A stretch of DNA of 64,000 bases from Agarivorans sp. Toyoura001 (GTDB lineage: Bacteria > Pseudomonadota > Gammaproteobacteria > Enterobacterales > Celerinatantimonadaceae): contig NZ_BJEQ01000008.1 in assembly GCF_005405585.1 (NCBI RefSeq), forward strand, positions 1 through 64,000, read 5' to 3'. The position numbers and the translations under genes were made by a program. The stretch's first letter is position 1. Each line of letters starts with the position of its first letter. This document shows, piece by piece, positions 1 to 64,000 of this stretch. The notes beneath the pieces are model-generated. The model was not told where the DNA came from. It did not search any database and was given only the letters and a program-made list of their open reading frames with translations.

Positions 1-74
1 TCAACTTGGTCTACCACTGCCAATTTAAAGGCAAGAGAATAATTTCGTTGGGTACGTTTACTGGTTGTTTTCAT
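1..74 (-). CDS. IS3-type transposase OrfA, N-terminal fragment
   Basis: The ATG at 74 opens a frame that runs off the left edge; about 24 residues are visible. They begin MKTTSKRTQRNYSLAFKLAV, the typical basic start of the helix-turn-helix OrfA of IS3-family transposases, which binds the element ends and is normally joined to OrfB by a -1 frameshift. A GGAGAG ribosome site precedes the ATG. Too little is present to name the element or judge whether it is intact. Confidence 0.6.
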   Translation of the reverse strand, partial: MKTTSKRTQRNYSLAFKLAVVDQV

Positions 75-127
75 GACACTCTCCAATTTCATGTTGGATA
101 TGTGTCAACCTTATTTAGGACGGTACA
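1..127 (-). mobile_element. End of an IS3-family insertion sequence (partial)
   Basis: Read on the minus strand, this edge starts at 127 with TGTACCGTCCTAAATAAGG, which resembles the terminal inverted repeat of IS3-type elements, and 53 bases later an orfA-like reading frame begins. The rest of the element lies outside the window, so its other end, its second ORF and any target duplication cannot be seen. The family call rests on the orfA N-terminus and on the position of the repeat. Confidence 0.65.
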
Positions 128-135
128 ACAATAAT

Positions 136-161
136 AAAAAAGGCGCTGGTGAGCGCCTTTT
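136..161 (-). terminator. Rho-independent terminator of the large lipoprotein gene
   Basis: A perfect 10-bp stem AAAAGGCGCT/AGCGCCTTTT with a GGTG loop (138-161) is followed on the minus strand by a T-rich tract. It lies about 20 bp after the stop codon of the minus-strand lipoprotein gene. The A/T flanks on both sides mean it could also work for transcription coming from the IS side. Confidence 0.85.
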
Positions 162-183
162 ATCAAACCATGAAACCTAAAAC

Positions 184-3100
184 CTAAGGAGGACTTAACT
201 CCAATAGCTTAGCGTTAGCGCTGGCTAAGTCTAAGTAGCCGAAGAAGGTTGTGTCGGTATCACCCCAAACAGCTTGAGATTCAAACGAGCCCGCATCTAC
301 ATCTGCCGCTAAAACAGGGACAGGTGTATTACCACTAGACTTAACAATGATTAAGCCTCCTGGGATCGGCTTAAATACCCAACCGTTTGGTAATAACTCT
401 AGTGTTGTAGTTGTTACTTCCCATCCAGCTGCATCGAACTGGTTAACTAGGTACCAAGTTCTCGGATTACCTTCATCATCAAAAATTAAACTTTCATTTA
501 AGGCTAAACGGTTATAGTCCCCTAGATTAGGAATTACCGAACTGTCAATTTCCGCGTAAGTTTTGCCTGCATCAATGGCTGTGCGCACTTGCCCAGTTAA
601 ATCCACAACATCAAGGCTTCCCCATTCAGGGTATTCGTGACCCAACCAAATACCGGTTGCACCTTTTTCCCACACTCGAACACTTTGGCCAATATTTTCA
701 TCATTAGCCGTAAATGCGTACTCATCTAATGGAATGTGCTGGTATTTACCGTAGTTAATCGACAAAGTGTCACTAATTTGGGTTTGTGTCGCTTGCCAGT
801 TTTGGAACTCAATAGCTTCACCATCCAAGTCCGGCTGAGCATCATCTTTAGATGCATTTATAACCAAACGTTTTCCGGTAAGCTCTGTAACAACTTCCGC
901 ATTAACAACTTTCTTGGCTTCAGTATTTTCAAACCAATAATCTGTCAACATGTAAGGTGCATTCCACACATAATGCGAATACTCTTCAAAATTCTCCGTA
1001 TCCGACATCAACATTGGGCCAGCAGTAGTTTCTACATTAGAAAGCGTACCATCTTCACAGATCGCAACCAAAATTGAGCCTACATCTAAGCTATCATTAA
1101 TTTCAAAAGCAATTAACGACACTTTTTGACTGCTTAGTAGAATAGAGTTCGAGTAATCCCATTCCGTGTTAGGAACTAAGTCAACTTGGTCTCCATACCA
1201 ATATAATGGGTTATCAGCATAAAATCTTAAGCTCTCATCTTCAGATGTAAGCTCAAAATTGAACACCTGCTCAGCGTCAGTAAATACTTTAGCTTGATAC
1301 GTATTGTTCCCTACGTACTCGAATAATGTGCCATCTACAGAGGATGGGTTACCTGTACTGCGCAAGAATAGCTGCTGCTGAAGCGGCCCCAAATCATCCA
1401 ATGGTTCCAAGTCACAACTTGCGTGATTAACATTCAGCCCAGCATAGTCAACTTCTATACTATCGATTTTAGTTTCCGCTAGGGCATACTTACTACGCTC
1501 GAATCTAAGAGGGCTTTGCGCAAATACTGAGCCATCTTTATTCACCACATCAAACTCAAAACAGCCGTAGCCCACTTCTGTGTATATATCAACATTGAAC
1601 ACCGCGCCCAACGCATCGACTGAACTAAATGCAATTGTCTCACCGGCTGCATTTCTGTCGGAATAGTCTTTGGTTAAGCTTTGGCAATATCCAGCATTTT
1701 CAGCTCGCAGGCTATAGCTTGCATATAGCGCTTCTAATTCGCTTTGGTTTAAGCCAGTGGTTTGCTCGCTAGGAAGAGTAAACAGCACGCTCACTCGTTC
1801 CCGTGGCATCGCAGCTTCTCTAGCTGCTTCCTCGGCAATAAGCGCATCCAATTTAGCTTGGGCGGCTGCTTGATTTAAATAACCATAAAAAGTTTGCTCA
1901 GGATCCCAATACATTTGAGATTCGAAGTACCCCTTATCAACATCAGCATCAATCAAAGGCACTGGGGTATAATTATCACGAGAGTAATAATCATCACTGT
2001 CTTCCAATTTTACGACCATTCCACCAGGTACAACATTAAAGCGCCAGCCATTCGGTAGTTGCTCTAAACCTGTCTCTTGCAGCTGCCATTCTCCTTCAAA
2101 TTGGTTGACTAAGAACCACGTTCTCACATCGCCATTTGCTTGGTAAACAAAACTATCGCTAAAACGCAGTACGTTATAAGCACTCAAGCCTGCAACCACA
2201 CTTTCATCAATTTCAGCGTAAGATAAGCCACTATCTAAGGCGGCTTTAATTTTACTATCGAGACCTTCTATTTCGGCAGAGTTCCATTCCGGATAGTCGT
2301 GACCAAGCCATAAACCCGAATCACCCTTCTCCCAAACTTTAACTGCTTGGCCAGGCTCTTCTTTAGTAAATGAATAGTTATCTAAGCCGTAGTGGTGATA
2401 TTCATTAAACTCGAGGCTTAAAGTTTCGGATAGATCGGTAGTTGTATACTTCCAATCCTGAAACTTAATAGCTTTACCATCCTGCCCAAGTTCAGCCATT
2501 CCAGTATCATAACTGTATACGTAACGCCCACCAGAACCTTCCGATACCTTTAAACCATCAACTACTTTGCTTGATTCTTGGTAATCTTCCCAATAATTAG
2601 TAAGCTCACCTCTATCCCAACGGTATTGCGCATACTCTTCAAATACACCATTGATGCAACAAGTATAAACACTACCTCGCTTAGTGAACTCTCTTTCACC
2701 ATTTGGCGTTAGCGTTTCTTTGGTGTAATCATTGATCGTTCCATCTGCGGAAGAATCTCTAAGCTCTTCATTTGAAACAGAGCCGTCAGCAAAAGTGGTC
2801 GTCACTTGGGTTCTTCTAAAGTAAGGCTCTAGTTCTTCTTTATCTAAAGACTCACTGATTCTCGTTTTTACTTGTTCACCACTTTCTAAGGTTTCAGACG
2901 AATGCGTCACTCTTTGAACCCATTCGATTTGAGAGAGGTTTCCAGCATTAACTGCTGCTTCAATATCTATATTGTCAAAGCTTTCATCATCATCATAGCC
3001 ACCTTCGTCAATTGAAGAAGACTCATCATGGTAAGCAACATAGGAAAGTTGACCAGCTTCATCATGAGTTCCGACTCGGTAAACGCGCCCTTTAAACGTT

Positions 3101-4359
3101 CTAAGGTTGTCTTGGTTTAAATCGGTTTCCCAATAAAAATGGGCTGAATAAGTTCCATCAGCCAAATAGTTTTCGGTCCAGGATTCTTTTTCAAAAATCA
3201 GCGCTTCCTGATCCCCATCTAGCTTTCTTTTATAGTTAGCATCGGTGAGGTAACTGACGGACTCAGCCGCTACTTTTTTTGTACCGTCATCCAATAAGGT
3301 AGTAATTTTGCTTTGTTCAACTAGGAAGTAATCTTCTTTCCCAGCAATCCAATTTTTTCGACTGCTTCGCCGGGTGGTAACTTCTACCGTTTGGTTGTCT
3401 TCCAAATCCTGTTTAAGCTCTTGCTCTTTTTTAGCCGCTTCTTGACGTTCAGTAGTACGGTCAATCGCTTCTTTTGCTAAGGCTGCTTTAATCGCTTCAC
3501 CTACCTCATCAGAAAGAAAGTCACCTAAAATAACCTCAACACCACCGTCTAAACCTAAGTCAGCTACCACCTTGGTTTTAGCCGCCATTAGCTCTTGATT
3601 AATTTGCTCAGCACTGACTGAACCGCTAGCCAGCAAGGTTAAGCTTTCTTTTAATTCATCAACAACTAGAGAAGTAAAAGGAGATATCGCTGCGCCGGTA
3701 GGATCTTCATTCTCGTCTAATTCAAACAGAGGAGGAGCTGACAACACAACTGGATTAGTAGAGAAATCTTCACCGGTATCCAGGTCAATGGCTCCATCAC
3801 CCAATAGTGCGCGAATAGGGGCCGACTTCAAACTGGTAATATCAGCGCCCTTCAAAGCTAGAGTGTATGCGCCCGTGTTATCACTTATTGCACTGGGCTC
3901 ATTTTCGTCTAACTCCCCATTGAGATTTAGATCCAAAAACACCACTGCGCCAGATACGTAACCATCAATAACTTTACCGCTCAAGGCTAATACACGGCTT
4001 ACCGATAATTCAAATGGAGCCAATGAAGCAGTCTCCTTGCCATCGCTCACGCTAATAACGATGTCTGATACTGAGCCAATATCTTCGCGCGCGGGAGTAC
4101 CAGATAACACCCCAGTTTGCTCATCAAAAGACGCCCAAGTAGGTTTATTGGTAATTGAAAAACTCAGGGTGTCATTATTTTCGTCAGAAGCGACAGGGGT
4201 AAAATTAAATGCCACTCCTTCATCTATACTCGACTGCGGCGTACCACTAATCGTTGGCGCGACATTCTTAGGGCTAGAATCACCACCTCCAGCGCCACAG
4301 GCGGTTAAAGAAAGTGAGATCGCGATCAACGACGCCAATTTTGACTTGGCATACTTCAT
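184..4359 (-). CDS. Large Ig-like outer lipoprotein with internal duplication
   Basis: 1391-residue lipoprotein of unknown function. The signal peptide ends in a lipobox LTAC with Cys21. Residues about 33-120 look like a cadherin-like/putative Ig (He_PIG) domain, followed at about 125-165 by a segment with an acidic DLNLNGELDENE run that may bind calcium. A charged stretch at about 290-330 is probably helical. The C-terminal half holds two copies of a module of about 260 residues (about 575-838 and 1125-1391) sharing VWEKG..G.WLGH.YPEW and LPNGW.F...PGG. A good AGGAAAGGA site precedes the ATG. The gene stands alone, with its own terminator downstream. The fold suggests a surface-displayed binding protein, but I do not recognise the family. 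Confidence 0.85.
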   Translation of the reverse strand: MKYAKSKLASLIAISLSLTACGAGGGDSSPKNVAPTISGTPQSSIDEGVAFNFTPVASDENNDTLSFSITNKPTWASFDEQTGVLSGTPAREDIGSVSDIVISVSDGKETASLAPFELSVSRVLALSGKVIDGYVSGAVVFLDLNLNGELDENEPSAISDNTGAYTLALKGADITSLKSAPIRALLGDGAIDLDTGEDFSTNPVVLSAPPLFELDENEDPTGAAISPFTSLVVDELKESLTLLASGSVSAEQINQELMAAKTKVVADLGLDGGVEVILGDFLSDEVGEAIKAALAKEAIDRTTERQEAAKKEQELKQDLEDNQTVEVTTRRSSRKNWIAGKEDYFLVEQSKITTLLDDGTKKVAAESVSYLTDANYKRKLDGDQEALIFEKESWTENYLADGTYSAHFYWETDLNQDNLRTFKGRVYRVGTHDEAGQLSYVAYHDESSSIDEGGYDDDESFDNIDIEAAVNAGNLSQIEWVQRVTHSSETLESGEQVKTRISESLDKEELEPYFRRTQVTTTFADGSVSNEELRDSSADGTINDYTKETLTPNGEREFTKRGSVYTCCINGVFEEYAQYRWDRGELTNYWEDYQESSKVVDGLKVSEGSGGRYVYSYDTGMAELGQDGKAIKFQDWKYTTTDLSETLSLEFNEYHHYGLDNYSFTKEEPGQAVKVWEKGDSGLWLGHDYPEWNSAEIEGLDSKIKAALDSGLSYAEIDESVVAGLSAYNVLRFSDSFVYQANGDVRTWFLVNQFEGEWQLQETGLEQLPNGWRFNVVPGGMVVKLEDSDDYYSRDNYTPVPLIDADVDKGYFESQMYWDPEQTFYGYLNQAAAQAKLDALIAEEAAREAAMPRERVSVLFTLPSEQTTGLNQSELEALYASYSLRAENAGYCQSLTKDYSDRNAAGETIAFSSVDALGAVFNVDIYTEVGYGCFEFDVVNKDGSVFAQSPLRFERSKYALAETKIDSIEVDYAGLNVNHASCDLEPLDDLGPLQQQLFLRSTGNPSSVDGTLFEYVGNNTYQAKVFTDAEQVFNFELTSEDESLRFYADNPLYWYGDQVDLVPNTEWDYSNSILLSSQKVSLIAFEINDSLDVGSILVAICEDGTLSNVETTAGPMLMSDTENFEEYSHYVWNAPYMLTDYWFENTEAKKVVNAEVVTELTGKRLVINASKDDAQPDLDGEAIEFQNWQATQTQISDTLSINYGKYQHIPLDEYAFTANDENIGQSVRVWEKGATGIWLGHEYPEWGSLDVVDLTGQVRTAIDAGKTYAEIDSSVIPNLGDYNRLALNESLIFDDEGNPRTWYLVNQFDAAGWEVTTTTLELLPNGWVFKPIPGGLIIVKSSGNTPVPVLAADVDAGSFESQAVWGDTDTTFFGYLDLASANAKLLELSPP

Positions 4360-4576
4360 ATTAAGAGTCCTTTCCTAAAGCTTGCTGTTAATTTGTTTAT
4401 AATTAGATTTTTTGGCCTACAAAAAGGCCATAAACATCAACATACTACAAATAACAAATGGCTTAACAAGCATACAAATAGGAAAAGAATCGATTATTAG
4501 TGACAAGTCAAAAAATAAGACAAATAAACTAATATAAAGATGATTTACCGCAATTGAGGGATAGAAACAACATCAA

Positions 4577-4609
4577 AATAATGCCACAGTCTCACACCGC
4601 GGCATTATT
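4577..4609 (-). terminator. Probable terminator of the M14 peptidase gene
   Basis: Inverted repeat AATAATGCC/GGCATTATT with a 15-base loop, followed on the minus strand by TTTTGATG. It lies about 35 bp past the stop codon of the minus-strand peptidase gene. The rest of the interval up to the lipoprotein start at 4359 is AT-rich, and I see nothing else in it. Confidence 0.5.
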
Positions 4610-4642
4610 GATTACTTTAATATTATAGGGGTTGAGCCACTG

Positions 4643-6172
4643 TTATAAAGGATTATCTGGACAGTTACCACTAATGTAAAGCGGTACACCAACACCCGGG
4701 TCTATTGGAATAAGCTGAGGGCCGTTAGTAGCTTGCGAGCCCCAATATTCAGCAGGCAAGTTAGCACGTAAACCTTGGGCGAGGGTATAATCACAGAAGC
4801 CATTGGTATCTTGTGGCGGATGTTGAGCATAACCCGCCAAGCTTGATAAGGCTTCAAACAACGCAATTCGGTTTATCCAAATCTGTTTGCTGATCAAGCT
4901 AGGTTCAGGCAAACCAGGGTTCACCCCTATCACCGCTTGTCCATCTACCAACGCAACCACGTCTCCGCGAAGATCTTTAGTAAAGTTAACCGTTTCCCAG
5001 CCTCCGGCTGCTGCACCAATGAATTGATAATTGCCAGTAGCACCGCTACTTATATTACCAGCACCTAACTGTACCTGAGAAAAACGGCCAGTTGAGCCTA
5101 CAAACAACCTATCGACTCGCTGCATCACTTCCACCGCCAAGCTTTGTACTAACTTTTCTTGCTGAGAATCAGGAATAGCATCGGCAAAGGGGCTTAATAA
5201 ACGAAAGTTGCCCTGGTGTTCTTCACTTAAGCAATCAACAGTGGGTAACACACCAAGTACTTGCGCGGGCTGAATGGTTCTAAAATCTAGCTGGCAATCG
5301 GTTTTTTGCAGGTCTCCGTGTAAATCTAGCACCGTGTGGGGCTGAAACGCCAATGCTGCTGCCACCATGGCTTGGCTCTCTACTGGGCGAATGGGCTTAT
5401 CAAGCTTCACATGGTGATAACGGTTTAAATCGTAACCACGACCAACAATGCCAATAAAACCTGCTTCAGAGTTTTCAGCAAATCCACCACCGGCTTGCGG
5501 ATCAAGGTTTTGCCTAATGAGGGCACAGTTCTCGTCAATCACCGTGCCGGGAGTGGGATTGAAGTTACAACTCTGTGGATCTGGCTCCCCGCCATCAGGG
5601 TTCGCCCTTAATATAACCAATATATCAAGCTGCTCAAGAATACGCCTGCTGCTGTAGCCAAACCCAGCGCTTAACCAGCGCATAACAGTAAGTGCAGCTT
5701 CGGTACCGGCGGGTTCGTTGCCATGTTGCTGAGTAATAATCATCACTCGCTTGCCACTAGGGTTGCCCATTCGTATGCCTAGTAGCTCTCGCCCTTGGGT
5801 AGACCACCCAATATGCTCAGGGTTGGTATTACCTCGACCACCGTCGTCTACCGTGCAAACTACCGCCTGGCGAATACTTTGCGGCTCAACCTGCTCGCCA
5901 CAAACTTGATAATTGATATCAAGATCTGTCGGTAGCGCTTGGTCGATATTCACAATACCTTGGTTATTATCGTTAATAATCAATGCCCCTGTTTGCACTG
6001 GCACTCGTGCGAAGTAAGGCATAAAACGCAGCTGAGTGCGCAGGTCTTGGTAGGTTGAGAGTCGCCAATAAGGGTTGTCGTGAACTGTCGAGTGAAACCT
6101 GGCAGAGGCAGTAGCACTTAAACCTAACAGCAAAGGCAGCAAAGGCAGCAAGCAAATTGAGCTAAATTTCAT
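4643..6172 (-). CDS. Secreted M14-family zinc carboxypeptidase
   Basis: 509 residues with a signal peptide (hydrophobic run to about 24, ASA cleavage region). The zinc-carboxypeptidase signature is visible: HxxE at His150/Glu153 (QQHGNEPAG), the substrate-side LRANPDG near 188-194, DLNRYH at about 249-253, and the third zinc ligand in DLHGD (His285). M14 enzymes remove C-terminal residues or cleave peptidoglycan peptides; which substrate applies here cannot be told. Several cysteines fit an exported protein. It is followed by the large lipoprotein gene on the same strand, but about 280 bp and a probable terminator separate them. Confidence 0.85.
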   Translation of the reverse strand: MKFSSICLLPLLPLLLGLSATASARFHSTVHDNPYWRLSTYQDLRTQLRFMPYFARVPVQTGALIINDNNQGIVNIDQALPTDLDINYQVCGEQVEPQSIRQAVVCTVDDGGRGNTNPEHIGWSTQGRELLGIRMGNPSGKRVMIITQQHGNEPAGTEAALTVMRWLSAGFGYSSRRILEQLDILVILRANPDGGEPDPQSCNFNPTPGTVIDENCALIRQNLDPQAGGGFAENSEAGFIGIVGRGYDLNRYHHVKLDKPIRPVESQAMVAAALAFQPHTVLDLHGDLQKTDCQLDFRTIQPAQVLGVLPTVDCLSEEHQGNFRLLSPFADAIPDSQQEKLVQSLAVEVMQRVDRLFVGSTGRFSQVQLGAGNISSGATGNYQFIGAAAGGWETVNFTKDLRGDVVALVDGQAVIGVNPGLPEPSLISKQIWINRIALFEALSSLAGYAQHPPQDTNGFCDYTLAQGLRANLPAEYWGSQATNGPQLIPIDPGVGVPLYISGNCPDNPL

Positions 6173-6326
6173 TGATCATCCTTGATAAGTGAGAGCTAGA
6201 GCAAACAAAGCTCAACTCATAGTCAAAAATAAATCATAGGGCTTTGGCTGTTTAATTAGTAATTAATTAATAATACTAATTATCAATTTGCTGTAATTTT
6301 TCCTTTGCAGTAAGTAGCTTAGCCAT

Positions 6327-7157
6327 TTATTCATCGGCAGACAGCATACGAATTTCGCGCTGAGGAAAGGGTATTTGCACGCCAGCTTGTTGCAAAGCTT
6401 TAAACACAGCAAGGTTGGCAGAGAATTTTGTTTGATGGAATATCGGAGTGGGTACCCAAAAGCGGTAACTAATGTTTATGCCGCTATCGGCGAACGCATC
6501 AATGCCCACTTTAGTAGCTGGTGCGCTTTGCACCTCAGCAATGGTCGCCAAGGTGTTTTCAATCAAGGCGATGACTTGCTCGGGGTCACTGCCATAAGCC
6601 ACGGCCACCTCACCTTCTACTAAACTATTTTGCTCAGTATTTTTAAGAATTTCCCCAACAATATGGCGATTAGGAATGGTCACGCGTTCGTTGTCTTCGT
6701 TCACCAACACCGTCGTCGCCAAATTAATTTCTTCTACGATACCGGTGTAGCCTTTTACGGTGATAGTGTTTTTAAGCACGAAAGGCCGCGTAAGAATAAT
6801 CGCCAAACCCGCACCATAGTTAGATAAGGTACCTTGAATGGCTAAACCTGCGCCAAGAGAAACAGCACCTAATGCCGCCACAAATGGCGTAATACTTACC
6901 CCAAGTTTACCCAAGGCAATAATCACCGTCATGCTAATCAGCAATATCTTCACCACATTAGCGATAAAGTTAGCCAAGGTAATGTCTAAACCTTTACTGT
7001 CTAAGGTTTTGAATAACCACTTAGCGACTTTAGAGGCAAACCACAGCCCCAATAGCACAATAATAATTGCGCCCACTAGCTGGAAGCTATAGCGCACCAT
7101 AAAGTCGACAATAGTTTGATATACCGATTCGAGCTGGGCGAGTTCTTGGTCAATCAT
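6327..7157 (-). CDS. mscS: Small-conductance mechanosensitive channel MscS
   Basis: 276 residues, the usual size of the E. coli MscS type. Three membrane helices are visible (about 22-45, 62-83 and 90-125). The third carries the glycine/alanine-rich pore helix AALGAVSLGAGLAIQGTLSN, followed by the RPF turn and a cytoplasmic beta domain (TGIVEEINL.TT.L, VTIPN). MscS channels open under membrane tension and release solutes during hypo-osmotic shock. The gene is single and divergent from the ycaQ-like gene. Confidence 0.93.
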   Translation of the reverse strand: MIDQELAQLESVYQTIVDFMVRYSFQLVGAIIIVLLGLWFASKVAKWLFKTLDSKGLDITLANFIANVVKILLISMTVIIALGKLGVSITPFVAALGAVSLGAGLAIQGTLSNYGAGLAIILTRPFVLKNTITVKGYTGIVEEINLATTVLVNEDNERVTIPNRHIVGEILKNTEQNSLVEGEVAVAYGSDPEQVIALIENTLATIAEVQSAPATKVGIDAFADSGINISYRFWVPTPIFHQTKFSANLAVFKALQQAGVQIPFPQREIRMLSADE

Positions 7158-7379
7158 TTAGCATTCCTTGCAGGCAGAACAAACAGTGAGCAGACTTGCT
7201 GATTAATCATGCTCTTAGTCAAGTTTACTCGTTAAATATTAGCTTGATAGGATAATTTTTGCATGTCACTTAATCATTTACTGAAGCGCGCAACGGGATG
7301 TGAAAAATCGCTCTCGATCTAGTTTGCCCTCTCTACTCGCGGTAAGCTGGTTTTTATGGCTAGCGATTAAAAATACTTA

Positions 7380-8588
7380 ATGACAGAAACTCTCTCTCTT
7401 CAACAAGCTAGAAAACTGGTACTGCACGCTCAGCTCTTGCCGCCAACAGCAGCTCGCGGCAGCGCAATAGATGCCAGCCTAGCCGCCATTGAGCAACTCG
7501 CTTATGTACAGATAGATACTATCTCAGTGATTCAACGCGCTCATCATCACACTCTGTGGAACCGCAACCCTCGTTATCAAGTAGAGCACCTAGATCGATT
7601 GGTTAAAGATAAAAAGGTCTTTGAATACTGGTCGCATGCGGCGGCTTATTTACCCATGCGTGATTACCGCTTTAGCTTGCCACGTAAACATGCCTTTGCC
7701 AGCGGTCAGCAAAAACACTGGTATAACAAAAACACTCAACTGATGGACGCGATATTAAAGCGCATTAGCGAAGAAGGGCCATTAATGGCCAAAGATTTTG
7801 AGCACCATGGTAAAAAAACCGGTGACTGGGCCAGCAAACCAGCTAAACAAGCGTTGGAGTGTTTGTTCATGCAAGGCGATTTAATGGTGCCTTACCGTCA
7901 AAACTTCCATAAGGTGTATCAGCTTACCGAACGAGTCCTACCAACAACTATCAACACATCTGTTCCCAGCCAAGAAGAACATAGCCGCTTTTTAGTCACC
8001 TCTTACTTACGCGCCAATGGGTTAGGCCAAGCGTCTGAAATGGTGTACTTGTTAAAGAACAATAAAAAGGCAATAGAGAGCACCTTAAACGAAATGCTGA
8101 ATAGCGGCGAAGTCGATAGGTTTAACGTTAATGGGCATCACTATTTTGCATTGCCTGCATCGCTAACCTTACTGAGCAAACCGCTAGCACGCAGCAAACT
8201 TAAAATTTTGTCTCCCTTCGACAACTTGCTGATCCAGCGTAAACGTATGCAAAAGCGGTTTGATTTTGACTATTTAATTGAGTGTTACGTGCCTAAAGCT
8301 AAACGCCAATACGGGTATTTTTCTTTGCCTATATTATGGGATGGTCGCTTAGTAGCGCGAATGGACTGCAAAGCTCAGCGTAGCAGCCAAACCCTGCATA
8401 TTTTCAACTTGGTATTAGAGCCTTGGCTAAAAAGGCTCGACGCCTTTAGTTTGGCTTTAGTGAAAGAACTGGCGATGTTTATGCGCTTTAACCAGTGTAC
8501 TGCTCTGCACTTATCTATTAGCCAAGCTAACGCCAAGCATCTGAATACTACTTTAATCAGCCAGCTAACAGCCTTTGGTACAATTTAA
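7380..8588 (+). CDS. ycaQ: YcaQ-type winged-helix DNA glycosylase
   Basis: 402 residues matching the HTH_42/YcaQ family, whose E. coli member unhooks DNA interstrand crosslinks and excises N7-alkylated purines. The catalytic QxD signature is present as QID at residues 44-46 (AYVQIDTISVIQRAHH). Further family features are YWSHAAAYLPM at about 82-92 and the C-terminal LSPFDNLLIQRKR segment at about 278-290. No partner gene lies nearby; the next gene is convergent. Function is assigned by family, and some relatives are only distantly related to the characterised enzyme. Confidence 0.85.
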   Translation: MTETLSLQQARKLVLHAQLLPPTAARGSAIDASLAAIEQLAYVQIDTISVIQRAHHHTLWNRNPRYQVEHLDRLVKDKKVFEYWSHAAAYLPMRDYRFSLPRKHAFASGQQKHWYNKNTQLMDAILKRISEEGPLMAKDFEHHGKKTGDWASKPAKQALECLFMQGDLMVPYRQNFHKVYQLTERVLPTTINTSVPSQEEHSRFLVTSYLRANGLGQASEMVYLLKNNKKAIESTLNEMLNSGEVDRFNVNGHHYFALPASLTLLSKPLARSKLKILSPFDNLLIQRKRMQKRFDFDYLIECYVPKAKRQYGYFSLPILWDGRLVARMDCKAQRSSQTLHIFNLVLEPWLKRLDAFSLALVKELAMFMRFNQCTALHLSISQANAKHLNTTLISQLTAFGTI

Positions 8589-8623
8589 TAAGCTATCGGC
8601 TTCCAATGGTTAGCCACCAACAT

Positions 8624-9262
8624 TTAAAGCAGCGGGATTACCTCGCCCAAATGCGCTAGAATATGCTTGGCTCGGCGCTTAACCTCATCATTAGCTTGCA
8701 ACATATCTGGAATCATTATCGCCTGGCAACCTGCGTCTAACGCCGCTTGCATACCGTTATTCGAGTCTTCTAATACCAAGCATTCGGCTGGCGGTAATGC
8801 CAAGGCTTCACAAGCCAACAAATAACAATCAGGGTAAGGCTTGCCACGACTCACATCTTCCGAAGTAATCACGCGTTCAAATTGCTCTAAAATGGGAGAG
8901 CCGGAAAAATAATGCTTAACCTCCGCCACACCAGAGGAGGTCACCAAAGCACAACGAATGGCTCGTTGCTGTAAATAGCCAAACAACTCGGTAAAACCAG
9001 GTTGGTAAGTTACCCCGGCAGCACACAAAGCGTGAAAGTGCTTATCTCTTATCGCTTGGTATCGCTGCAAATCCAGTTCAGCACCAAGGTGTTGCACTAA
9101 CATTTGTTCACAGGCTGCATCAGGCACGCCAATAAAATACTGATACAAAGCATCGCTCAGCTCTAAGCCTTGCTCTTTAGCGGCATATTTCCAACTGGTT
9201 TTATAGATGCTTTCGGTATCAAAGATTAAACCATCCATGTCAAACAACACTGCGTTAATCAT
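8624..9262 (-). CDS. HAD-superfamily sugar-phosphatase/phosphoglucomutase-like
   Basis: 212 residues from the chosen start. The HAD motifs are in order: motif I DMDG with nucleophile Asp8 and Asp10, motif II (VTSSG), the lysine in SRGKPYPD, and motif IV LEDSNNG. The helical cap after motif I places it in subfamily IA with beta-phosphoglucomutase and small sugar-phosphate phosphatases; the substrate is not predictable. An in-frame ATG six codons upstream (9280) exists, but the GGGAG that lies inside those codons, nine bases before the second ATG, is a good ribosome site, so I start at 9262. Confidence 0.85.
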   Translation of the reverse strand: MINAVLFDMDGLIFDTESIYKTSWKYAAKEQGLELSDALYQYFIGVPDAACEQMLVQHLGAELDLQRYQAIRDKHFHALCAAGVTYQPGFTELFGYLQQRAIRCALVTSSGVAEVKHYFSGSPILEQFERVITSEDVSRGKPYPDCYLLACEALALPPAECLVLEDSNNGMQAALDAGCQAIMIPDMLQANDEVKRRAKHILAHLGEVIPLL

Positions 9263-9466
9263 AAGTGAAAACTCCCACAACCAAAGAATGTCGATAAAGC
9301 ATCATTATTGCTCGAACCTTTCATTACCAATACTAAAACGCCAAAGAAAAAACACTACAAAAATGTAATTTAACTACAAAATAGCCATGCTAGGCTCAAT
9401 AAACGAACCGAAACAGCTCAACAAATGAACTAATCAATACCTAAACTAGGCTTGGAATTTAATTTA

Positions 9467-9600
9467 TGAGATATAGATCGCAATCAATCCACCAAGCACC
9501 CACTAGCAAAGGGTGATACGCATCACCTTAATATTTACTTAAAAGTCACTTAAATTGGCTTGTAAGTTACCAACGCACAAATGACGTGACGTTAATCACT
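9467..9600 (+). promoter_or_regulatory. Cluster of three CRP-like sites upstream of mtlA
   Basis: Three matches to the CRP pattern TGTGA-N6-TCACA lie in the long mtlA leader: TGAGA-TATAGA-TCGCA at 9467-9482, GGTGATACGCATCACC at 9512-9527 (a perfect inverted repeat, off consensus only at its two outer bases), and CGTGA-CGTTAA-TCACT at 9585-9600. Multiple CRP sites in front of the mannitol operon are known in enteric bacteria. The surrounding 9281-9756 interval holds no gene, and I cannot place the start of transcription with certainty. Confidence 0.65.
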
Positions 9601-9710
9601 AATTATTCTGGTTACACCCAACCAAAAAGAGACCTGTATCACAAAAACCCACTGAGAGTAGGCAAAATGAAATCTTATGCTAAATTTACATCAACTTGAG
9701 AGACACCCAG

Positions 9711-9727
9711 CGGTCCTTCAAGGACCG
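9711..9727 (+). promoter_or_regulatory. Stem-loop in the mtlA leader next to the ribosome site
   Basis: CGGTCCT-TCA-AGGACCG is a perfect 7-bp stem with a 3-base loop ending 30 bases before the mtlA ATG, just ahead of the AAAGGGAC ribosome site. No T tract follows, so it is not a standard terminator. A role in message stability or translation control is possible but is inference only. Confidence 0.5.
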
Positions 9728-9756
9728 ACAAACAAATTCATTAAAGGGACAATTCT

Positions 9757-11649
9757 ATGCTATCCCCAGATGCAAAGATTAAAGTACAAAACTTTGGACG
9801 CTTCCTCTCCAACATGGTGATGCCGAACATTGGCGCCTTCATCGCTTGGGGTTTTATTACTGCACTATTCATCCCAACCGGTTGGCTACCAAACGAAACG
9901 CTAGCCTCTATGGTTGGCCCAATGATTACCTACTTGCTACCACTATTGATTGGTTATACCGGCGGTAAAATGGTTGGCGGCGATCGCGGCGCGGTTGTGG
10001 GTGCTATTACAACTATGGGTGTAATTGTAGGTACCGACATTCCAATGTTTATGGGTGCGATGATTGTTGGCCCACTTGGTGGTATCGCCATTAAGAAATT
10101 TGATGCAGCGGTTCACGGTAAAGTGAAAAGCGGCTTTGAGATGTTGGTAAACAACTTCTCTGCCGGCATTATCGGTATGATTTGTGCCATTCTTGCTTAC
10201 TTAGTGATTGGCCCAGCGGTTAAATTGCTGTCTGCGGGTTTAGCTGCAGGCGTTAACGCCATGGTTGAAGCGGGTGCGTTACCACTAGCCTCTATCTTTG
10301 TAGAGCCAGCCAAAATCCTATTCTTGAATAATGCGATTAACCACGGCATCTTCTCGCCACTGGGTATTCAGCAGTCAGAAGAGTTTGGTCGCTCAATCTT
10401 CTTCTTGATTGAAGCAAACCCTGGTCCAGGTCTTGGCTTACTTATCGCTTACATGGTGTTTGGTAAAGGTAACGCTAAGCAGTCTGCAGCGGGTGCGTCT
10501 ATCATCCACTTCTTTGGTGGCATCCACGAAATTTACTTCCCTTACGTGTTAATGAATCCACGTCTTATCTTGGCGGTTATTGCCGGTGGTATGACAGGTG
10601 TATTCACACTGACTGTATTTGACGCAGGTCTGATTTCTCCAGCATCACCAGGGTCTATTTTTGCGGTACTACTAATGACACCGAAGTCAGGCTTTGTAGG
10701 TGTGATTCTATCGGTAATCGCTTCTGCTGCAGTGTCATTCATTGTTGCTTCGCTGCTGCTTAAAACCCAAGCTGATACTGGCGAAGACGATTCACTTGAA
10801 CAAGCAACAAGCCAAATGCAAGGCATGAAGTCATCTTCTAAAGGCCAATCTGGTGAAGCAGTAACTGCAGACATGGCGTTGGTTAACAAAATCATAGTAG
10901 CGTGTGATGCCGGTATGGGCTCTAGCGCGATGGGCGCCAGCTTACTGCGTAAGAAAGTTGAAGCTGCCAACCTCAATATTGAGGTCACCAACTTAGCCAT
11001 TAACAACCTGCCAAACGACGCAGACATTGTGATTACTCACAAAGACCTAACCGACCGAGCGCGAACTCATGCGGCGCAAGCACAGCATATATCTTTGAAT
11101 AACTTCTTAGACAGCGCACTTTACGACAACTTAGTCAGCGAACTAAGCACTGCACAGGCGGCTCCAGCAAAAAAGGCTGAAACGCCAGCAGACACAAGCT
11201 CTAGCGAATCAGGAACGCTTAAGCTTTCAAAAGAAAACATCTTTTTGGGAATGGAAGCAAAAACCAAACAAGATGTGATCCAGTTTGCTGGTGAACAACT
11301 CGTGAAGCTGGGCTACGTGGAGGCCGATTACGTGCCAGGCATGTTAGCTCGCGAAGAACTAGTCTCTACCTATCTTGGCGAATCTATTGCTGTTCCACAT
11401 GGAACAATTGAAGCAAAACAATTCGTTAAAGCCACTGGCATCGTGTTCTGTCAGTTCCCAGAGGGCATCCGCTGGGGTGAAGACGAAGACGATATTGCCA
11501 AAATGGTGATTGGTATTGCAGCGCAAGGTGATGAACATATTCATGTGATTACCGCCATTACCAACGCATTGGACGACGAAGAAGCAATTGAATGCTTAAA
11601 AACAACATCAAACCCGGATGATGTGCTTCGAATCCTAAACGGCAAGTAA
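9757..11649 (+). CDS. mtlA: PTS mannitol-specific transporter EIICBA
   Basis: 630 residues, close to E. coli MtlA (637). It imports and phosphorylates mannitol to mannitol-1-phosphate. Order: membrane EIIC domain (about 1-340), a flexible linker, EIIB (about 375-465) with the phospho-cysteine Cys383 in [15 protein letters not shown], a second linker rich in Ala/Ser, and EIIA (about 485-630) with the active His548 in [12 protein letters not shown]. The ribosome site AAAGGGAC precedes the ATG. It leads the mtlA-mtlD-mtlR operon, whose product feeds MtlD. CRP-like sites upstream point to catabolite control. Confidence 0.97.
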
Positions 11650-11673
11650 GCCTCATTCTTTTTTAATACCTAC

Positions 11674-11699
11674 GGAGGCCAAAAACAATTTTGGCCTCC
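11674..11699 (+). terminator. mtlA-mtlD intercistronic hairpin, terminator-like
   Basis: A perfect 11-bp stem GGAGGCCAAAA/TTTTGGCCTCC with an ACAA loop is followed by TGTTTCAGTTTT. It sits between the mtlA stop and the mtlD start. It could be an attenuating terminator lowering mtlD relative to mtlA, or an end-protecting hairpin; the T tract is interrupted, so termination is probably partial. Confidence 0.65.
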
Positions 11700-11737
11700 T
11701 GTTTCAGTTTTACAGTACTATTTTCGGGACATTTATT

Positions 11738-12886
11738 ATGAAAGCATTACATTTTGGCGCCGGTAATATTGGCCGCGGCTTTATTGGCAAATTATTAGCC
11801 GACGCAGGCATCGCCGTTACCTTTGCCGACGTAAACGAAACCGTTATTTCCGCACTACAACAACGTGGCGAGTACCAGGTTAAGGTAGTGGGCGAACAAT
11901 GCACTTTAGAGCCAGTAAGCAAAGTTACCGCGGTAAATTCAAGCAGTGCAGAAGTGGTTGATTGCGTGGCAGAATCTGACCTTGTGACCACCGCGGTAGG
12001 GCCAACAGTATTAAACATTATTGCTAAAACCATTGCCCAAGGCATTGAGAAACGCTTGCTAACCGGTGTCACTCAGCCAATGAACATTATCGCCTGCGAA
12101 AACATGGTACGCGGTACTAGCCAGCTAAAAGCGGAAGTACTTAAACACTTACCCCCTGCTTTACATGCGCAAACAGAGCTTTTGATCGGTTTTGTTGACT
12201 CAGCAGTGGACCGCATTGTGCCACCAGCAGAAGCCGGTGAAAGCGACCCATTAGCGGTAACCGTAGAAACCTTTAGTGAGTGGATTGTTGACCAGACCCA
12301 ATTTAAGGGCAACATCCCCGACATTAAAGGCATGGAATGCACCGACAACCTAATGGCCTTTGTAGAACGCAAACTGTTCACTTTAAACACCGGCCACCTC
12401 ATCACCGCTTATTTAGGTGTAATGGCGGGTCACGAAACCATTAAAGATGCCATTGAAGACCCAGCCATTAGAGCTGACGTTAAAGCCGCCATGCAAGAAA
12501 GTGGTGAAGTGCTGATTCGCCGTTATCAGTTTGACCCAACGGCGCATGCTGCTTACATAGAAAAAATTCTTGGCCGCTTTGCCAACCCTTATTTGCGTGA
12601 CGAAGTAGACCGCGTAGGCCGCCAGCCTATTCGTAAACTCAGCCCACAAGATCGTTTGATTAAGCCACTAAACGGTACTTTGGAATATCAGCTACCCAAC
12701 AGCCACCTAATTAAAGGCATAGCGGCTGCGTTCCATTATCAAAACGATGACGATCCACAAGCAGTAGAACTGCAAGCAATGTTCAAAGAAAAAGGCTTCT
12801 GCGACACACTTGCGCATTATTCAGAGCTGAATAGTAGCGACGAAGTTGTTAAACTAGCCGAACAAGCGTATTTAGCGTTGAAATAA
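11738..12886 (+). CDS. mtlD: Mannitol-1-phosphate 5-dehydrogenase
   Basis: 382 residues, full length for the family. It oxidises mannitol-1-phosphate to fructose-6-phosphate with NAD. The nucleotide-binding glycine motif GAGNIGRGF is at residues 7-15, and the catalytic-domain lysine region follows the family pattern (DRIVPPAEA near 158-167, KLFTLNTGH near 212-220). It sits 88 bp behind mtlA with a hairpin between, and directly before mtlR. The fructose-6-phosphate formed connects to Pgi and GlmS encoded elsewhere in the window. Confidence 0.97.
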
Positions 12887-12896
12887 TGAATCAGCC

Positions 12897-12918
12897 AAGT
12901 GCCACTAATGTGGCACTT
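12897..12918 (+). promoter_or_regulatory. Stem-loop between mtlD and mtlR
   Basis: AAGTGCCAC-TAAT-GTGGCACTT is a perfect 9-bp stem followed by TGTTATT. It begins ten bases after the mtlD stop codon. If mtlR started at the overlapping ATG at 12886, this hairpin would sit inside its first codons, which argues for the ATG at 12937. It may weaken read-through into mtlR. Confidence 0.6.
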
Positions 12919-12936
12919 TGTTATTACCGAGACCCT

Positions 12937-13485
12937 ATGCCTATTCACCCCACAAATGAAGCTGAGCTATTAGAAGCTATTGCTGAAGCAAGCAGTGCTA
13001 GCGAGTGTTTAATGGCGGCGTACGACGCCCTTGATGACACCGTAGACACCCTGCTAAAAAGCATCTTCAACAAAGACGACTATGCCGTTAAGTTTGCAGT
13101 AGACCCCTTGTTGAAAAATGATGGCCCGCTGGGCGATATTATGCTGCGTGCAAAGCTAATTTTGGGTTTAGGAGTGATTTCTCAGGAGATTTACGAAGAC
13201 ATCGAAATTTTTGTCACCCTAAGAGAGTGGACAAAAATTCAAGATGAGAAGGTAAGTTTTACTGAAATAGACATTCTGTTCGAACTTAACAAAGTGCACG
13301 CTATTCAACGGATTATGCCCATTGAAGAAGACCTTGCCAGGCTTAACAAACTTAGCGGTCCAATGTACGACATGCATCTTGCTCGTCATAATCAAAAAGT
13401 GCGGTCAACCATCGTTTTAGCCATTACCGACATGGTTGCCTATCTATGTCGCGACAATGTGTTAATGCAAACCATGATGCGCTAA
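12937..13485 (+). CDS. mtlR: Mannitol operon repressor MtlR
   Basis: 182 residues from the chosen ATG. It belongs to the MtlR/FumE family; E. coli MtlR represses the mannitol operon without a recognisable DNA-binding domain. The family core FNKDDYAVKFAVDPLL and DGPLGDI...LILGLGVI is clear at about residues 43-80. An in-frame ATG at 12886 overlapping the mtlD stop would add 17 residues (199 in total), but the extension crosses a strong hairpin and is unlike the family, so 12937 is preferred despite a weak ribosome site. It is third in the operon. Confidence 0.9.
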   Translation: MPIHPTNEAELLEAIAEASSASECLMAAYDALDDTVDTLLKSIFNKDDYAVKFAVDPLLKNDGPLGDIMLRAKLILGLGVISQEIYEDIEIFVTLREWTKIQDEKVSFTEIDILFELNKVHAIQRIMPIEEDLARLNKLSGPMYDMHLARHNQKVRSTIVLAITDMVAYLCRDNVLMQTMMR

Positions 13486-13558
13486 CCCTCACTTTGTAAC
13501 AGGCAGGGATGCCTAGTCTCTCGCGCAATTACCAGGCAACACTCTCAAACCCGTGCCG

Positions 13559-15043
13559 CTAGAAACGACGATTTAAACCTGCAATAAATTGGCGTCGGTC
13601 TCCACCAAAGCCAACATACTCCACCATTACCGACCAATACGCATTAACGTTGAAGTTACCGCCGACCAGTCCTTGCCATTTATCTTTGTTCTCTTGGCGA
13701 ATCTTATAGTCTATGGATAAATCAGTACCAGGAACCGGCTGATTACCCTCAATACGTAACTCGCTGTCTAAATAGCTCACGCCACCATACAAGGCCAAGC
13801 TGCGATCGTCTTCAAACTGGAACAATTTTCCCACTCGCGGCACCGCGCTAAATACCACACCGTCGCTGCTGGTTCGATCCATATCTGCATAGGTAAAAGT
13901 AAGTGGTACAGCCACAAAGTAGCTTCGCCAACCACCAGCTAGCACGGTGCCAATGCTATAGCTGTAACCCGATACATCTACATTTACATTAAATGGTACC
14001 GTTTCTTTTCCTTCTAGAACGCGACACACTGGGTGGCTAATAATGCCTGAACAGTCAATCTCTAGCTGCTCTAATAAATCGTCACCATTGAGTGCAAAAT
14101 TAACGTTGGCGTCACCGCTTATCCGGCCAAAGGTGCCAAATACGTTCATGAAAGGAAACAGCCAAGCATCCACTTTAATTTGCGGAGTAGAGGTGCTGTT
14201 ATCATTGTCGCTAAAGGCCACGAAATCGATCGGTACTTTATTTCCACCGCCACCTGGGCCAACTTCTAATTCATCAAGATCCATGTGCTGGTAAGTATCT
14301 ACGTAAATCAAACTAATGCCGATAGGCATGGGTAAGTCGTAACCTAGGTCTACGACACGCTGGCCGTAAAAGGGCAATACACGGTCCCATTTTCTTGGCG
14401 CATGTTGCTTTTGAGTGCCGCGAGATTGGCTGTCTTTCATTGGCAGAGTGATTTTGTTTAAGCCGCTATCGGTAAGTTCTTCATTACGCGAAACGTTCAC
14501 TAACATCGCTGAGCCAGACAGGTTTGCGCCGCCATCATTCACCACGTAAGCAGGTACGTCATACTCGTTTACATTCATTGTTGTAGCAAACGTTTGGCCG
14601 CTTTCACCCAATCGCCATTCTGCCGACACTCCTGTGCCCCAACCGCCTTGATCAAAGGCATCTAAACTTTGTTGGTTTTCAAATAAGGCTATAAGGTAGT
14701 AATTACTGAGGCCTAAACCTAAGCCAACATCGTAACGTTCCACATCCATGTAACTAATGCTGTCGTCTTGATTATTATACAAAGCACCTAGTCCCTGAGA
14801 CTTGCCCAATATAGGTACTTTAAAGCTGGATAATTCAGAACTAAAGTAACCAGCAGAGTTAGCGACTTCTTGCTCTAGCTCAGGTTGTAACTCAAGCAAG
14901 CGCTGCAGACCTACGTCGGCACTTTGCTCGACTTGTTGGCGAACTTCTTCACGCTCACCTGAGGGGATAAGGGTTTTGGTGGAGCATGCGCTTAAGCCCA
15001 TGACTAACAATAAACTCAGGCCGAACGACGGGGTTAATCTCAT
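13559..15043 (-). CDS. Lipoprotein with SYLF-like domain fused to a beta-barrel-like region
   Basis: 494 residues. The lipobox is LSAC (Cys20). Residues about 60-145 follow the YSC84/SYLF lipid-binding pattern (AGYFSSELSSFKVPILGKSQ through GLGLGLSNYYLIALFENQQS and FDQGGWGTGVSAEW). The remaining 340 residues show alternating strands, such as FNVNVDVSGYSYSIGTVLAGG, and end in FIAGLNRRF, a terminal Phe typical of outer-membrane barrels. A good AAGGA ribosome site precedes the ATG. A lipid-anchored N-terminus joined to a barrel is unusual. The role is unknown; envelope lipid or surface assembly is a guess. It is a single gene. Confidence 0.8.
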   Translation of the reverse strand: MRLTPSFGLSLLLVMGLSACSTKTLIPSGEREEVRQQVEQSADVGLQRLLELQPELEQEVANSAGYFSSELSSFKVPILGKSQGLGALYNNQDDSISYMDVERYDVGLGLGLSNYYLIALFENQQSLDAFDQGGWGTGVSAEWRLGESGQTFATTMNVNEYDVPAYVVNDGGANLSGSAMLVNVSRNEELTDSGLNKITLPMKDSQSRGTQKQHAPRKWDRVLPFYGQRVVDLGYDLPMPIGISLIYVDTYQHMDLDELEVGPGGGGNKVPIDFVAFSDNDNSTSTPQIKVDAWLFPFMNVFGTFGRISGDANVNFALNGDDLLEQLEIDCSGIISHPVCRVLEGKETVPFNVNVDVSGYSYSIGTVLAGGWRSYFVAVPLTFTYADMDRTSSDGVVFSAVPRVGKLFQFEDDRSLALYGGVSYLDSELRIEGNQPVPGTDLSIDYKIRQENKDKWQGLVGGNFNVNAYWSVMVEYVGFGGDRRQFIAGLNRRF

Positions 15044-15268
15044 TACAATCCTTATAGGGAATGAAGTGCTTCCTGCTGCTTCTACTCAAACTATCTCACT
15101 AATTACTTTAGCGGAACAAGCTGCTCTTGAACATAATCGCCATCAATTTACTGATTGAAAAAACAGCTAATTAAGTAGAACTATGAGGCAAATTGGTAGT
15201 GAAACATTGCTAGCCAACTGGGCTAGTGATGCGCATACAGGTAAATGGGGCAGGATAATGACAGGTGA

Positions 15269-15688
15269 TTAAATCTCTTCAAGGTAAATTTTAAATATTT
15301 GTTCATTGCCAGATAGCGTAATCATTCCATCGTTATATTTAGGTGGCCCAAAACGCCCTTTAACATTGTTGCTAATACCAACGGCTTCACGAGGAATACC
15401 AAGCCAATTGGTATCTAACTTACCATTGGCATTCTCGTCATAATAAACACTAATGGCACACTCTTCTGGCAGCGAGCCACTAAAGGTAAACCTAAGCTGG
15501 TTATTGCGAATGTTACTAGCAGCATTGGTTTTTATAATAAAAGCGGTTTTAAGATAGCTGTCTTCTGAGTCCCATACGCTGACCACTATTTGCCCTTTTC
15601 CTGCCTTAATCCCCAAGATATCTATGTGGACATCTGCGGCGACCACAAAAAATGGAACAAAACTTAATAGATAAATTAGGCGCTTCAT
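15269..15688 (-). CDS. Exported DUF2141-type protein
   Basis: 139 residues from the ATG at 15688; the longer frame would need a TTG at 15721. A signal peptide (MKRLIYLLSFVPFFVVAA) is followed by a single beta-sandwich domain: IDILGIKAGKGQIVVSVW, a calcium-like DENANGKLDTNWLGIPREAVGISNN and GRFGPPKY, the signature of DUF2141. These proteins are periplasmic or secreted and lack a known activity. It lies between the SYLF-barrel gene and the beta-helix gene on the same strand, but the gaps are too wide to claim an operon. Confidence 0.85.
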   Translation of the reverse strand: MKRLIYLLSFVPFFVVAADVHIDILGIKAGKGQIVVSVWDSEDSYLKTAFIIKTNAASNIRNNQLRFTFSGSLPEECAISVYYDENANGKLDTNWLGIPREAVGISNNVKGRFGPPKYNDGMITLSGNEQIFKIYLEEI

Positions 15689-15792
15689 AAGGCTTATATT
15701 GAACGATATAGATAACGCCAATGATAAGCCTCTACGACTAATTTGTAATGCTGATTTCGCAGCTACCCGCTTACTTGCGTTGAATGATTACC

Positions 15793-18255
15793 CTACAGCT
15801 TGGTTCTATTCAGCCTCAGCACAGCCAACATCAATAGCAGGCCAAAACCTACACTACCGCCACCACTGTCTGAATCCGGTGTGGGCTCAGGATCAGGAGT
15901 CGGTTCTGGGTCCGGCGTAGGATTTGGGTCCGGCGTAGGGTCTGGGTCCGGCGTAGGGTCTGGGTCCGGCGTTGGGTCTGGATCCGGTGTTGGCGCTGTT
16001 GTTTTATCTTTTATGCTTACCGTTACAGAATCATTAGTGCCTGCAAGGGCATTAATCAGCGTTCCCATGCTAATCACTAGCGTTTCGTCACCTTCAATCA
16101 GCTCGTCTGCTAGTACTCGAAAAGTTAAAGAGCCTTCAGTGCCAGCGTTAATCACTAAGCTACCAGCAACCAAGTTGTGGTCACTGCTATCGGCAGTGCC
16201 GCTCAAGGTATAGGGAATGGTCACTGGGTAAACCCCTGCGTCACTAGACAGCATAACAACAATTGTTACCTGTTGATTCTCTTCAACCTCCAAACTGCTA
16301 ACACTAAAGCTAGCCAGCGGCACTTCTACCGCAGGATTTACACAATCTTCTCCAGGAAGCCCATAACAACCATTACCGGTTGGGCCTAGCTGTCTATCCC
16401 AGGTTATGCCCGCTATCCAGTTTTCGTTATCTCCACCTTTCTCGTAAGCGCCAACATCAGGGTTACCATCGGTAACATCGTCGGTAATACCCGCAATAAC
16501 ACGGCCAGCATCAATAGGGGCAGAGCTGGCTTTTAAGCGAAAATCGCCATTGGCATAATCGACAAAAGGAGATTCGGCCGTGGTTAAGTTGTTCTGCTTG
16601 TCTGATTGCGGTTCCCACGAGTCTTTATCAGACAAGTTGTTCCAAACATTCACATTAGAAAACGCGGTACCGTCTTTATGCCACGCCCCCATAGTGGCAC
16701 TGCCATTCCATAGAGTGTTGTTATAAATGTTTATGTCGGTACCATTCCAATTAATTTGAATATTCGACCACTCGGTATTCCAAATCACATTGTGGTGAAC
16801 CTCAAAACCTTCGGCGTCGTTATCTAAATAGATACCAGCCGCTTTGCTTTTACTACCCGATGAATAAGCATCGTGCAGCCAGTTGTGGTGGATCTCGGTA
16901 TTGCTAGGGCCGCCCACGGTGTAAAAAAGGCCGCAATCATCGGCAATCAAATTACTACGAGAAATGTCGTTAAACGCATATTCAGCATTGTTATTAAAGG
17001 CTTGCATAGCATCTCGGCCACCACGGGTAATGGTGTTTCTTAGTACCTTGGTATTGTTGCCACCACGAGCGTTAATAATCGCGTCGTAATTGCCCAAGTA
17101 GTTAAAATCGTGAATATAAGAATCGAGAATTTGGGTATTTTCACCAGAATCATAAATACCAGTACCAGAGCCAAAGCCAATCTCACTTTTCTCTATCACG
17201 TTGTTTACGCTGTTAAACTGGTTCCAGTCACTACGAATATTAACGCTTTGATTATCTGACGAAAAACCCGACACCACCCCTAGAGTGTAGTTGCCGTACA
17301 AACTGGTCACGCCATAAATATGGTTGTGCGAAGCACCACTAGTAATCTCAATTGAGCCACCAAATACCGCAAGATTTTTAATATGAATATAACTGCGTGC
17401 AGATAAATCGATAGTGGTTTCACGCTTGCGCATTTGCACTTGGTTTTCACTTGGCATCACGCCATCAGGCAGCTGCACATAAAGTTTGTTATTATCGCCA
17501 TCAACATACCATTCGTTTTGATAATCTAATGCTTCTTTAATCCCTTGCAGGAAAAAGTCACCGCCATCGGCAGGGGCATGAAAAGTGCGGATCCAAGTGG
17601 GATTTTTGTCTAGGCTAAAACTCACTTGAGTGGTGGTATTGCTGGTAATAAAGGCGCGCCAAGTTGTCCAGCCAGAGCCCGGTTTATCACCGTAAAAATA
17701 AACAGAGCCCCCCTTCGACCAATCCGCATCGGGGATCCCCGGTGAATAGTCTAAATAAGCATTATCAGCTACCTCAGCGACACTACCACCCGTGTTTCTT
17801 AGCGAGTTTTGAGTAAACGGGTCGCCGTCGATATTGTTCGGCCAGCGCGCTAAATCCATGGCAGTATTGCCTTGCATCACAAAGTTCGATTGGCCTAAAT
17901 CCCAAGCAACATCGGCAACATAAATATTTGCCGAGTCTTCGGTCCAGTTATTTACCGCTTCCATGGCGGTAATGACTACTTTTTCATCTTGATAAGACTG
18001 AAACACAATCGGGTTTGACTCTACCCCTGAATGACTCGGCCGTAACACCTCATGATAAACACCTTCTCGAATGTTCACGGTATCGCCAGCAACCGCTATT
18101 TGCGCAGCTTTAGCCAAGCTTAGAAAAGGCGTAGCAATAGAGCCGTCGGCGGCATCATCGCCGCTTGGCGCAACAAAATAGTCAGCAGCATGAGATAAAT
18201 GTGAAAGCGTGATTAAGGCGATAAATGTCGATATGTGACTTAGCTTAAAGGACAC
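15793..18255 (-). CDS. Secreted right-handed beta-helix protein with Calx-beta and GlyGly-CTERM
   Basis: 820 residues from the GTG at 18255. GGGA eight bases upstream supports this start over the ATG at 18285 (830 residues), which has no ribosome site. Order: signal peptide; YFVAPSGDDAADGSIATPF opening typical of parallel beta-helix polysaccharide-acting proteins; beta-helix to about 610 with NNTKVLRNTITRGG- and NAEYAFNDISRSN-like turns; a Calx-beta domain (about 655-755); a (TPDPDP)n linker; and a C-terminal GGGSVGFGLLLMLAVLRLNR tail, the GlyGly-CTERM signal processed by rhombosortase. The substrate is probably a polysaccharide, but no lyase family can be fixed by eye. Confidence 0.85.
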   Translation of the reverse strand: MSFKLSHISTFIALITLSHLSHAADYFVAPSGDDAADGSIATPFLSLAKAAQIAVAGDTVNIREGVYHEVLRPSHSGVESNPIVFQSYQDEKVVITAMEAVNNWTEDSANIYVADVAWDLGQSNFVMQGNTAMDLARWPNNIDGDPFTQNSLRNTGGSVAEVADNAYLDYSPGIPDADWSKGGSVYFYGDKPGSGWTTWRAFITSNTTTQVSFSLDKNPTWIRTFHAPADGGDFFLQGIKEALDYQNEWYVDGDNNKLYVQLPDGVMPSENQVQMRKRETTIDLSARSYIHIKNLAVFGGSIEITSGASHNHIYGVTSLYGNYTLGVVSGFSSDNQSVNIRSDWNQFNSVNNVIEKSEIGFGSGTGIYDSGENTQILDSYIHDFNYLGNYDAIINARGGNNTKVLRNTITRGGRDAMQAFNNNAEYAFNDISRSNLIADDCGLFYTVGGPSNTEIHHNWLHDAYSSGSKSKAAGIYLDNDAEGFEVHHNVIWNTEWSNIQINWNGTDINIYNNTLWNGSATMGAWHKDGTAFSNVNVWNNLSDKDSWEPQSDKQNNLTTAESPFVDYANGDFRLKASSAPIDAGRVIAGITDDVTDGNPDVGAYEKGGDNENWIAGITWDRQLGPTGNGCYGLPGEDCVNPAVEVPLASFSVSSLEVEENQQVTIVVMLSSDAGVYPVTIPYTLSGTADSSDHNLVAGSLVINAGTEGSLTFRVLADELIEGDETLVISMGTLINALAGTNDSVTVSIKDKTTAPTPDPDPTPDPDPTPDPDPTPDPNPTPDPEPTPDPEPTPDSDSGGGSVGFGLLLMLAVLRLNRTKL
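15873..15990. repeat. 18-bp tandem repeat coding the Thr-Pro-Asp linker
   Basis: About six imperfect copies of an 18-bp unit, GGGTCTGGGTCCGGCGTA on the plus strand. Read on the minus strand they encode TPDPDP or TPDPEP. This is the hinge between the Calx-beta domain and the C-terminal sorting signal of the beta-helix protein. Copy number in such repeats tends to vary between strains. Confidence 0.9.
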
Positions 18256-18579
18256 TGATAGATTCCCGTCTTTATTGTGTTCCATGTTAATTGGCGAAAC
18301 AATATACTAAATGGAATCGACTATCAATTTATTATAAAACAAAGACTTAAATATGATCAGCAACTATTAAGAGTTTAATATTGACGGACAATAGTAACTA
18401 TTCAAAAGTCGCCATACGCTGGCTAGATTTTTAGACATGGCTAAGTAAAGGTTTGATCGGCGAAGGCCGTATTGGAGTTTCCGTATTAGCAACAATGTGG
18501 AGGGTAAAATTACCGCCTTTACAATGGGCAGCAAAATCGAAATTTTTCTGTATAGCCGCAGGCGACACCGATTGGATTG
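18256..18579. other. Gene-poor stretch with attC-like fragment
   Basis: No convincing gene. The right part, read on the minus strand just after the small lipoprotein stop, contains CATAACAATCCAATCGG followed by GTCGCCTGCGGC, resembling the left half of an integron attC site (TAACAA plus a CGCC..CGGC core). No matching right half is evident, so the site would be degenerate. The left part is AT-rich and holds the upstream region of the beta-helix gene. Confidence 0.3.
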
Positions 18580-18951
18580 TTATGTGTTATTGCACTTTCT
18601 AATTCTATTTACTTCGATTAACTCTCCGCTCATTGATACAAAAAATAAATTGCCATTTTTATACATGACTTCTAGCTTAGAGCTAAACATACCTGCATGA
18701 ACCACATTCTCAGGAATTGGCTCAGCGGAAAAATAGCTCTCAGTGTCTTTATCCTGAACAATTATACAGCCGCCCCAGCCCCATACTAATTTTGTACTAT
18801 TGCCACTACTAGCAACCCACGATTTATTTGGATTTGAAGTAGCAAAAATCGTTATGTCCGATACCGCTTGGTTTTTCAATGAGGCATACAGCATTGCTGG
18901 GCAGCCTGTTAAATTCATTGCAAGAACTAAAACAATAATTACTCTAATCAT
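18580..18951 (-). CDS. Small hypothetical lipoprotein
   Basis: 123 residues with a lipobox LTGC (Cys17) after a short hydrophobic signal, MIRVIIVLVLAMNLTGC. The mature part has two further cysteines (in WGGCIIV and at RKC near the end) that could pair. I do not recognise a family. It is bounded on both sides by gene-poor sequence with attC-like pieces, so it looks like a mobile gene cassette. The ATG is followed by a normal signal, but the ribosome site is weak. Confidence 0.65.
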   Translation of the reverse strand: MIRVIIVLVLAMNLTGCPAMLYASLKNQAVSDITIFATSNPNKSWVASSGNSTKLVWGWGGCIIVQDKDTESYFSAEPIPENVVHAGMFSSKLEVMYKNGNLFFVSMSGELIEVNRIRKCNNT

Positions 18952-18969
18952 ATCTACAACTGACCATAT

Positions 18970-19062
18970 AGCTCCTGACTAACCCGCACGGTACCTTCGC
19001 GTATACTTTTCAAAGCAAAAATGCCAAACGTTGAGTGTCGAGTTAAACGCCTTGATAAATAT
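18970..19062 (-). other. Possible degenerate integron attC site
   Basis: On the minus strand AAGGCGTTTAACTCG is followed by CAACGTTTGGCATTTTTG (19015-19053). From memory this is close to the left half and core of Vibrio chromosomal-integron repeats, which read AAGGCGTTTAA...CAACGCTTGGCATTTTTG. The expected right arm, ending in a GTTRRRY box pairing with GGCGTTTAA, is not clear. It lies exactly between the truncated ORF and the lipoprotein gene, where an attC would be expected. Confidence 0.4.
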
Positions 19063-19308
19063 TTAGTGCGACAAACTCATATATTTTTCAAATTTCGAGT
19101 TAATAGTTCTGAGTTGTGTATTAAACCATTTTTTGTAAGGAACCAAGTTCTGACCATTAGATTGAGCTTTTCCATCTTCAACCCATTCATTCGCGTCTAC
19201 TGTACGAGTCCAAATTTCATCGACATAAGCTTTGATTTCATCATCAAACAAAAATTCAGCCCCTTTTGTACCAGCAATAAACTTATCACGCTGTGACAGA
19301 TCAACGCC
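19063..19308 (-). pseudogene. 5'-truncated ORF, possible DUF4760-like tail
   Basis: An open frame of 81 codons without an ATG, limited upstream by TAA at 19309-19311. It contains LSQRDKFIAGTKGAEFLFDD and WFNTQLRTINSKFEKYMSL, which resemble the C-terminal part of small DUF4760-like proteins; this resemblance is tentative. A TTG at 19251 could start only 62 residues. The frame begins and ends next to AAGGCGTT motifs (19303-19310 and 19046-19053), consistent with loss of its 5' part by cassette recombination. Confidence 0.45.
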
Positions 19309-19346
19309 TTAGTGCAATTTCCTACAGTGGAGACAACTCAAGACAA

Positions 19347-19381
19347 TAAAAAACCCTGCAGCGTTTACCACTGCAGGGCTT
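19347..19381 (-). terminator. glmS terminator
   Basis: On the minus strand CCCTGCAG and CTGCAGGG form an 8-bp stem around a 9-base loop, followed by TTTTTTATTG. It lies 24 bp past the glmS stop codon, a textbook rho-independent terminator. Confidence 0.92.
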
Positions 19382-19404
19382 TGAAGTCTTAATTAGGTTT
19401 GTGC

Positions 19405-21240
19405 CTATTCCACTGTAACAGCTTTAGCTAAGTTACGTGGTTGGTCTACGTCGGTGCCTTTAATTAGCGCTACGTGGTAAGACAACAGCTGTAGAGGCAC
19501 GGTGTAAAGTACTGGCGCTACTAACTCGTCTACATGCGGCAATTCTAATACGCGCATGGTTTCGTCACTGCTAAAGCGGGCGTTTTGGTCTGCAAATACA
19601 TACATTTGGCCGCCACGTGCGCGTACTTCTTCAACGTTTGATTTAAGCTTCTCTAGCAACTCGTTATTTGGTGCAACAACCACTACCGGCATATCGGCGT
19701 CAATTAACGCTAATGGGCCGTGTTTTAACTCGCCTGCTGCGTATGCTTCTGCGTGAATGTAAGAGATTTCTTTAAGCTTAAGCGCCCCTTCCATTGCAAT
19801 TGGGTATTGGTCACCACGTCCTAGGAACAAGGTGTGCTCTTTATCGGCAAAATCTTCCGCCAACTTTTCAATAATTTCGGAAGTGGCTAATACCTGCTCA
19901 ACCTTGGCTGGCAGTAATTTAAGCTCGGCAATTACTTCTGCTTCACGCTCGGCAGTTACGCGGCCTTGTAAGCGGCCAATACCTAAAGTAAGTAGCAATA
20001 GCGCCACCAACTGAGTAGTAAAGGCTTTTGACGATGCTACGCCAATTTCTACGCCAGCTTTAGTCATAAAGGCTAGGTCTGATTCACGCACTAGCGATGA
20101 ACCTGGTACGTTACAAATGGCCAAGCTAGACATATAACCGAGCTCTTTAGCAATACGCAGCGCGGCAAGTGTATCAGCCGTTTCACCTGATTGAGACAAG
20201 GTAACAAACAAGCTATTTGGACGAACTACCGATTGGCGGTAACGGAACTCGGAAGCAATTTCTACGTTACAGGTTACGCCAGCCACAGCTTCTAGCCAGT
20301 AGCGAGCAACCATGCCTGAGTTGTACGAAGTACCACAGGCAATAATTTGCACATGTTCTACTTTAGATAGCAGTTCGGCGCCGTTAGGGCCAAACTCTTC
20401 AATATTCACACCATTTGCCGAAACACGTTGATCTAGCGTTTGGCGTAATGCACTTGGCTGTTCAAAAATCTCTTTTTCCATAAAGTGACGGAAACCGGCT
20501 TTACCGCCGGCATCGTGCTCTACCGTAGACTCGGTAATTTCACGCTCTACTGGCTCACCGTTTAAGTCAAAGATTTCTGCGCCAGCGCGCGTCACTTCGG
20601 CTACGTCGCCTTCTTCTAGATAACTAAAGCGGCGAGTAACAGGCAACAATGCCAGTTGGTCTGATGCAATAAAGGTTTCGCCAATACCGTGGCCAATCAC
20701 TAGTGGGCTACCAGAACGAGCAACAACAATACGCTCAGGGTCGTTCTGATCTAGCACTACTGTACCGTAAGCACCTTCCAGTTGAGGTACTGCGCGTTGT
20801 ACTGCTTCACGCAGTGAGCTAGCGGTTTTTAGTTCGTGGTGAACCAAGTGAACAATCACTTCGGTATCGGTTTGCGAGGTAAAGGTATAACCCAAGCCAC
20901 GTAGTTTTTCACGTAACTGGTCGTGGTTTTCAATAATACCGTTATGTACTACCGACAAAGTATCACTAGAGATGTGTGGGTGAGCATTTACTTCACTTGG
21001 CTCGCCGTGAGTCGCCCAACGGGTATGTGCAATACCAATGGCACCATTTACTTGTGATTCGCTTACTGCGTCAGATAGCTCTTTCACTTTACCTAAACGA
21101 CGCACACGTTGCAGTTCACCCGCAGCGTTAATTACCGCAACACCGGCAGAGTCATAACCGCGGTATTCTAAACGGCGTAAGCCTTCTACTAAAATTTCAG
21201 CAATGTCACGTTGAGCTACTGCTCCTACAATTCCACACAT
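19405..21240 (-). CDS. glmS: Glutamine--fructose-6-phosphate aminotransferase
   Basis: 611 residues, full length. It makes glucosamine-6-phosphate from fructose-6-phosphate and glutamine, the first step to UDP-GlcNAc for peptidoglycan and LPS. The N-terminal glutaminase starts [12 protein letters not shown] with nucleophile Cys2 and contains [11 protein letters not shown]. Two SIS domains follow ([22 protein letters not shown]; then [18 protein letters not shown]). The C-terminus [18 protein letters not shown] is the conserved end that Tn7 elements recognise. It lies 25 bp behind a DeoR-type gene on the same strand and ends in a strong terminator. Confidence 0.98.
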
Positions 21241-21265
21241 AGTTCTTCTTTCCTTGTCGGTAAAT

Positions 21266-22030
21266 TTATTTCGCTATAACCAGATTAACGCCTTGAGCAC
21301 GAATTTGCTCGGCGATGGCTGGGTCTAACTGATTGTCTGTGACTAAAGTTGAAATTTTGGACCATGCCAACTCTAGATTATGAATTCTGCGGCCAATTTT
21401 ATTGGATTCGGCCAATACCACGACTTCTCTTGCAACTTCTGCCATTACTTGGCTTAAACCCACCAGCTCATTAAAGGTAGTGGAACCACGCGCTACATCA
21501 ATACCATCGGCACCAATAAACAATTGGTCGAAGTCGTAAGCGCGCAATACTTGCTCGGCCACTTGGCCTTGAAACGCCTCTGAATGGGTATCCCACGTGC
21601 CACCGGTCATCAAAAGGGTGGGCTCGTTTTCCAGCTCACGTAAGGCACCTGCGATGCTTAAAGAGTTAGTCATTACCACTAAACCTTCTTTGCCAGAGAG
21701 CTCCGGTAGCAAAGCCGCGGTAGTGCTGCCGCTGTCGATAATAATGCGATTATGGTGGCGTATTAAACCGGCAGCCGATTGCGCAATCGCTTGTTTTTGC
21801 TCTGAAACTTGTTCTTCATCGGGTTCGTTGATCAACTCTTTAGGAATAGGCACAGCCCCGCCATAACGCCTTAGCAACAAGCCATTTGCTTCTAAACTCG
21901 CTAAGTCCTTTCGAACCGTAACTTCTGATGTTTCAAAAGAGTGAGCGAGCTCGTCAACCTTTACTTCACCGAGTTCGGCAAGCTTTTCTAAGATTAAGCG
22001 ACGACGCTGTTGGGTGTTTCGTTTGATCAT
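21266..22030 (-). CDS. DeoR/GlpR-family transcriptional regulator
   Basis: 254 residues. The N-terminal winged helix is typical: [20 protein letters not shown] then [28 protein letters not shown] (about 8-60). A DeoR C-terminal sugar-phosphate sensor domain follows, with [21 protein letters not shown] and FIGADGID. It precedes glmS by 25 bp, so it probably senses an amino-sugar or hexose phosphate and controls glmS and itself. A perfect TTTCG/CGAAA operator overlaps its promoter. Confidence 0.92.
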
Positions 22031-22043
22031 ATTACCAATGGTT

Positions 22044-22090
22044 AAGTTTCGAATCGAAACTTATTATAGTGAAGCGAAACTTAAGATCAA
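22044..22090 (-). promoter_or_regulatory. Promoter and DeoR-type operator of the regulator-glmS operon
   Basis: On the minus strand TTGATC (22085-22090) and TATAAT (22063-22068) are separated by 16 bases, a strong sigma-70 promoter. An inverted repeat AAGTTTCG-AAT-CGAAACTT (22044-22062) begins just after the -10, and another AAGTTTCG half-site (22075-22082) lies between -35 and -10. TTTCG/CGAAA motifs are typical operators of DeoR/GlpR regulators, so self-repression of the operon is likely. Confidence 0.8.
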
Positions 22091-22100
22091 GGTTGAAATG

Positions 22101-22274
22101 TTAATGTTTTGATTTTTCTGCTTGCTTGGTCGGCGGGGCAAATAAAACACGCCAGCGTTGTTTAAACGATAAACCCATTACGTTCACTTCTTTAAGCATT
22201 GTTCGCCACTCTTTAAAGGTCACGACCAGGGGATTAAAGCTATTGATTGGCTGAGTGATGCCGTATTCAACCGC
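22101..22274 (-). pseudogene. Detached C-terminal tail of the sterol-desaturase-like gene
   Basis: Immediately after the TAA stop of the upstream gene (22275-22277), the same frame stays open for 57 codons to a TAA at 22101-22103. It reads AVEYGITQPINSFNPLVVTF, then FKEWRTMLKEVNVMG and LSFKQRWRVLFAPP. This is the usual tail of bacterial sterol-desaturase proteins, in which a (V/K)YGIT..I.(S/T)(F/Y)NP motif follows the FG.FE segment. The tail has no start codon of its own near the front. Either a nonsense mutation cut the gene or the stop is read through. Confidence 0.7.
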
Positions 22275-22970
22275 TTACTGTTCCTTCTCAAAACTGCCAA
22301 ACAATTTATCCCAAATAATAAAAACGCCAGCATAGTTTTTATCAATATATTGCGGGTTGCGCCCATGATGCACCCGATGGTGTGATGGAGTATTAAATAG
22401 CCACTCCAAAGGCCCTAAGCTTTTAATGGCTTGGGTATGCACAAAAAACTGTAAACCTAAATTAAGCAGCACCACAAAAACCACCCATTTAGGATCAAAG
22501 CCAATAATGACCAAAGGCAACCAAAACAGCCACATACCGGCTAAGGGGTACATTAAGCTTTGCCTAAACGCGGTACTAAAATTCATATTCTCGGAACTGT
22601 GGTGTACTACATGCGCAGCCCACATCCAGCGTACTCTATGGCTAGCGCGATGAAACCAGTAGTAGCAAAAGTCTTGAGCCAGTACCAAAGCAACAAAACT
22701 GAATACGTTCATTTCTATTTCAAAGAGTCGCCAAGCAAATAGCATTAAATACAGCTGGCTAATCAACAAACCGGTAAGTAAATCGCTGAGCTGATGCATA
22801 CCGGCTAACACAAAGTTGCACAGCACTTCTGTAGGTTTGTAACGGGCAGACTCCGCCAAGTGCTGGCATCTATCCCCCCAATACCACTCTGCCACCATGC
22901 ATAGAACAAACAGCGGCGCGAGCACCAACAACAAATATTCTGGGTGGCTAATAAGTATAGTAACATCCAC
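22275..22970 (-). CDS. Sterol desaturase/fatty acid hydroxylase family protein, cut by in-frame stop
   Basis: 231 residues before the stop; about 289 if the next 57 codons are added, which fits the family. It is a membrane di-iron hydroxylase type: the histidine boxes HRASH, HVVHH and HHRVHH are all present (about 108, 120 and 198), between four or so hydrophobic helices. Substrates in this family range from sterols to fatty acids and ether lipids; none can be chosen here. It lies 18 bp after the DUF2804 gene, so the two are probably co-transcribed. The catalytic boxes are intact, so the short form might still work. Confidence 0.85.
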   Translation of the reverse strand: MDVTILISHPEYLLLVLAPLFVLCMVAEWYWGDRCQHLAESARYKPTEVLCNFVLAGMHQLSDLLTGLLISQLYLMLFAWRLFEIEMNVFSFVALVLAQDFCYYWFHRASHRVRWMWAAHVVHHSSENMNFSTAFRQSLMYPLAGMWLFWLPLVIIGFDPKWVVFVVLLNLGLQFFVHTQAIKSLGPLEWLFNTPSHHRVHHGRNPQYIDKNYAGVFIIWDKLFGSFEKEQ

Positions 22971-22988
22971 GGATAACTCCTTATTTAG

Positions 22989-24074
22989 CTACCAGCGCGC
23001 AAAATGGTCTTCGCTTAAGCCCAGCACTTTATCTAAGCGATGCTGCTGACCGCATTGATCCACAAGCACTCCACTAAAATGCCCAATGTATTGGCGAAAG
23101 TTACTCTTTAACAACCAAAGATTGAGCCGTTCTTGGCGGCAATTGAGCGGGCTGAAATGTAAATCAATGCGCCCATCTGCTGAGTAGATATGCCAATCTA
23201 TAGGTGCTTGCTCGCTGCCACTGGCTGGCACTCTGGTGAACTCAAAATGAACTGGGCCTAGCAGCTGCTTTTGTCCGTCTATCCACAGTACATTTTCGTT
23301 AAAGCCGGTTTCGTTTACGCCTGCTGCGAGGTTTACTCCCAAACACACATCGTTTAACTGAGCCGATATGCTTGCCCAGCGCCAGCTAGTTTCACGGCGC
23401 ATATACCCAGCCGAGAAATCGTAACCGGCCAGAGCATCATTTAAGTGTTGGGCTTCTCCATTTATGCTTAAATTGCCGCTAACGCACAAGGCATTATGTT
23501 TTTGGGTGTATGTCCAACCGTTATAAGCAGTGGGGCTACACATAGCCATAACTTGATCGGAGTGCTGACACACTAGCTCTAATTCAGCACTTAAAAATGG
23601 CGTTTCTACCGCCAGCTGCCATTGGCCATTTTTGATAGTAATACTGAGAGTGTTTTTGCCATTAATGTAAGCGCGGCTGTTCATGCTACTGGGCTCGGTG
23701 CCATAAGCCAGTCCGTAGGGCTTTAACCAACTCACTTCTTGCAAGGTTTGCTTAGCAATGTTGTACACATAACAAAAGCCACTGCCTAAATAGCGAATGT
23801 CGGCAATCGCAAAACCCAAAATGTAGTGGGCAGTTTTTACGCTAACAAATTGAAATTGCTTGTAGTGAAAATGCTTCGCCCAGGCTGAAGCAGGTTTATC
23901 CATGCTGCTTAAGTATTGGAACTCTGCCAAACCAAGCTGCGCTATTGGCTGATTAAATTGACCATATTGCACCTTACCCGAATCATCAATTAAGCAATGA
24001 GGCGCTGCTTTCGTTTCAATCTCTCTCAAGTTTTCTTTCAACACCGCACGCTCACCATTACAAATCATTAACAT
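22989..24074 (-). CDS. DUF2804 family protein
   Basis: 361 residues. Features of the DUF2804 family include WLKPYGLAYGTEPSS at about 115-130, GYDFSAGYMRRETSWRWAS at about 228-246, and the C-terminal FSPLNCRQERLNLWLLKSNF with FGHFSG-like QYIGHFSGVL. No signal peptide or membrane helix is evident. The fold is thought to be beta-rich, and no activity is established. It shares an apparent operon with the sterol-desaturase-like gene, which suggests a lipid-related role, but this is inference. Confidence 0.8.
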   Translation of the reverse strand: MLMICNGERAVLKENLREIETKAAPHCLIDDSGKVQYGQFNQPIAQLGLAEFQYLSSMDKPASAWAKHFHYKQFQFVSVKTAHYILGFAIADIRYLGSGFCYVYNIAKQTLQEVSWLKPYGLAYGTEPSSMNSRAYINGKNTLSITIKNGQWQLAVETPFLSAELELVCQHSDQVMAMCSPTAYNGWTYTQKHNALCVSGNLSINGEAQHLNDALAGYDFSAGYMRRETSWRWASISAQLNDVCLGVNLAAGVNETGFNENVLWIDGQKQLLGPVHFEFTRVPASGSEQAPIDWHIYSADGRIDLHFSPLNCRQERLNLWLLKSNFRQYIGHFSGVLVDQCGQQHRLDKVLGLSEDHFARW

Positions 24075-24280
24075 TTACTTAGCTAAGCAGATATTGAGTA
24101 AACATTCTAAAATTGTTATTCAAGTCTGTGAGCGAGCTAGCAGCATCGGCGAGGTTGTTCTGTTGCTTTCCCTAATTAATCTGCCAACAGTCAAAAATAC
24201 AGAGCATTTATTCACCAAACCCTCACGAGGCAGCCCAAAACACCAATAAATGTGACAATGAAAACACTTTCAACCTTTAT

Positions 24281-24319
24281 TGTGATCTAGATCGTGCAAA
24301 TTTTGTGGATCAAGTCACC
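24281..24319 (+). promoter_or_regulatory. Two CRP-like sites upstream of the sugar transporter
   Basis: TGTGATCTAGATCGTG (24281-24296) has a perfect left half and centre, and TGTGG-ATCAAG-TCACC (24304-24319) has one mismatch per half. They lie about 80-115 bp before the transporter ATG in the 323-bp divergent interval with the DUF2804 gene. The remainder of the interval (24075-24280) shows nothing else recognisable. Confidence 0.55.
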
Positions 24320-24397
24320 TTTTGTATTCACAATCCAGCCAGATTTTTTAGCATCTAGTTTTACTAGGTAAACACCCTCCCAGCAGTAAGTCAGTTT

Positions 24398-25750
24398 ATG
24401 AACACAAACAAACCTAAATTACGCTTTTGGCAAATCTGGAACATGAGTTTTGGATTTCTTGGTATTCAATTTGGTTTTGGTTTACAAAATGCCAACGTAA
24501 GCCGAATCTTTGAAACGCTTGGCGCTAGCATCGACCAAATCCCTATTCTTTGGTTAGCCGCTCCTGTTACCGGTTTACTCATTCAGCCAATTATTGGTTA
24601 CATGAGTGACCGCACCTGGAATGGCTTAGGCCGCCGCCGTCCGTATTTCTTAGCAGGCGCGATTATGTCGTCGCTGGCCTTAATCATTATGCCTAACTCA
24701 CCTTACCTGTGGATTGCCGCCGGTATGCTGTGGATTTTAGATGCGTCGATCAACATCTCTATGGAACCATTTCGCGCATTAGTGGCTGATAACCTACCTA
24801 GCGAACAACGTACCCAAGGTTTTGCCGTTCAAACCTTCTTTATTGGTGTAGGTTCGGTTATCGCTTCGGCCATGCCTTACGTGCTAGCCAACTGGTTTGG
24901 CATTGCTAATACAGCGCCAGAAGGGGTTATTCCGCCGTCGGTTAAAATCTCGTTCTACGCTGGTGCCGTAGTGTTTTTTGGTGCTGTTTTGTGGACAGTG
25001 CTAAAAACCAAGGAATACAGCCCAGAAGAAATGGAGCGTTTCGAATCAGCCGAGCCTGAGCAAGAAAGCGGAGATGGTTTTGCCGCGGTATGGGCCGATG
25101 TGAAAAAAATGCCTGCCACCATGCGCCAATTGGCCGTGGTACAGTTTTTCTCATGGTTTGCTTTGTTCGCTATGTGGATTTACACCACCTCAGCAGTAAC
25201 CAGCAGTGTTTATGGCGCAACCGATACTTCTTCAGCCTTATACAATGAAGGTGCAGACTGGGTAGGTTTATGTTTTGCGATGTATAACGGTGTTAGCGCT
25301 TTAGCCGCCTTTGCCTTACCTTGGCTAGCTGCTCGAACTAGCCGTAAAGTCGTTCATGCTTTATGTTTAACGCTGGGCGGTGTAAGCCTTGCTGGCATGT
25401 ACTTCATTAACGATCCTAAAATGCTAATGATTAACATGGTTGGGATTGGTTTTGCTTGGGCGAGTATTTTATGTATGCCATACGCTATTTTAGCCGGTTC
25501 GTTACCGAGCAAAAAAATGGGCTTCTTCATGGGTGTATTTAACTTCTTCATTGTTATCCCACAAATTCTAGCGGCTGGTATATTAGGTTACTTTACCCGT
25601 GAATTCTTTGGTGGCGACTCAATGATGGCCTTAGTACTAGGTGGCGCATCTATGGTGGTAGCCGCGGTTGTTACTTTAGGTGTTACCGACCAAGATGACC
25701 CACAACTTGCCAACGACGACAGTAACGTAAATCAAGCGCAAACCGCTTAG
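24398..25750 (+). CDS. SLC45-like MFS sugar transporter
   Basis: 450 residues with twelve likely membrane helices. The N-terminus (WQIWNMSFGFLGIQFGFGLQ), the SDRTWNGLGRRRPYFL loop after helix 2 (about 69-84) and the EPFRALVADNLP segment after helix 4 mark the SLC45/GPH-like group of proton-coupled sugar transporters, which in Alteromonadales is often linked to maltose or other oligosaccharides. No sugar-enzyme gene is adjacent, so the substrate is open. CRP-like sites upstream and a terminator downstream make it a single-gene unit. Confidence 0.88.
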   Translation: MNTNKPKLRFWQIWNMSFGFLGIQFGFGLQNANVSRIFETLGASIDQIPILWLAAPVTGLLIQPIIGYMSDRTWNGLGRRRPYFLAGAIMSSLALIIMPNSPYLWIAAGMLWILDASINISMEPFRALVADNLPSEQRTQGFAVQTFFIGVGSVIASAMPYVLANWFGIANTAPEGVIPPSVKISFYAGAVVFFGAVLWTVLKTKEYSPEEMERFESAEPEQESGDGFAAVWADVKKMPATMRQLAVVQFFSWFALFAMWIYTTSAVTSSVYGATDTSSALYNEGADWVGLCFAMYNGVSALAAFALPWLAARTSRKVVHALCLTLGGVSLAGMYFINDPKMLMINMVGIGFAWASILCMPYAILAGSLPSKKMGFFMGVFNFFIVIPQILAAGILGYFTREFFGGDSMMALVLGGASMVVAAVVTLGVTDQDDPQLANDDSNVNQAQTA

Positions 25751-25760
25751 TTTACGCAAC

Positions 25761-25789
25761 AGGCGAGGGTTATCTCTCGCCTATTTTTA
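25761..25789 (+). terminator. Terminator of the SLC45-like transporter gene
   Basis: AGGCGAG/CTCGCCT stem of 7 bp with an 8-base loop followed by ATTTTTAC, ten bases after the stop codon. Confidence 0.85.
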
Positions 25790-25870
25790 CTCTCTACTAC
25801 TCCGCTTTAAGATCTAAACCCTGCCAGTAAACGTAACTATTGTTGAACCTTTACCATGAGGAATCAGCAC

Positions 25871-26065
25871 ATGAGTGACCATACCTTTAAAGTTGGAATG
25901 AACTGCATCTACGAGAATGGCGAAGCCGTAATTGATAAGTTAGATGAAGTTAATCGAGTAGCCCTAATTCGCGACCAACACACTGGCAACCTGCATACTC
26001 GGCACACCTACGAGCTTTATCCAGACGATGCCCAGTTTCATAGTGACAGCGATACTTACTACTAA
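25871..26065 (+). CDS. Small hypothetical protein, KOW/SH3-like
   Basis: 64 residues from the ATG at 25871. The upstream in-frame ATG at 25856 contains the GAGGA that serves as the ribosome site for this one, so the shorter form is chosen. It reads MSDHTFKVGMNCIYENGEAV with the later NRVALIRDQHTGNLHTR. The arrangement suggests a small beta-barrel binding domain, but I do not recognise the family. It lacks a signal peptide and is followed by a strong shared terminator. Confidence 0.7.
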   Translation: MSDHTFKVGMNCIYENGEAVIDKLDEVNRVALIRDQHTGNLHTRHTYELYPDDAQFHSDSDTYY

Positions 26066-26086
26066 ATTTAGCAGGTTCAAAAACTG

Positions 26087-26113
26087 AAAAGCCGAGCATT
26101 GCTCGGCTTTTTA
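26087..26113. terminator. Bidirectional terminator between two convergent small genes
   Basis: AAAAGCCGAG-CATTG-CTCGGCTTTT, a 10-bp perfect stem with A and T tracts on both sides. It serves the plus-strand small gene and the converging DUF1456 gene. Confidence 0.92.
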
Positions 26114-26131
26114 ATCTGAATAACGGGAAGC

Positions 26132-26629
26132 TTATTCCGCATCCCACTCAAAGTCTGGAGCTTCATCTGGGTTGGCGCGATACTTTAATTGCATACCATG
26201 TAGGAAGTTACGCATAACTTGGTCTTTACACAAACGGTAATGTTTGTGGTCAGATTTGCGGAAAAATGCACTTAGCTCATGCTTGCTAAGTTGAAAACCG
26301 GTTAAGCCTAATACATCCAACATATCTTCTGCTTTTAGGTTTAAAGCAATTTTCAGCTTCATTAGCATAATGTTGTTGGTTAAGCGTTTTTCAGGCTCTG
26401 GTTGAGCACCTTCGCGCTTGCCACGTTTGTCGTTGATTAAACCGTTTAAGAAAATGGCTAAGGTTTTATCGCTTAAATTTTTGTAAGCGGAATCATCTTC
26501 TTTTTTTAACCAATCACTTACTTCTGCGCGGCTCACTTTCAAATCAGCTTGGGCGAAAATGGCAATCATCTTGTTATCGTTGAAGTTAAAGCAATAGCGA
26601 AGACGGCGAAGAATATCGTTATTAGTCAT
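26132..26629 (-). CDS. yehS: DUF1456 protein (YehS-like)
   Basis: 165 residues from the ATG at 26629, which has an AGGAC ribosome site; the longer frame would start at a TTG. Two copies of a helical DUF1456 repeat are visible, MTNNDILRRLRYCFNFNDNK (1-70) and RLTNNIMLMKLKIALNLKAE (about 80-145), each ending in LSDKTLAIFLNGLI or LCKDQVMRNFLHGM. It is a cytoplasmic protein of unknown role, widespread in gammaproteobacteria. The C-terminus is acidic. Confidence 0.88.
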   Translation of the reverse strand: MTNNDILRRLRYCFNFNDNKMIAIFAQADLKVSRAEVSDWLKKEDDSAYKNLSDKTLAIFLNGLINDKRGKREGAQPEPEKRLTNNIMLMKLKIALNLKAEDMLDVLGLTGFQLSKHELSAFFRKSDHKHYRLCKDQVMRNFLHGMQLKYRANPDEAPDFEWDAE

Positions 26630-26766
26630 GCAAAAGTCCTGAATCAAATAGAAGGGCAGTCATGCTGCCTTAAAAACCAGCAGGAGTTTACGCGATAGTG
26701 AATCAAGTAGATAGGCTAATTCCTGCTTATTTATTGAGCGTAGTCAAAGGCTAACACTTAAGCGAG

Positions 26767-27771
26767 TTAGTCTATAAATATGGCTTTACTATTAATGCTG
26801 TCCGGTAGCGTTATGTTATAACGCTCTAACTGACTGCGACTGAATAAATAACGGCCTTTTTCTCCGGTTTTAGGCCCAAGACTATGCGGCACCACATTAG
26901 TGGTTAAAATGGTATGTGCTAGCTCTGCGGCTAGCCTCCCTTGCTCAAAACCAAATAGCACTAAACCACCAATGGCTTTATCTTTTCCTATGGAAAAATC
27001 CCAGAAACCAAAGGGTGGAACAGAGGTGTTTTTTGCCGACCACGCTATCACTTGCTCGGCAGGAACATGCTTATTCTTATCGTCTCTTAGCGTATGATAT
27101 AGGCCAAATACAACCGCATCAAACCCCTCTTCCTCTAGATGATTAATACTATCTTGCCACTCGCTCCAAGAGCTCATCAAGCGTAATTCAAGCTTTATCC
27201 CAGACACATTTACTTGGGTATTTCCGCCAAATGTTTCTTTTAATACGGTTTTGGAGGTGGTGCTATCGTCAAACAGTATTAACATCCGCTTAGGCGGCTC
27301 ATTCATAAACGTACTCACCGTGGCCACAGTGCGCTTTATTAATGGCCGCTCTAACACTCCAGTTATATTTTTCCGCTGGTGAACATGATAACTACGGGGA
27401 TTATTGTTAATGCCTAAATACACCACTGGTAGCTTGGTTTTAGCAAACCTTGGACCTAGGTATTTAAGCGCGTTATCGTCACCGAGTATCACGAGATCTG
27501 GCTTTAGGTCTAGGTAACGCTGCCACGCCATTTCTCCGCGGCTACGATGACGTGAACTGGGGATCCGTTTGGTATCCATTTGAAAGTAACTGAGTTGGTA
27601 GTCGTCGGCCAATACCGACTCTAAGCCTTTAATGTAACTTTGGTCCCATGCGTATTCCTGATGATAGCTTTCAATCACCAAAATATGGGGCTTAGCCATT
27701 GCTACCAGCGGCAGTAGCAACAATAAACTAATAGTGAATAAACGGCTCAACTTTGTCACTAAGCATCTCAT
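26767..27771 (-). CDS. Periplasmic ABC-type substrate-binding protein (solitary)
   Basis: 334 residues with a signal peptide (hydrophobic LFTISLLLLLPLVAMA). The mature part follows the ABC_sub_bind type I periplasmic fold: ILVIESYHQEYAWDQSYIKG, DLVILGDDNALKYLGPRF, PVVYLGINNNPRSY, RMLILFDDS and a C-terminal lobe. Proteins of this group often feed sensor kinases or cyclases rather than transporters. No ABC permease, ATPase or sensor gene is near. The ligand is unknown. Confidence 0.8.
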   Translation of the reverse strand: MRCLVTKLSRLFTISLLLLLPLVAMAKPHILVIESYHQEYAWDQSYIKGLESVLADDYQLSYFQMDTKRIPSSRHRSRGEMAWQRYLDLKPDLVILGDDNALKYLGPRFAKTKLPVVYLGINNNPRSYHVHQRKNITGVLERPLIKRTVATVSTFMNEPPKRMLILFDDSTTSKTVLKETFGGNTQVNVSGIKLELRLMSSWSEWQDSINHLEEEGFDAVVFGLYHTLRDDKNKHVPAEQVIAWSAKNTSVPPFGFWDFSIGKDKAIGGLVLFGFEQGRLAAELAHTILTTNVVPHSLGPKTGEKGRYLFSRSQLERYNITLPDSINSKAIFID

Positions 27772-27835
27772 TAATAAGCACTAAACCTAAGTATAGTCAA
27801 TGCCAATAACCGACACTGACTATTCATTTTCCAGT

Positions 27836-28813
27836 TTACAAGTGATCTCGCTGGTGGGCTTTATTTAAGTATAAAATAGGCCCGACAGGTACCACCCTAG
27901 TAGGATTAACCATACCATGGCTTTGATAATAATGGCGTTTGATATGTTCAAAATTGATGGTTTCAGCGATCCCCTCTATCTGATAAAGCTCACGCATATA
28001 AGCATCAATATTGGGGTAATCAACAATACGTTTTAAATTACATTTAAAATGCCCTACATAGACCGCATCAAAACGGATCAAGGTGGTGAATAAACGCCAA
28101 TCAGCTTCGGTGAGTTGCTTGCCGGTTAAGTAACGCTGTTTAGCTAAGATCTGCTCAATAAAATCTAAGCTTTCGAATAAAGGATACAAGGCCTCTTCGT
28201 AAGCTTCTTGAGTAGTCGCAAAACCTGCTCTATATACACCATTATTTACGCTGTGATAAATACGCTGATTAAGCGCCTCAATCTCTGCACGCAGGGCTTG
28301 CGGGTAATAATCACCGGCTTTAGCGCCAACGTCATCAAAGGCTGAATTAAACATGCGAATAATGTCGGCAGATTCGTTGGACACAATAGTTTGCTGCTGT
28401 TTGTCCCACAATACTGGAACCGTTACTCTGCCGCTATAGTTGGCATCTGCTGCGGTATACACTTGGTGCATAAACTCCGCCTGATTAATTGGGTCACTCA
28501 CCACTCCTTCACCAGGGGCAAAAGTCCAGCCGTTCTCACCCATAAACCAATGCACCACCGAGTAATCAATCATCTGCTCAAGGCCTTTGAGTTTGCGAAA
28601 GATCATAGTGCGATTAGCCCATGGGCAAGCATGCGATACATACAAATGATAACGACCCGCTTCTGCCTTAAAACCCTCTTTACCACTAGGGCCAGCGCTA
28701 CCATCGGCCGTTACCCAATTGCGAAATTGCGCTTCACTGCGTACAAAGCGCCCTTTGTTTTCTTTGGTTTCGTACCACTTATCTTGCCATTTGCCATCAA
28801 CTAATAGACCCAT
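27836..28813 (-). CDS. yqjG: Glutathionyl-hydroquinone reductase, YqjG type
   Basis: 325 residues, full length for this Xi-class glutathione transferase. It reduces glutathionyl-hydroquinones, a clean-up step for quinone damage. The catalytic Cys lies in SHACPWANRTMI (about residues 55-66), followed by the typical VVHWFMGENGWTF segment, an ESADIIRMFN glutathione-binding stretch and a C-terminal helical domain. It sits 25 bp behind the pirin gene and has an AGGAG ribosome site. Its place in the DoxX-pirin-yqjG operon supports an electrophile or oxidative stress role. Confidence 0.92.
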   Translation of the reverse strand: MGLLVDGKWQDKWYETKENKGRFVRSEAQFRNWVTADGSAGPSGKEGFKAEAGRYHLYVSHACPWANRTMIFRKLKGLEQMIDYSVVHWFMGENGWTFAPGEGVVSDPINQAEFMHQVYTAADANYSGRVTVPVLWDKQQQTIVSNESADIIRMFNSAFDDVGAKAGDYYPQALRAEIEALNQRIYHSVNNGVYRAGFATTQEAYEEALYPLFESLDFIEQILAKQRYLTGKQLTEADWRLFTTLIRFDAVYVGHFKCNLKRIVDYPNIDAYMRELYQIEGIAETINFEHIKRHYYQSHGMVNPTRVVPVGPILYLNKAHQRDHL

Positions 28814-28838
28814 TATTTACTCCTAAAATTGTTCGCGA

Positions 28839-29678
28839 CTAAAATTTGTTGTTTTGAAAATCATCAAAGGCCTGTAGCACTTCTTCACGCGTATTCATTA
28901 CAAATGGCCCGCCCCAAGCGATCGGTTGATTAATCGGTTCTCCGGTTACCACTAACACTCGGCTAGCCTGCTGGCTCTGTAAACGTAGCTCATCCCCTTC
29001 GCTAAGCACTCCAAGCTGGTAAGCCTTAATCGCTTGTTTGCTTTGGCCAATGGTCACTTCACCTTCAATCACATAAACAAAGCCATGATGATGTGTTGGC
29101 AACGCTAGATTTAGGTCAGCACTTTCCACCAAGCTTATATCTAAATAACTGGCCGCTGTTTGCTGGGTTTGCACCGCTCCCTTAATGCCGTTCGCCAGCT
29201 CGCCTGCTACTACCCTTATTACGTTGCCTTGCTCGTCTTGGCTCACTGGAATTTGCTCGGCACTTAATTCTTGGTAACCCGGCGCTGACATTTTGTGCTC
29301 GGCAGCTAAGTTAACCCAAAGCTGAAAGCCCTTAAGCAAACCATTTTCTTGTTCTGGCATTTCTGAATGAATCACCCCACGCCCGGCATTCATCCACTGC
29401 ACGCCACCCGCTTCTATCACACTCTCGTGGCCAGCATTATCTTTGTGGCGCATTCGGCCATTAAGAATATAGGTTACCGTTTGAAATCCCCGGTGAGGGT
29501 GCTCGGGAAATCCCGCTAAATAGTCGTCAGGCTTATCCGATTCAAAGCAATCCAGCATTAAAAAAGGATCTAAGTGCTTAAGCTGAGCGTTACCTAGCAT
29601 TCGCGTCAGTTTTACCCCTGCGCCGTCGCTAGTGGCTTGGCCAGCCACCACTTTCTCTAGCTGTCTCGAGTTCTGCAT
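28839..29678 (-). CDS. Pirin family protein
   Basis: 279 residues with two cupin domains. The metal-binding N-terminal cupin is intact: HPHRGFQTVTYILNG (about 61-75) and GGVQWMNAGRGVIHSEMPEQ (about 91-110). A few bacterial pirins act as quercetinases; most have no tested activity. It has a strong AGGAGG ribosome site, lies 8 bp after the DoxX gene and 25 bp before yqjG, and belongs to that operon. Confidence 0.92.
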   Translation of the reverse strand: MQNSRQLEKVVAGQATSDGAGVKLTRMLGNAQLKHLDPFLMLDCFESDKPDDYLAGFPEHPHRGFQTVTYILNGRMRHKDNAGHESVIEAGGVQWMNAGRGVIHSEMPEQENGLLKGFQLWVNLAAEHKMSAPGYQELSAEQIPVSQDEQGNVIRVVAGELANGIKGAVQTQQTAASYLDISLVESADLNLALPTHHHGFVYVIEGEVTIGQSKQAIKAYQLGVLSEGDELRLQSQQASRVLVVTGEPINQPIAWGGPFVMNTREEVLQAFDDFQNNKF

Positions 29679-29686
29679 ATGTCCTC

Positions 29687-30070
29687 CTAAGCTCTACGGT
29701 TATCGAGTGAATATGCACCCGCGCCATGAGCGACGAGCAATAAAAAACCACCAGCGATAGCAACATTTTTCATCAACATAATCATTTGAATTTGATCGTC
29801 AGGATTAAAGTGAAATAACAACCCACTTACTACGCTAAAACCGGCTAACAAAAAAGCAATCGCACGGGTTTTCCAGCCCACTAAAATAGCTAATCCGCCC
29901 ACTAACTCAAGCGCAATCACCAACGGTAATAACATGCCAGGTACTCCCATTGCCTCCATGTAAGCTTGGGTGCCGGCGTAGCCAGCAATTTTCCCGTAAC
30001 CCGACACAATGAAAATTAAGGCCAGTAATAAACGGGCAGTTGGTTGGCTAATTTGTTGTAGTGCGTTCAT
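29687..30070 (-). CDS. DoxX family membrane protein
   Basis: 127 residues from the ATG at 30070 (GGAGAA ribosome site); upstream in-frame codons would need non-standard starts and lack a ribosome site. Four membrane helices are evident, with the DoxX features ARLLLALIFIVSGYGKI and ALELVGGLAILVGW...RAIAFLLAGFSV. DoxX proteins are small quinone- or redox-associated membrane proteins. It is the first gene of the DoxX-pirin-yqjG operon, facing a LysR regulator. Confidence 0.9.
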   Translation of the reverse strand: MNALQQISQPTARLLLALIFIVSGYGKIAGYAGTQAYMEAMGVPGMLLPLVIALELVGGLAILVGWKTRAIAFLLAGFSVVSGLLFHFNPDDQIQMIMLMKNVAIAGGFLLLVAHGAGAYSLDNRRA

Positions 30071-30164
30071 AACATTATTCTCCTGGTAATTTGGGCTTAA
30101 GCCCAATGCTTGAGAACAGATTAGTGTTGTTTTAATAAGCAATAAACCGTGCAATCGGCAATTC

Positions 30165-30187
30165 ATTGTTCCTATAATGGCAACAAT
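30165..30187. promoter_or_regulatory. Likely LysR operator between DoxX and the regulator
   Basis: ATTGTT-N11-AACAAT is an exact T-N11-A inverted repeat in the 146-bp divergent interval, and a TATAAT (30173-30178) lies inside its spacer. Position and symmetry match the autoregulatory boxes of LysR-family regulators. Confidence 0.7.
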
Positions 30188-30216
30188 ACTTTGATACAAA
30201 ATAAAGGAAGATAGCC

Positions 30217-31161
30217 GTGGGCCAATTAGAAGAGATGCAAGTCTTTGTGCGGGTGGTTGAAGCGGGCAGTATTAGCCGTGCCGCAGAGCAATTGGGTGTG
30301 GCCAAGTCGGTGGTGAGTCGTCGATTAAGTGCCTTAGAGCAGCGGGTGGGCAGCAATTTAATGCAACGTACTACGCGCAGTTTAAGCCTAAGTGACAGCG
30401 GCCAGCAATTTTATCAACGTAGCTTAGTCATCCTTGATGAAATTGCTCAACTTAACCAAGAGGCCAGCTGCCAAGAACACACTCTAAGCGGCAGTTTGCA
30501 TATTGCGGTGCCTTTATCCTTTGGTTTGGCTCACTTAAATAGCGCGTTTGATACCTTTATGCAGTTGCACCCAGGAGTGAAACTAAAAATTAGCTTAGCC
30601 GATAGCCAGCACGATTTAGTGGCAGAGGGCATTGATATCGCCTTGCGGATTGCTGAACTAAAAGACTCCAGCCTTAAAGCGCGCAAAATTACCCCGATCA
30701 ACTTTGTATTAGTCGCTGCCCCGCATTACCTAAACAAACATGGCCGTCCTAAACATGCCCAAGATTTAGCTGAACATCAAATACTGCACTATAACCATCG
30801 TCCAGCGCCGAGTTGGCAACTAATAGACCAACAGGGCAAGCAACATAATGTTCATTATCAGCCGCATATTAGTGCCAACAATGGTGATTTTTTAGGGGAC
30901 TTAGCCATTGCAGGCCACGGTATTGCGCTTGCGCCTAATTTTATTGCATGGCAAGCAATTGCCAAGGGGGAATTGGAGGTAGTGTTACCGCACTATAGTT
31001 TGCCCTCGCTGTTTGCATGGGCAGTCTATCCCAATACTCGCCATTTGCCGCAACGCAGCCGAGTAATGATAGATTTTCTCAGTGAACGCTTTGGTTTAAA
31101 CCCTTATTGGGATCAGGCCTTAAACCAGCATTTAGCGTCGTTAAATGACGCTAAACAGTAA
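30217..31161 (+). CDS. LysR-family regulator, divergent to the DoxX-pirin-yqjG operon
   Basis: 314 residues starting with GTG, preceded by AAAGGAAG. The helix-turn-helix reads AGSISRAAEQLGVAKSVVSR (about 16-36), and a periplasmic-binding-like effector domain follows (about 90-295) with the LysR pattern HLNSAFDTFMQLHPGVKLKI. By position it should control the divergent DoxX-pirin-yqjG genes, probably in response to quinones or electrophiles; the effector is inference. Confidence 0.93.
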   Translation: MGQLEEMQVFVRVVEAGSISRAAEQLGVAKSVVSRRLSALEQRVGSNLMQRTTRSLSLSDSGQQFYQRSLVILDEIAQLNQEASCQEHTLSGSLHIAVPLSFGLAHLNSAFDTFMQLHPGVKLKISLADSQHDLVAEGIDIALRIAELKDSSLKARKITPINFVLVAAPHYLNKHGRPKHAQDLAEHQILHYNHRPAPSWQLIDQQGKQHNVHYQPHISANNGDFLGDLAIAGHGIALAPNFIAWQAIAKGELEVVLPHYSLPSLFAWAVYPNTRHLPQRSRVMIDFLSERFGLNPYWDQALNQHLASLNDAKQ

Positions 31162-31188
31162 AGCCAATCTATTTATCCTTGGCTTTAC
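31158..31188 (+). terminator. Stem-loop at the end of the LysR gene
   Basis: GTAAAGCCAA/TTGGCTTTAC, a 10-bp perfect stem with an 11-base loop that begins at the stop codon. No T tract follows, so it may be a weak or rho-assisted terminator or a message-end hairpin. Confidence 0.45.
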
Positions 31189-31368
31189 AACCGCAATCAC
31201 TTATCTATCAAAAAGCGCTGTATTCTATGCAGTTTTTATGATTACCTTGCAGCTCAATAATAATTGACCCTGGCGAGCATTCTGCGTCATCAGCGGTCCA
31301 TATAAATGCCCTAGTGTAACGACCTATTCGCGATACAAATTAGTTTTTTAACTGGTAAGGAAAGTGTT

Positions 31369-32304
31369 ATGCCAATTGTTTTTGATTACTTCTTCACGGT
31401 GCAAGTTGCGCTACTGATTTTTGCACTGTTCGTGCTTAAATCCTCGATTAAATTTGTACCTCAAAATGAAGCGTGGGTGATTGAGCGTTTCGGTAAATAT
31501 CAGTCAAGCAAAGAAGCCGGATTAAACTTCCTCATTCCAATGATTGACCAAGTATCAGCTCGTCGCTCGCTAAAAGAGCAAGCTTACGATGTGCCTAGCC
31601 AAGCGGCAATTACTAAAGACAATATTTCATTGTCGGTAGACGGTGTATTGTACTTTCGCGTACTTGACCCATACAAAGCTACTTACGGCGTAGAAGACTA
31701 CGTGTTTGCGGTAACTCAACTAGCACAAACCACCATGCGTTCAGAAATTGGTAAAATTGAGCTGGATAAAACCTTTGAAGAGCGTGATGCGCTTAACGCC
31801 AAAATTGTTACCCAAATTAACGAAGCATCGGCTTCTTGGGGTGTAGCAGTATTACGTTACGAGATTAAAGACATTACGCCACCGGCTTCAATTATGGATT
31901 CAATGGAATCGCAAATGCGCGCCGAGCGTGAACGTCGTGCTAAAATTCTGGAGTCGGAAGGTGAAAAAGCTGCTGCCATTAATATTGCTGAGGGTGAAAA
32001 ACAAGCCCGCGTATTACAAGCAGAAGCAGAAAAACGTGAGCAAGTACTTAGCGCAGAAGGTGAAGCCGAAGCCATTATTGCAGTGGCTAATGCCCAAGCT
32101 AAAGCCATCACTACGGTGGGTGAGTCAGCAGCTACACCTGAAGGCCAAAAGGCGATTCAATTAGATCTTGCCACTAAGGCGATTGAAGCCAAACATGCCA
32201 TTGCTAAAGAATCGAGTGTAGTATTGTTACCGGATAGCAGCACCGAAGCAGGCTCGCTAGTAGCTCAAGCTACCACCATTCTTAATACGCTAAATAGAGG
32301 CTAA
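31369..32304 (+). CDS. qmcA: SPFH/band-7 membrane protease-modulator family protein
   Basis: 311 residues. A single N-terminal membrane helix (about 9-25) is followed by an SPFH domain (FVPQNEAWVIERFGKYQSSK through LRYEIKDITPP, about 30-195) and an Ala/Glu-rich coiled-coil with repeated E.EK.A (about 200-245). It matches QmcA, which organises membrane microdomains and can modulate FtsH. It is co-transcribed with the short NfeD gene, the standard pairing for this family. Confidence 0.93.
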   Translation: MPIVFDYFFTVQVALLIFALFVLKSSIKFVPQNEAWVIERFGKYQSSKEAGLNFLIPMIDQVSARRSLKEQAYDVPSQAAITKDNISLSVDGVLYFRVLDPYKATYGVEDYVFAVTQLAQTTMRSEIGKIELDKTFEERDALNAKIVTQINEASASWGVAVLRYEIKDITPPASIMDSMESQMRAERERRAKILESEGEKAAAINIAEGEKQARVLQAEAEKREQVLSAEGEAEAIIAVANAQAKAITTVGESAATPEGQKAIQLDLATKAIEAKHAIAKESSVVLLPDSSTEAGSLVAQATTILNTLNRG

Positions 32305-32307
32305 ACC

Positions 32308-32766
32308 ATGGCTGAATTGTTTGCCAATCACATTCCGCAAATCTTAATTGCACTGGGCATTGTTCTACTCACTGTTGAAGTAGTGATTATTGGTTTTGCC
32401 ACGTTCATTTTGTTTTTTGTAGGCTTGTCGTTGGTAATCACCGGCTCACTGATTTGGTTAAACATACTGCCCGATACTTGGAATAGCATTTTGCTCGCCA
32501 ATGCAGTGTTAAGCTCGTTGTTAGCAGGCGTATTGTGGAAACCAATGCGCAAGTTACAAAATAGCTCAGACGATAAACAAGTGAGTAGCGATTTTGATGG
32601 TCACCGTTTCTTCTGTCACCAAGAAATTGATAAGCGTGGTTTAAGCACTTACAAACACTCTGGCATTAGCTGGACCTTAAAGAGTGAACACACCATCGCA
32701 GCAGACACCGAAGTAGAAGTAGTGCGCGCAGAAGTGGGCACCTTTTGGGTGAAAACAGTCGACTAA
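32308..32766 (+). CDS. NfeD-like membrane protein partner of QmcA
   Basis: 152 residues. Two or three membrane helices occupy 10-82, then a C-terminal OB-fold of about 60 residues (HRFFCHQEIDKRGLSTYKHSG, ending in VEVVRAEVGTFWVKTVD). This is the short NfeD (YbbK) form, without the N-terminal serine-protease domain. It starts 3 bp after the qmcA stop, so the two form a two-gene operon. Confidence 0.92.
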   Translation: MAELFANHIPQILIALGIVLLTVEVVIIGFATFILFFVGLSLVITGSLIWLNILPDTWNSILLANAVLSSLLAGVLWKPMRKLQNSSDDKQVSSDFDGHRFFCHQEIDKRGLSTYKHSGISWTLKSEHTIAADTEVEVVRAEVGTFWVKTVD

Positions 32767-32877
32767 TAACCCTAGAGCCCAGCGTTAAACTGGGCTTCTA
32801 TTTACGCCGCCATTAATGCAAAGCCCTATCGAGTGTGCTTAACTAGCTATAGTTTCTTTGCATATAGGTTTCCCCAC

Positions 32878-33372
32878 ATGTGGCAAGCGCTAAGTAAAAT
32901 CTTGATCTTATCTTCTAGCTTTTGGTTAATTGCCTGTAGCAGCATGGTTCCCAACGACCCGCCTAAAGTAAACTTAGTCTCGGTAATCCCTACCTCTGGT
33001 GACAGCATGACACCGAGCTTTGATATTAACTTACGCGTGGTAAACCCCAACAAACAAGCCTTAAGTTTAGCCGGCGCGGTATACACGCTGTCACTAAACG
33101 GCCATGAAGTGGTCACTGGCGCAACCAGCGATTTACCAGAAGTACCGGGTTACGGTGAAGCTAATTTTACCCTGCCAGCGCAAGCAAATTTAATCGCGAC
33201 TTTCCGCCTACTAGGCTCTTTAGTGCAACTAAAAAGCCCCGAACTGGATTACAAAGTAGATGTAAAACTGGACATAGGAAGCTTATGGCCAGCGGTTAAC
33301 TTAACCGAGAAAGGAACATTTAAGTTAGAAGACTTGGGCCAACAATTGAGCTCGAGTGTTCAATCACTTTAA
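32878..33372 (+). CDS. LEA/WHy-domain lipoprotein
   Basis: 164 residues from the ATG at 32878; a longer frame from a GTG at 32833 adds 15 residues before a proper signal peptide, so it is set aside. Lipobox LIAC (Cys20). The mature part is a single LEA type 2/Water-stress-Hypersensitive domain (VNLVSVIPTSGDSMTPSFDI, RVVNPNKQALSLAGAVYTLS, DLPEVPGYGEANFTLP). Such domains are linked to desiccation or envelope stress in plants and bacteria. Single gene. Confidence 0.85.
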   Translation: MWQALSKILILSSSFWLIACSSMVPNDPPKVNLVSVIPTSGDSMTPSFDINLRVVNPNKQALSLAGAVYTLSLNGHEVVTGATSDLPEVPGYGEANFTLPAQANLIATFRLLGSLVQLKSPELDYKVDVKLDIGSLWPAVNLTEKGTFKLEDLGQQLSSSVQSL

Positions 33373-33401
33373 GTGACTGAGTACCTCACGGAGTAAACCG
33401 T

Positions 33402-33689
33402 TCAATCCCAGCGCTCTGTTACTTTAATCAAGTGATAACCAAACTGCGTTTTTACTGGCCCTAATACTTGGTTTAACGGGCCAGAAAACACCGCTTTATC
33501 GAAACTTTTTACCATTTCACCTTTCACAAACTCACCCAAGTCGCCGCCTTCTTTGGCTGATGGACAACAAGAAAATCGCGCCGCCATGGCTTCAAAACTA
33601 GAACCCTTGTTGAGCTTTTCTACTATCTCATTGGCTTTCTTTTCTGAGCTAACAATAATGTGCTTGGCGCGCGCCTTTGCCTTTGCCAT
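33402..33689 (-). CDS. ppiC: Peptidyl-prolyl cis-trans isomerase, parvulin type
   Basis: 95 residues from the ATG at 33689, which has a GGAGGA ribosome site; the longer frame would use a TTG. A stand-alone parvulin domain: KARAKHIIVSSEKKANEIVE, FSCCPSAKEGGDLGEF and GPVKTQFGYHLIKV. This matches small cytoplasmic PpiC of E. coli (93 residues). It speeds proline isomerisation during protein folding. Convergent with the LEA lipoprotein gene. Confidence 0.93.
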   Translation of the reverse strand: MAKAKARAKHIIVSSEKKANEIVEKLNKGSSFEAMAARFSCCPSAKEGGDLGEFVKGEMVKSFDKAVFSGPLNQVLGPVKTQFGYHLIKVTERWD

Positions 33690-33877
33690 AAGTCCTCCCA
33701 AATGACTCTGTGGAAGTTATACCGCGCCCCCAAAGATTGGACTAGACTTTGAGCAATAAAAAACAAAAAACGTAAGTAAAAGCTTAATTAACTTATTAGC
33801 TCACATTATTTTTAGCCGCATCCAATTAATATTTTAATAACATTAATTTCTTTATTCATTAAATCAACAAGGTGTGA

Positions 33878-35176
33878 ATGAACAAACATTCTAACTACTG
33901 GTCGTGGACACGTAATATCTTAATTATTGGTTCCTTGGCGGTGTTAGCGGCAGCGCAGTGGTTACCCAGTAAAAAACTGCTGCTTTACCCCCGTGCTGAT
34001 ATGATGATCGATCTCTTTTCCGACAAAAATAATGGTGGTAATTCTTATGCTTATTGGCTTACCAGTAATCAAGAGTTGGTCTGTGACGTAGAGGATAGCG
34101 CCATTCCGGCCAAATATTGCGGAGTGAGTATTAAGTACCATTCTCAGGCGGCAGGTGAATCCGGCGATAAATACTTAGGGTTACGTAACATCGACCTTAG
34201 CGACTACGACAAGGTTAATGTCGACGTAGTGTTTGAAGGTCCAAGTACCGAGTTACGCTTTTTTATGCGCGGCACAGAGGCAACCAACGGCAACGATTTA
34301 TCTAGCGCCAAGTTTATGTTTACTTATTTTAAGCAAAAGGAGCTTCACCAAGTAGCCAGCGCCCAGTTGAGCCACTTTTCTATTCCTGCATGGTGGCTAA
34401 ACCGCTTTTACCAATCGCGTGAAGACTTCCAGCTAGACTTTTCGTCAATTAAAGAAATCTCCTTTGATATCCCCTCAACAGCAGCAGACGGTTTGTATAA
34501 AATAGAGCTGTTCAAGGTAGAAGCGGAAGGTAAATGGATCAGTAACGAGAGCCTGTATGCCGGTATTATTTTCATCTGGTTAGCGTACTTTAGCGCTGAG
34601 TGTTGCCGTTATATTCTCCATCAAAAAAAGCGTTTAACCCAATCCATACACACCTTAGAACAAGATGTAGATGAGCTAAAACATAGCGCCAGCAACGACC
34701 AACTTACTGGTGTGCTTAATCGTCGTGGTTTATTAGATAGCGTTGAAGAACATCCGCTGACTGGCGAAAACCACTATTTGTTTGTTTTTGATATTGACCA
34801 CTTTAAAAAAATTAACGACCGCTATGGCCATAATAACGGTGATGAAGTATTACGCTTTTTTGCTCGCCAACTTAGCGCAGCCATTCGTAGCCAAGATATT
34901 TTTGCTCGTTGGGGTGGAGAAGAGTTTGTACTGGTATCGCAACACCCACATGAAGTAGATGCCTTTAACTTTGCTGAACGTTTACGCGAACTGATTTATC
35001 GGCAAGATTTTTTACTGTCTAGCCAAGGTAAACAGCAACACATAAAACTCAGCATGAGCATTGGTTTAACCCGAGTAAATAAAGATGAAGCCTTTAACCA
35101 TGCATTCAATCGAGCCGACGGGGCTTTGTACCAGGCCAAAGATAGCGGCCGAAATCGCTCTCAATTAGCCAGCTAA
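33878..35176 (+). CDS. Membrane diguanylate cyclase with periplasmic jelly-roll-like sensor
   Basis: 432 residues. Helix 1 at about 13-27, a periplasmic region of about 200 residues, helix 2 at about 228-243, a short coiled linker, then a GGDEF domain (about 265-430). The active signature is GGEEF, with [29 protein letters not shown] and the C-terminal [14 protein letters not shown], so it should make cyclic-di-GMP. The periplasmic part has the strand-rich look of a galactose-binding-like or CBM fold ([28 protein letters not shown]), but this is a visual impression. Its last 4 bases overlap the convergent ung gene. Confidence 0.88.
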
Positions 35177-35832
35177 ACTTGCCAGTTAATCGGCTGCTTG
35201 TTTTGCTGTGTTAATAGTTGATTAGTTTTAGAAAAGTGCCCACACCCCAAAAAACCACGATGTGCCGATAAGGGCGAGGGATGCACCGCACTCAACACAT
35301 GATGTTTGGTGGTATCAATAACCTTGCCTTTCTTTTGCGCATGCGCTCCCCACAACAAAAACACCACACCTTGGCATTGCTGGCTAATCTGCTTAATCAC
35401 AGCATCGGTAAAGGTTTCCCAACCAAACTTAGCATGAGAATGAGCCTTAGCTTGTTCCACGGTTAACACGGTATTTAGTAACAATACGCCTTGATTAGCC
35501 CAAGCACTCAAGTTGCCATGCTGTGGAATCTCAAAACCAGAGATATCGGCAGCGAGCTCTTTGTAGATATTGCGTAAAGACGGCGGGATTTTAAGGCCTT
35601 CGGCCACACTAAAGCTCAAACCATGCGCTTGGCCTTTGCCGTGGTAAGGATCCTGGCCAAGAATGACCACCTTTAACTGATCTAAATGGCAGGCATCAAA
35701 GGCAGCAAAGACTTGTGACTCGGGCGGGTAAATAACTTTGCCCAACTCACGTTCAGCTGCCACTCGGGCGAGTAATTGCCGGTAGTACTCTTGCTGTTGC
35801 TCAGTCTCGAACAAGTGTTGCCAAGTTGCCAC
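35173..35832 (-). CDS. ung: Uracil-DNA glycosylase
   Basis: 219 residues, full length. It removes uracil from DNA after cytosine deamination or misincorporation. Motifs: water-activating [17 protein letters not shown] (about 61-77), LLNTVLTVE (about 118-126) and the leucine-loop [13 protein letters not shown] (about 185-197). Its 3' end overlaps the convergent GGDEF gene by 4 bp, so the two transcripts must overlap. Confidence 0.97.
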
Positions 35833-35898
35833 GTAATCACCAATGTTATGTCTAAAAATACCGACTAATAATACCCTTTAGCCAAGACAAAACCTCAA

Positions 35899-36678
35899 CT
35901 AATAAAGCTCTGGTACAAAACTTTGTTCGTTAATCGGTACTCTCACATAATCTTTTTTGTCGATCGGCGGCAATACAATCTCGGCATGTTCTAAATCTTG
36001 GTAATCAATTTGCGATAAAAAGTGGCTAATACAATTTAGCCGCGCACTTTTTTTATTGTCTGAGTTAACCACCCACCATGGCGAATGTTTGGTATCGGTA
36101 TAAGCAAACATTTCATCCTTAGCTTGTGAATAAGCCACCCAGCGGGAGCGAGACTCTAAATCCATAGGGCTAAACTTCCAGCGTTTCATGGGGTTTTCTA
36201 TACGCTCTAAAAACCGTTTCTCTTGCTCTTCATCGGAAACCGAAAACCAATACTTAATCAAAATAGTGCCAGAGCGAATCAACATTCGCTCAAATTCGGG
36301 GCAGGCACGCAAAAAATCTTGATGCTGTTGGTCACTACAAAAACCCATCACTTTCTCTACACCTGCTCGGTTATACCAAGAACGGTCAAACAGCACTATT
36401 TCACCCGCAGCCGGTAAATGTGCTACATAACGCTGAAAATACCATTGGCTTTTCTCGCGTTCGTTAGGAGCAGGTAAGGCTGCAATTCGGCAAACCCGAG
36501 GGTTAAGCTTTTCTGCTATCCGTTTAATCACGCCACCTTTACCCGCAGCATCACGCCCTTCAAAAATCACCACTACTTTCAGGCCTTCGGCAACCACCCA
36601 TTGCTGCAATTTCACCAGCTCAGTCTGTAATTCTGCCAAGCGTTTTTCATAAGACTTCTTATCGATTTTAGCTGCCAT
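35899..36678 (-). CDS. ppk2: Polyphosphate kinase 2
   Basis: 259 residues from the ATG at 36678, chosen because AAAGGTGAG lies at the right spacing; a GTG four codons upstream is possible. PPK2 motifs: Walker A GRDAAGKGGVIKRI (near 45-58), Walker B FDRSWYNRAGVEKVMGFC (near 112-130) and the lid ERIENPMKRWKFSPMDLESR. Enzymes of this one-domain class use polyphosphate to phosphorylate GDP or ADP. It is divergent from gmk, encoding guanylate kinase, but the 240-bp gap shows no shared control site. Confidence 0.92.
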   Translation of the reverse strand: MAAKIDKKSYEKRLAELQTELVKLQQWVVAEGLKVVVIFEGRDAAGKGGVIKRIAEKLNPRVCRIAALPAPNEREKSQWYFQRYVAHLPAAGEIVLFDRSWYNRAGVEKVMGFCSDQQHQDFLRACPEFERMLIRSGTILIKYWFSVSDEEQEKRFLERIENPMKRWKFSPMDLESRSRWVAYSQAKDEMFAYTDTKHSPWWVVNSDNKKSARLNCISHFLSQIDYQDLEHAEIVLPPIDKKDYVRVPINEQSFVPELY

Positions 36679-36932
36679 AAACGAACTCACCTTTAATGTT
36701 GATAAACAAGCAATACTCGACTGCCAAATAAAAACAAAAATGAATTAATACAATGAGTTAAATTTAGCAGCTACACAGCCATTTGCCACAAATCAAGCCA
36801 CGAAAAACGCTTAGCAATACAAAAACAAACAGAATCATAGGATTAGCCGGCGATTTTCCAAGCGCGGGTACTTTAAAAAAAACCACAAAATGGTAACCTT
36901 AGGCGCCTTTATACATTCGTTAAGAATTCAAC

Positions 36933-37559
36933 ATGGCAATTACCGGCACTTTATACATCGTTTCAGCCCCTAGCGGCGCAGGTAAATCAAGCATGATCAA
37001 TGCTTACCTTTCTCGCCACCGCGCTTATCCTGCTCAAGTGTCTGTATCTCATACCACGCGTACTTCACGCCCTGGTGAAATTGATGGTAACCACTATCAC
37101 TTTATTGACCACGCTGAATTTAAAAAGCTGATTAGCGAACAAGCATTTTTTGAATACGCTGAAGTATTTGGCAACTTTTATGGCACCTCTCGCCATACCA
37201 TTGAAAAAACCCTGGCCGAAGGCATTGATGTATTCTTAGACATCGATTGGCAAGGCGCTCGCCAAGTAAAACAAATGATGCCAGAAGCAGTATCGGTATT
37301 TATTTTGCCGCCTAGTCGCGAAGAATTAGAGAATCGTTTACACATGCGCGGACAAGATAGCCCTGATGTTATCAAGAAGCGCATGGACGAAGCAGAAAGT
37401 GAAATGTCTCATTACAATGAGTACGATTACTTAATCATTAACAGTAATTTTGACGAAGCATTAAGTGAGCTTACCGCCATTATTACTGGACAAAGATTAC
37501 AAACCCGTCAGCAAGCCGCTAAACACCGCGACCTGTTAGATGAACTTTTATCGAAATAA
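36933..37559 (+). CDS. gmk: Guanylate kinase
   Basis: 208 residues. It converts GMP to GDP. The P-loop [11 protein letters not shown] is at about 11-21, the GMP-binding region [19 protein letters not shown] at about 38-56, and the catalytic [11 protein letters not shown] at about 101-111. First gene of the gmk-rpoZ-spoT-trmH group conserved in gammaproteobacteria, which links guanine nucleotide supply to ppGpp. Confidence 0.98.
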
Positions 37560-37632
37560 TCACGTTAAATGCTAGCTAATCATCATAAGATCGGCTAGGA
37601 TCTTGCGTCATTTTTAGTCAACGGAGCTGTGC

Positions 37633-37908
37633 ATGGCACGAGTAACAGTAGAAGATGCAGTAGAACAAGTCGGCAACCGCTTTGATCTTGTCCTTATCGC
37701 CGCACGTCGCGCGCGTCAGATCGCAGTAGAAGGCAAAGACCCTCTAGTTGAAGTAGATAACGACAAACCAACCGTTATCGCTTTGCGTGAAATTGAAGAA
37801 GGTTTGATCACCACAGAAACAATGGATGCTCAAGACCGTCAGGAACGTCAGGAACGTGAAGCCGCCGAATTGGCAGCCGTTGCCGCTATCGCCGATAAAC
37901 GCATCTAG
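37633..37908 (+). CDS. rpoZ: RNA polymerase omega subunit
   Basis: 91 residues, the usual length. It starts [20 protein letters not shown] and contains [20 protein letters not shown], the conserved omega segments that help assemble RNA polymerase and shape ppGpp site 1. The C-terminal tail is Glu/Arg/Ala rich. Second gene of the group, followed by a hairpin before spoT. Confidence 0.98.
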
Positions 37909-37927
37909 TCCGTACCCGTCTATAAAA

Positions 37928-37957
37928 TTACCGTGCTGGGTTTACTCTGCACGGTAA
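37928..37957 (+). terminator. rpoZ-spoT intercistronic hairpin
   Basis: TTACCGTGC/GCACGGTAA, a 9-bp perfect stem with a 12-base loop and only a short non-T follower. It may partially uncouple spoT from rpoZ; full termination is doubtful. Confidence 0.45.
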
Positions 37958-38018
37958 AACTCCCATAATTCCATTCAATCATATCTATTTCTGCGCTCCT
38001 CCGCTGATGAGGTAATGT

Positions 38019-40130
38019 TTGTACTTATTCGAAAGCCTGCGCGAAGTCGCCTCAAGTTACTTAAGCGAAGAACACGTAACACTATTACGTGACGCCTATA
38101 TATTGGGCAAAGATGCCCATGAAGGCCAGTTCCGCTCTAGCGGCGAACCTTATATTACTCACCCGCTGGCTGTTGCCCGCATTCTTGCTGAATTAAAACT
38201 GGATCATCAAACTCTTGCCGCCGCCGTGCTGCACGACACTATTGAAGATACGCCAGTGACTTACGAACAGCTTCAAGAACAATTCGGTACCGAAATTGCC
38301 GACTTGGTAGAAGGTGTCAGTAAACTCGATAAAATTAAATTTCGAGACAAAAAAGAAGCGCAGGTAGAAAACTTTCGTAAGATGATGATGGCGATGGTGC
38401 AAGACATCCGCGTAATCCTTATCAAACTTGCCGATCGCACCCATAACATGCGTACTTTAGGGTCATTGCGCCCAGACAAACGCCGTCGTATTGCGCGCGA
38501 AACACTGGAGATTTACGCACCTATTGCCAACCGCTTAGGTATTCATAGTATTAAGAATGAGTTGGAAGAGCTTGGTTTTGAAGCGCTTTACCCAATGCGT
38601 TACCGCGTATTAAAAGAGTCGGTAAAAAATGCACGCGGTAACCGCAAAGAGCTGATCAACGGCATTCATCAAGAACTACAAGGCCGCATTGAAGAAGCGG
38701 GCATTGAAGCCGATGTAAGTGGCCGTGAGAAAAACCTCTACAGCATTTACAAAAAAATGGTTAGCAAAGAGCTGCAATTCCATGAAGTTATGGATATTTA
38801 CGCTTTTCGTATCATTGTAGATAGCCTAGACACCTGTTATCGCGCATTAGGCTTAAGCCACAGCCTCTACAAGCCACGTCCAGGTAGATTTAAAGACTAT
38901 GTAGCGATTCCCAAGGCGAACGGCTACCAGAGCCTTCACACGTCGTTAGTTGGGCCGCATGGTGTGCCAGTGGAAGTACAAATTCGTACTGAACACATGG
39001 ACCAAATGGCCGACAAAGGTGTGGCCGCTCACTGGTCTTATAAACAGACTGACGAAAGCTCAAGCACCACCGCGCAAATACGCGCTCAACGCTGGATGCA
39101 AAGCTTGTTAGAACTGCAGCAAAGTGCCGGTTCTTCTTTCGAGTTTATTGAGAACGTTAAAACCGATTTATTCCCTGACGAAATATACGTATTCACTCCA
39201 GAAGGCAAGATTATTGAATTGCCTACTGGCGCAACCCCGGTTGATTTTGCCTACGCGGTGCATACCGATGTTGGCCACGCCTGTGTTGGCGCGCGGGTAA
39301 ATCGCCATCCTTTCCCGCTAAGTAAAGCACTGAGCAACGGCCAAACCATTGAAGTGATTACCGCTCCGGGCGCTCGCCCAAATGCAGCATGGTTAAACTT
39401 TGTGGTAACCGGTAAGGCGCGCGGTAAAATTCGCCAATTACTGAAAAACCAACGCCGTGAAGAATCGGTAAACTTGGGCCGTCGCTTACTAAACCATGCC
39501 CTAGGCAGCGTGAAGTTAGACCAGATAAACCCTGAGTCTTTAGAGCAAGTATTAAAAGATTTAAAAGCTGAGTCGCTAAATGACTTGCTGGCAGAAATTG
39601 GTTTGGGCAATGCCATGAGTATTGTGGTGGCCCGTCGCTTGTTAGGAAACACCGATGAGCTAAGCCACCAGAGCAAAGGCAAAATTGCCATTCAAGGCGC
39701 CGAAGGTTTACTGCTTACCTACGGCAATTGTTGTCGCCCAATTCCTGGCGACCCAGTCGTTGCCCACATTAGCCAGGGCAAAGGCTTAGTGGTGCATTTA
39801 GAAGCCTGTAAAAACATTAGTGGTTACCAAAAAGAACCTGATCGCTACATCAACGTTGATTGGTCGAAAGATGCTGCGGCTGAAGCTGAATACAAAACTG
39901 AAATGCGTATCGACATGGTTAACCACCAAGGTATTTTGGCCAGTTTAACCAATGTAGTGGCCTCCACCGGCGCCAACATTGTAAACATCGTTACCGAAGA
40001 AAAAGAGGGGCGGGTTTATACCGTTGACTTACTGGTAACCACGCATAGCCGAATTCATCTTGCCGATATCATGCGTAAAATTAGGGTAATGCCTGAGGTA
40101 TTACGCGTAGTGCGCTTAAGAAACAAGTAA
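38019..40130 (+). CDS. spoT: Bifunctional (p)ppGpp synthase/hydrolase SpoT
   Basis: 703 residues, matching E. coli SpoT from the first residues (MYLFESL). The start codon here is TTG, preceded by GAGG. Order: HD hydrolase (HDTIEDTP near 72-79), RelA/SpoT synthetase (GRFKDYVAIPKANGYQSLHT near 288-307), TGS (VFTPEGKIIELPTGATPVDFA), a conserved-cysteine region and a C-terminal ACT domain. It makes and mainly degrades ppGpp in nutrient stress. It is followed 10 bp later by trmH. Confidence 0.98.
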   Translation: MYLFESLREVASSYLSEEHVTLLRDAYILGKDAHEGQFRSSGEPYITHPLAVARILAELKLDHQTLAAAVLHDTIEDTPVTYEQLQEQFGTEIADLVEGVSKLDKIKFRDKKEAQVENFRKMMMAMVQDIRVILIKLADRTHNMRTLGSLRPDKRRRIARETLEIYAPIANRLGIHSIKNELEELGFEALYPMRYRVLKESVKNARGNRKELINGIHQELQGRIEEAGIEADVSGREKNLYSIYKKMVSKELQFHEVMDIYAFRIIVDSLDTCYRALGLSHSLYKPRPGRFKDYVAIPKANGYQSLHTSLVGPHGVPVEVQIRTEHMDQMADKGVAAHWSYKQTDESSSTTAQIRAQRWMQSLLELQQSAGSSFEFIENVKTDLFPDEIYVFTPEGKIIELPTGATPVDFAYAVHTDVGHACVGARVNRHPFPLSKALSNGQTIEVITAPGARPNAAWLNFVVTGKARGKIRQLLKNQRREESVNLGRRLLNHALGSVKLDQINPESLEQVLKDLKAESLNDLLAEIGLGNAMSIVVARRLLGNTDELSHQSKGKIAIQGAEGLLLTYGNCCRPIPGDPVVAHISQGKGLVVHLEACKNISGYQKEPDRYINVDWSKDAAAEAEYKTEMRIDMVNHQGILASLTNVVASTGANIVNIVTEEKEGRVYTVDLLVTTHSRIHLADIMRKIRVMPEVLRVVRLRNK

Positions 40131-40140
40131 CGAGAACACC

Positions 40141-40854
40141 ATGACACCAGAACGCTATCAACGCATTCGCGCAATGTTAGATGCCCGCCAAACCGATTTA
40201 ACCATCTGTATGGAGAATGTGCATAAACCCCACAACCTATCGGCGATTGTGCGTACCTGTGACGCTGTTGGCGTAGACCACGTGCATGCTGTATGGGAAA
40301 ACTACCAAGACGAATTACGCCGAGGCACTGCCACTGGTAGCCAAAACTGGGTTAACGTACATAACCACGAAAACATTGACGATGCGGTGGCTCAAATGCG
40401 TAACAGTGGCATGCAAATTCTTGCCACTAACTTGTCTGAAAGCGCCGTGGATTTTCGCGAAATAGACTATACCAAGCCTACCGCCATTTTAATGGGGCAA
40501 GAGAAATACGGCATTTCTGATAAAGCCTTAAGCTTGGCAGACCAAGATATTATTGTGCCAATGGTGGGCATGGTTCAGTCCCTAAATGTATCGGTAGCCA
40601 GCGCCCTCATTTTGTATGAAGCACAGCGCCAACGCGAAAATGCCCAAATGTATCAAGGCCCAAGTTCAGTGCCCGCAGAAGAGCAAAACCGAATTATGTT
40701 TGAAGGCGGTCACCCAATTTTTGCAGAAGCTTGCCGACGCAAAGGGTTGCCGATTCCGCAAATTGATGATGAAGGCCAAATTGTCGCTAATGATGCTTGG
40801 TGGGCCAAAATGCAAATGAGTAAAGAGGCGTGGGATCACTTAGATGATGAGTAA
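40141..40854 (+). CDS. trmH: tRNA (guanosine-18-2'-O)-methyltransferase
   Basis: 237 residues. The SPOUT fold signatures are present: HKPHNLSAIVRTCDAVGVDHVH (about 27-48), LMGQEKYGISDKAL (about 118-131) and the knot VGMVQSLNVSVASALILYEA (about 141-160). It methylates Gm18 in the D-loop of tRNA. In E. coli the same gene follows spoT; recG, next in E. coli, is absent here and a chemoreceptor gene follows instead. Confidence 0.97.
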   Translation: MTPERYQRIRAMLDARQTDLTICMENVHKPHNLSAIVRTCDAVGVDHVHAVWENYQDELRRGTATGSQNWVNVHNHENIDDAVAQMRNSGMQILATNLSESAVDFREIDYTKPTAILMGQEKYGISDKALSLADQDIIVPMVGMVQSLNVSVASALILYEAQRQRENAQMYQGPSSVPAEEQNRIMFEGGHPIFAEACRRKGLPIPQIDDEGQIVANDAWWAKMQMSKEAWDHLDDE

Positions 40855-40976
40855 ATGATACGAATTAGAGTTATTACTTTAATTTGATTTTAAACTTGTT
40901 AGTAAATTGATCTAAATTAAGCCCAAAACATCAACCTTATCTGAACATAGTTGCACTTAAATCGAGAAGTGAAACT

Positions 40977-42596
40977 ATGTTCAGTAAAATAAAAATCCCC
41001 CATCTATTTCTACTTAGTTCAGCACTGGTGCTACTGGTAGTGTGTATACAATCTTGGACCAATACCCATACACTTAAGCAAACACTCTACCAAAGCTACG
41101 AAACTCAACTTAGCACCAACTTAGATTTAGCCACCAGCCTAGTATCACACTACCAACAGCAGCAAAACACCCTGGGACGCGAAGAAGCCCAACGGCAAGC
41201 GTTGGCGGCGCTGGCAAAACTGCGTTACCAAGGCAATGAATACTTTTGGGTGAATGACTTAGACCTGAAACTATTAATGCACCCAATTCGCCCTGCCAGC
41301 ATTGGCCGAGATATGAGCCAAGTGCGTGATGCCAAGGGTTTAGCTCACTGGCAAGCGATGCGCGATACAGTGAGAAGAAATGGCGAAGGCGCAGTTGAAT
41401 ACAACTTTTTACACCCGCAAACGCAAGTGATGCACGCTAAGCTGTCTTATGTAAAACAAGTTAATGATTGGAACTGGATCATTGGCACCGGCGTATACAT
41501 TGACCGAATCGAAGACGAACTCAATAGTGTGTACTTATTCACCTTACTACGCCTTGTGTGTGCTTTTGGCCTATTTGGCATAGTGGGTGTATTAATCAGC
41601 CGCAGTCTAAAGCGACAAATGACCCAATTATCCAGCGCCATTGACCACCTAGCGGCGGGTAACTATAACCATTCCATTCACATTGAAGGCAATAACGAGT
41701 TATCAGAGATTGGTGTAAAACTAGAAAGCCTACGCCAACAAACCCAAGGTTTACTGCAGGACGTAAAAGCCTCAAGCGACAACTTGCTGGATGCCAGTAC
41801 TGAGCTAGCCTCAGCCACTCATACCACTCGCCAAAATACTCAAACCCAATTTGGCGAAATCGACCAAATTGCGTCCGCCATGACTGAAATGAACAGCTCG
41901 GTTGAAGAAGTGGCCAGTAATAGTGCCGAGACGGCTCAAGTATCCAAGCAAACTGTAGAGCTTGCTCAAACAAGCTTAAAACAACAACTCAACACCGTGC
42001 AGCAACTTAACCAACTGTCGCAGCAAATGGCCTCAGCCAAACCTGCAGTAGAAGAGTTACGTGAGTGCAGCCAAAACATCGGCTCTGTGATTGATGTGAT
42101 TAATGCTATTTCTGAACAAACCAATTTGTTAGCGCTAAATGCCGCTATTGAGGCCGCTCGAGCAGGTGAACAGGGGCGAGGTTTTGCGGTAGTAGCTGAT
42201 GAGGTGCGTAACTTAGCTTCACGTACTCAGCAGTCAACCGAAGAAATCATGCACACCATTGGGCAGTTGCAGCAAGTATCGGAAACGGTCGAAACAGAGA
42301 TTGTTGGCACCACTAATGGCTTAGCTGAGCAGGCCGAGCAAGCTCAGAAAAACATTCAGCAAATTGAACAAATTGAGCAAATGGTGTCTGGATTAGAGCA
42401 ACGTAACCAACACAATGCAGTGGCAACCGAACAACAGCGCCAAGCCACCGATGAAATAGCACAAAATATTGTTGTATTGCGCGACGGTAGCGAAGCGAAC
42501 GCGGGAGCGGCGCAGCAAAGCCAACAGGTGCATAGTCACTTAAGTGGTGTTGCAGAGGCTCTGAGTTTACACCTCAAAAACCTCCGTTTTAGCTAA
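40977..42596 (+). CDS. Methyl-accepting chemotaxis protein with Cache sensor
   Basis: 539 residues. An N-terminal helix (about 8-25), a periplasmic single-Cache domain with [15 protein letters not shown] and [13 protein letters not shown] (about 85-180), a second helix (about 187-208), HAMP, then a cytoplasmic signalling domain. The conserved hairpin [20 protein letters not shown] with [17 protein letters not shown] is present (about 385-422), so it should signal through CheA/CheW. The ligand is unknown; sCache_2 sensors often bind small organic acids. It follows trmH by 122 bp. Confidence 0.94.
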
Positions 42597-42601
42597 ATTA
42601 A

Positions 42602-42859
42602 CTATTCGGCTGGAGGAGCGTCGTCTTCTCTAGCCTTAGCATATTTAAACTCGTAATCATCTGAAAATGGCGAGTTGTAGCCCCACACAATGGGTTCACC
42701 AACTTGTTTGTCTACCCAGATAAATGGCGTGACTAAGAATCGTGGCGCCTCTAAACGGATGCCGTTCTCTTCAGCTTTGTATAAAGAGCTATTGGTGTCG
42801 CACCTTACCGTTAGCATCACCAAAATGATGATGAATAACCCTTTCCAAAAACCGTTCAT
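42602..42859 (-). CDS. Small hypothetical membrane-anchored protein
   Basis: 85 residues with a strong AGGGAG ribosome site. The N-terminal hydrophobic run (about 5-18) ends at Cys20, but Arg19 at the -1 position breaks the lipobox, so it may be an anchor rather than a lipoprotein signal. The remainder has FLVTPFIWVDKQVGEPIVWG and an acidic tail. Family not recognised. It lies 5 bp from the convergent chemoreceptor stop. Confidence 0.65.
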   Translation of the reverse strand: MNGFWKGLFIIILVMLTVRCDTNSSLYKAEENGIRLEAPRFLVTPFIWVDKQVGEPIVWGYNSPFSDDYEFKYAKAREDDAPPAE

Positions 42860-42899
42860 AGTTCTCCCTAACTGTTCTTATTTAGTGCACTAAAATGTG

Positions 42900-43331
42900 C
42901 TATTCAGCTTTTAACTGCCAAAGTGGCGCTAAAGCATGGTGTAATTGAGCCACTTGCTGGGCTTTTTCTTGCTCACTATAAGGCTTAGCGGGTAGTTTTC
43001 CCCATATAGGCTGCGGCCAAAGAGGGTCGTTATGATAACGAACTACGTGATGAACATGCAGTTGTGGCACCATATTACCTAAAGCAGCCAAATTAAGCTT
43101 ATCTCCCTTATAAAGCTTGATAAGCGCTTCACTCAAGCGTTTAGATTCTCGCCAAAACTGTGCCTGTTGGCAACTATCTAATTGATATATATCACCAATA
43201 TCATCTTGCATAGGCACTAAAACCAACCATGGAAATTGACTATCGTTAATCAGTAATACTCGAGACAATTCAAAATCGCCGAGCCAAATACCGTCTTTTT
43301 GCAGTTGGGGGTGTAAAACAAACTCACTCAT
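42900..43331 (-). CDS. HIT-family protein
   Basis: 143 residues. The histidine triad reads QLHVHHVVRY (about 100-109), and the preceding FELSRVLLINDSQFPWLVLV matches the N-terminal HIT strand pattern. HIT proteins hydrolyse nucleoside phosphoramidates or dinucleotide polyphosphates. The spacing HVHHV is a known variant in this bacterial subgroup. Single gene on the minus strand. Confidence 0.88.
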   Translation of the reverse strand: MSEFVLHPQLQKDGIWLGDFELSRVLLINDSQFPWLVLVPMQDDIGDIYQLDSCQQAQFWRESKRLSEALIKLYKGDKLNLAALGNMVPQLHVHHVVRYHNDPLWPQPIWGKLPAKPYSEQEKAQQVAQLHHALAPLWQLKAE

Positions 43332-43500
43332 GTGGCAATCCTAATGGTGAAACTAAACAGCGTTCAATGACAGTTACTATACAGTGGTCTGCGTTTCGCT
43401 TATCAAAAAAAATGCTAGAATGGCGCCAACCATAATTTAAGCTGATTTAAATCTCAATAACTACCGACCCTAGGCTATCTATAGAGCTATATCGATCACT

Positions 43501-44394
43501 ATGTTACGTTTTTTGCCTACACCTTTTTTAACATTGCTTTCAGCAAGTTTAGCCATCATCAATACCGCCTTAGTGGGCTCATTGATTATTGTTTGTGGCC
43601 TTATCAAACTGCTACTGCCTAAGCCGCTATACCCATTGATAGGAAAAGTCACCAACCAACTAATGTGGTGTTGGAGTGAAATAAATCGTGGAATTTTTCG
43701 GCTAGTAAACAACACAGAGTTTGTTATTGAAGATAACAGCCAACTGAACAAAAACAGCTGGTATTTGATGATATGCAACCATCAAAGCTGGGCCGACATC
43801 GTGTTGTTATGCATGCTTTTTGGTTCGCGTATTCCCATGCCTAAGTTCTTCTTAAAACAGCAACTTTTATACGTACCCTTTGTGGGCTTGGCTTGTTGGG
43901 CGCTAGATATGCCATTTATGCGCCGCTACTCACGCCAGTACTTGCTTAAGCACCCAGAAAAGCGCGGTAAGGACTTAGCCTCTACTCAACGTTCTTGTGA
44001 AAAGTTTAAAAACAGTCCCACCACTGTGATTAACTTTGTCGAGGGCACGCGATTTACTCAAGGCAAACAACAAAATCACAGTACTTATCAGCATCTATTA
44101 CCTCCCAAAGCATTGGGCATTGCTTACACGCTTTCGGCTTTAGGCGAACAATTTGACCAGATTATTGATGTTACTTTGGCCTATCCAGGCACTACCGAGC
44201 AACACCCGCCCTTTAAGGCTTTGCTGGCAGGTCGGCTAGATAAAGTGGTGGTAAAAATAGACACCATTAACATTGGCAACGAATTACGGGGCGACTACCT
44301 GCAAGACAAACACTTCAAACGCCAGTTTAAACTGTGGTTAGATGACACATGGCAAAACAAAGATCAGTATCTACAATCCGTACTAAAAAACTAA
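43501..44394 (+). CDS. yihG: 1-acyl-glycerol-phosphate acyltransferase-like, YihG type
   Basis: 297 residues. One membrane helix near the N-terminus, then the PlsC block I NHQSWADIVLL (about 87-97) and block III FVEGTRFTQGK (about 180-190). E. coli YihG is a poly(A)-linked/lysophosphatidic acid acyltransferase homologue that lies near dsbA and srkA, as here. The ribosome site is weak. Followed by a binding-protein gene after 76 bp on the same strand. Confidence 0.9.
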   Translation: MLRFLPTPFLTLLSASLAIINTALVGSLIIVCGLIKLLLPKPLYPLIGKVTNQLMWCWSEINRGIFRLVNNTEFVIEDNSQLNKNSWYLMICNHQSWADIVLLCMLFGSRIPMPKFFLKQQLLYVPFVGLACWALDMPFMRRYSRQYLLKHPEKRGKDLASTQRSCEKFKNSPTTVINFVEGTRFTQGKQQNHSTYQHLLPPKALGIAYTLSALGEQFDQIIDVTLAYPGTTEQHPPFKALLAGRLDKVVVKIDTINIGNELRGDYLQDKHFKRQFKLWLDDTWQNKDQYLQSVLKN

Positions 44395-44470
44395 CTGCCG
44401 CCAATTTGCAGCCATGACAGCCTGATTTTACTGCTATTTTTATAGGAGTGAACTGTTAGGGAGAGACAAC

Positions 44471-46150
44471 TTGCGTATCATCTTGTTGTTCTTGTGCTGC
44501 TTTATTAATGCTAGCTGGGCTGAAGATTATAGCCCTTGGCTTAAAGAGTTTCGTCCATCCAGCCTCAGCCAACAACAACAAATTGAAGAGCTTGCTTGGT
44601 TTAAACAAGCCGCCAAACCCTTTCAAGGCATAACTATTCGCGCCATCTCCGAGCGTATCAATACTCACTGGTATGAAGCCACCGTCATTGCCCCACTGTT
44701 TTACCAACTCACTGGCATTAAAGTGATTCACGAACTTAGCAGCGAAGACGATGTGGTAAAAAAGCTGCAAAGCCAAATGGATTTAGGCATTAACTATTAC
44801 GATATATATGTCAGCGATAGTGATTTAATTGGTGGTCATTTTCGCTCAAACAAAGTTCTCAGCTTAAGTGAATTTATGCGTGAACAAGGTAAGCAAGTCA
44901 CCCTGCCCAGCCTAGATGTGAATGACTTTATTGGTTTGGCTTTTACCACTAGCCCTTATAACGAAATACTGCAGCTACCTGACCAGCAATTTGCCAATCT
45001 ATATTGGTATCGCCAAGATTGGTTCGCTCGCCCAGAACTGCAGCAACAGTTTAAAGCCATTTATGGCTACCCGCTTGCGGTACCAGTGAATTGGTCGGCT
45101 TATGAAGACATCGCAGAGTTTTTTAGCAAGCACGTAAAACAGATTGACGGCCATAAAGTGTATGGCCATATGGACTACGGTAAACGCGACCCTTCATTAG
45201 GCTGGCGCATTTCTGATGCTTGGTTATCTATGGCGGGTATGGGCGATGTAGGCTTGCCTAACGGCCTTCCTGTTGATGAATGGGGAATTCGCCGTCATGG
45301 GTGCCGCCCAGTAGGAGCCAGCGTTAAACGCGGTGGCGCACTGGATTCGCCAGCAGCCATTTACGCAATACAAAAATACGTAGATTGGCTAGTGCGCTAT
45401 GCCCCACCAGAAGCACAAAAAATGACCTTTAGTGAAGCCGGTGCAGAAATCGCTAAAGGCCATATTGCCCAACAAATTTTTTGGTATACCGCCTTTACTG
45501 CCGATTTAAGTCACCCAGACTTATCCATTACCGACGACAATGGTAAACCCTTATGGAGAGTGGCACCTTCACCACGCGGCGCTTACTGGCAGCCGGGCAT
45601 GAAATCAGGCTACCAAGACGTAGGCGCATGGACCTTACTCAAATCTACTCCGCTAAAACGCCAGCAAGCAGCGTGGTTATACGCCCAGTTCAACGTGGCC
45701 AAAACGGTATCTTTACGTAAAACCATGGTAGGGCTAACCCCTATTCGTGAAAGCGATATTATGTCTCCCGAGTTTACCCAGCGCTCTGAGGAATTAGGGG
45801 GCTTAGTTGAGTTTTATCAAAGTAACGCGCGTAACGAATGGACCCCAACCGGGCTTAATGTCCCCAATTACCCCGCATTATCGGCTTTATGGTGGCAATA
45901 CATAGGCCGCGCCAGTGACCAGAAGGAAGATGTAAGTAAAATCATGCAAGAGTTAGCCAAAAGCATGGATGCGGCGCTCGCTAAAATAAGCCATGAAACC
46001 AGAGGCGCTTGCAGCCCTAAGCTAATATCAAGCCAAGACGAAGCCTTATGGCTAGCCCACCCGGGCTCACCAAAACCCAAACTGGAAAATGAAAAACCGC
46101 CTGGCAAAACCCTCGCTTACTCGGAGTTGATTAAACAATGGCAACCCTAG
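44471..46150 (+). CDS. Extracellular solute-binding protein, family 1, GlpV-like
   Basis: 559 residues starting with TTG (GGGAGAG five bases before). Signal peptide MRIILLFLCCFINASWA. The mature protein resembles the long glycerol/polyol-type binding proteins such as GlpV: GYPLAVPVNWSAYEDIAEFF, WRVAPSPRGAYWQPGMKSGY, QDVGAWTLLKSTP and GLTPIRESDI. No permease or ATPase gene is adjacent, which is unusual for a type of protein that normally works with an importer. Its end overlaps the next gene by 13 bp. Confidence 0.8.
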   Translation: MRIILLFLCCFINASWAEDYSPWLKEFRPSSLSQQQQIEELAWFKQAAKPFQGITIRAISERINTHWYEATVIAPLFYQLTGIKVIHELSSEDDVVKKLQSQMDLGINYYDIYVSDSDLIGGHFRSNKVLSLSEFMREQGKQVTLPSLDVNDFIGLAFTTSPYNEILQLPDQQFANLYWYRQDWFARPELQQQFKAIYGYPLAVPVNWSAYEDIAEFFSKHVKQIDGHKVYGHMDYGKRDPSLGWRISDAWLSMAGMGDVGLPNGLPVDEWGIRRHGCRPVGASVKRGGALDSPAAIYAIQKYVDWLVRYAPPEAQKMTFSEAGAEIAKGHIAQQIFWYTAFTADLSHPDLSITDDNGKPLWRVAPSPRGAYWQPGMKSGYQDVGAWTLLKSTPLKRQQAAWLYAQFNVAKTVSLRKTMVGLTPIRESDIMSPEFTQRSEELGGLVEFYQSNARNEWTPTGLNVPNYPALSALWWQYIGRASDQKEDVSKIMQELAKSMDAALAKISHETRGACSPKLISSQDEALWLAHPGSPKPKLENEKPPGKTLAYSELIKQWQP

Positions 46151-46878
46151 TTAAGTTGTTGGTAACCAGCCTATTGCTCTCCAGTCAAATGCTTAAAGCC
46201 AGCGACTTAGTATTTAATACTTATATCGATCCACCTTACGTTTCTCAAGGTGATGAAGGCGTCACAGGCATCAGCATCGATATTCTTAAACTACTAAGAC
46301 AACATAGCCAACTAAACATAGAGCTGCACTTACTGCCGCTTAAACGCGCTTACGCAGTAGCCTTAGATTCTGCAAACCAATGTGTATTTGCTATTGAACG
46401 AACGCAATCTAGAGAGAGTTCTTTTATTTGGATAAGCCCAATGTTTATTAGTCGTTACGCTATTTACCAGCGTAAGTTGCATGCTAAACACTTAGCCAGT
46501 CTTGATGATTTAACTAAGCTACGCATTGGCAGCTACTCTGGCAGCGGTGTAGGTGAATACCTCACTAGCTTTTCAATCACGGTTGATTTGGCTAAAACCA
46601 ACTTAAACAGCGCCAAAAAACTTACCCGCCACCGCACCGGTGCTTGGGCCAGCGACATATTGTCTGCGGCCTATATTGCCCAACAGTTTGATTTAGATAT
46701 CTCACCTAAAAAGTACCATTTTTATAGCGCGTTGCGGGCCATAGCGTGCAACAAAAACAGTGACTTAGGGGTATTAGACAAGCTGCAAAAAAGCCTGAAT
46801 CAACTACAAAAGAGCGGCCAAATAGGGCAAGTATTAAGTAAATATGAACAGCAATATCAAGTAGATTTAGGTTTATAA
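46138..46878 (+). CDS. Family 3-like periplasmic binding protein
   Basis: 246 residues with a signal peptide (MATLVKLLVTSLLLSSQMLKA). The mature part has the bacterial extracellular solute-binding family 3 pattern: VFNTYIDPPYVSQGDEGVTG, CVFAIERTQSRES, LRIGSYSGSGVGEYL and a C-terminal SLNQLQKSGQIGQVLSKYE. Such proteins bind amino acids or act as stand-alone sensors. It overlaps the preceding binding-protein gene by 13 bp, so the two are translationally linked. Confidence 0.85.
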   Translation: MATLVKLLVTSLLLSSQMLKASDLVFNTYIDPPYVSQGDEGVTGISIDILKLLRQHSQLNIELHLLPLKRAYAVALDSANQCVFAIERTQSRESSFIWISPMFISRYAIYQRKLHAKHLASLDDLTKLRIGSYSGSGVGEYLTSFSITVDLAKTNLNSAKKLTRHRTGAWASDILSAAYIAQQFDLDISPKKYHFYSALRAIACNKNSDLGVLDKLQKSLNQLQKSGQIGQVLSKYEQQYQVDLGL

Positions 46879-46884
46879 CACCCA

Positions 46885-46910
46885 TAAAAAAGCAGCCACA
46901 TAAGGCTGCC
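46885..46910 (-). terminator. dsbA terminator
   Basis: On the minus strand GCAGCC/GGCTGC is a 6-bp core stem with a 6-base loop, followed by TTTTTTATG (46885-46891). It lies just downstream of the dsbA stop codon and just after the convergent binding-protein gene. Confidence 0.8.
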
Positions 46911-46932
46911 TTATTAGCTATATCAAGTAAAC

Positions 46933-47538
46933 TTAACCTTTAAGGTTAGCCAAATAGCTAACTAATTCATTTAACTCTTCAATTGATTTAACTGAACCGG
47001 TATTTACTTGGTACTTACCGTTAACAACTAATGCAGGCACGCCGCGAATTTTATAGTTAATGGTGTTCTTTTCCATTTGCGAAACCATGCCGTTCACCAC
47101 AAAGCTACTCGCTGCACTATCAAACTTCTTGCCGTCTACGCCGTTAGCAACAAAGATACTGCGCAAGTCGTCGCGACTGGTAAAGTTTTGGCGTTTGTTA
47201 TGAATTGAATCGAAGATCGCATGGCTAATCGCTGGCTCTACTTCTAGCATTTCAGCTGCAGCAAAAGCACGAACCATTTCTTCACCCATTGAACCACCAA
47301 TAAAGCTTACGTGATTCTTTTTGAAAGCGACGCCTTCAGGCAAAGATTTTTTAATGCTCTCAGCCACTGGCTCAAATTTAAAACAGTGTGGACAGTAGTA
47401 CGAGAAAAACTCGATAACTTCTGGTTTAGCAGTAGCCGTTTGTTTAATTACGTCGTAATGCGTGCCTTCTTTAAAATCAGCCGCCATTGCCATTGGTAAT
47501 GCGAGCATTGCCATTAAACCAATCAGTAACTTTTTCAT
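46933..47538 (-). CDS. dsbA: Periplasmic thiol:disulfide oxidase
   Basis: 201 residues from the ATG at 47538; an in-frame GTG directly before it would add one residue. Signal peptide to about residue 20 (AMAA), thioredoxin-fold with active site CPHC at residues 49-52 and the cis-proline segment RGVPALVVNGKY. It puts disulfides into exported proteins with DsbB. In E. coli dsbA follows srkA; here an acyl-CoA ligase and a CYTH gene lie between them. Confidence 0.97.
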   Translation of the reverse strand: MKKLLIGLMAMLALPMAMAADFKEGTHYDVIKQTATAKPEVIEFFSYYCPHCFKFEPVAESIKKSLPEGVAFKKNHVSFIGGSMGEEMVRAFAAAEMLEVEPAISHAIFDSIHNKRQNFTSRDDLRSIFVANGVDGKKFDSAASSFVVNGMVSQMEKNTINYKIRGVPALVVNGKYQVNTGSVKSIEELNELVSYLANLKG

Positions 47539-47631
47539 CACCCTGTATTTCCTTCCAGTGAATTCATAAAAAACCGAGCATAATGATAAGCATTCGCTCG
47601 GTCAATCGCAGACTATAGCCTTGACACTAAT

Positions 47632-49293
47632 TTACGTATTCCAAGATCCCATTTCAAACATTACTTTGGTATCTGATTCACGATGAATAAGTTCAGCATA
47701 ATGCTGTTCAATTTGGCTACGTCTAATTTTTAAGGTGGGAGTGAGCAAGGCGTTATCGACATTCCAATCTTCTTCCACCACCATAACGTGCGACAGCTTA
47801 GCATGGCTTTCGAGGTGTTCGTTGACCTTATTTAAGGTTCGGTTAAGGCTAGCTTCAATTTGTGCCTGTGAGTGCTGCTTCATTTCTGCAGCTAACACCA
47901 CTAGAGCACAAGGTTGAGTCATTGCGCTACCCACCACGCACACTTGTTCCACCATGGAATTTTCCGACACGCTCTGTTCAATAGGAACAGGGGCAACGTA
48001 TTTTCCTTTCGCAGTTTTAAAACTTTCTTTTAAACGACCAATAATTTTTACATAGCCATCGTCATCTAGCGTGCCTTTGTCACCGGTATGCAGCCAGCCA
48101 TCAACAATTGATTCTTCGGTAAGATCGGCGTGTTTATAATACCCCTGCATCATGCCATTGCCTCTGGCGAGGATCTCTCCCTGCTCAGATATTTTAATCT
48201 CTACGCCCGGCCCAGCTTTGCCAATGGTGCCTATTTTATCGCTGCGGAACGGTACATTAAGCGTGCCGTAAGCCAGGTTCTCTGTCATCCCCCAAGCTTC
48301 AGAAATATTCAAACCAATCGACTGATACCAACGCAGCAACGAAGGGGCTACAGGGGCACTGCCACAGCCTAAAATCCGCGCTTTGTTTAACCCCAAGGCT
48401 TTTTTAATTTTGCGTTTAATCAAGCCTGATACTAAAGGAATAGCCAGCAGTAACTTAAGTTTCTTAGGTGGCAGTTTTTCAAATACCCCTTGCTGAAAGC
48501 GAGCCCACAAGCGCGGCACCGAAATAAACAAAGTAGGTTGCACACTGCGCAAGTTATCAGGAAAGGTGTCTAAAGACTCTACAAAAGACACGCTAAACTG
48601 GCCGTTAAAGAGGCTAGTGCCTTGAATGTACACACGTTCAGTAATATGCGCCAAAGGCAGGTAAGACATCACTCGGTCTTCGCTAGAAGCTTCTAATACC
48701 TCAATCAGTTGTTCACTGGCGAAACGGTAAGCAGCAAAGCTGATTTCAGCGCCTTTGGGGTCACCCGTACTGCCCGAGGTGTAGATGATGGTCATAATGT
48801 CATCTTTATCCCACAGGTGATTTTTTTCTATCACTGGCAGATCATTTAACCAATCTTGCCACTGAATATGGCAAGGCATGGTGGGGTAAGGCATCGCCAC
48901 GGTTTTTAAACCAATCGGCACTGCAGAGGCTTGTTTACCCCACTCATCTAACTTACCCACAAACAGCAATTTTGCTTCACTGTGTTTAAGTACAAAGGAA
49001 ATGGTATCGACACTGGCGGTAGAATAAATAGGGATACTGATGCAGCCAGCCATGATAATAGCCAGATCAGCAATAAACCACTCAGCACTATTTTTAGCCA
49101 GAATGGCGACCTTGTCACCGGGCTCTAAGCCCTCAGAAACAAGGCCTTGAGCAATTTGCCCAGCTTCTCGGGCCACCATAGCCCACGTTTTCTCATGATA
49201 TACGCCATCAATAGGCTGACGGAGGTAGACGCGCTGTGGATCCTGCTTTTGCCAATGCATCATTGCATCAACGGGGGTGACAAAATTTGTCAT
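47632..49293 (-). CDS. AMP-binding long-chain acyl-CoA ligase type
   Basis: 553 residues. The adenylate-forming motifs are present: P-loop IIYTSGSTGDPKGAE (about 168-182), ISEAWGMTEN (about 333-342) and the hinge GWLHTGDKGTLDDDGYVKI with GRLKESFKTAKGKYVAP. It belongs to the FAA1-like/long-chain acyl-CoA synthetase group with a substantial C-terminal domain. It activates a fatty acid to acyl-CoA; chain length is not predictable. It lies between dsbA and the CYTH gene on the same strand. Confidence 0.92.
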   Translation of the reverse strand: MTNFVTPVDAMMHWQKQDPQRVYLRQPIDGVYHEKTWAMVAREAGQIAQGLVSEGLEPGDKVAILAKNSAEWFIADLAIIMAGCISIPIYSTASVDTISFVLKHSEAKLLFVGKLDEWGKQASAVPIGLKTVAMPYPTMPCHIQWQDWLNDLPVIEKNHLWDKDDIMTIIYTSGSTGDPKGAEISFAAYRFASEQLIEVLEASSEDRVMSYLPLAHITERVYIQGTSLFNGQFSVSFVESLDTFPDNLRSVQPTLFISVPRLWARFQQGVFEKLPPKKLKLLLAIPLVSGLIKRKIKKALGLNKARILGCGSAPVAPSLLRWYQSIGLNISEAWGMTENLAYGTLNVPFRSDKIGTIGKAGPGVEIKISEQGEILARGNGMMQGYYKHADLTEESIVDGWLHTGDKGTLDDDGYVKIIGRLKESFKTAKGKYVAPVPIEQSVSENSMVEQVCVVGSAMTQPCALVVLAAEMKQHSQAQIEASLNRTLNKVNEHLESHAKLSHVMVVEEDWNVDNALLTPTLKIRRSQIEQHYAELIHRESDTKVMFEMGSWNT

Positions 49294-49403
49294 TCACAAC
49301 CTCGTTACAAGTTATTCACCTTTTATATCAATCCTATACGGCTAGCGGCAGGATGCCAGCATAATTCGAAAATATGCGAGAGTAATGTGAACAAACACTC
49401 TGT

Positions 49404-49877
49404 TTAAGGCCAATTTTTGAAAGGGTTTTGGCTTAATTGAGAGTTGTAGTATTGAGTTTGTCCCGTCACCTCTTGGCCAAGCCAACTGGGCTTTTCAAAG
49501 CATTCTTGCTCACTCCCGAGCTCTACTTCAGCTACCACTAAACCGTGGTTATCGCCAGCAAATACATCCACTTCAAAAATGTGCTGAGCCACGGTGACTA
49601 AGTAGCGCACCTTATCAATGGCGCCCGGCTCGCACAGCGTTAATAGTTGCTCGGCTTCAGCCAGTGGAATCTCTTTTTCCCACTCGTAACGGCTTAAACC
49701 CGATTCATTGCTGGCACCTTTTATAGTGAGAAAACCTTGCTGGCCGCGAATACGTACCCGCACGGTACGCTGTTTATTGCTATTTAAGTAAGCTTGTACA
49801 ATGCGAGTATGTGAGCTGGCTTGAGCAATAAAATCATCACTATTTACCAGAAACTTTCTTTCAATTTCAACACTCAT
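49404..49877 (-). CDS. CYTH domain protein
   Basis: 157 residues. It starts with the CYTH signature MSVEIERKFLV (ExExK) and has RVRIRGQQGFLTIKG and a late VAEVELGSE. The CYTH tunnel binds triphosphates with divalent metal; small stand-alone bacterial members are inorganic triphosphatases. It begins 8 bp after srkA on the same strand, so it is probably co-transcribed with it. Confidence 0.92.
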   Translation of the reverse strand: MSVEIERKFLVNSDDFIAQASSHTRIVQAYLNSNKQRTVRVRIRGQQGFLTIKGASNESGLSRYEWEKEIPLAEAEQLLTLCEPGAIDKVRYLVTVAQHIFEVDVFAGDNHGLVVAEVELGSEQECFEKPSWLGQEVTGQTQYYNSQLSQNPFKNWP

Positions 49878-49885
49878 AAGCGCTC

Positions 49886-50857
49886 CTAGTAAGCGGGTGT
49901 TAAAGATAAAGGCGGTTGCTGCAAAGCGGATAACTGCTCTTTAAGTGCCAGTATCTGGTCTTCCCAGTAACGTTGCGAGTTAAACCAAGGAAATGCGCGC
50001 TGAAAAGCGGCATCTTGCCAGCGACGCGCCAACCAGCCCATATAGTGAATCATGCGCATAGCGCGCAGCGGTTCAATAAGGCTTAACTGGCTCATATCAA
50101 ACTCACAAAAAGCTTCGTAGCCCTCTAGCAAAACTTCTAGCTGTAAACGGCGCTCGTTATCATCACCTGCTAGCATCATCCATAAATCTTGAACCGCTGG
50201 GCCATTACGGGCGTCATCCAAATCCACTAGCATCGGGCCATCTCGCCACAAAATATTGCTGGGGTGGCAGTCACCATGCAGGCGAATAATCGATTTAGGT
50301 TGGTAAGCTGCTTTGGCGGCCTCGGCCACTTGCTCGGCAATGGTAAAAAACGGCAGGGTTAAACCTTCAGGCAGCCAATCCCGCAAAAACTCTAGCGGTT
50401 GGTCGAGCATTTCTTCGGTATTAATTGATAAACGGTGCTCAAATAAAGTTGTACCTACCTTTTGGTGCATCCGCCCTAGGTATTGGCCAACTCGCTCAAT
50501 TTGGTCAAGATTATCTACCTCAAAGCCGCGCCCACCAACACTAGGGAAAATAGTAAATAACCACCCTTGGTATTCAAACAAGGTGCGGCCATCAACCACC
50601 AGCGGTGCAACAATGGGCACATCCACTTCAGCCATTGATAAGCTAAATTGGTGCTCTTCAATAATTTGCGCTTTGCTCCAGCGTTCCGGGCGGTAAAACT
50701 TCACCACATAACGCAGATCATCTTCCGCTTTAAACTGATAAACCCGGTTTTCGTAAGAGTTTAAGGCAAGTAAACCGCTGCTGGGGTAGATCCCCTGAGA
50801 TTCAATAGCATCGAGGATTAAATCGGGATGCAGTTCAGCAAATAGAAAGGCGCTCAT
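49886..50857 (-). CDS. srkA: Stress response Ser/Thr kinase SrkA
   Basis: 323 residues. It has the atypical-kinase pattern VKFYRPERWSKAQIIEEHQF (about 49-68), catalytic HGDCHPSNILWRDG (about 194-207) and the magnesium loop LVDLDDARNGP. E. coli SrkA (YihE/RdoA) counters the MazF/oxidative death pathway. It is followed by the CYTH gene; a DUF2971 gene separates it from yihD, its usual partner. Confidence 0.94.
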   Translation of the reverse strand: MSAFLFAELHPDLILDAIESQGIYPSSGLLALNSYENRVYQFKAEDDLRYVVKFYRPERWSKAQIIEEHQFSLSMAEVDVPIVAPLVVDGRTLFEYQGWLFTIFPSVGGRGFEVDNLDQIERVGQYLGRMHQKVGTTLFEHRLSINTEEMLDQPLEFLRDWLPEGLTLPFFTIAEQVAEAAKAAYQPKSIIRLHGDCHPSNILWRDGPMLVDLDDARNGPAVQDLWMMLAGDDNERRLQLEVLLEGYEAFCEFDMSQLSLIEPLRAMRMIHYMGWLARRWQDAAFQRAFPWFNSQRYWEDQILALKEQLSALQQPPLSLTPAY

Positions 50858-50943
50858 GGCTCGGCAGTGTTACAAGAGGTTATCGGCGCAGTGTAGCAGT
50901 AAAACAATCAAGCTCGCAGCACAAAATTCCGACAAAGAACAGC

Positions 50944-51828
50944 TTATTCCTCATATGGCTTAATCCACCAATCACTAGAGTCATCTATTTTTCGTCTTAA
51001 CAGTTGAGGGTGATTTTGATCTTTAATTATCTGATATATAGGAATAGTTTTTTTGAAACTAAAAGCAACGATATTGTGAATCGCTCTTTTTATTGGCTCA
51101 CTAGTTTTCAAGCCGAAAGTAATGCTGGTAAGAAACTCATCCGTAAATCCTTGCATCGAGTTTCCTCTCCCTCTAATTATTCTCCACTCCTTTTCATAAG
51201 CCCAATCGGAAGTTTTTACAGACAACATATTAAATAAAACATTTTGCTGTATTTCAGGAGTGCCACCTAAACCACACATAGCATAAAGCTCATAAGCATT
51301 GTTCTTAATACTTTCGGCTTCAAAGTATCCTACTTTTCTAATGCTTGTTGATAGATCTTCATATAAACCAGTGCGTGAAAAAAGCTCTTCTAGAGGGATA
51401 TCAACTAAATTCATCGGTCTTACACCAAAACACACTCCCTTGTGTTCATTGGAGTAATGCGCCCACATTCTCATATCATCTGAAACTTCAGATAAAGATA
51501 AAACCCCCATTTCAGTCCTTGCTACATGGAGGGTTGATACAAAATCTCTTACCTCTTTCTGCAATTTACACGATGGTTCATCACCTTCAAAAAGCTTATC
51601 AAACTGGCCTTTACTCAATGTCATAGCCAAGTTTTTATTTCGTTCTAAATATCCTTGATACTGTTTCCATATAGAATCCTTGTTTACTTTTTTATCTTCA
51701 AATTTGATCAAAGAATCAAAAGGATCATTAAGTTTTTTAGGTGAGGAAAACCAAATACCTCGGTTAAGGATTGTGAGGATAGTATTAAGATTATCTTCGC
51801 GATATTTAAATAACTCTGGTGGAGGCAC
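50944..51828 (-). CDS. DUF2971 family protein
   Basis: 294 residues. It opens LFKYREDNLNTILTILNRG and WFSSPKKLNDPFDSLIKF, then MRMWAHYSNEHKGVCFGV and YEKEWRIIRG, the DUF2971 arrangement. These cytoplasmic proteins are of unknown activity and often occur in accessory islands, including near defence genes. The codon use and base composition look more AT-rich than the flanking srkA and MAPEG genes. It lies alone between housekeeping genes that keep their normal order on both sides, so it appears inserted. Confidence 0.85.
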   Translation of the reverse strand: MPPPELFKYREDNLNTILTILNRGIWFSSPKKLNDPFDSLIKFEDKKVNKDSIWKQYQGYLERNKNLAMTLSKGQFDKLFEGDEPSCKLQKEVRDFVSTLHVARTEMGVLSLSEVSDDMRMWAHYSNEHKGVCFGVRPMNLVDIPLEELFSRTGLYEDLSTSIRKVGYFEAESIKNNAYELYAMCGLGGTPEIQQNVLFNMLSVKTSDWAYEKEWRIIRGRGNSMQGFTDEFLTSITFGLKTSEPIKRAIHNIVAFSFKKTIPIYQIIKDQNHPQLLRRKIDDSSDWWIKPYEE

Positions 51829-51853
51829 AAGGACCCTTACTTAGTTTTAGAAT

Positions 51854-52252
51854 TTATATTGTTAGCGTAAATGCTTGAACCACGATGTAAATACAACTTG
51901 CCCACGCTACCGCCATCACTAGCGAGCGTAATGTGGCTAAGCCGTAAACATATACCACCGGATGCACTAAGCGAGTGGCTAGAAACAACAACGCGGGGAT
52001 TTGAATAAGCTGAAAATCGAGGCCAGCGAGTTGGGCAATCAGTAAGCTACCGGCAAAGAGGATAATAGCCTCCCAGGCATTTTGCTGGGCGGCATAAATC
52101 CGTTGACCAAAACTGTTTAACTGGGCGGCTTGTTGGCGCGGATTAAGATTATCAACCCGCCCCAATTGACGTTTTCGTACCACCGAGCCACATGCTGCCA
52201 ATAGATAAGGCAGCACCAGCAAGGTGGCAAAACAAGCCAATACCAATCGCAT
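51854..52252 (-). CDS. MAPEG family membrane protein
   Basis: 132 residues with about four hydrophobic helices. RQQAAQLNSFGQRIYAAQQN (about 39-58), then AWEAIILFAGSLLIAQLAG and ATRLVHPVVYVYGLATLRSL, the MAPEG pattern (membrane proteins in eicosanoid and glutathione metabolism). Bacterial members are mostly uncharacterised. It starts 5 bp after the ccoG stop on the same strand, so it probably shares its transcript. Confidence 0.88.
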   Translation of the reverse strand: MRLVLACFATLLVLPYLLAACGSVVRKRQLGRVDNLNPRQQAAQLNSFGQRIYAAQQNAWEAIILFAGSLLIAQLAGLDFQLIQIPALLFLATRLVHPVVYVYGLATLRSLVMAVAWASCIYIVVQAFTLTI

Positions 52253-52257
52253 ACTGC

Positions 52258-53667
52258 TTAGCCACCACTAATAAAGCGGCTAGCTTGAATAAACTGGTCG
52301 TCACCGCTTTCTAGTACAAACTCAATATCAACAATCGAGCGTTTAAACAGGTAAGGGTCACTGGCTAGGGTAATAGGCACACTAAACACCTCACCACCTG
52401 GCACCGTAACAATTTGCTGGCCAATCCACTCTACCTCTTCAAAACCACGCACATTTAAATGAAATTCACGAGCATTAGAAGATTTATTAATCACTTTCAG
52501 GGTGTAAGAGTTTTCCACTAAGCCTTCGGAGTTTTCGGTATACAAAGCGCCCCGGTCACGCAATACATCTAACTGCATTGGTTTAACACTAAACAGGGTA
52601 AAGACGAAGGCCACTAACATTAGGGTGAGTACAACACCGTAACCAATCAGCTTGGGTCGCAAAATATCAGTTTTTTGCCCAGCCAAATTATGCTCGGTGG
52701 TATAACGAATCAGCCCTTTTGGATAATTCATCTTCTCCATCGTTTGGTCACAAGCATCAATACAAGCACCACAGTTAATACACTCGTACTGCAAACCTTC
52801 GCGAATATCGATACCCGCAGGGCACACCTGCACACACAAATCACAATCAACACAGTCACCTAAACCCAAGGCTTTAGGGTCGGCACTTCGCTTACGCGGG
52901 CCGCGGCTCTCTCCGCGCTCGGTGTCGTAAGCCACAATAAAGGTGTCTTTATCAAACATCGCAGACTGGAAGCGCGCATAGGGGCACATGTGAGTACACA
53001 CAATGGTACGCATCCAACCGGCATTTGCGTATGTAGCCACGGTGAAGAAAATCACTGAGAAGTTAACGGCACTGCTGGCATTAAGCGTGAAGAAATCCCT
53101 CCACAACTCAGTAACAGGCACAAAGTAGGCAGCAAACGACAAGGCGGTAAATACCGACACACCTATCCACGCGGTATGTTTGGCGGTTTTTCGCCATATT
53201 TTATTGAAGTTCCAACTGGACTGATCGAGCCGCTTCCGTTTGTTGGCACTCCCCTCTATTTTTTCTTCAAACCAAATAAAAATAAAGGTCCACACCGTTT
53301 GTGGACACAAATAACCACACCACACACGGCCTAAAAAGGTGGTAATAAAAAACAAGGCAAAGGCGGCAATAATGAAAAACCACGCCAACAAGAGTAAGTC
53401 TTGCGGCCACAAGGTTAAGCTAAAGAAGTGATATTGGCGCGCACCCATATCCAACAAAATAGCTTGGCGATCCCCGTAAGGAATAAACGGTACAATCACA
53501 AAGGCGGCGATAAACACCCAGCCCATGTATTTACGCAAACGCTGAAATACGCCTTTTTGCTCGCGCACATAAATTTGTTCTTGGGGATTATATCGATCAA
53601 CCGGCGCGCGCTTTTTAGCGGCTTTGGGTTTTGGGCTCACATCTTTTACAGGAATTCGTTCACTCAT
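52258..53667 (-). CDS. ccoG: Cytochrome c oxidase accessory protein CcoG (RdxA/FixG)
   Basis: 469 residues from the ATG at 53667; a GTG directly upstream is too close to the AAGGA site. Membrane helices at about 40-60, 85-110, 160-180, 195-215 and 340-360; ferredoxin-type clusters CVDCDLCVQVCP and CINCGACIDACD (about 260-300); and a C-terminal Ig-like FixG domain. It supports copper delivery to cbb3 oxidase. The cco structural genes are not in the window. Confidence 0.95.
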   Translation of the reverse strand: MSERIPVKDVSPKPKAAKKRAPVDRYNPQEQIYVREQKGVFQRLRKYMGWVFIAAFVIVPFIPYGDRQAILLDMGARQYHFFSLTLWPQDLLLLAWFFIIAAFALFFITTFLGRVWCGYLCPQTVWTFIFIWFEEKIEGSANKRKRLDQSSWNFNKIWRKTAKHTAWIGVSVFTALSFAAYFVPVTELWRDFFTLNASSAVNFSVIFFTVATYANAGWMRTIVCTHMCPYARFQSAMFDKDTFIVAYDTERGESRGPRKRSADPKALGLGDCVDCDLCVQVCPAGIDIREGLQYECINCGACIDACDQTMEKMNYPKGLIRYTTEHNLAGQKTDILRPKLIGYGVVLTLMLVAFVFTLFSVKPMQLDVLRDRGALYTENSEGLVENSYTLKVINKSSNAREFHLNVRGFEEVEWIGQQIVTVPGGEVFSVPITLASDPYLFKRSIVDIEFVLESGDDQFIQASRFISGG

Positions 53668-53757
53668 CACTCAATCCTTTTGAGGGAGGCACTGGTGGAA
53701 CTGATGCCTTTGCTTAAGCAAAAACGGGCAATTGAGAAACAATTGCCGCTTAAGACA

Positions 53758-54030
53758 TTACACTTTTACGCCGCGTGCTTTAAGTAAAGCAGTTTTAAAA
53801 TCATCTTCACAATCTTTAGCGATGCCAGGAATCATGTCCTCTTTACCAATGGTTAGCATTTTTAATTGGTAAATCAGCACGTCGTCGGTAAGTTCACTCA
53901 TTGGTTTGTCAAAACCTGCTTGGTCGGCGATTTGAGTGATAATTTCCACTAAGTTTAACTCCGGTTGTTGTTTCCAAACCGGCGTGAGTAAATCGATTAA
54001 TTCTTCAATACGATGTAACTGCATACTCAT
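53758..54030 (-). CDS. yihD: YihD family protein
   Basis: 90 residues, matching E. coli YihD (DUF1040) end to end: IEELIDLLTPVWKQQPELNL, LTDDVLIYQLKML and the highly conserved DDFKTALLKARGV at the C-terminus. Function unknown. In E. coli it precedes srkA; here ccoG, MAPEG and DUF2971 genes lie between. It overlaps the upstream diguanylate cyclase stop by one base. Confidence 0.94.
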   Translation of the reverse strand: MSMQLHRIEELIDLLTPVWKQQPELNLVEIITQIADQAGFDKPMSELTDDVLIYQLKMLTIGKEDMIPGIAKDCEDDFKTALLKARGVKV

Positions 54031-55262
54031 TATACTTCTCCACGGGCGGCCACTACAGCTTGGTTTCTGCCTAGCTGCTTGGCTCTATATAGGGCCTTGT
54101 CGGCCTTGTCTACGATCTCTTTGGTACTTTGCTGGGCTACCGGAATTAAGCACGACACACCAATACTCACGGTAACATAGCTGGCTGCGGCCGAATATTC
54201 GTGGCGTAGCTGCGCCTCGGCCAATAGTGTTCTTACTCTTGCGGCAACTTGCAATGCACCTTTGGTATCGGTGTTGGGCAATACCATTACAAATTCTTCG
54301 CCACCATAACGCGCCACGATGTCATCTTCACGCTGCAGCGCTTCGGTGAACAAGTTGGCCACCATAGTTAAGCATTGGTCGCCAGCAACGTGCCCGTAAT
54401 GATCGTTATAAGGCTTAAAGAAATCAACATCGATCAGCAATAAACTCAAAGAAGTATTGGCTCGGCTACTTAAACGCCAGTGCAACGATAAGGTTTGCTC
54501 GAACACCGCACGATTATACAAACCGGTTAGCGAATCGCGCTCACTTTGGCGGCGCATAATAGCGTGGCTGTCTTCCAGCTCTAAGGCTTTAACGCGGTTA
54601 AGCGCCCCTTCGGAAAAGTTGTCTTTAACTAAGGTTTCAGCGCGGCGCAATACAATGTTGAGCTGCGCCCAGCACACCAGCAGCACTAAAAAAGCCACCA
54701 GTTCAGTTTTTTCGCCGCCAACCACACTCACTAGCAAGGCCAATAAAATGGGGATGCTAAAACCATTAAAGCTACGAATACTCAGTAAATTTGGCACCAC
54801 CACTAAAGATAATAGGGCGCCCACCAGCACTACTAATAATAGCCGTTCCGCACCTGCCAACTCTGGCATAAACAATAAAATGCCCACTCCCCACAATACT
54901 CCGCTACTGGTAGCGAGGCTAAAATAGCGGGTTAACTGGGAAGACGGTTGAGCATCAGAGGAAAAGTCTGTTTGATAACGGGCAAAAAAGTAAAATGCCG
55001 CCGACAGTACCAGCATAAACACTAACCACAACATATGAGAATTAGACTGATAATGTGGCGTAAACAAACCCCACCAAATCAGGCTATACACTGCGGTCAT
55101 TATTGCCACCAGCCGCCCATTGTTGAGCAAATAGCGAGCGTTTTCAGTGTTTACTTGTAGCTGCACATTGCGCAAAAACAGACCCCTTACAAGGAGTGGC
55201 GAATAATTTGTGTGCATTGTAGCAATAACTAGAACAACGAGAACAGAAAAACCCTCGCTCAC
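54030..55262 (-). CDS. Membrane diguanylate cyclase with GGEEF
   Basis: 410 residues. The first 200 residues carry about six hydrophobic helices (45-66, 74-92, 109-130, 135-155, 165-185 and 187-200), then a GGDEF domain at about 240-405 with LTGLYNRAVFEQ, IDVDFFKPYNDHYGHVAGDQ, the active site ARYGGEEFVMV, and ADKALYRAKQLGRN. It should make cyclic-di-GMP under control of a membrane sensor of unknown ligand. The start is uncertain: GTG at 55262 or ATG at 55217, neither with a good ribosome site. Confidence 0.88.
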   Translation of the reverse strand: MSEGFSVLVVLVIATMHTNYSPLLVRGLFLRNVQLQVNTENARYLLNNGRLVAIMTAVYSLIWWGLFTPHYQSNSHMLWLVFMLVLSAAFYFFARYQTDFSSDAQPSSQLTRYFSLATSSGVLWGVGILLFMPELAGAERLLLVVLVGALLSLVVVPNLLSIRSFNGFSIPILLALLVSVVGGEKTELVAFLVLLVCWAQLNIVLRRAETLVKDNFSEGALNRVKALELEDSHAIMRRQSERDSLTGLYNRAVFEQTLSLHWRLSSRANTSLSLLLIDVDFFKPYNDHYGHVAGDQCLTMVANLFTEALQREDDIVARYGGEEFVMVLPNTDTKGALQVAARVRTLLAEAQLRHEYSAAASYVTVSIGVSCLIPVAQQSTKEIVDKADKALYRAKQLGRNQAVVAARGEV

Positions 55263-55734
55263 ATCAGCTTAAAACACGAGGCGAGATCACAAAATTTTGA
55301 TGGTGATTTCAGTTAGCAATGACTTTAAGGCCTGGCTTGCTGGTTGTTCCGTAAATGTCTTTTTTATCAGAAGAAATAGCGCAAGCCCCACAACAAACAA
55401 CTAAAAGGGAATAGCCCTCAAAAACTCAGTCTCACACCTTTAGTTCTGCAAGTTAAAAGCAGCTAATTTAGGGTAGCTCCTTACATATGGGCATTGTTAA
55501 ATCTCCACAAGGCAACTTAATCAGCCAGCCGTTGCCTGCCAAAAACTGTTGTAGTTAGGCACATTCACCACAAATCCATTAAACTTAGCTAAAATAAATC
55601 GCAGGCTTGATAACAATATTGATCTGATTGCTTGCGTCCTTTTTCCCAGAAAGGGTAAAGTGCTACCCGCAAGTATATTGGTCAATAATCTTGCAACTCG
55701 GTCAACTAGGTAAAGCATCTAAGGAACAAGGTCA
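55263..55734. other. Intergenic region before pgi
   Basis: 472 bp between the divergent diguanylate cyclase and pgi. No gene or clear operator is seen. A short ORF on the minus strand (55521-55718) has no ribosome site or family features. The pgi promoter must lie in the right-hand part. Confidence 0.5.
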
Positions 55735-57387
55735 ATGCTGGACAATATTAATCCAACTACTACACAGGCTTGGAAAGCGTTACAAGCACATTTCGAAACA
55801 CAAAAAGAGGTTCAACTTAGCGAGCTATTCGCCGCTGATTCAGACCGCTTCAACCGTTTCTCTGTATCGTTTAACGAGCAAATCTTGCTAGATTACTCAA
55901 AAAACTTCATCACCGAAGACACCATGCAACAATTGTTTGCCCTAGCCAAAGAAACCAAGCTAGACAGCGCAATTAAAGCCATGTTCTCGGGCGAGAAAAT
56001 CAACCAAACTGAAGGTCGCGCCGTATTGCACACCGCACTACGTAACCGCAGCAATACCCCAGTAATGGTAGACGGCGAAGACGTAATGCCGGGTGTAAAC
56101 GCAGTGCTAGAGAAGATGAAAGGCTTCTGCGCAAAAATTCACTCTGGCGAGTGGAAAGGTTACACCGGTAAATCAATTACCAGCATTGTAAACATTGGTA
56201 TTGGTGGTTCTGATCTTGGCCCAGTAATGATTACCGAAGCGCTAGGTGCTTACAAACTTGAGCACATTACTACCCACTTTGTATCGAACGTAGACGGCAC
56301 TCACATTGCAGAAACACTTAAGCAAGTAGACCCAGAAACCACATTATTCTTGGTTGCCTCTAAAACCTTTACCACCCAAGAAACCATGACTAACGCACAC
56401 AGCGCACGTGATTGGTTCTTAGCAGCCGCCAGCGACGAAGCACATGTAGCGAAGCACTTCGCCGCGCTATCTACCAACGGTAAAGCCGTAGCAGAGTTCG
56501 GTATTGATACCGACAACATGTTTGAATTTTGGGATTGGGTAGGCGGTCGTTACTCTTCTTGGTCGGCAATTGGCCTTTCAGTAGCGCTAACCGTGGGTTT
56601 TGATAACTTCATTGAGTTGTTAGATGGCGCACACGCCATGGACAAGCACTTTGCAGAAACCGAACTAGAGCAAAACTTGCCAGTTATCTTGGCCTTGCTA
56701 GGTATTTGGTACAACAACTTCTACGGTGCAGAAAGCGTATCTATTTTACCTTACGACCAATACATGCACCGTTTTGCTGCTTACTTCCAGCAAGGCGACA
56801 TGGAGTCTAACGGTAAAAATGTAGACCGCAACGGCAACCCTGTAGACTACCAAACTGGCCCAATTATTTGGGGCGAACCAGGTACCAACGGACAGCACGC
56901 GTTCTACCAACTAATTCACCAAGGTACTAAACTGATCCCTTGTGACTTTATTGCACCAGCGCAAACCTACAACCCACTGTCTGATCACCACTCGAAGCTA
57001 ATGTCTAACTTCTTCGCCCAAACCGAAGCCTTAGCTTTTGGTAAGTCGCGTGAAACCGTAGAAGCAGAGTTAGTAGCTGCGGGTAAATCACCCGCCGAAG
57101 TAGCAGAGCTAGCACCATTTAAAGTATTCACCGGTAACAAACCAACCAACTCAATCTTGGTTAAGAAAATTACCCCGTACTCTTTAGGTGCCATGGTAGC
57201 GATGTACGAACACAAAATCTTTGTACAAGGCGTAATCTGGAACATCTTCAGCTTCGACCAATGGGGCGTAGAATTAGGTAAGCAGCTAGCTAACCAAATT
57301 TTACCAGAGCTAAAAGACGGCGAATCAGTAGATAGCCACGACAGCTCAACCAATGGTTTAATTAACGCCTTTAAAGCCTGGAAATAA
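55735..57387 (+). CDS. pgi: Glucose-6-phosphate isomerase
   Basis: 550 residues, full length. It interconverts glucose-6-phosphate and fructose-6-phosphate. Signatures: [18 protein letters not shown] (about 152-169), [13 protein letters not shown] (about 207-219), [13 protein letters not shown] (about 269-281), [13 protein letters not shown] (about 384-396) and [15 protein letters not shown] (about 505-519). A single-gene unit ended by a strong terminator. The hexose phosphates it handles also serve MtlD and GlmS. Confidence 0.98.
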
Positions 57388-57416
57388 ACCTCCGCTTTAA
57401 GTCACGCGTTAAATGC

Positions 57417-57444
57417 AAAAAGCTGGCCTAGGCCAGCTTTTTTT
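57417..57444 (+). terminator. pgi terminator
   Basis: AAAAAGCTGGCC-TA-GGCCAGCTTTTTTT, a perfect 12-bp stem-loop with a T tract, 29 bp after the pgi stop codon. The A tract makes it usable from the other side by the frameshifted gene. Confidence 0.95.
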
Positions 57445-57489
57445 GTTTCACGAACTTCTAAGCGAAAAAACCTCTAAGACCTTATCTTT

Positions 57490-57776
57490 TTACACCCGCA
57501 TCAATTCTTTCTTTTTAGCTTCAAATTCAGCGTCTGATATCACCCCTTTTTCTTTCAGTGAATGAAGTTTTTCAATTTCATCAGCCACACTACTGAATGA
57601 AGGAGCTTGCTTTACCGGTACGATAAAACACCAAATTAAGGCAATTAACCAACCGACTCCCCACAGCAATCTACCTAGTACATTAACAAGAATGATCGCT
57701 ATTTTATAAGGGTGACTTTTGCGTATAGCAATGATTGTTGGAAGAAAAGCTAAAGGAAGGAATATAATTGTATCAT
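57490..57776 (-). pseudogene. Superinfection-immunity-like membrane protein with SHOCT tail, frameshifted
   Basis: The ATG at 57776 with an AAGGG ribosome site (57781-57785) starts MIQLYSFL, then stops at a TAG. One base over, the frame reads AFLPTIIAIRKSHPYKIAII, continues through a second hydrophobic helix (LLWGVGWLIALIWCFIVP), and ends with a SHOCT motif, EKLHSLKEKGVISDAEFEAK, before TAA at 57490. The first part is the Imm_superinfect pattern FLPTIIA...N..GW..ALVW. A single base missing near 57752-57757 joins the two frames exactly, so this is either a recent pseudogene or a base error in a run of T. About 95 residues when repaired. Confidence 0.75.
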
Positions 57777-57934
57777 TATGCCCTTAATGCCCAGAGCTAA
57801 GCTCAAGGCGTTATTGATGTCTATCAAAAAATATGCTTTTCTCATTTAAAATCCAATACACACAATATCCGATATAATGTATTGTATATCTCGTGTTCAA
57901 GAGTCGCTAAATCCAACACTCTTGTCTCAAAAAA

Positions 57935-57953
57935 AAACCGCCGAAGGCGGTTT
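57935..57953. terminator. Bidirectional terminator-like hairpin
   Basis: AAACCGCC-GAA-GGCGGTTT, an 8-bp stem with a tight loop; A9 precedes it and TTTAAAAATT follows. No annotated gene ends next to it, apart from the possible small RNA discussed in the findings. Confidence 0.75.
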
Positions 57954-58490
57954 AAAAATTAACTGTTATGGCGCCAACCTAACAAGTTAAAGAAAGCGCA
58001 GGAACCCAAAGCAAAGGGCCTGCGTTTTTTCTATAACAAGTATAACAGTCAACAAAAGGCTAAAGCCTTGAGAGACATTACTCATATAGTAAGTCCTAAT
58101 TTTTCCGGTTTTTATCGGATTTGTAGCTTTTAGCTACAGCTCAAATATTTAAGCCTCCTCGTGTTGCCGGTATCCCACAAGTATTTGTGCTATATGATAA
58201 AACTCCCTTGTTTTTCATCATATTGTGGCTAACAATTGTAAATACCACTAGATGTAGTAGTCGAGTAATTTTATTCATAAATCAAATACATATGATTAAG
58301 ATCAAGTGGACTTAAGAAAGGTGTTTCGTTTGCTCATAAATCCCCCAGTAATCACAAAAAATTAATGAGCCTTTCCAATTGATTAAAACCTCTGAGATCA
58401 ACGACAATTGACTCTAGAGATTACAAATTTGAGGCTTCCTATTCTGTCTAACCAACATTTACACAGCCCCAAAAAATACAATCAGACACA
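57954..58490. other. Gene-free region rich in stem-loops
   Basis: No open frame with family features. It holds several inverted repeats: CGCAGG-aaCCC...GGG-CCTGCG followed by TTTTTT (57997-58030), a plus-strand terminator shape; AAGGCTAAAGCCTT (about 58056-58069); TCCG...CGGA (58104-58119); and TGTAGCT-TTT-AGCTACA (58122-58138). The rest, up to the acetyltransferase stop, is AT-rich and shows nothing else I can name. Confidence 0.5.
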
Positions 58491-59105
58491 TTAATTAAAT
58501 GTTTGGCGCACCGTTTCCCCTGCTTTTATCTCACGAATAACTTTAGCCGGATTTCCACCCACCAATACGCCTGCGGGCACATCTTTAGTTACTACCGCGC
58601 CAGCAGCCACAACGGATCCATTACCAACCGTTACGCCTGCAAGAATAACGGCATGACCACCAATCCATACATCATCACCAATGGTAATGGGCGCGGGGTA
58701 GTCGATCACTTCTCGCTCGCCTTGTTGATTAATGTAGGTTTTGCGTAGCTCAGGATCTAAGGCGTGATTAATCGAGAACAAACTGACATTGGGCGCAATC
58801 ATCACCCGATTACCAATAGTAATTTTGCCCGAGTTAACCAAAGTGAAATTGGTATTAATGAATACGTCGTCGCCAATAAATACCGTATCGCCATAATCCA
58901 CAGTAAGTGGTGGGCATACTTCGATATTGCTGCCTACTTTTACAAATAGATCACGCACCAAGGTTTCGCGCAGTTCGGCTTCTTCGGGTGCCGTTTGATT
59001 AAACTTGTGGGTAATTTGCCTGGTAGCTAAACGGCGCTCGCCCAAGTCTTTATCCCAGCGATTAAAACTAAGGCCGGCCATCATTCGCTCAAATTGGCTT
59101 TGCAT
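58491..59105 (-). CDS. Sugar O-acetyltransferase, maltose/galactoside type
   Basis: 204 residues from the ATG at 59105, chosen for GGGAG five bases upstream; an ATG at 59117 is in frame. A left-handed beta-helix of hexapeptide repeats runs from about 75 to 185, with the catalytic-type [11 protein letters not shown] at about 113-123 and the closing [11 protein letters not shown]. It matches the Maa/LacA/NodL acetyltransferases, which acetylate sugars with acetyl-CoA. The acceptor is not predictable. Single gene. Confidence 0.9.
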
Positions 59106-59335
59106 TGTTGCTCCCATTATTCATTTGGCTATTTAGCCACTGTGCTAGCAAAGCAGAGGCTTGTCTATTAGCTGGCTAACATTAACCACTATTCACAAAT
59201 GGTCGAATAAACAACGTAAGCAGCAAGCTGCTAAATTAGCGAACTTGTTGCGCTTTGTGCTAAGTTAAGAAAATCATTCTCTATCCAATAAAAATTTAAT
59301 ACAGCTCTTAAAAATGGATTTTGTAAGGAACATAA

Positions 59336-60427
59336 ATGGAATTAAACAATGTTATTAACAGTAGAAATAACTGCTTCAACCTGATAAGAATGGTAGCTGC
59401 TAGCTTAGTTATCTTTAGTCATAGCTTCGCGCTTTCAACTGGTTTACGCACTAGTGAGCCAGTGACTCAATATCTCGGTGTATCATTAGGCTATATTGCC
59501 GTAGACATTTTTTTTCTTACTAGTGGGCTTCTGGTTTGCAAAAGCCTATTAACTACTAACTCCATTAAGTATTTTGTTGTAGCAAGATGTCTACGAATAT
59601 ATCCAGCGTTACTAGTATCTGTATTATTTTGCTGCTGTATAGGAATAGTGGTAACCGATTTACACACGCTGAATTTCTTAACCCATTCAGAAACGCTACA
59701 ATTTGTAGTTTACAACTCTTCTATTATTCTGACCGATGCTCAGTATTTACCTAGTGTATTTTTAGACGCACCATTAGACAGGAGCGTAAATGGCTCTTTA
59801 TGGACCCTGCCATGGGAACTACGGATGTATTTTTTACTAATACTACTAGGTGGCGCTTATTTTTTTACTAGAAAACTTGCTATAGATGTCTCATGGTTGC
59901 CATTCGCTACAATAACTATAGCCATATTTAGCACCTCATTCTTACTCTACTCTCATCTAAACGATGTTAAACCACATTGGTTTTATACTAAATTCTTCAG
60001 ATTTTCGAGCGCTTTTTTCATTGGTGGTAGTTTATATATTATAAGAAATAGAATTAGTTTAACCTATCCACTGATGCTTACGGCTTCTGCTATTCTAGCG
60101 AGTAGTTTTTTGATTTTAAACACACAGTACTCTTTCGTTGTTTATATTTTATTTACCCCCTACCTTATTCTATGCGCAGCTTACTTACCAAATGGGAAAA
60201 TACTAAATTACAATAAATTAGGAGACTATTCTTATGGTATGTACATCTATGCTTGGCCAATTCAACAATGCATAGCTATCAGCATTCCAGGTATTAAACC
60301 ATTTGAAATGTTTATTTTGGCGTTTGTTGGAACTCTAATGCTGGCATATTGCTCTTGGAATTATATAGAAAAGCCTGCGTTAAGGATAAAAAGTAATCTG
60401 AGTATCAAGGGTAATATAACTCGTTGA
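59336..60427 (+). CDS. Acyltransferase-3 family (OafA/YrhL-like) membrane protein
   Basis: 363 residues with about ten membrane helices. Family motifs: FNLIRMVAASLVIFSHSFAL (about 14-33), RCLRIYPALL (about 82-91) and the late YSYGMYIYAWPIQQ (about 296-309). These integral enzymes move acyl groups onto surface sugars such as O-antigen or capsule. The gene is markedly more AT-rich than polB and the acetyltransferase gene around it. It overlaps the polB start by 4 bp, so it now drives or shares polB expression. Transfer from elsewhere is likely. Confidence 0.9.
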   Translation: MELNNVINSRNNCFNLIRMVAASLVIFSHSFALSTGLRTSEPVTQYLGVSLGYIAVDIFFLTSGLLVCKSLLTTNSIKYFVVARCLRIYPALLVSVLFCCCIGIVVTDLHTLNFLTHSETLQFVVYNSSIILTDAQYLPSVFLDAPLDRSVNGSLWTLPWELRMYFLLILLGGAYFFTRKLAIDVSWLPFATITIAIFSTSFLLYSHLNDVKPHWFYTKFFRFSSAFFIGGSLYIIRNRISLTYPLMLTASAILASSFLILNTQYSFVVYILFTPYLILCAAYLPNGKILNYNKLGDYSYGMYIYAWPIQQCIAISIPGIKPFEMFILAFVGTLMLAYCSWNYIEKPALRIKSNLSIKGNITR

Positions 60428-62766
60428 ATAAAAAACTAGGACAAGGTTTTTTACTGACCGCCAATAGTTACGATCGCCAAGGCCGCGCTTGCATTCAATT
60501 GTGGCTGGCCAGCGACAATGGGCCAATCCGCCTAGAGGTAAATGACCAGCAGCCGGTATTTTTTGTATTAAGCTCAGAACTCCCACAAGTACAAGACGTG
60601 CTAGGGAGTGCACTGGCCAAACATCAGCAGCTTGAGTTAAACACTTTTCAGCATCAAGCCATCAGCGCTTGTTACTTTGCCAGCATAGACGAGCACTACA
60701 ACGCAGCCCAACAACTAAGGCAGGCTGGTTTACACTGCTTTGAAAGCGACATAAAACTGCATGAGCGCTTTCTTACCGAGCGTTTTTGTTATGGCAGCAT
60801 GGCCTTTGCCGGCGAGCAAAGCACTAATCCGCAATACCCGGCAGTGCAACAGGCCAAAATCAAAACGGCCCAATATACGCCTACGCTGTCGGTATTATCG
60901 CTAGACATAGAATGCAGCGAAAAAGGCCAGCTATATTCCATTGGTTTATACAGCGATAACTACCAACGGGTATTGATGATCGGCCCCGAGCAAGCCGCCG
61001 ATACGCCCATCACATGGTTAGCCAACGAATATGCTCTGCTAAAGCAGCTAGAACTTGAGTTTCAAAGCATTGACCCGGACATCATAATTGGTTGGAATGT
61101 CATCAATTTTGATTTTAGATTGCTGGTTAAACGTGCTGCCTTACATGGCTTAAAACTGGCGATTGGCCGTGAGCAAGGGGCTGCCCGCTGGCGCGAGCGC
61201 AGCGATAATGAGCACACTGGCTTTATAAGTATTCCTGGGCGCGTGGTGGTGGACGGCATCGACTCACTAAAGTCGGCTACTTACCAGTTCGATAGTTTTA
61301 GCCTAGAAAATGTTGCCCAGCAGCTATTAAATCGCGGCAAACTGGTGGATGAAGTGCACGACCGTATGGCCGAAATTAACCACAACTTCGCCCATAACAA
61401 ACCGCAACTAGCGGCTTACAACCTCGAAGACTGCAAACTGGTATTAGATATTTTTAAACACACCCAGATTTTGGAATATTTGTGTTTGCGTAGCCAGCTC
61501 ACCGGCTTGATGTTAGACCGAAGCGGTGGCTCGGTGGCCGCCTTTACCAACGTATATTTACCTAAACTGCATCGCGCCGGTTATATAGCGCCCAATTTAA
61601 CCCGCGACTTTGTGGCCGATAGCCCCGGTGGCTATGTGATGAACTCTAAACCGGGTTTGTACAAAAATGTGTTGGTATTGGATTTTAAGAGCCTGTATCC
61701 CTCTATCATTCGTACTTTTAAAATTGACCCATTAGGGCTTATTGAAGGCCTAGCTAAGCCAGACACTGCCGTTGAGGGCTTTAGAGGCGGTGTATTTAGT
61801 CGCGACAAGCATTTCTTGCCAGAGATAATTAATCAGCTGTGGTTACAGCGCGATCAAGCTAAAGCCGATAAAGACAGCGCGCGCTCGCAAGCGATTAAAA
61901 TTTTAATGAATAGCTTTTATGGGGTACTGGGATCGACCGGTTGCCGTTTTCACGATCCGCGCTTAGCCAGCTCAATTACCATGCGCGGCCACCAGCTGAT
62001 GCAAGAAACCGCTGATTGGATCGTCAAGCAAGGTCATGAAGTAATTTACGGCGATACCGATTCTACCTTTGTGTGGCTAAACCAAGAGGTGAATCCAGAG
62101 CAAGCCAAACAAATTGGCCTGCAACTGGCCGAAGGTATAAATCAATATTGGCAGCAAAAATTGGCCAATGAGATGCAACTAGACAGCCATTTGGAAATTG
62201 AGTTTGAAACCCATTTTTCGCGATTCTTAATGCCCACCATTCGTGGCTCGGAAACTGGTAGCAAGAAACGCTACGCCGGTTTAACTGCGCAAAACCAAAT
62301 GGTAATTAAAGGCCTAGAAACAGTGCGTTCTGATTGGACCGAAATGGCTAAGATATTTCAAACCGGCCTGTTAGAGCGTTTGTTTGCAGACCAAGATCCG
62401 CGACAGTTTGTATTAGATACTGTGGAACAGCTAATGGCGGGAAATTTCGATCAGCAGCTCATTTACCGCAAACGACTACGCCGCAAGCTAGCCGAATATG
62501 TAAAAAATGTGCCGCCTCAAGTGCGCGCAGCACGCCTAGCCGATGAACATAACAAAGCCTTAGGCAAAGCACTGCAATATCAAAACAAGGGTAGCATTGC
62601 TTATTGGATGACCATAAATGGCCCCGAACCCATTACTAACCGTATTAACCAAATTGATTATCAGCACTACTTAGATAAGCAATTACAGCCAATTGCCGAT
62701 GGAATTTTGCCTTTTATTAACTTAGATTTTGAGCAAATCACCAGCGCTCAATTAGGCTTGTTTTAA
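60424..62766 (+). CDS. polB: DNA polymerase II, family B
   Basis: 780 residues, close to E. coli Pol II (783). It starts with TTG and lacks a clear ribosome site close by. Motifs: exonuclease I LSLDIECSEKG (about 157-167), exonuclease II IIGWNVINFDFRLL (about 220-233), polymerase A DFKSLYPSII (about 420-429), KILMNSFYGVLGS, and polymerase C YGDTDSTF (about 542-549). It acts in SOS repair and lesion bypass. The upstream acyltransferase gene overlaps it by 4 bp, an unusual partner. Confidence 0.97.
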   Translation: MNKKLGQGFLLTANSYDRQGRACIQLWLASDNGPIRLEVNDQQPVFFVLSSELPQVQDVLGSALAKHQQLELNTFQHQAISACYFASIDEHYNAAQQLRQAGLHCFESDIKLHERFLTERFCYGSMAFAGEQSTNPQYPAVQQAKIKTAQYTPTLSVLSLDIECSEKGQLYSIGLYSDNYQRVLMIGPEQAADTPITWLANEYALLKQLELEFQSIDPDIIIGWNVINFDFRLLVKRAALHGLKLAIGREQGAARWRERSDNEHTGFISIPGRVVVDGIDSLKSATYQFDSFSLENVAQQLLNRGKLVDEVHDRMAEINHNFAHNKPQLAAYNLEDCKLVLDIFKHTQILEYLCLRSQLTGLMLDRSGGSVAAFTNVYLPKLHRAGYIAPNLTRDFVADSPGGYVMNSKPGLYKNVLVLDFKSLYPSIIRTFKIDPLGLIEGLAKPDTAVEGFRGGVFSRDKHFLPEIINQLWLQRDQAKADKDSARSQAIKILMNSFYGVLGSTGCRFHDPRLASSITMRGHQLMQETADWIVKQGHEVIYGDTDSTFVWLNQEVNPEQAKQIGLQLAEGINQYWQQKLANEMQLDSHLEIEFETHFSRFLMPTIRGSETGSKKRYAGLTAQNQMVIKGLETVRSDWTEMAKIFQTGLLERLFADQDPRQFVLDTVEQLMAGNFDQQLIYRKRLRRKLAEYVKNVPPQVRAARLADEHNKALGKALQYQNKGSIAYWMTINGPEPITNRINQIDYQHYLDKQLQPIADGILPFINLDFEQITSAQLGLF

Positions 62767-62792
62767 ATCGCTTGTTTTAAATCGCTTGTTTT
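62756..62792. repeat. 14-bp tandem repeat across the polB stop
   Basis: GCTTGTTTTAAATC occurs twice in direct tandem (62756-62783), followed by a third partial copy GCTTGTTTT. It covers the polB stop codon and the end of the convergent tiny gene, so a slip here would change or add residues at both ends. Confidence 0.85.
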
Positions 62793-62882
62793 TACTCGTG
62801 CGATATTGCCTGCATTGACTTCCATGGTGCAACTTACCATCAGCAATAAGGTAACCGACGCTAGTATCGTTCTCAGCAGCAT
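62763..62882 (-). CDS. Tiny exported peptide, possible lipoprotein
   Basis: 39 residues from the ATG at 62882, with AAAGGA just before it; a longer frame to 62951 would start with GTG and would bury the signal. The N-terminus MLLRTILASVTLLLMVSCTM is a short signal with MVSC that may serve as a lipobox. The mature part is only about 20 residues. It overlaps the convergent polB stop by 4 bp and ends inside the 14-bp repeat. Entericidin-like size and layout, but no family match seen. Confidence 0.5.
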   Translation of the reverse strand: MLLRTILASVTLLLMVSCTMEVNAGNIARVKTSDLKQAI

Positions 62883-62980
62883 GGTCCTTTGATAGAGCGC
62901 TTTATTTAGTTTCTGAGTATTCACAGTAATATTGTTCCGTTTGCTTATCACTTAACTATTCACTGCGATAACAGTGAGCA

Positions 62981-62996
62981 AATAATCGTTCTCATT
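62981..62996 (-). promoter_or_regulatory. Fur-box-like sequence
   Basis: Minus strand AATGAGAACGATTATT resembles common Fur boxes of the form AATGAGAATNATTATT, with a change at the centre. It lies about 100 bp before the tiny exported peptide gene. A single match of this kind is weak evidence. Confidence 0.35.
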
Positions 62997-63307
62997 CACA
63001 TCAGTAGTGCCGCTCACTTCGATGAACCTAACAACCTTGCTAGTTCCATAGTTAAGCGGCGTCAGTTAACCCAGCAATGCGCTGAATTCAGGCCGATATT
63101 ATGAAATGAACAAGTAACAAAAACTGACTAATTACGAATACAACAAGAATTTGTTATCTCAGCATAAAAATCCAACCTGAGTCACTTTTATCAAACAAAT
63201 ATCCGTAAGCTATTAAAAAAGTGAAACTTTCCGTTAATACTGCTCTCAAATCATTTGATAGCAAATAAACAAACATTCACAAGGACGGAGGCAAAGAGGA
63301 ACAGAAC

Positions 63308-63442
63308 ATGGCGTTTTTATCGATTGGTGTGCGGGTTTTATTATTGGTGTTGATGTTGGGTAGCGTGTTTAGCTATTCACACGCTTCCCACCCATCTTGG
63401 GCTAAGCATTGCCCAGCCCTTATTACAGATAAAGCTGCTTAG
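63308..63442 (+). CDS. 44-residue secreted peptide
   Basis: ATG at 63308 with AGAGGA seven bases before it. The product starts MAFLSIGVRVLLLVLMLGSV, a clear signal peptide followed by FSYSHA, and leaves a mature peptide of about 18 residues with one Cys (HPSWAKHCPA). The stop overlaps the end of the convergent glgX. I do not recognise it. The good ribosome site and the signal make it more than a chance frame, but it is unsupported by any neighbour. Confidence 0.5.
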   Translation: MAFLSIGVRVLLLVLMLGSVFSYSHASHPSWAKHCPALITDKAA

Positions 63443-64000
63443 CAGACATCCTCAATACGTTTTTCTATTTGCGGGTTAGCCACAAATATCATTACCGAGC
63501 GCGCCGCGACTTTAACCGAACCGGTTTCGAGCATAGGTGCCGTTTTAAAGTCATACACATCTTCTGGCGATTTTGCGGAAGTATTTACCAGCATAAACCA
63601 ATGCCCTTCAATGCTTGGAACTTCAAACTCTAACTCTTCCCAGTAGGAGTTAAACACCATATACATGCGATCTTTGCTATATGGGTCTAACATGGTCATG
63701 GCAACAGAGTGACTATTCTCAGACCAATCTGGTTGACCTTGCTTTACCCCATGCCATTCAATATTGGCATCGTGAATCACATCTGACAGGCTTAAGTGAA
63801 TTTTCTCTTCCAGTACATCGTCGTAACGGCGCAGCTTAATCAGCTCTTGCACAAAACGCAGTAGCTCTGGATTTTTGTCCACTAGGGTCCAATCAAACCA
63901 TGAGGTTTCGTTATCTTGGCAATAGGCATTGTTATTACCACCTTGAGTACGCTTAACTTCGTCGCCCATGGTAATCATTGGTGTACCTAGCGACAGCAGC
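63439..64000 (-). CDS. glgX: Glycogen debranching enzyme GlgX, C-terminal part
   Basis: The frame runs in from the right edge; 186 residues of the C-terminus are visible. It includes SLGTPMITMGDEVKRTQGGN, NNAYCQDNETSWFDWTLVD and ELIKLRRYDD, the isoamylase-type region after the catalytic barrel, then a beta-sandwich domain ending MIFVANPQIEKRIEDVC. It hydrolyses alpha-1,6 branches of glycogen left by phosphorylase. The start lies outside the window, so the catalytic acids cannot be checked. Confidence 0.9.
   Translation of the reverse strand, partial: LLSLGTPMITMGDEVKRTQGGNNNAYCQDNETSWFDWTLVDKNPELLRFVQELIKLRRYDDVLEEKIHLSLSDVIHDANIEWHGVKQGQPDWSENSHSVAMTMLDPYSKDRMYMVFNSYWEELEFEVPSIEGHWFMLVNTSAKSPEDVYDFKTAPMLETGSVKVAARSVMIFVANPQIEKRIEDVC

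Follow-up and report, generated by a model that had tools for sequence, protein, structure and literature searches.

The truncated gene and its locus

The window, a stretch of 64,000 nucleotides from Agarivorans sp. Toyoura001, contains a gene for a 231-residue protein that an initial annotation had labelled as of the "sterol desaturase family" and had described as cut short by an in-frame TAA ahead of a conserved C-terminus that is still open (Table 1). Its account of the gene holds up. All three histidine boxes lie N-terminal of the stop (HRASH at residues 107-111, HVVHH at 120-124 and HRVHH at 198-202), and PF04116 is matched over profile positions 1-132 of 132, within residues 92-226, at 114.9 bits against a gathering score of 31. 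Three histidine boxes are the defining motif of the FA_hydroxylase superfamily, whose members use metal as di-iron membrane hydroxylases. The histidine columns of the boxes are invariant in 24 aligned sequences, and also across 40 sequences that include 8 paralogues and leave out the window protein. An AAGGAG stretch lies upstream of the GTG start. Past the premature TAA the same frame reads AVEYGITQPINSFNPLVVTF..., includes a YGITQPINSFNP stretch and stays open for 57 codons as far as the TAA at the former gene end, with the coordinates confirmed on the minus strand.

Table 1. Features of the hydroxylase locus, in window coordinates.
Feature	Position	Strand	Remarks
DeoR-family regulator	21266..22030	-	bounds the locus downstream in the genus
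TAA, former gene end	22103-22101	-	few codons from the end of intact genus members
severed tail, 57 codons, still open	22104..22274	-	13/13 conserved columns kept
premature TAA	22277-22275	-	ends the 231-aa frame; sense residue in 83/84 relatives (4 same-genus plus best 80 of 362)
truncated FA_hydroxylase/sterol-desaturase-like ORF	22275..22970	-	GTG start at 22970, 231 aa, complete PF04116
DUF2804 gene	22989..24074	-	open, 361 aa, 18 bases upstream of the hydroxylase ORF
transporter, 450-aa ORF	24398..25750	+	bounds the locus upstream in the genus

Open runs of at least 57 codons past a stop follow 3 of the 39 ORFs of at least 200 aa in the window, the truncated gene included; in the other two cases the DUF2804 gene runs in frame into the hydroxylase gene, and a Band_7 gene runs into its downstream neighbour. 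Such a run is thus not rare, and it is the homology of the tail, not its openness, that serves as evidence. In the last of these cases (window 31369-32763) the ORF that follows the Band_7/SPFH gene in frame has 152 residues, resembles a membrane protein and matches no Pfam family; we take it to be NfeD-like, and the two look like an ordinary neighbour pair rather than a severed gene. Elsewhere in the window, an 830-aa protein (15793-18285) has a beta-helix match, a linker of repeats rich in proline and aspartate, and a C-terminus that is hydrophobic; its PDB matches are all remote, one of them to a xylosidase.

Genome comparisons used six other genomes of the genus (G001-G006, one per species) and a set of 84 relatives, made up of 4 from the genus and the best 80 of 362 stretches that encode a relative in genome contigs. 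In the genus the locus runs deoR, hydroxylase, DUF2804, transporter (the last presumably an MFS transporter), and all four genes are present in G001, G002, G005 and G006. The DUF2804 gene of the window, which the initial annotation had taken to be intact, matches PF10974 over positions 7-339 of 339 (E 1.4e-52) and has an open frame. In 82 of the 84 relatives (4 plus the best 80 of 362) the hydroxylase has a DUF2804 gene as its immediate upstream neighbour in the same orientation, with 10-238 bases between the two matches; L063, one of the two relatives in which none was found upstream, has its start at the boundary of its stretch. DUF2804 and hydroxylase look like a two-gene operon. Our literature search returned no paper combining DUF2804 and sterol desaturase. 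For DUF2804 by itself, the accessible part of a study of GliR, a regulator of glycerolipid genes in Pseudomonas aeruginosa, reports binding sites at the DUF2804 gene PA3342 and lists that gene with a value of 15.38, which we take as a fold change (PMC8151288).

The pair is present in other states elsewhere in the genus. A genome-level search of G003 and G004 recovered remote paralogues only and no hydroxylase orthologue. In G004 (L145 4581-5556) a DUF2804 remnant has lost its last ~40 codons and ends at a TGA at about residue 319-322 of 361; deoR begins some 75 bases beyond it, and a search of this locus stretch at E <= 1 found no piece of the hydroxylase. Since G004 is sister to the intact G002 (95% support in a tree of deoR and transporter), its deletion is a separate and recent one. 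G003 has 405 bases between deoR and transporter and neither DUF2804 nor hydroxylase there; as a separate lineage it may have lost the pair or may never have gained it, so that the clear lesions number two, in the window and in G004, and not three. Widely kept together among relatives and yet partly deleted or absent in some genomes of the genus, the pair thus seems dispensable in this genus.

Conservation across the stop site

An orthologue of the hydroxylase is found in 4 of the 6 other genus genomes at 81-87% identity, and the 57-aa tail, used as sole query, matches the orthologue tail in the same 4 genomes (E 2.2e-19 to 4.2e-22), which bears out the view of the initial annotation that the tail is the conserved C-terminus of the gene. 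That annotation had also proposed aligning the 231+57 residues to homologues, and had held that close relatives ending at the same position would undo its reading. Among the 84 relatives (4 plus the best 80 of 362), 83 cross the site in frame to reach 281-322 aa, none has a stop at the aligned site, and the search for relatives ending there came back empty. At the aligned column these 83 have a sense residue, in most of them an acidic one, and the remaining relative, L040 from Shewanella benthica KT99, has a gap; its frame shifts directly before the site, at about residue 230. This frame change is either a mutation or an old draft error; another S. benthica record, L041, is intact. Outside the genus, 1 of 5 genomes of the wider family has a match at E <= 1e-60, and that genome seems to come from the organism of L083 (Alginatibacterium sediminis), already counted among the 84. 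The window genome itself retains two remote paralogues at 29% identity, which need not share the job of the hydroxylase. As to the other end of the gene, the window gene starts with GTG; of the 84 relatives (4 plus the best 80 of 362), 77 have a match that begins at residue 1, and all 77 start with ATG.

The better of two models of the intact G005 protein, the second, made with AlphaFold (pLDDT 83.3, pTM 0.83, against pLDDT 70.9 for the first), places two helices, 247-262 and 269-277, in the part that the window product lacks; pLDDT in this block is 82-94. Adding 8 paralogues at 23-27% identity to the alignment leaves P241 of the tail invariant and P280 almost invariant, and conservation across such remote proteins suggests that the tail is part of the basic fold. 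A PDB sequence search at E<=0.1 gave no match, and Foldseek with both models gave matches at E above 3 only. Deprived of the last two predicted helices, the 231-aa product is probably unstable or poorly active, to judge from the model. The Pfam match ends at residue 226 in the window protein and before the tail in intact relatives as well; because the domain ends inside the truncated product, as it does in those relatives, activity could survive.

Age of the stop

If the stop were old, the tail might be expected to show it. We counted as conserved those columns that are at least 95% conserved among relatives, which gives 13 of 57 columns in the tail and 133 of 231 in the head. The window keeps all 13 in the tail and 130 of 133 in the head (the exceptions being the start codon and columns 39 and 217), and on this count the head is not decaying. 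As a control we scored intact sequences too, excluding L040 throughout and, each time, the sequence under test: the 4 intact genus members retain 13/13 tail columns and 130-132 of 133-134 head columns, and for L083 the figures are 13/13 and 129/134. Private residue changes, polarised at sites where G001, G002 and G006 agree (51 tail codons), number 3 in the window tail against 4 in the intact tail of G005, and tail identity to G001, G002 and G006 is 67-69% for the window against 65% for G005. A tail that is conserved and in which private changes are no commoner than in the intact one of G005, the nearest relative, points to a young stop. In the head, private changes number 11 in the window against 5 in G005; these are too few to lean on, and we set aside the idea that the window head is changing faster.

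A neutral simulation places a rough bound on the age. The frame and all 13 positions were kept in 2.8% of runs at 0.1 substitutions per site, and in a proportion of 0.005 at 0.15 substitutions per site. Distances to G005 at four-fold sites, with a simple correction, are 0.56 per site for deoR, 1.07 for the transporter and 1.42 for the head of this gene, so the stop should be much younger than the split from G005; pairwise distances span both branches, and the bound is rough for this reason. If the stop is real and the tail untranslated, the sequence comparison suggests that it arose, roughly speaking, late in the lineage, within a short final portion of it.

Alternative explanations

An undecayed tail with no sign of relaxed constraint is also what an intact gene would have, and the TAA could be a wrong base in a 54-contig draft of a genome whose gene is whole, an explanation that is not among the two considered by the initial annotation. 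According to one study, assembly errors lie behind many of the putative pseudogenes in public genomes (PMC11017572). We nevertheless think an error rather unlikely here. The stop site is not in a homopolymer, and the assembly has a completeness of 100 and a contamination of 0.33. Compared with G005 over the window genes that have a match in that G005 stretch, 15 of 16 collinear pairs agree at the C-terminus, the hydroxylase being the sole exception (27 ORF pairs were obtained, of which 8 involving antisense or shadow ORFs and 3 weak ones out of collinear order were discarded). Two large domain families were free of internal stops too, ABC_tran in every match among those listed (97 in G000) and MCPsignal in 34 of 34 matches (G000). 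Clean collinear genes and clean domain families argue against a generally bad assembly; a single wrong base is compatible with them.

Could the 231-aa form instead be a working shortened enzyme, with its histidine boxes present and a dispensable tail? The complete PF04116 match and the conserved head (130/133 columns) are what one would want of such an enzyme, but a conserved head is equally expected of a recent stop. The tail, moreover, is kept in 83 of the 84 relatives (4 plus the best 80 of 362) with 13 near-invariant columns, its two prolines persist among the remote paralogues, and it is predicted with good confidence to form two helices, so that we hold a functional short form to be quite improbable.

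The second option of the initial annotation, that read-through of the stop yields a short and a long membrane form, fares worse still, and we give programmed or regulated read-through hardly any credence. An open, conserved and undecayed tail would suit it, and the base after the stop is G, which in E. coli went with less accurate termination when downstream of a stop (PMC11126739, whose accessible text does not make the exact position visible). Against this, the stop is found in none of the 84 relatives (4 plus the best 80 of 362), and it is a TAA, which in the accessible part of the same study was the least read through in E. coli reporters at all temperatures tested, with TAA means of 0.01-0.05%. 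Of 285 tRNA candidates 150 were scored, and at the 58 tRNA matches no stop anticodon was seen; the list also lacks Glu, Ile and Ala-UGC tRNAs, and the census is accordingly incomplete. Read-through thus drew no positive support. A bolder version, in which the whole species carries the TAA and some ribosomes pass it, selection keeps the tail undecayed and short and long hydroxylases are both made by a lineage-specific recoding that lacks a known signal, strikes us as similarly far-fetched. A split gene with the tail translated alone looks unlikely from the sequence: a start at an in-frame GTG inside the conserved stretch, or at a later ATG, would omit the YGITQP part.

Discussion

We regard it as likely that a nonsense mutation has recently arisen, in the window, in a gene that encodes an FA_hydroxylase-type membrane hydroxylase and sits behind DUF2804, in a pair that the genus can do without. 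The fresh nonsense mutation put forward by the initial annotation is supported by the stop being found in 0 of 84 relatives (4 plus the best 80 of 362), by a tail that has not decayed and by a locus partly deleted in another species; intact orthologues, expected of a recent nonsense pseudogene, are on hand in 83 of those 84. Translation would now end at the TAA and yield a 231-aa protein that retains the three histidine boxes, lacks the last two predicted helices and is probably unstable or poorly active. The pair seems dispensable in the genus and may be on its way out in the window lineage. Ordinary gene loss, with a new step just taken, is the most probable account, ahead of deliberate read-through.

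As a case, one more recent gene truncation is ordinary. Within the genus, however, the condition of the pair varies: 4 genomes have it intact, one stop cuts it here, most of it is deleted in G004 and G003 lacks it, and such a series is handy for asking what role the uncharacterised and widely paired DUF2804 and hydroxylase genes play.

Turning to known systems, NCBIfam gave the window protein a single match, to OlsE, an ornithine lipid hydroxylase (NF052566), and three intact orthologues likewise matched this family and no other; at 59.8 bits for the window protein and 64-70 bits for the orthologues, against an equivalog cut-off of 475, the scores fall far short and we reject this identity. 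The window protein resembles the FA_hydroxylase superfamily (PF04116) in its complete domain, which clears the threshold of 31 bits over its whole length, and in its three histidine boxes, and differs in that it stops 57 codons early. Bacterial pseudogenes with one internal stop are a known kind, and the window gene is like the recent ones among them: it has a single in-frame lesion in an otherwise conserved frame, intact orthologues in sister species and a locus partly deleted elsewhere in the genus, and nothing in it sets it apart from them.
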